Shown piece by piece: positions 1 through 10,378 of a stretch of 10,378 bases of DNA (position 1 is the stretch's first letter; every line of letters starts with the position of its first letter). Below the pieces are notes generated by a model. That model was not told where the DNA came from, ran no database searches, and saw nothing but the letters and a program-made list of their open reading frames with translations. Source of the stretch: Candidatus Scybalocola fimicaballi (GTDB lineage: Bacteria; Bacteroidota; Bacteroidia; Bacteroidales; Paludibacteraceae); the NCBI GenBank assembly GCA_002317115.1, contig DCIP01000117.1, forward strand, positions 12,814-23,191, written 5' to 3'. A program made the translations under genes and the position numbers.

Positions 1-3000
1 GGATGGTGCCGTTGTCGGCATAAACTTCGAGTGCTAGGTTGCTGATGGTTGAGACGCTGGTCTCATCGCCAGTCGCACCCTTTGTCCAAGATAAAACATT
101 TGTGTTGAATCTAACCTTGCTATCGTAATATCCTACATACAAAGCCAAACTGTCATATTCAATACTATAATAAATACTGTCCAGCGTAACCTTCCAAACG
201 GAATCGTTTTCTTGAATGTAGTTGCAGAGTACACCAGCTTTAGAAAACAAATAACTATTCACAAAGAAATACTCTTTATATTCGTTCTGAGGATAAAAAT
301 CTCCTTCGATTCCAGCAAATCTATCTCCTTCGTTATCCATATTGGTATAAAAAGAAAGAGAGATATAACCGTCAGCATCAAAGTCACCTCGCATTTCCAA
401 TCCCCAAATAGAGTCCTTCTTTGCCATTTCCACAATGATGGTCGTGTCGCTCACGATATTCTTTCCATCGAAGTTGTTGGAGAAAACGTAAGAGTTGCCG
501 CGGCAAACTGGCAAAGCGACGGTGCCATTCAAAGCGACGTCATAATCCTCAATGGCCCCTGTGTAACGAACCACATATCCCTGCGTCGGCTTCAAATCCA
601 CACCTTCAAAACGTGGAAATCCATCCTCTCCTTGCACCCATTGTAGCAATGGAATAGAGTCTGAATAATAATCATAAGCCTTCGGATTTTGCGAAACGTA
701 CTTGTTCAACGAATCTTTCACAGCACCTGAAAGGAAAGCACTGGAATCCATTTCCTGCAAAGCAAAAAGACTACCACTAGCATCATCATCCCAATGATCA
801 GTCTCTATGTAATAAATGTTTTTTGAATCAGGAGCGTATACGTCGCCAGAATTATATATATTGAAATGTTCACAGCAATACATTCCAAGTCCTATAGCCG
901 ATTCATCGCTAACAATTCGTCCTCTGTTGTAGCAATTATACATAGAGGAAGCATCTATTCCACTTGAGTAAGAAGAAGAAACCACCATTCCATAGTTGCT
1001 ACAATTATATGCGGAGGATGGTTTTCCATACTCGCTCACACCGCCTGCATATTTTCCGATAACAACACCTTCAAAATGGCAGTTGACGAAAATGCCGTTA
1101 TTTGCTATTCCAGCCGCATATTCTCCACCCTTCACGTATGCATTCGTCACTTTTAGGTTCTGAATTAGAAGTTTATAAATTTTATCTTCTGTATCGAACA
1201 AAGCAACCTCTTTATCATTATCCGGTTGATTGATATAGAGGTTGGAGATAGTGTGGTTTCCACCGTCGAACTTAAGACATTTGATAGGGGTGAAACTGAC
1301 CATTTCGTCTCCCACCTTGCCACAAACAGGGCTAAGATCGATGTCTGCTTCAAGCCTTGCAATGCCTTTTACCGAATCTCTGAAATACAGTAGCTCCTCT
1401 AAGTTGTGGATAATATACAAATCATCTCCCTCCTCATCAAAGTTCAATGCACCCCAATATTGTGTCTCCCACCATTGCCAAACAGCAAAACCTCCATAAG
1501 AGACAGTATCCACCTGATAAAAGGCATCCATTCCAATACTTGAAACAGTGTAAGGAACCGACAATCTGCTTATTCCAGTACATCCCGCAAAAGCATACGA
1601 ACGGATTGATTCAACTGAATTAGGTATTACAACAGATTGGATGGTAGTATTGTTGATGAAAGCAGAATCTCCAATGGTCACTACATTGTCAGGAATAACC
1701 ACTATGGAGTCAGTACCAATGTATTGTTTCAACACCGTTTTCTTTTCGTCTCCGTAAATAAAATCACCGTCGATTATGGCTTTTATGTGATGCTTCGCTC
1801 CCCAAGGACTACCTGTGGCTGGTCCTGCGTAGTAAATGGTATCAACATTATAAAACGCATAACTTCCTATGGTTTCTACCGAACTTGGAATAAAGACGGA
1901 TGATAAATTCTTACAGTTAAAGAATGCATCTTCACCAATGTAAGTGACTGTACTTGGTATGGAGACGGTAATCAAATCCTCACGTTCATTGAATGCACAT
2001 TTGCGGATGGAAGTGACTCCTTTAGGAATGGAGACAGAGGTCAATCGCGAACATTCAGTGAACGCATAATCACCTATGGAAGAGACAAAATCAGGGATGG
2101 AAATGGCTGTATCGCTACCTAAATAGTCGCCCAACGTCTCCTTTGTTTCATCCCAATAGACAAAATCTCCTTCGACAACGTAACCCTTTATATTTCGTTT
2201 AGCTCCCCATCTGAATCCCGCACTTCCCGCATAATAGATCGTATCCACGTCATAGAAAGCACTTCCCCCCGTAGAAGTGACTGAAGGAGGGATAACGACG
2301 GGCTTCAAACTTGTACAATATTCAAAAGCAGCTTGACCGATAGAAGTGACTGAATTGGGAATATCTACCGAAAGCAAGCTTGTACAACCAGAAAAAGCAT
2401 ACCAGCCAATGGAAGTGATTCCGTTGGGAATAGTGACGGAGAGCAAACTATTACATCCCTCGAATGTGCGGTCTCCGATGACGGTGACGCCACTTGGAAT
2501 ATCTATGGAAGTCAATGCTTGGCAATCATAGAACGCATATTTCCCGATAGAAGTGACTCCGCTTGGAACGGCGAATGAAGTCAGACTTTCACAGCCGTAG
2601 AAGGCATATCCCCCTATGGATGTCAATGAGTTTGGAATGGAGACAGAAGTCAGGTTTGTATGTCCATAAAACGCATTATCACCAATAGCAGTGACGGTAT
2701 TTGGGAGGGACACCTCAGCGTCTTCACCCAAATAATAGGCGAATGTATCCTTCTTTTCATCCGAATAGACAAAATCCCCTTCGATATATTTTCCATTTAT
2801 ACAACGTTTCGCACCCCATCTATCCTCCTCAAGGTCTGTTTGGTTAATAATCACACTTATGCCAGTAAAAGACCAAGATCCAATGGATGTGACTGAACTT
2901 GGAATGATTACAAGAGCCAACCCTTCACAATTATAGAATGCACTTTGTCCAATTGTAGTGACTGAGTTGGGAATAGTAATGGAGGTTAAAGAATCACAAT

Positions 3001-3316
3001 GGTAGAAAGCTTGTTTCCCTATCTTAATAATGGTGTTTGGAAGGGTAATAGACTTCAATGCCTTTGATCCATAAAACGCACTTTCCTCTATGGCTACGAT
3101 GGTGTATTCTTTCCCATCATATTCTACCTTGTCTGGAATCGTGACTTCTTCCCAAATATCCTTATCCATAGGGTGTATTGACGCAGTAAGATTCGCGGCG
3201 TCTTCAATATAACAATACCAAAGTCCATCAACCTTGAATTTTGACCTCTCCGCCATTGCTGGCATTGCCATGAAAATGAGGCATATAATCCAACAGAATA
3301 GTTTTTTGAAAATCAT
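1..3316 (-). CDS. BspA-like leucine-rich-repeat surface protein (3' end beyond window)
   Basis: The frame runs from an ATG at 3316 to the left edge without a stop, giving 1105 visible residues. Residues 1-22 form a signal peptide (MIFKK start, hydrophobic core, AMA before Glu). About residues 72-600 carry 18 LRR_5/BspA-type repeats of roughly 23 residues, pattern LTSVTIPNSVTSIGxxAFxxC. They occur in blocks of 4, 7, 4 and 3, separated by WGAK spacer modules. Residues about 720-830 are rich in Gly, Tyr, Asn and Cys (YNCSNYG, YNCYNRG, IYNSGDV) and resemble GLUG-type repeats. Residues about 862-905 (SGAVKDSLN... GEDGFPRFEG) resemble the segment that often follows such repeats in Bacteroidetes. 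Residues about 905-1095 are unrecognised. The last visible residues, LEVYADNGTI, look like the start of a C-terminal secretion/sorting domain, so the true end may be only some tens of residues further on. BspA-type proteins are exported and often bind host or matrix proteins; the ligand here is unknown. Confidence 0.9.
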   Translation of the reverse strand, partial: MIFKKLFCWIICLIFMAMPAMAERSKFKVDGLWYCYIEDAANLTASIHPMDKDIWEEVTIPDKVEYDGKEYTIVAIEESAFYGSKALKSITLPNTIIKIGKQAFYHCDSLTSITIPNSVTTIGQSAFYNCEGLALVIIPSSVTSIGSWSFTGISVIINQTDLEEDRWGAKRCINGKYIEGDFVYSDEKKDTFAYYLGEDAEVSLPNTVTAIGDNAFYGHTNLTSVSIPNSLTSIGGYAFYGCESLTSFAVPSGVTSIGKYAFYDCQALTSIDIPSGVTVIGDRTFEGCNSLLSVTIPNGITSIGWYAFSGCTSLLSVDIPNSVTSIGQAAFEYCTSLKPVVIPPSVTSTGGSAFYDVDTIYYAGSAGFRWGAKRNIKGYVVEGDFVYWDETKETLGDYLGSDTAISIPDFVSSIGDYAFTECSRLTSVSIPKGVTSIRKCAFNEREDLITVSIPSTVTYIGEDAFFNCKNLSSVFIPSSVETIGSYAFYNVDTIYYAGPATGSPWGAKHHIKAIIDGDFIYGDEKKTVLKQYIGTDSIVVIPDNVVTIGDSAFINNTTIQSVVIPNSVESIRSYAFAGCTGISRLSVPYTVSSIGMDAFYQVDTVSYGGFAVWQWWETQYWGALNFDEEGDDLYIIHNLEELLYFRDSVKGIARLEADIDLSPVCGKVGDEMVSFTPIKCLKFDGGNHTISNLYINQPDNDKEVALFDTEDKIYKLLIQNLKVTNAYVKGGEYAAGIANNGIFVNCHFEGVVIGKYAGGVSEYGKPSSAYNCSNYGMVVSSSYSSGIDASSMYNCYNRGRIVSDESAIGLGMYCCEHFNIYNSGDVYAPDSKNIYYIETDHWDDDASGSLFALQEMDSSAFLSGAVKDSLNKYVSQNPKAYDYYSDSIPLLQWVQGEDGFPRFEGVDLKPTQGYVVRYTGAIEDYDVALNGTVALPVCRGNSYVFSNNFDGKNIVSDTTIIVEMAKKDSIWGLEMRGDFDADGYISLSFYTNMDNEGDRFAGIEGDFYPQNEYKEYFFVNSYLFSKAGVLCNYIQENDSVWKVTLDSIYYSIEYDSLALYVGYYDSKVRFNTNVLSWTKGATGDETSVSTISNLALEVYADNGTI
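1699..1845 (-). repeat. WGAK spacer module 3 of the BspA-like protein
   Basis: Residues about 491-540 contain YYAGPATGSPWGAKHHIK, IIDGDFIYGDEKKTVLK and QYIGTDSIVVIPD. A fourth, degenerate copy (VSYGG... YWGALNFDEEGDDLY) ends the LRR region near 1415-1515 and leads into the GLUG-like part. Confidence 0.8.
2104..2250 (-). repeat. WGAK spacer module 2 of the BspA-like protein
   Basis: Residues about 356-404 contain YYAGSAGFRWGAKRNIKG, VVEGDFVYWDETKETLG and DYLGSDTAISIPD. It follows a block of seven LRRs and precedes a block of four. Confidence 0.8.
2711..2856 (-). repeat. WGAK spacer module 1 of the BspA-like protein
   Basis: Residues about 154-202 leave the LRR pattern and read RWGAKRCINGKYIEGDFVY, then SDEKKDT and YYLGEDAEVSLPN before the LRRs resume. 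The same ~49-residue design recurs at 2104-2250 and 1699-1845. Such interruptions are familiar in Bacteroidetes BspA-like proteins; their specific role is not known to me. Confidence 0.8.
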
Positions 3317-3351
3317 TTTAAGATTAGATTTAATTAGGAGATTATATAGCA

Positions 3352-3464
3352 GTTGTCCAAAATGAGGATTGTTAAGGGCCCGTGTTTGATTGTTGGGCCC
3401 TAACCCCGCTCTCCAACGCGAGCCCAAAGGGCGAGCGTCTAATAAATAAGCGTGTTTGGACAAC
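3352..3464 (-). repeat. Structured leader of the BspA-like gene, bounded by a 10-bp inverted repeat
   Basis: The arms gttgtccaaa (3352-3361) and tttggacaac (3455-3464) are perfectly complementary. Inside are two further hairpins. One spans 3371-3404, with gggccc at both 3376-3381 and 3395-3400 and flanking gtta/taac pairing around a one-base bulge. The other spans 3417-3437, with arms cgcgagccc and gggcgagcg that pair except for two central mismatches. The block lies between the proposed promoter and the start codon at 3316, so it would form most of the 5' untranslated leader. Parts recur inverted at 4271-4333, which favours a dispersed repeat over a gene-specific riboswitch. Confidence 0.6.
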
Positions 3465-3495
3465 ACGTATATAATTGCCTTTAATTATTTTGTTG

Positions 3496-3503
3496 CAAAT
3501 ATA
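3496..3503 (-). promoter_or_regulatory. Bacteroidetes -7 box upstream of the BspA-like gene
   Basis: On the minus strand this reads TATATTTG, matching the Bacteroidetes consensus TAnnTTTG. It lies just after the terminator of the preceding gene and about 180 nt before the start codon. I see no good TTTG -33 element, so the call rests on the -7 box and position. Confidence 0.45.
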
Positions 3504-3512
3504 AATTAAAAT

Positions 3513-3541
3513 GTAGAGACGCCGCGATTCGGCATCTCTAC
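3513..3541 (-). terminator. Hairpin terminator after the small exported protein gene
   Basis: The arms gtagaga-c-gccg and cggc-a-tctctac pair with one mismatch around a 5-nt loop. On the minus strand the hairpin starts 6 nt after the stop codon of the 3548-4210 gene and is followed by the T-rich tract attttaattt, as expected of an intrinsic terminator. Its GTAGAGAC...TCTCTAC form resembles palindromes I recall as repeated in several bacterial genomes, so it may also be a repeat copy. Confidence 0.7.
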
Positions 3542-3547
3542 TGAATC

Positions 3548-4210
3548 TTATTTCTTATCCCTCGTCTCAATATAATCATTGAACAACGATATGTACATCA
3601 ATTCAGTGTTTCCCTGGGCATTACCATAATACGAAGCAGCAAAACTTTCTGGATTCTCACTAAACATTTTTGACATCGTTGAATTACCCTCAAGCATTTT
3701 CGTCCAATACTTATTGCATTTTTTCATTTTGTATTGGCGTAACCACCATACATCTACCGCCCAAGGCCACTCTGGTTTCTTGAAGTAATAATTTCTAACT
3801 TCAGATTTAAAGCCATATTTATCAACACTCATATAGCTGAGCAAATATAAAGTATAACCATCTTTCTCCAACAATTTGTAATATCCAGACTTCTTTTCCT
3901 TAGGCATTTTAGGTTCATCCTTTATAAACTCCAAACAACTGATAAAATAATCGGAGTATTTTTTTGGACCAAAATCCTTTTTCTCCTCATCGTAAAACTG
4001 GACATATTCCACTTCCGAATCTTCAAGCACCACTTTCTTCTGCTTAGGACCCATCAAATAGATTGCCTGTCCGTGAGTGTACCACACTTCGGGAGCCTCA
4101 ATCTGCTCTCCCGACTTCAATGTGATCAACCCGTGATCGCCTGCTGCTGAGGCTGAAATAACTGACGCTACTGAAATGGCTACTGCCAAAAAAATCTTTA
4201 CTATATTCAT
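3548..4210 (-). CDS. Exported protein of unknown function
   Basis: The product is 220 residues. Residues 1-22 are a clear signal peptide (hydrophobic IFLAVAISVASVI, then ASA before Ala), so it should reach the periplasm or beyond; there is no lipobox. Residues about 27-72 (GLITLKSGEQI, GQAIYLMGPKQKKVVL, SEVEYVQF) have the alternating strand pattern of a small Sm-like or SH3-like beta-barrel; this is inference from pattern only. The rest is rich in Lys, Tyr and Trp (for example KKPEWPWAVDVWWL at about 144-157) with no catalytic motif I recognise. It shares its strand with the protease upstream (stop 4584) but sits 373 nt away behind a highly structured spacer. It has its own terminator at 3513-3541 and is bracketed by an inverted repeat pair (3361-3437 and 4271-4333). 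Function not recognised. Confidence 0.8.
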   Translation of the reverse strand: MNIVKIFLAVAISVASVISASAAGDHGLITLKSGEQIEAPEVWYTHGQAIYLMGPKQKKVVLEDSEVEYVQFYDEEKKDFGPKKYSDYFISCLEFIKDEPKMPKEKKSGYYKLLEKDGYTLYLLSYMSVDKYGFKSEVRNYYFKKPEWPWAVDVWWLRQYKMKKCNKYWTKMLEGNSTMSKMFSENPESFAASYYGNAQGNTELMYISLFNDYIETRDKK

Positions 4211-4349
4211 AATTCTACCAATATTAAATGCCTAACGGCATAATGTTTTTTTATGTTTTTTTGTTTTTTACGCTCGCCCTACGGGCTCGCGTTTGGAAAA
4301 GGGCAAGGGCTTCCGCCCTTTGCAATCCTCATTATTTACGTATTTTTTC
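4211..4349. other. Spacer upstream of the small exported gene: T-rich tract and hairpins
   Basis: No gene is supported here. Next to the start codon is a weak -7-like match on the minus strand (taatattg, 4219-4226). A short hairpin tgcc/ggca follows at 4229-4240. At 4242-4269 are near-repeats of tatg plus a T7 run, which read as A-tracts on the coding minus strand and could act as an upstream promoter element. The GC-rich repeat relative at 4271-4333 comes next. I cannot place a convincing promoter. Confidence 0.5.
4271..4333 (+). repeat. Dispersed GC-rich repeat, inverted relative of 3361-3437
   Basis: Three blocks match the reverse complement of the leader at 3361-3437 in the same order. 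First is a hairpin with arms cgctcgccc and gggctcgcg (4271-4279, 4283-4291), identical in both 9-nt arms, followed by gttnGGA. Second is a GGGC/GCCC hairpin (here aaagggc 4298-4304 with gcccttt 4315-4321). Third is the 11-mer caatcctcatt (4323-4333), whose exact complement is at 3361-3371. The middle hairpin differs in sequence but keeps its position, which suggests a conserved structure. Confidence 0.65.
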
Positions 4350-4567
4350 AACAGAAAACAGCGTTTTATAAAATTTTCACGCTTGGAAAACACACAAACT
4401 CGTTTGTTCCGGAAAACTTCCAAACAGAGAAAAATTTAACGAAAGAAAACCCGCTCCAATGTTTTCTCCTGTTTTTGTTTTCCGCGTTTAGCGTTTTAAA
4501 GACATCCTGATGTCTGTTTTCCAGTGCCCCACAACGAAGTTGTTGCTTTTAGGGCACGTTTTCTGTT
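4350..4567. repeat. Nested four-tier GAAAAC/GTTTTC inverted repeat with side hairpins
   Basis: Four GAAAAC motifs are followed by four GTTTTC motifs, pairing in nested order with extended arms. Helix 1: aacagaaaac 4350-4359 with 4558-4567. Helix 2: tggaaaaca 4384-4392 with 4515-4523. Helix 3: cggaaaac 4410-4417 with 4477-4484, continued by aaacag 4422-4427 with 4469-4474. Helix 4: agaaaac 4444-4450 with 4461-4467, closing a 10-nt loop. The gaps hold local hairpins: agcgt/acgct fills 4360-4383 exactly, gtgccc/gggcac fills 4524-4557 exactly, acaaa/tttgt lies at 4394-4407, and gacat/atgtc at 4501-4514. The overall shape is a branched rod or cruciform between two minus-strand genes. Strand and function cannot be decided from symmetry. 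Confidence 0.65.
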
Positions 4568-4583
4568 ATTTTAATAAATCAAA

Positions 4584-6329
4584 TTAGAATCCGAAGCCAA
4601 CGCAGATAGCCACATATTTTCTGGTTCCAAACTTACAACCGTCGTCGTCGCCAGTGTTGAACTCCAACTCCGTCACTTTCTTGACAACATACTCCGCTCC
4701 TACAAAAACAGACTTTTTCTTATTTGGCGAATATCCAAGTCTGGCTCCTGCATGCAGACTTCCCTCAAAATTAAAGTCCTGTGTGAGCACCCCACCAAAA
4801 TCACCAATCACGTATGGCGTAAGGAAGGCTTTGTTGCTTGGTGTCAACTTAAACGGACACTGATAGCCTATGCTGAATTCGACTCCTAAAAAGGACGATT
4901 TTTCAATCATATAGGTAGTGTCATCCTTCTCGATTATATCTGTAGTGTAGAAATCAGGGTCTGCAAACAAATGCTTTTCTGTGTGTCCCAACTCTACTCT
5001 CGGTCCGAACAAGAAATATTTGCCAGCCATAATCATAAAAGTGAGATCCGCTTTCTGTCCGAAATGATCCTCCAATCCCTTTGAAAAACTTAATTCAAGA
5101 TATCTGTTCCACTCCTGCGAATAGATTACCTTCGATTCTTTCGATTTCTGGATCTTTTCCACGTTTTCTGCCGACGACGAGGAGCTGCTCACAATCTTGT
5201 AGCCATCCATGTTTTCCTTCCAAACGACGCCGATCTCCTTGCCTTTACAAACGTAGGTAGTCTTATAATTCTCTCCATCCTTCACGGTAGATGAATATTC
5301 CACGTCTGCCATGTTCTTCACTCCGTCGAATGCAAAATCTCCAACGATTGATTTCATGACCGGTATTGGCGATTTCGTGCGAAGTTGGATTCTGCGCGTC
5401 TCAGAGGCCTTATCCAACATCACCGACAATATCCCCTCGTCCATGCCTAAAAGTGTCTCAGTCGCGACGTAAGACGACAAATCAGCGTCGTTTTTCTTCA
5501 CGTCGTCAAGGAATTGTTTGGCGATCTTTTCGACGTCGCCAATATTATCCTTTGAAGTCGACGCTACAGACATCTCATTTACGGAAACATTGTTGTAGTA
5601 TTTGATCGGAATAGAGAAGTTGGTATTCTCACGGAAAGAGGCTTTCCAAGTGTTGATTCCGACAACGGTATAATCGCCCGACTTCTCCTTCACCAACAAT
5701 GGTCCACCCGAACTTCCTGGGTCGACTTGAGCCGTGTGCTGATAGACAGCGACCGAGTCGATATCACCAAAAAACTCATCCTTCACGCTATTGTTCGACA
5801 TCACACCCTTACCAAGCTGCCACGACGGTTTGTCGCCCAAAGCAGGGTATCCAGCCGTCCAAACGTCGGAACCATCCTTCACCTTATTTTTATTAATCTT
5901 GAGTGCGGGCACATTCACGTCGCCAGAAGGAAAATTCACCAATGCGATATCAAGATTCTTCGATACATAAACGACGGGGCAACGAGCATACTTGACCTCC
6001 GCGCCGTTTACCTCAAAAGTCAAATCCACATATTTAGCGTCGTGCACCACATGTTTGTTGGTCACGACAACAAGTTTTCCCTTCTCATCCTTGATCACAA
6101 AACCAGATCCGAAAGAATCACCACCTGTATATTCCCTTACCTTCTTTGAGGCAGCGATATAGGATTTATTCTGCAACGCGTTTGCTAAGTTTTCATAATT
6201 CAAAGAAGCATTATTCGACTCCCTGACATAGCAAACCGACTCTCTCAACTCAGCCGCATACGACATCATTCCAACACACATAGCCGCGATGGAAGTGATT
6301 AATCTTTGCGAGTTTTTAATATTAAACAT
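4584..6329 (-). CDS. Exported trypsin-like serine protease with C-terminal beta-barrel-like region
   Basis: The 581-residue product starts with a signal peptide (about residues 1-25, SYA before Ala-Glu). Residues about 70-245 form a chymotrypsin/HtrA-type protease domain with a complete triad: His93 in TNKHVV, Asp127 in KNLDIALV, and Ser207 in DPGSSGGPLL. The segment GSGFVIKDEKG is typical of the N-terminal strand. There is no PDZ domain. Residues about 260-380 are an unassigned mixed region, followed by a serine run at 381-386. Residues about 405-581 alternate hydrophobic and polar residues (YLELSFSKG, YFLFGPRVELG, SLHAGARLGYS, SVFVGAEYVV) and end in VAICVGFGF, with a terminal Phe, like a small outer-membrane barrel. 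The likely picture is a protease anchored to the outer membrane by its own barrel; the substrate is unknown. I found no clear promoter consensus in the 130 nt upstream. Confidence 0.85.
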   Translation of the reverse strand: MFNIKNSQRLITSIAAMCVGMMSYAAELRESVCYVRESNNASLNYENLANALQNKSYIAASKKVREYTGGDSFGSGFVIKDEKGKLVVVTNKHVVHDAKYVDLTFEVNGAEVKYARCPVVYVSKNLDIALVNFPSGDVNVPALKINKNKVKDGSDVWTAGYPALGDKPSWQLGKGVMSNNSVKDEFFGDIDSVAVYQHTAQVDPGSSGGPLLVKEKSGDYTVVGINTWKASFRENTNFSIPIKYYNNVSVNEMSVASTSKDNIGDVEKIAKQFLDDVKKNDADLSSYVATETLLGMDEGILSVMLDKASETRRIQLRTKSPIPVMKSIVGDFAFDGVKNMADVEYSSTVKDGENYKTTYVCKGKEIGVVWKENMDGYKIVSSSSSSAENVEKIQKSKESKVIYSQEWNRYLELSFSKGLEDHFGQKADLTFMIMAGKYFLFGPRVELGHTEKHLFADPDFYTTDIIEKDDTTYMIEKSSFLGVEFSIGYQCPFKLTPSNKAFLTPYVIGDFGGVLTQDFNFEGSLHAGARLGYSPNKKKSVFVGAEYVVKKVTELEFNTGDDDGCKFGTRKYVAICVGFGF

Positions 6330-6478
6330 AGTCCCAAATTATAATTTCCATATTCGCAAATTCCATTTCGATTCTTGCGAAACAATGCAAAATAAAGAAA
6401 TTTTCAAATGCAATATTTCACCCCCCCAATTTTAACAAATATTAACAATTGGTTGAATGCGGAATGAGGCCCTCCCGT

Positions 6479-6518
6479 CTCCCTTAAAGGGAGGAGATGG
6501 CTCACTCATCTACCGTGG
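6479..6518. repeat. 40-bp direct repeat, copy 1
   Basis: These 40 bases are identical to 7638-7677. The unit contains two adjacent hairpins: the palindrome ctccctt-a-aagggag (6479-6493) and agatg/catct (6495-6499 with 6507-6511). The two copies bracket the ORF6N gene and lie 1159 bp apart. Confidence 0.9.
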
Positions 6519-6593
6519 AACGGTTATTCAAATTATTGAATGGGATTTGAGCATAAAAATGTTAGGCTTTTCAGAATTATTATAAAATTCATA

Positions 6594-6601
6594 TATCTTT
6601 G
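6594..6601 (+). promoter_or_regulatory. Bacteroidetes -7 box for the ORF6N gene
   Basis: TATCTTTG matches the TAnnTTTG consensus, and a TTTTC about 21 nt upstream could stand in for the -33 TTTG. It sits 56 nt before the ATG at 6658, between the first 40-bp repeat and the gene. The A-rich stretch before the ATG is typical of Bacteroidetes start regions. Confidence 0.6.
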
Positions 6602-6657
6602 CAATAAATTAAGTTTAGTCATTTGATTAGACGCAGTATAAATAAAAAAACAGTAAA

Positions 6658-7581
6658 ATGTCAAACATTAAAGACAAAGGAAGTAACATTATCAATACAA
6701 CAACTCAGAAATCTCAATCCATAGAAAAGTTGATTCTAGATTTGCGTAATCAACAAGTGATGATTGATTGCGATATTGCTTCTTTGTATGGAGTAGAAAC
6801 TAAAGTTTTGAATCAAGCAGTAAAACGAAATATCAATAGATTTCCGGAAAGATTTATGTTTCAATTATCTAAAGATGAAAAAGACGAACTAGTCACAAAA
6901 TGTGACCGGTTCGTGAAGCTAAAGCATTCCTCGAGTTGTCCATACGCATTTACCGAACAGGGAATTGCGATGCTTTCTGCTGTATTAAAAAGTGAAACCG
7001 CAGTTTCGATCAGCATTCAAATTATGGATGCATTTGTAGCAATGCGTCGTATTCTAATGAAAAATGATCATATTTCAACAGAAATAGAGAACATAAAAAA
7101 GCACTTGCTGGAAACGGAGATTCATCAATTGGAAACAGACAAACGAATTAATGATTTATTTGAAAAATTGGATTTATATAAAATCAAAGACCATAAGGGC
7201 ATTTTTTTTCAAGGTCAAATATTTGATGCTTACGCAAAGTTTGAAAGTTTTCTACAATCAGCCACAAGTAGCATAATTTTAATTGATGGGTATGTTGACA
7301 TATCTGTTTTAGAACGATTATCAAAAAAGAAATCCAAAGTCAAAGTGGAAATTTATACATCATCAAATTCAAAAATTGTGCAAGCAGATATAGACGCATT
7401 TAATGCACAATATCCAATACTTTCGATCAAACATACAACAGCAATGCACGACAGGTTTCTAATAATAGACAATCAAAGGCTATTTCATATAGGAGCTTCT
7501 TTGAAAGATTTAGGGAAAAAATGTTTTGCTTTTGAAGAAATGGATTCATCTCTGATTCCTCTCATACTTTCTAATCTATAG
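6658..7581 (+). CDS. ORF6N-domain protein with HKD-like (phospholipase D-type) C-terminal region
   Basis: The product is 307 residues. Residues about 20-135 are a classic ORF6N domain (LRNQQVMIDCDIASLYGVET, QAVKRNINRFPERFMFQL, YAFTEQGIAMLSAVL), a DNA-binding family common in phage antirepressor-like and chromosomal accessory proteins. Residues about 138-172 are charged and predicted coiled coil. Residues about 180-307 form a second domain ending in H264-D-R-F-L-I-I-D271 followed by G279-A-S. This follows the HxKx4D...GSxN layout of phospholipase D-type nucleases but has Arg in place of the catalytic Lys. From memory, this ORF6N plus HDRFLIID/GASLKDLGKK arrangement recurs in Bacteroidetes and Firmicutes, so it is a real family rather than a random fusion. 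The biological role is not established to my knowledge; a link to DNA or phage biology is inference. The gene is AT-rich compared with the phosphohexomutase nearby and is bracketed by the 40-bp repeats. Confidence 0.88.
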   Translation: MSNIKDKGSNIINTTTQKSQSIEKLILDLRNQQVMIDCDIASLYGVETKVLNQAVKRNINRFPERFMFQLSKDEKDELVTKCDRFVKLKHSSSCPYAFTEQGIAMLSAVLKSETAVSISIQIMDAFVAMRRILMKNDHISTEIENIKKHLLETEIHQLETDKRINDLFEKLDLYKIKDHKGIFFQGQIFDAYAKFESFLQSATSSIILIDGYVDISVLERLSKKKSKVKVEIYTSSNSKIVQADIDAFNAQYPILSIKHTTAMHDRFLIIDNQRLFHIGASLKDLGKKCFAFEEMDSSLIPLILSNL

Positions 7582-7637
7582 AGAAGATTACAAAAAGTCA
7601 TCCAACACACGCTTTTTTTACACTCGCCCCTCCCAGC

Positions 7638-7677
7638 CTCCCTTAAAGGGAGGAGATGGCTCACTCATCTACCGTGG
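7638..7677. repeat. 40-bp direct repeat, copy 2
   Basis: Identical to 6479-6518, in the same orientation. The ATG at 7656 of the downstream truncated nuclease frame lies inside this copy, directly after the purine-rich agggaggag. The upstream flanks also share cctccc, but the match weakens there. Confidence 0.9.
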
Positions 7678-8189
7678 GAATCATTGGAATCTTCATTATG
7701 GGAGAAACAATGGCAGGAATCGACAAAGTGATTACACGTACAGCAGAGTGTGATTTGGACAGTGGCAAAATATTTTGGGACAGACATCGAAAATATTTTG
7801 TAAATTTGCCGAAATTCAAATTGGATGGCGGAGACATCACAATGAAGGATATCTGGTTGTATAGTTTCAAAAATTTAGGCAACATGGAAAATATCGACCC
7901 ATCAGTTTACGCAAAAGCGGACGAAGGTTTGCTTAAGCTTATAGAGAGAGCACAAGTTGGAGCTTTGTCTAAAAAGGAGTATGCCGTGTATGAAGCTAGC
8001 CTTAAGAGACTTGCTGACGAAATAGACATGGAGGAGCATGGATATGAAAGAGGTGTCGAAGATGGTGAGAAACGAGGTATACGAAACGAATCCGTTAGAA
8101 TCGCAACCGATATGAAGAAGAAAGGATTCGATTTCACTTTAATTCATGAGTTAACTAACGTACCTATTGAAGAAATAGAGAAATTGTAA
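7656..8189 (+). pseudogene. N-terminally truncated Rpn-family PD-(D/E)XK nuclease/transposase
   Basis: The 177-residue frame matches only the C-terminal half of the Rpn-type family (recombination-promoting nucleases, PD-(D/E)XK transposase-like, usually about 280-310 residues). It shows RTAECDLDSGKIFWDRHRKY and FVNLPKFKLDG, then DITMKDIWLYSFKNL, a helical LSKKEYAVYEASLKRL segment, the typical charged ERGVEDGEKRGIRNES linker, and the C-terminal LTNVPIEEIEKL helix. The N-terminal nuclease core is absent, so activity is unlikely. The first residues, MAHSSTVG, are encoded by the 40-bp repeat, so the frame has been joined to foreign sequence. In-frame ATGs at 7698 and 7710 are alternatives; 7710 has GGAG 6 nt upstream. 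It lies 74 nt after the ORF6N gene and could be co-transcribed. An intrinsic terminator follows. Confidence 0.75.
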
Positions 8190-8207
8190 ATGGCAATTCA
8201 ATAATCC

Positions 8208-8243
8208 AAAAGCGTGGAAATCAAAATTCTCACGCTTTTTTTT
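8208..8243 (+). terminator. Intrinsic terminator after the nuclease remnant
   Basis: The arms aaaagcgtg (8208-8216) and cacgctttt (8231-8239) pair perfectly around a 14-nt loop and run into eight T (8236-8243). It lies 19 nt after the stop and should end plus-strand transcripts from the ORF6N/Rpn unit. Confidence 0.85.
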
Positions 8244-8335
8244 CTGTTTACTTCTCACTCCTACTCGCATTGGAGGGAATAGGAATTGATTGGCATCTTT
8301 CCCACGAAGATTATTTCATCATTCCTGCCCAAAGT

Positions 8336-8350
8336 CTCCCTTTAAGGGAG
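8336..8350. repeat. Third copy of the ctccctt/aagggag palindrome
   Basis: Fifteen bases match the palindromic half of the 40-bp repeats, differing only at the central base (T instead of A). The agatggctcactcatct half is absent. The three palindromes thus lie before, between and after the ORF6N and nuclease-remnant genes. The preceding stretch 8244-8335 shows nothing else I recognise. Confidence 0.7.
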
Positions 8351-8383
8351 ATTTAGAGAGTCTGTCTTGCTAAATTTTAAAAT

Positions 8384-8412
8384 AAAAAAGGCCCCTCATT
8401 TCTGAGGTGCCT
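8384..8412 (-). terminator. Intrinsic terminator of the phosphohexomutase gene
   Basis: On the minus strand, aggcacctca pairs with tgaggggcct (one mismatch) around a 4-nt loop and is followed by a T-rich run (8384-8389 read as T). It lies about 80 nt after the stop codon at 8492 and faces the plus-strand terminator at 8208-8243, as expected between convergent genes. Confidence 0.85.
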
Positions 8413-8422
8413 CTGTATTGTG

Positions 8423-8443
8423 CGATGGGATATCATCCCGTCG
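8423..8443. other. Small hairpin in the phosphohexomutase 3' untranslated region
   Basis: The arms cga-t-gggat and atccc-g-tcg pair with one mismatch around a 3-nt loop. It lies between the stop codon and the terminator. No T-tract follows, so it is not itself a terminator; it may stabilise the mRNA end. Confidence 0.4.
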
Positions 8444-8459
8444 ATTCTATCAATCTTCA

Positions 8460-8487
8460 ATTATGCATTATGAATTATGCATTATGA
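8460..8487. repeat. Two tandem 14-bp units directly after the phosphohexomutase stop
   Basis: The unit attatgcattatga occurs twice in a row (8460-8473 and 8474-8487), followed by a partial third start (attatt). It begins 4 nt beyond the stop codon on the minus strand. AT-rich simple repeats of this kind can vary in copy number by slippage. Confidence 0.75.
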
Positions 8488-8491
8488 ATTA

Positions 8492-10231
8492 TTAAAGTCC
8501 TAGCGACTTTTTGATTGCCTCGATCTTAGCTGTAGCCTTCTCGTTCTGATCAGCGTAGTCAGCGGCAGACTTCATTGTGCCCTTAACCTCGCAGTAGAAC
8601 TTGATCTTTGGCTCTGTACCTGAAGGACGAACTGATACCTTAGTACCATCCTCACAGAACCACTGAAGCACGTTGCTTGTCTCTGGCATGTCAAGCTTCT
8701 GCTTTCCAGCTGCTGTAGTCATCTCAAGAGTCTTGTAATCCTTAACTACAGATACCTTGCTACCACATAGATCCTTAGGAGGGTTAGCACGGAAACCTTC
8801 CATCATTGCCTTGATCTCGTCAGCACCGCTCTTACCTGGCTTTGTAACGTTGATTGTGAACTCCTTAGAGAAGCCGTACTCCTGGTAGATCTGCATCAAC
8901 AAATCGTATAGAGTCTTGCCCTGATCCTTTGCCCAAGCTGCAATCTCACAGATCAAACAGATTGATGCTGGAGCATCCTTATCACGTACCTTGTCGAATG
9001 GTAGGAATCCGAAGCTCTCCTCACCACCACCGATGTATTTCTTCTTGCCCTCTGAGATTGCGATCTCACGTGCGATCCACTTGAATCCTGTGTAGCAATC
9101 ACGAAGCTCGATATTGTTCTTCTTTGCGATCTCTGCGATAACCTCAGTTGTCACGATTGTCTTAACAAGGAACTCGTTACCTGTCATCTTGCCAAGCTTC
9201 TTCATGTTTGTGATGATGTAGTAGCAGAACATCATTGCTGTCTGGTTACCGTTGATGATCATCCACTCGCCCTTGTTGTCGCGGCATACGATAGCAAGAC
9301 GGTCAGCGTCTGGGTCTGTTGCTACAACTAGGTCTGCGTTAAGCTTAGTACCAAGCTTCATACCAAGTGTCATAGCCTCAGCGTTCTCTGGGTTAGGGCT
9401 TACTACTGTTGGGAAGTTTCCGTCTACAACCATCTGCTCTGGAACGACGTTGATGTTCTGGAATCCCCATGAACGCAAGCAAAGTGGAACGATTACACGT
9501 CCTGTTCCGTGCATTGCTGAGTAAACAATGTTAAGATCCTTCTGACGGTTGATTACGTCCTGGTCGATCAAAGCCTCGTGTACAGCTGTCATATAGTCGA
9601 AGTCCATCTCACCACCAATGATCTTGATTAGATCCTTGTTGCCAGCGAACTTAACGTCCTCTACCTTTACCTTGTTAACCTCGTCGATGATACCCTTATC
9701 GTGTGGAGCCAATACCTGTGCACCGTCTTCCCAATAAGCCTTGTATCCGTTGTACTCGCGTGGGTTGTGGCTTGCTGTCACGTTAACACCAGCCTGTGCC
9801 TTCAACTGACGAATAGCGAATGAGATCTCTGGTGTTGGACGCAATGCCTCAAATAGATATACCTGGATTCCGTTTGCAGAGAAAATGTCAGCAACTGTCT
9901 CAGCGAATAGACGTGAGTTGTTGCGGCAGTCGTGACCAACCACTACTGAAATCTGCTTGCGGTCTGCGAAATTCTTCTTCAAATAGTTAGCAAAACCCTG
10001 AGTGGCCATACCAACTACATACTTGTTCATACGGTTTGTTCCAGCACCCATGATACCACGAAGACCACCAGTACCGAACTCTAAGTCACGGTAGAATGCG
10101 TCGATCAATGCATTCTTATCAGACGAGTCCAAAAGAGCCTTTACCTCTTTCTTTGTATCCTCATCAAAATTACCGTTTAGCCAAACCTGAGCTTTGGCTG
10201 TTACTTCTTGCAATAATGCTGTATTATCCAT
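8492..10231 (-). CDS. pgm: Phosphoglucomutase/phosphomannomutase (alpha-D-phosphohexomutase)
   Basis: This complete 579-residue cytosolic enzyme interconverts hexose 1- and 6-phosphates (glucose, possibly mannose), linking glycolysis to glycogen, nucleotide-sugar and envelope polysaccharide synthesis. All four family signatures are present in order: the catalytic phosphoserine loop TASHNP at 152-157 (Ser154), the metal-binding loop DPDADR at 306-311, the sugar-binding loop GGGEESFGF at 401-409, and the phosphate-binding loop RPSGTEPK at 535-542. EFGTGGLRG (51-59) and the overall length match the PgcA/PGM2-like branch of about 580 residues. The start at 10231 fits the family N-terminus and lies 34 nt after a promoter box. 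Substrate preference between glucose and mannose cannot be read from the sequence. The gene has its own terminator, so it appears monocistronic. Its base composition is visibly more GC-rich than the neighbouring ORF6N island, as expected for a well-expressed core gene. Confidence 0.97.
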   Translation of the reverse strand: MDNTALLQEVTAKAQVWLNGNFDEDTKKEVKALLDSSDKNALIDAFYRDLEFGTGGLRGIMGAGTNRMNKYVVGMATQGFANYLKKNFADRKQISVVVGHDCRNNSRLFAETVADIFSANGIQVYLFEALRPTPEISFAIRQLKAQAGVNVTASHNPREYNGYKAYWEDGAQVLAPHDKGIIDEVNKVKVEDVKFAGNKDLIKIIGGEMDFDYMTAVHEALIDQDVINRQKDLNIVYSAMHGTGRVIVPLCLRSWGFQNINVVPEQMVVDGNFPTVVSPNPENAEAMTLGMKLGTKLNADLVVATDPDADRLAIVCRDNKGEWMIINGNQTAMMFCYYIITNMKKLGKMTGNEFLVKTIVTTEVIAEIAKKNNIELRDCYTGFKWIAREIAISEGKKKYIGGGEESFGFLPFDKVRDKDAPASICLICEIAAWAKDQGKTLYDLLMQIYQEYGFSKEFTINVTKPGKSGADEIKAMMEGFRANPPKDLCGSKVSVVKDYKTLEMTTAAGKQKLDMPETSNVLQWFCEDGTKVSVRPSGTEPKIKFYCEVKGTMKSAADYADQNEKATAKIEAIKKSLGL

Positions 10232-10265
10232 TGTAAACTAAAATTGTATTTCTTTGTTTATGCCA

Positions 10266-10273
10266 CAAAGATA
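10266..10273 (-). promoter_or_regulatory. Bacteroidetes -7 box for the phosphohexomutase gene
   Basis: On the minus strand it reads TATCTTTG, matching TAnnTTTG and identical to the box of the ORF6N gene. It lies 34 nt before the start codon, predicting a short leader of about 25-30 nt. The -33 region is AT-rich (ttttaattc) without a clear TTTG. Confidence 0.6.
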
Positions 10274-10315
10274 TTATTTTGTAGCTGAATTAAAAGAATT
10301 AAATGTTAAAAAACA

Positions 10316-10378
10316 TTACTTTTCGGCTTCAAAACTCCTCAAAAGTGCGATTTCCTCCGCCCAAATTGATTCATCTGG
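10316..10378 (-). CDS. 3' end of an unidentified gene (20 codons visible)
   Basis: On the minus strand the frame entering at the right edge reads PDESIWAEEIALLRSFEAEK and stops at TAA (10316-10318). The amphipathic, charged composition looks like a real protein end, and 84 nt containing a promoter separate it from the phosphohexomutase start. A weak hairpin aatgtt/aacatt (10302-10317) overlaps the stop. The fragment is too short to assign a family, and an open frame of this length can occur by chance. Confidence 0.35.
   Translation of the reverse strand, partial: PDESIWAEEIALLRSFEAEK

Follow-up and report, generated by a model that had tools for sequence, protein, structure and literature searches.

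The window, the whole stretch of 10,378 nucleotides that was analysed, comes from a draft genome (77.58% complete) of Candidatus Scybalocola fimicaballi and holds an intergenic repeat at 4350..4567 on the minus strand. Read in that direction, its upstream neighbour is a trypsin-like peptidase gene (4584..6329, minus strand; PF13365/PF00089) and its downstream neighbour a gene with no Pfam match (3548..4210, minus strand), both lying outside the repeat. Elsewhere in the window are a large BspA-type leucine-rich repeat protein (2-3466), an ORF6N-domain gene with a match to PADLOC PDC-S05 and, after it, a PDDEXK_2 gene that we take to be Rpn-like (6658-8189), and two GC-rich palindromic repeats (4270-4325 and 3370-3490) with motifs CGCGAGCCC..GGGCGAGCG and AGGGCGG..CCGCCCT-like, relatives of which interrupt or adjoin other copies of the intergenic repeat (e.g. 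L006, L025). Direct reading of the plus strand placed GAAAAC at 4354, 4386, 4412 and 4445 and GTTTTC at 4461, 4477, 4516 and 4558, confirming the four copies ahead of four that the initial annotation had reported for 4350-4567. Its claim that this nesting exceeds chance was also borne out: against the four nested pairs observed, 5000 dinucleotide shuffles of the region gave no pair in 4712 cases, one in 286 and a maximum of two in 2, and not a single nested pair occurred in the 9661 other 218-base stretches of the same sequence. The folding comparison with dinucleotide-shuffled sequence that it had proposed gave energies far better than the shuffles on both strands of 4340-4577, at -61.5 kcal/mol on the plus strand (z -4.30) and -74.8 kcal/mol on the minus strand (z -6.04), with 0/200 shuffles as good in either case; for this copy the minus strand is the best-folding one.

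Positions 4350..4567 (minus strand) are one copy of a dispersed repeat whose full-length copies measure 192-227 bp. The window's own genome yielded 17 matches at E<=1 (14 at E<0.01), which merged into about 12 distinct copies; four extend over almost all of the query, counting the window copy, and one more copy (L012) proved full length after extension. Across the genus, whose nine genomes are numbered here G000 (the window's own) to G008, there were 84 BLAST matches in 8/9 genomes, together with 109 left-arm and 114 right-arm model matches, two sets with shared members, since either model also picks up the opposite arm in inverted orientation. The repeat was not found in the ninth genome (G005, 91% complete). 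Its exact right-end pattern occurs in 5/101 genomes of the family, all within this genus, and the right-arm model, run with stricter filters and with 16 first-look candidates scored per genome among the matches listed, gave no match in the other 246 of 247 sampled genomes of the order. Among named records, the exact right end was present in 18 stretches, all from Paludibacteraceae or Bacteroidales MAGs, some with horse faeces or RUG labels (presumably rumen) in their titles. Viral contigs gave 0 matches to the right-end pattern; two box patterns, reverse complements of each other in most matches, found 27 and 32 viral stretches, and no arm was present at E<=0.01 in the 33 loci examined. Phage and plasmid records had no BLAST match to the window copy at E 1e-5, and the open-access literature held no description of the repeat among the matches listed for the terms used.

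For alignment, 29 candidates were considered, of which 27 had both ends recognised by a script, and removal of two deletion forms and seven near-duplicates left 18 full-length copies sharing the core AACAGAAAAC...GTTTTCTGTT, with single-base exceptions at the ends. Aligned copies carry five GAAAAC-type boxes in the left arm and five GTTTTC-type boxes in the right arm, with median gaps, from the outside inward, of 35/17/11/9 on the left and 23/20/10/10 on the right. An exact match to the box sequence is seen in 14-17/18 copies for boxes 1, 2, 3 and 5, and box 4 is looser (left 6/18, right 10/18). The four boxes per arm of the initial annotation therefore describe the window copy, in which one box per arm is degraded, while its relatives show five. 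All positions in the window copy being on the minus strand, the left arm (4462..4567; arm alignment and left-arm model), which reads AACAGAAAAC..., comprises box L1 (4558..4563; GAAAAC in 17/18 copies), L2 (4516..4521; GAAAAC in 14/18 and GAAAAT in 4/18), L3 (4493..4498; degraded here to TAAAAC, GAAAAC in 14/18), L4 (4477..4482; GAAAAC here, the loosest box, with GAAAAC in only 6/18) and L5 (4461..4466; 16/18). The right arm (4350..4451; arm alignment and right-arm model) comprises, as GTTTTC on the minus strand, R5 (4445..4450; 15/18 copies), R4 (4429..4434; degraded here to TTTTTC, GTTTTC in 10/18), R3 (4412..4417; 14/18), R2 (4386..4391; 14/18) and R1 (4354..4359; 17/18). On the plus strand the two degraded boxes read GAAAAA at 4429 and GTTTTA at 4493. 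The left-arm model also matches right arms in inverse orientation, so the two arms are related, and their symmetry is by itself enough to produce the nesting of boxes.

In each arm, hairpins occupy the outer three gaps (box 1-2, 2-3 and 3-4), of which the third holds a short or weak one. Two of them had been named by the initial annotation, at 4360-4383 and 4524-4557, with coordinates correct to within one base; they do lie between helices 1 and 2 as it claimed, but hairpins are not confined there, since three successive gaps per arm hold them. Over the whole alignment structure 94.8% of 1242 cells are paired, and 51 cells, a figure that counts copies and not events, are changed on both sides of the pair, compared with 16.6 in shuffles (0/500 shuffles reach 51), whereas six slid registers gave 41-50% paired cells and 4-14 double-changed cells. 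The double changes fall at 14/70 pairs. Three belong to the hairpin L1-L2 (4524..4557), a covarying helix with pair types CG/UA and AU/GC, and 6/6 pairs to the hairpin L2-L3 (4500..4515), where they largely reflect one event common to four copies of G000. Another three belong to the hairpin R2-R1 (4360..4384; helix 13), with 100% of cells paired, and two to the weak hairpin R4-R3 (4418..4430; helix 11), which has 77.8% of cells paired and is poor in the window copy. No double change was seen in the hairpin R3-R2 (4394..4407; helix 12), with 96.6% of cells paired, or in the short hairpin L3-L4 (4483..4493), which overlaps box L3 by one base and has two pairs with 88.6% of cells paired. A further measure, the number of further pair types, was not above shuffles (489/500 as high).

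The nested tier helices, by contrast with the hairpins, showed no double changes in the 18-copy alignment, so the search for compensatory changes in relatives that had been proposed succeeded for the hairpins and failed for the tiers, and nested-tier pairing is unproven. The related claim that each flank fits its nested partner best held for the outermost tier and, at the outer pair of tier 2, in 12/18 copies; as compensatory changes are lacking, evolution does not test it. RNAalifold recovered largely the same fold, except that left gap 3 pairs with right gap 3 in place of two small hairpins. The thermodynamic mean pair probability was 0.91 for tier 1 and 0.87 for tier 2, then 0.44, 0.49 and 0.61 for tiers 3-5, and was low in right hairpin 2 (0.22) and right hairpin 3 (0.06). 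Collectively, these data support hairpins between conserved boxes, and selection appears to hold this hairpin series in place; stacked four-way junctions are a possible outcome of the modelled fold.

Strong folding z-scores and covarying hairpins would also be expected if the repeat family encoded a structured RNA, namely a processed leader, trailer or small RNA, and the window copy is indeed co-directional between two genes that adjoin in relatives. We therefore considered the orientation of the copies, some of which are orthologues of each other: the upstream gene lies on the element's strand in 10 of 19 copies and on the opposite strand in 8 (none found for 1), and the downstream gene on the same strand in 7 of 17 copies and on the opposite strand in 10, after two ORFs crossing masked runs were dropped. 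With either orientation to the genes and no preference between them, MITE-like mobile DNA fits better than a spacer RNA. The two strands fold about equally well (mean z over 18 copies -5.7 and -5.3), Rfam 15 at gathering score gave 0 matches in the window copy, in agreement with the earlier statement that no known RNA family was recognised, and the tiers lack the covariation that RNA helices might have displayed. The double compensatory changes in the local hairpins are equally expected for DNA hairpins. Mismatches gave a mixed result overall in a strand-asymmetry test from which right hairpin 2 was left out: left-arm hairpins show no G-T lean (6 G-T vs 7 A-C), but the excess of G-T in the first five pairs of right hairpin 1 (10 vs 3 A-C) and in right hairpin 3 (37 vs 25 A-C) leans towards the single-strand or RNA function that would predict it. 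On balance the evidence points to a DNA element over an RNA; a structured RNA is improbable, and the dedicated spacer RNA proposed in the initial annotation has become the less likely of its suggestions. The DNA cruciform that it had also put forward is possible, its hairpins being kept by compensatory change, and its boxes are likely to be recognised by a protein. We favour the view that the repeat is genus-specific, mobile and elaborately palindromic DNA.

Comparison of orthologous sites is consistent with such mobility. Homologues of both flanking genes adjoin with no arm between them at four loci (L142-L145), two in G003 and one each in G005 and G008. Measured between aligned coding ends, the gap is 70 bp at L142, L143 and L145 and 24 bp at L144, the G005 locus, where the identity of the flanking genes is low (24.9% and 44.9%). 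These loci indicate that the window copy has been gained or lost. Likewise, a copy of G004 (L021) is absent in G003, where the surrounding spacer (~200 bp) has also diverged, and a copy accompanied by a second repeat (L035, ~500 bp in G001) is missing in G003, G004 and G007 and mostly missing in G002. The dispersed copies and this presence/absence at orthologous sites support the earlier suggestion of a non-autonomous element. None of these locus comparisons gave a clean insertion junction, and no constant target duplication was visible by eye at the core ends. Five G000 copies (L203-L207) begin on the left with an outer repeat, ACTCAAGTTTCGCAA (ACTCAAGTTTCGCAAGT-like), which also occurs elsewhere away from the element and has no transposase identified with it; three of them (L204-L206) also carry it on the right in inverted form, differing by 3-4 mismatches, and one (L205), alone among the copies, has TCAATA on both sides of the outer repeat. 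Given these outer repeats, some copies may have travelled inside another element.

A mobilising enzyme or autonomous partner was not found among the loci examined by eye or in a whole-genome scan that covered one transposase family (PF01797), and no parent insertion sequence was noticed by eye among the ORFs at the arm loci examined. The RAYT/Y1 transposase was rejected as the mobiliser: of 36 Y1 matches in the genus, 16 loci were examined and 0/16 carry an arm at E<=0.5, including one (L176) with three GTTTTC within 50 bp and no arm. By eye, of nine of these 16 Y1/RAYT genes whose flanks were viewed (L161, L162, L163, L165-L169, L173), most lie among short hairpin repeats (e.g. GCGTCTGGAAGACGC, CGCACCAACGGTGCG) that differ from gene to gene. 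A strict two-ended element does not account for the solo arms, which are common for the right arm and also known for the left. A ACGTCAATTCGATGAA-like sequence lies, by eye, within ~60 bp of at least 9 of 25 right arms viewed (L090, L091, L093-L096, L100, L102, L123). It resembles the end ACGTCAGTTCGA of ISPg3, an IS5-family element, as given in PMC4596501.

The element can be set beside several classes of bacterial repeat. Most bacterial palindromic repeats are simple hairpins. REP/BIME/REPIN sequences with their RAYT (Y1) genes are, like the element, dispersed palindromic intergenic repeats in mosaic and tandem arrangements, but in those systems the cognate Y1 gene is flanked by the repeat, unlike the Y1 loci described above. 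Pneumococcal BOX elements resemble it as modular intergenic repeats built from separable parts, with a different sequence and module plan, and the integron attC site is a foldable non-coding site beside variable cargo genes, a functional likeness only, since the element has two symmetric arms and box hexamers. Prokaryotic MITEs, of which Correia, ERIC and the P. gingivalis BrickBuilt and MITE239 are named examples, are described in PMC10969869 and PMC4596501 as short, intergenic, foldable sequences with terminal inverted repeats, no transposase and presence/absence polymorphism. The element is like them in size, inverted ends, intergenic position and dispersal, as PMC10969869 describes these: at 192-227 bp it lies under the ~500 bp typical of MITEs and is too short for an internal transposase, its terminal inverted repeats AACAGAAAAC/GTTTTCTGTT are paired in 98.3% of cells over the 18 copies, and it is dispersed and polymorphic for presence. 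It differs from MITEs in its ~100 bp arms with five boxes each and hairpins in successive gaps, in its common solo arms, and in that the loci compared yielded neither a parent insertion sequence nor a constant target duplication. We read it as a MITE-type element whose hairpin architecture is unusually elaborate.

One neighbourhood contains a gene that might act on such structures. Copies of the element flank a GxxExxY gene (TIGR04256 and PF13366) in G000 and G004 and lie downstream of it in G001 and G002, with tandem copies at this locus in G001, G002 and G004; the outer genes are presumably a DUF2851 gene and a glycosyltransferase gene, and the GxxExxY genes of G000, G001 and G002 are 75-79% identical to that of G004. 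Two contigs of G004 (C5 at L124, and C77 at L192) both break off within tandem copies, so the assembly probably understates the length of the array. Such a conserved neighbourhood in four genomes could mean that element, gene and element form a cognate unit, in which a PD-(D/E)XK nuclease acts on folded four-way junctions and spreads or resolves the element. We judge this quite unlikely: the association involves one locus only, G003 and G007 gave no GxxExxY match at E 1e-5 though both have copies (G003 has a partial copy at this very locus and no gene), seven distant GxxExxY paralogues lack an arm in the flanks examined, which reach up to 1.5 kb, and no biochemistry of the family appeared in the portions of the literature that our search returned. 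The gene is an attractive, if unproven, partner candidate for a trans-mobilised element.

A second locus bears on what the arms might do. In four species the spacer ahead of a DUF4015 gene contains a cargo bordered by arms or by fragments of arms: G002 and G004 have a left arm, cargo, a right arm and then a 56-58 bp left fragment; G003 has a left arm and cargo with no right arm; and G007 has a 37 bp left fragment, cargo and a right arm. In G001 the two arms adjoin, the left one being degraded, and there is no cargo; at E<=0.1 no arm appears here in the window's own genome; the DUF4015 gene of G005 has no arm upstream and surroundings that look unlike by eye, and the locus had no match in G006 and G008, both incomplete genomes. 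Left arms are 100% identical between G003 and G004 and 92.3% between G002 and G004, and the right arms of G002 and G004 are 94.1% identical, as are, at 94.8%, the 250 bp beyond. The cargos share no DNA match with one another at E 1e-3 and comprise putAbiC with a KAP NTPase/PDC-S49; PDC-M11A/B with an AAA protein and a beta-lactamase-fold protein; an XhoI-type endonuclease with an Eco57I-type methylase; and an Hsp70-TPR protein, which matches no defence model, with a UvrD helicase. The last cargo is the least certain, because its helicase matches GajB models as UvrD helicases do; at least three of the four are defence-type.

Near-identical arms around cargos without DNA similarity, an empty pair of arms in G001 and the armless locus in the window's own genome are what one would expect if the arms mark defence cassettes and help to swap them, as ends of cargo units or as recombination sites. 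Several observations weigh against such an exchange element. This is one hotspot only; G003 lacks a right arm and G007 keeps just 37 bp of the left; and the orientation of the arms relative to the flanking genes differs between species. Between G002 and G004, identity is 84.2% across 100 bp adjoining the right arm on its cargo-facing side and only 65.1% over 60 bp outside the left arm, and the similarity that continues past the right arm towards the cargo means that the boundary of exchange is not at the arm. At the restriction-modification locus, a residual right end seems to close off the left arm ahead of the cargo. Ten distinct left-only loci were counted (fragments excluded), and four were judged to have defence-type genes on the inner side, a tally to be read as a count, not an enrichment: the DUF4015 locus, one with an AAA protein and restriction-type genes as judged from their translations, one with a PbeA/type-IV-like helicase and one whose gene matches LmuB weakly. 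Right arms of this type are commonly solo near core genes, so the cargos may be chance neighbours in a hypervariable spacer. As a general rule, solo right arms as ends of cargo units were rejected, their interior neighbours including core genes that we take to be argH, carB and ruvA. By eye, two solo right arms (L091 and L100, in G001 and G002) directly follow a gene whose translation looks BspA-like. We hold cargo exchange to be a tentative and rather unlikely explanation that stays a lead.

The reading that we favour is a trans-mobilised cruciform element: genus-specific mobile DNA of MITE type that is non-autonomous, has two five-box hairpin arms and is probably mobilised in trans. The five GAAAAC-type boxes in each ~100 bp arm, similarly spaced, would be likely docking sites for a trans-acting recombinase or transposase. 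Since the palindromes in the outer gaps persist as palindromes through sequence drift, it is probably as extruded hairpins in the cell that they matter. Where the DNA is single-stranded or supercoiled, the arms could fold back so that box pairs with box, and the facing hairpins would then make successive four-way junctions in the folded-back arms. A more specific scheme, in which the cruciform arms persist as exchange sites for anti-phage cassettes while entire defence modules between them are substituted, and a trans enzyme, possibly the GxxExxY nuclease, reads the boxes and the extruded junctions, we consider unlikely.

What sets this mobile repeat, for which no enzyme is apparent, apart is a hairpin series and an arm symmetry that can be folded into successive four-way junctions. 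To our knowledge, the turnover of defence islands has mostly been described with no mechanism in genomes lacking obvious integrases. If the arms do let different defence systems occupy the same site in sister species, they would provide a sequence handle on defence-island turnover.
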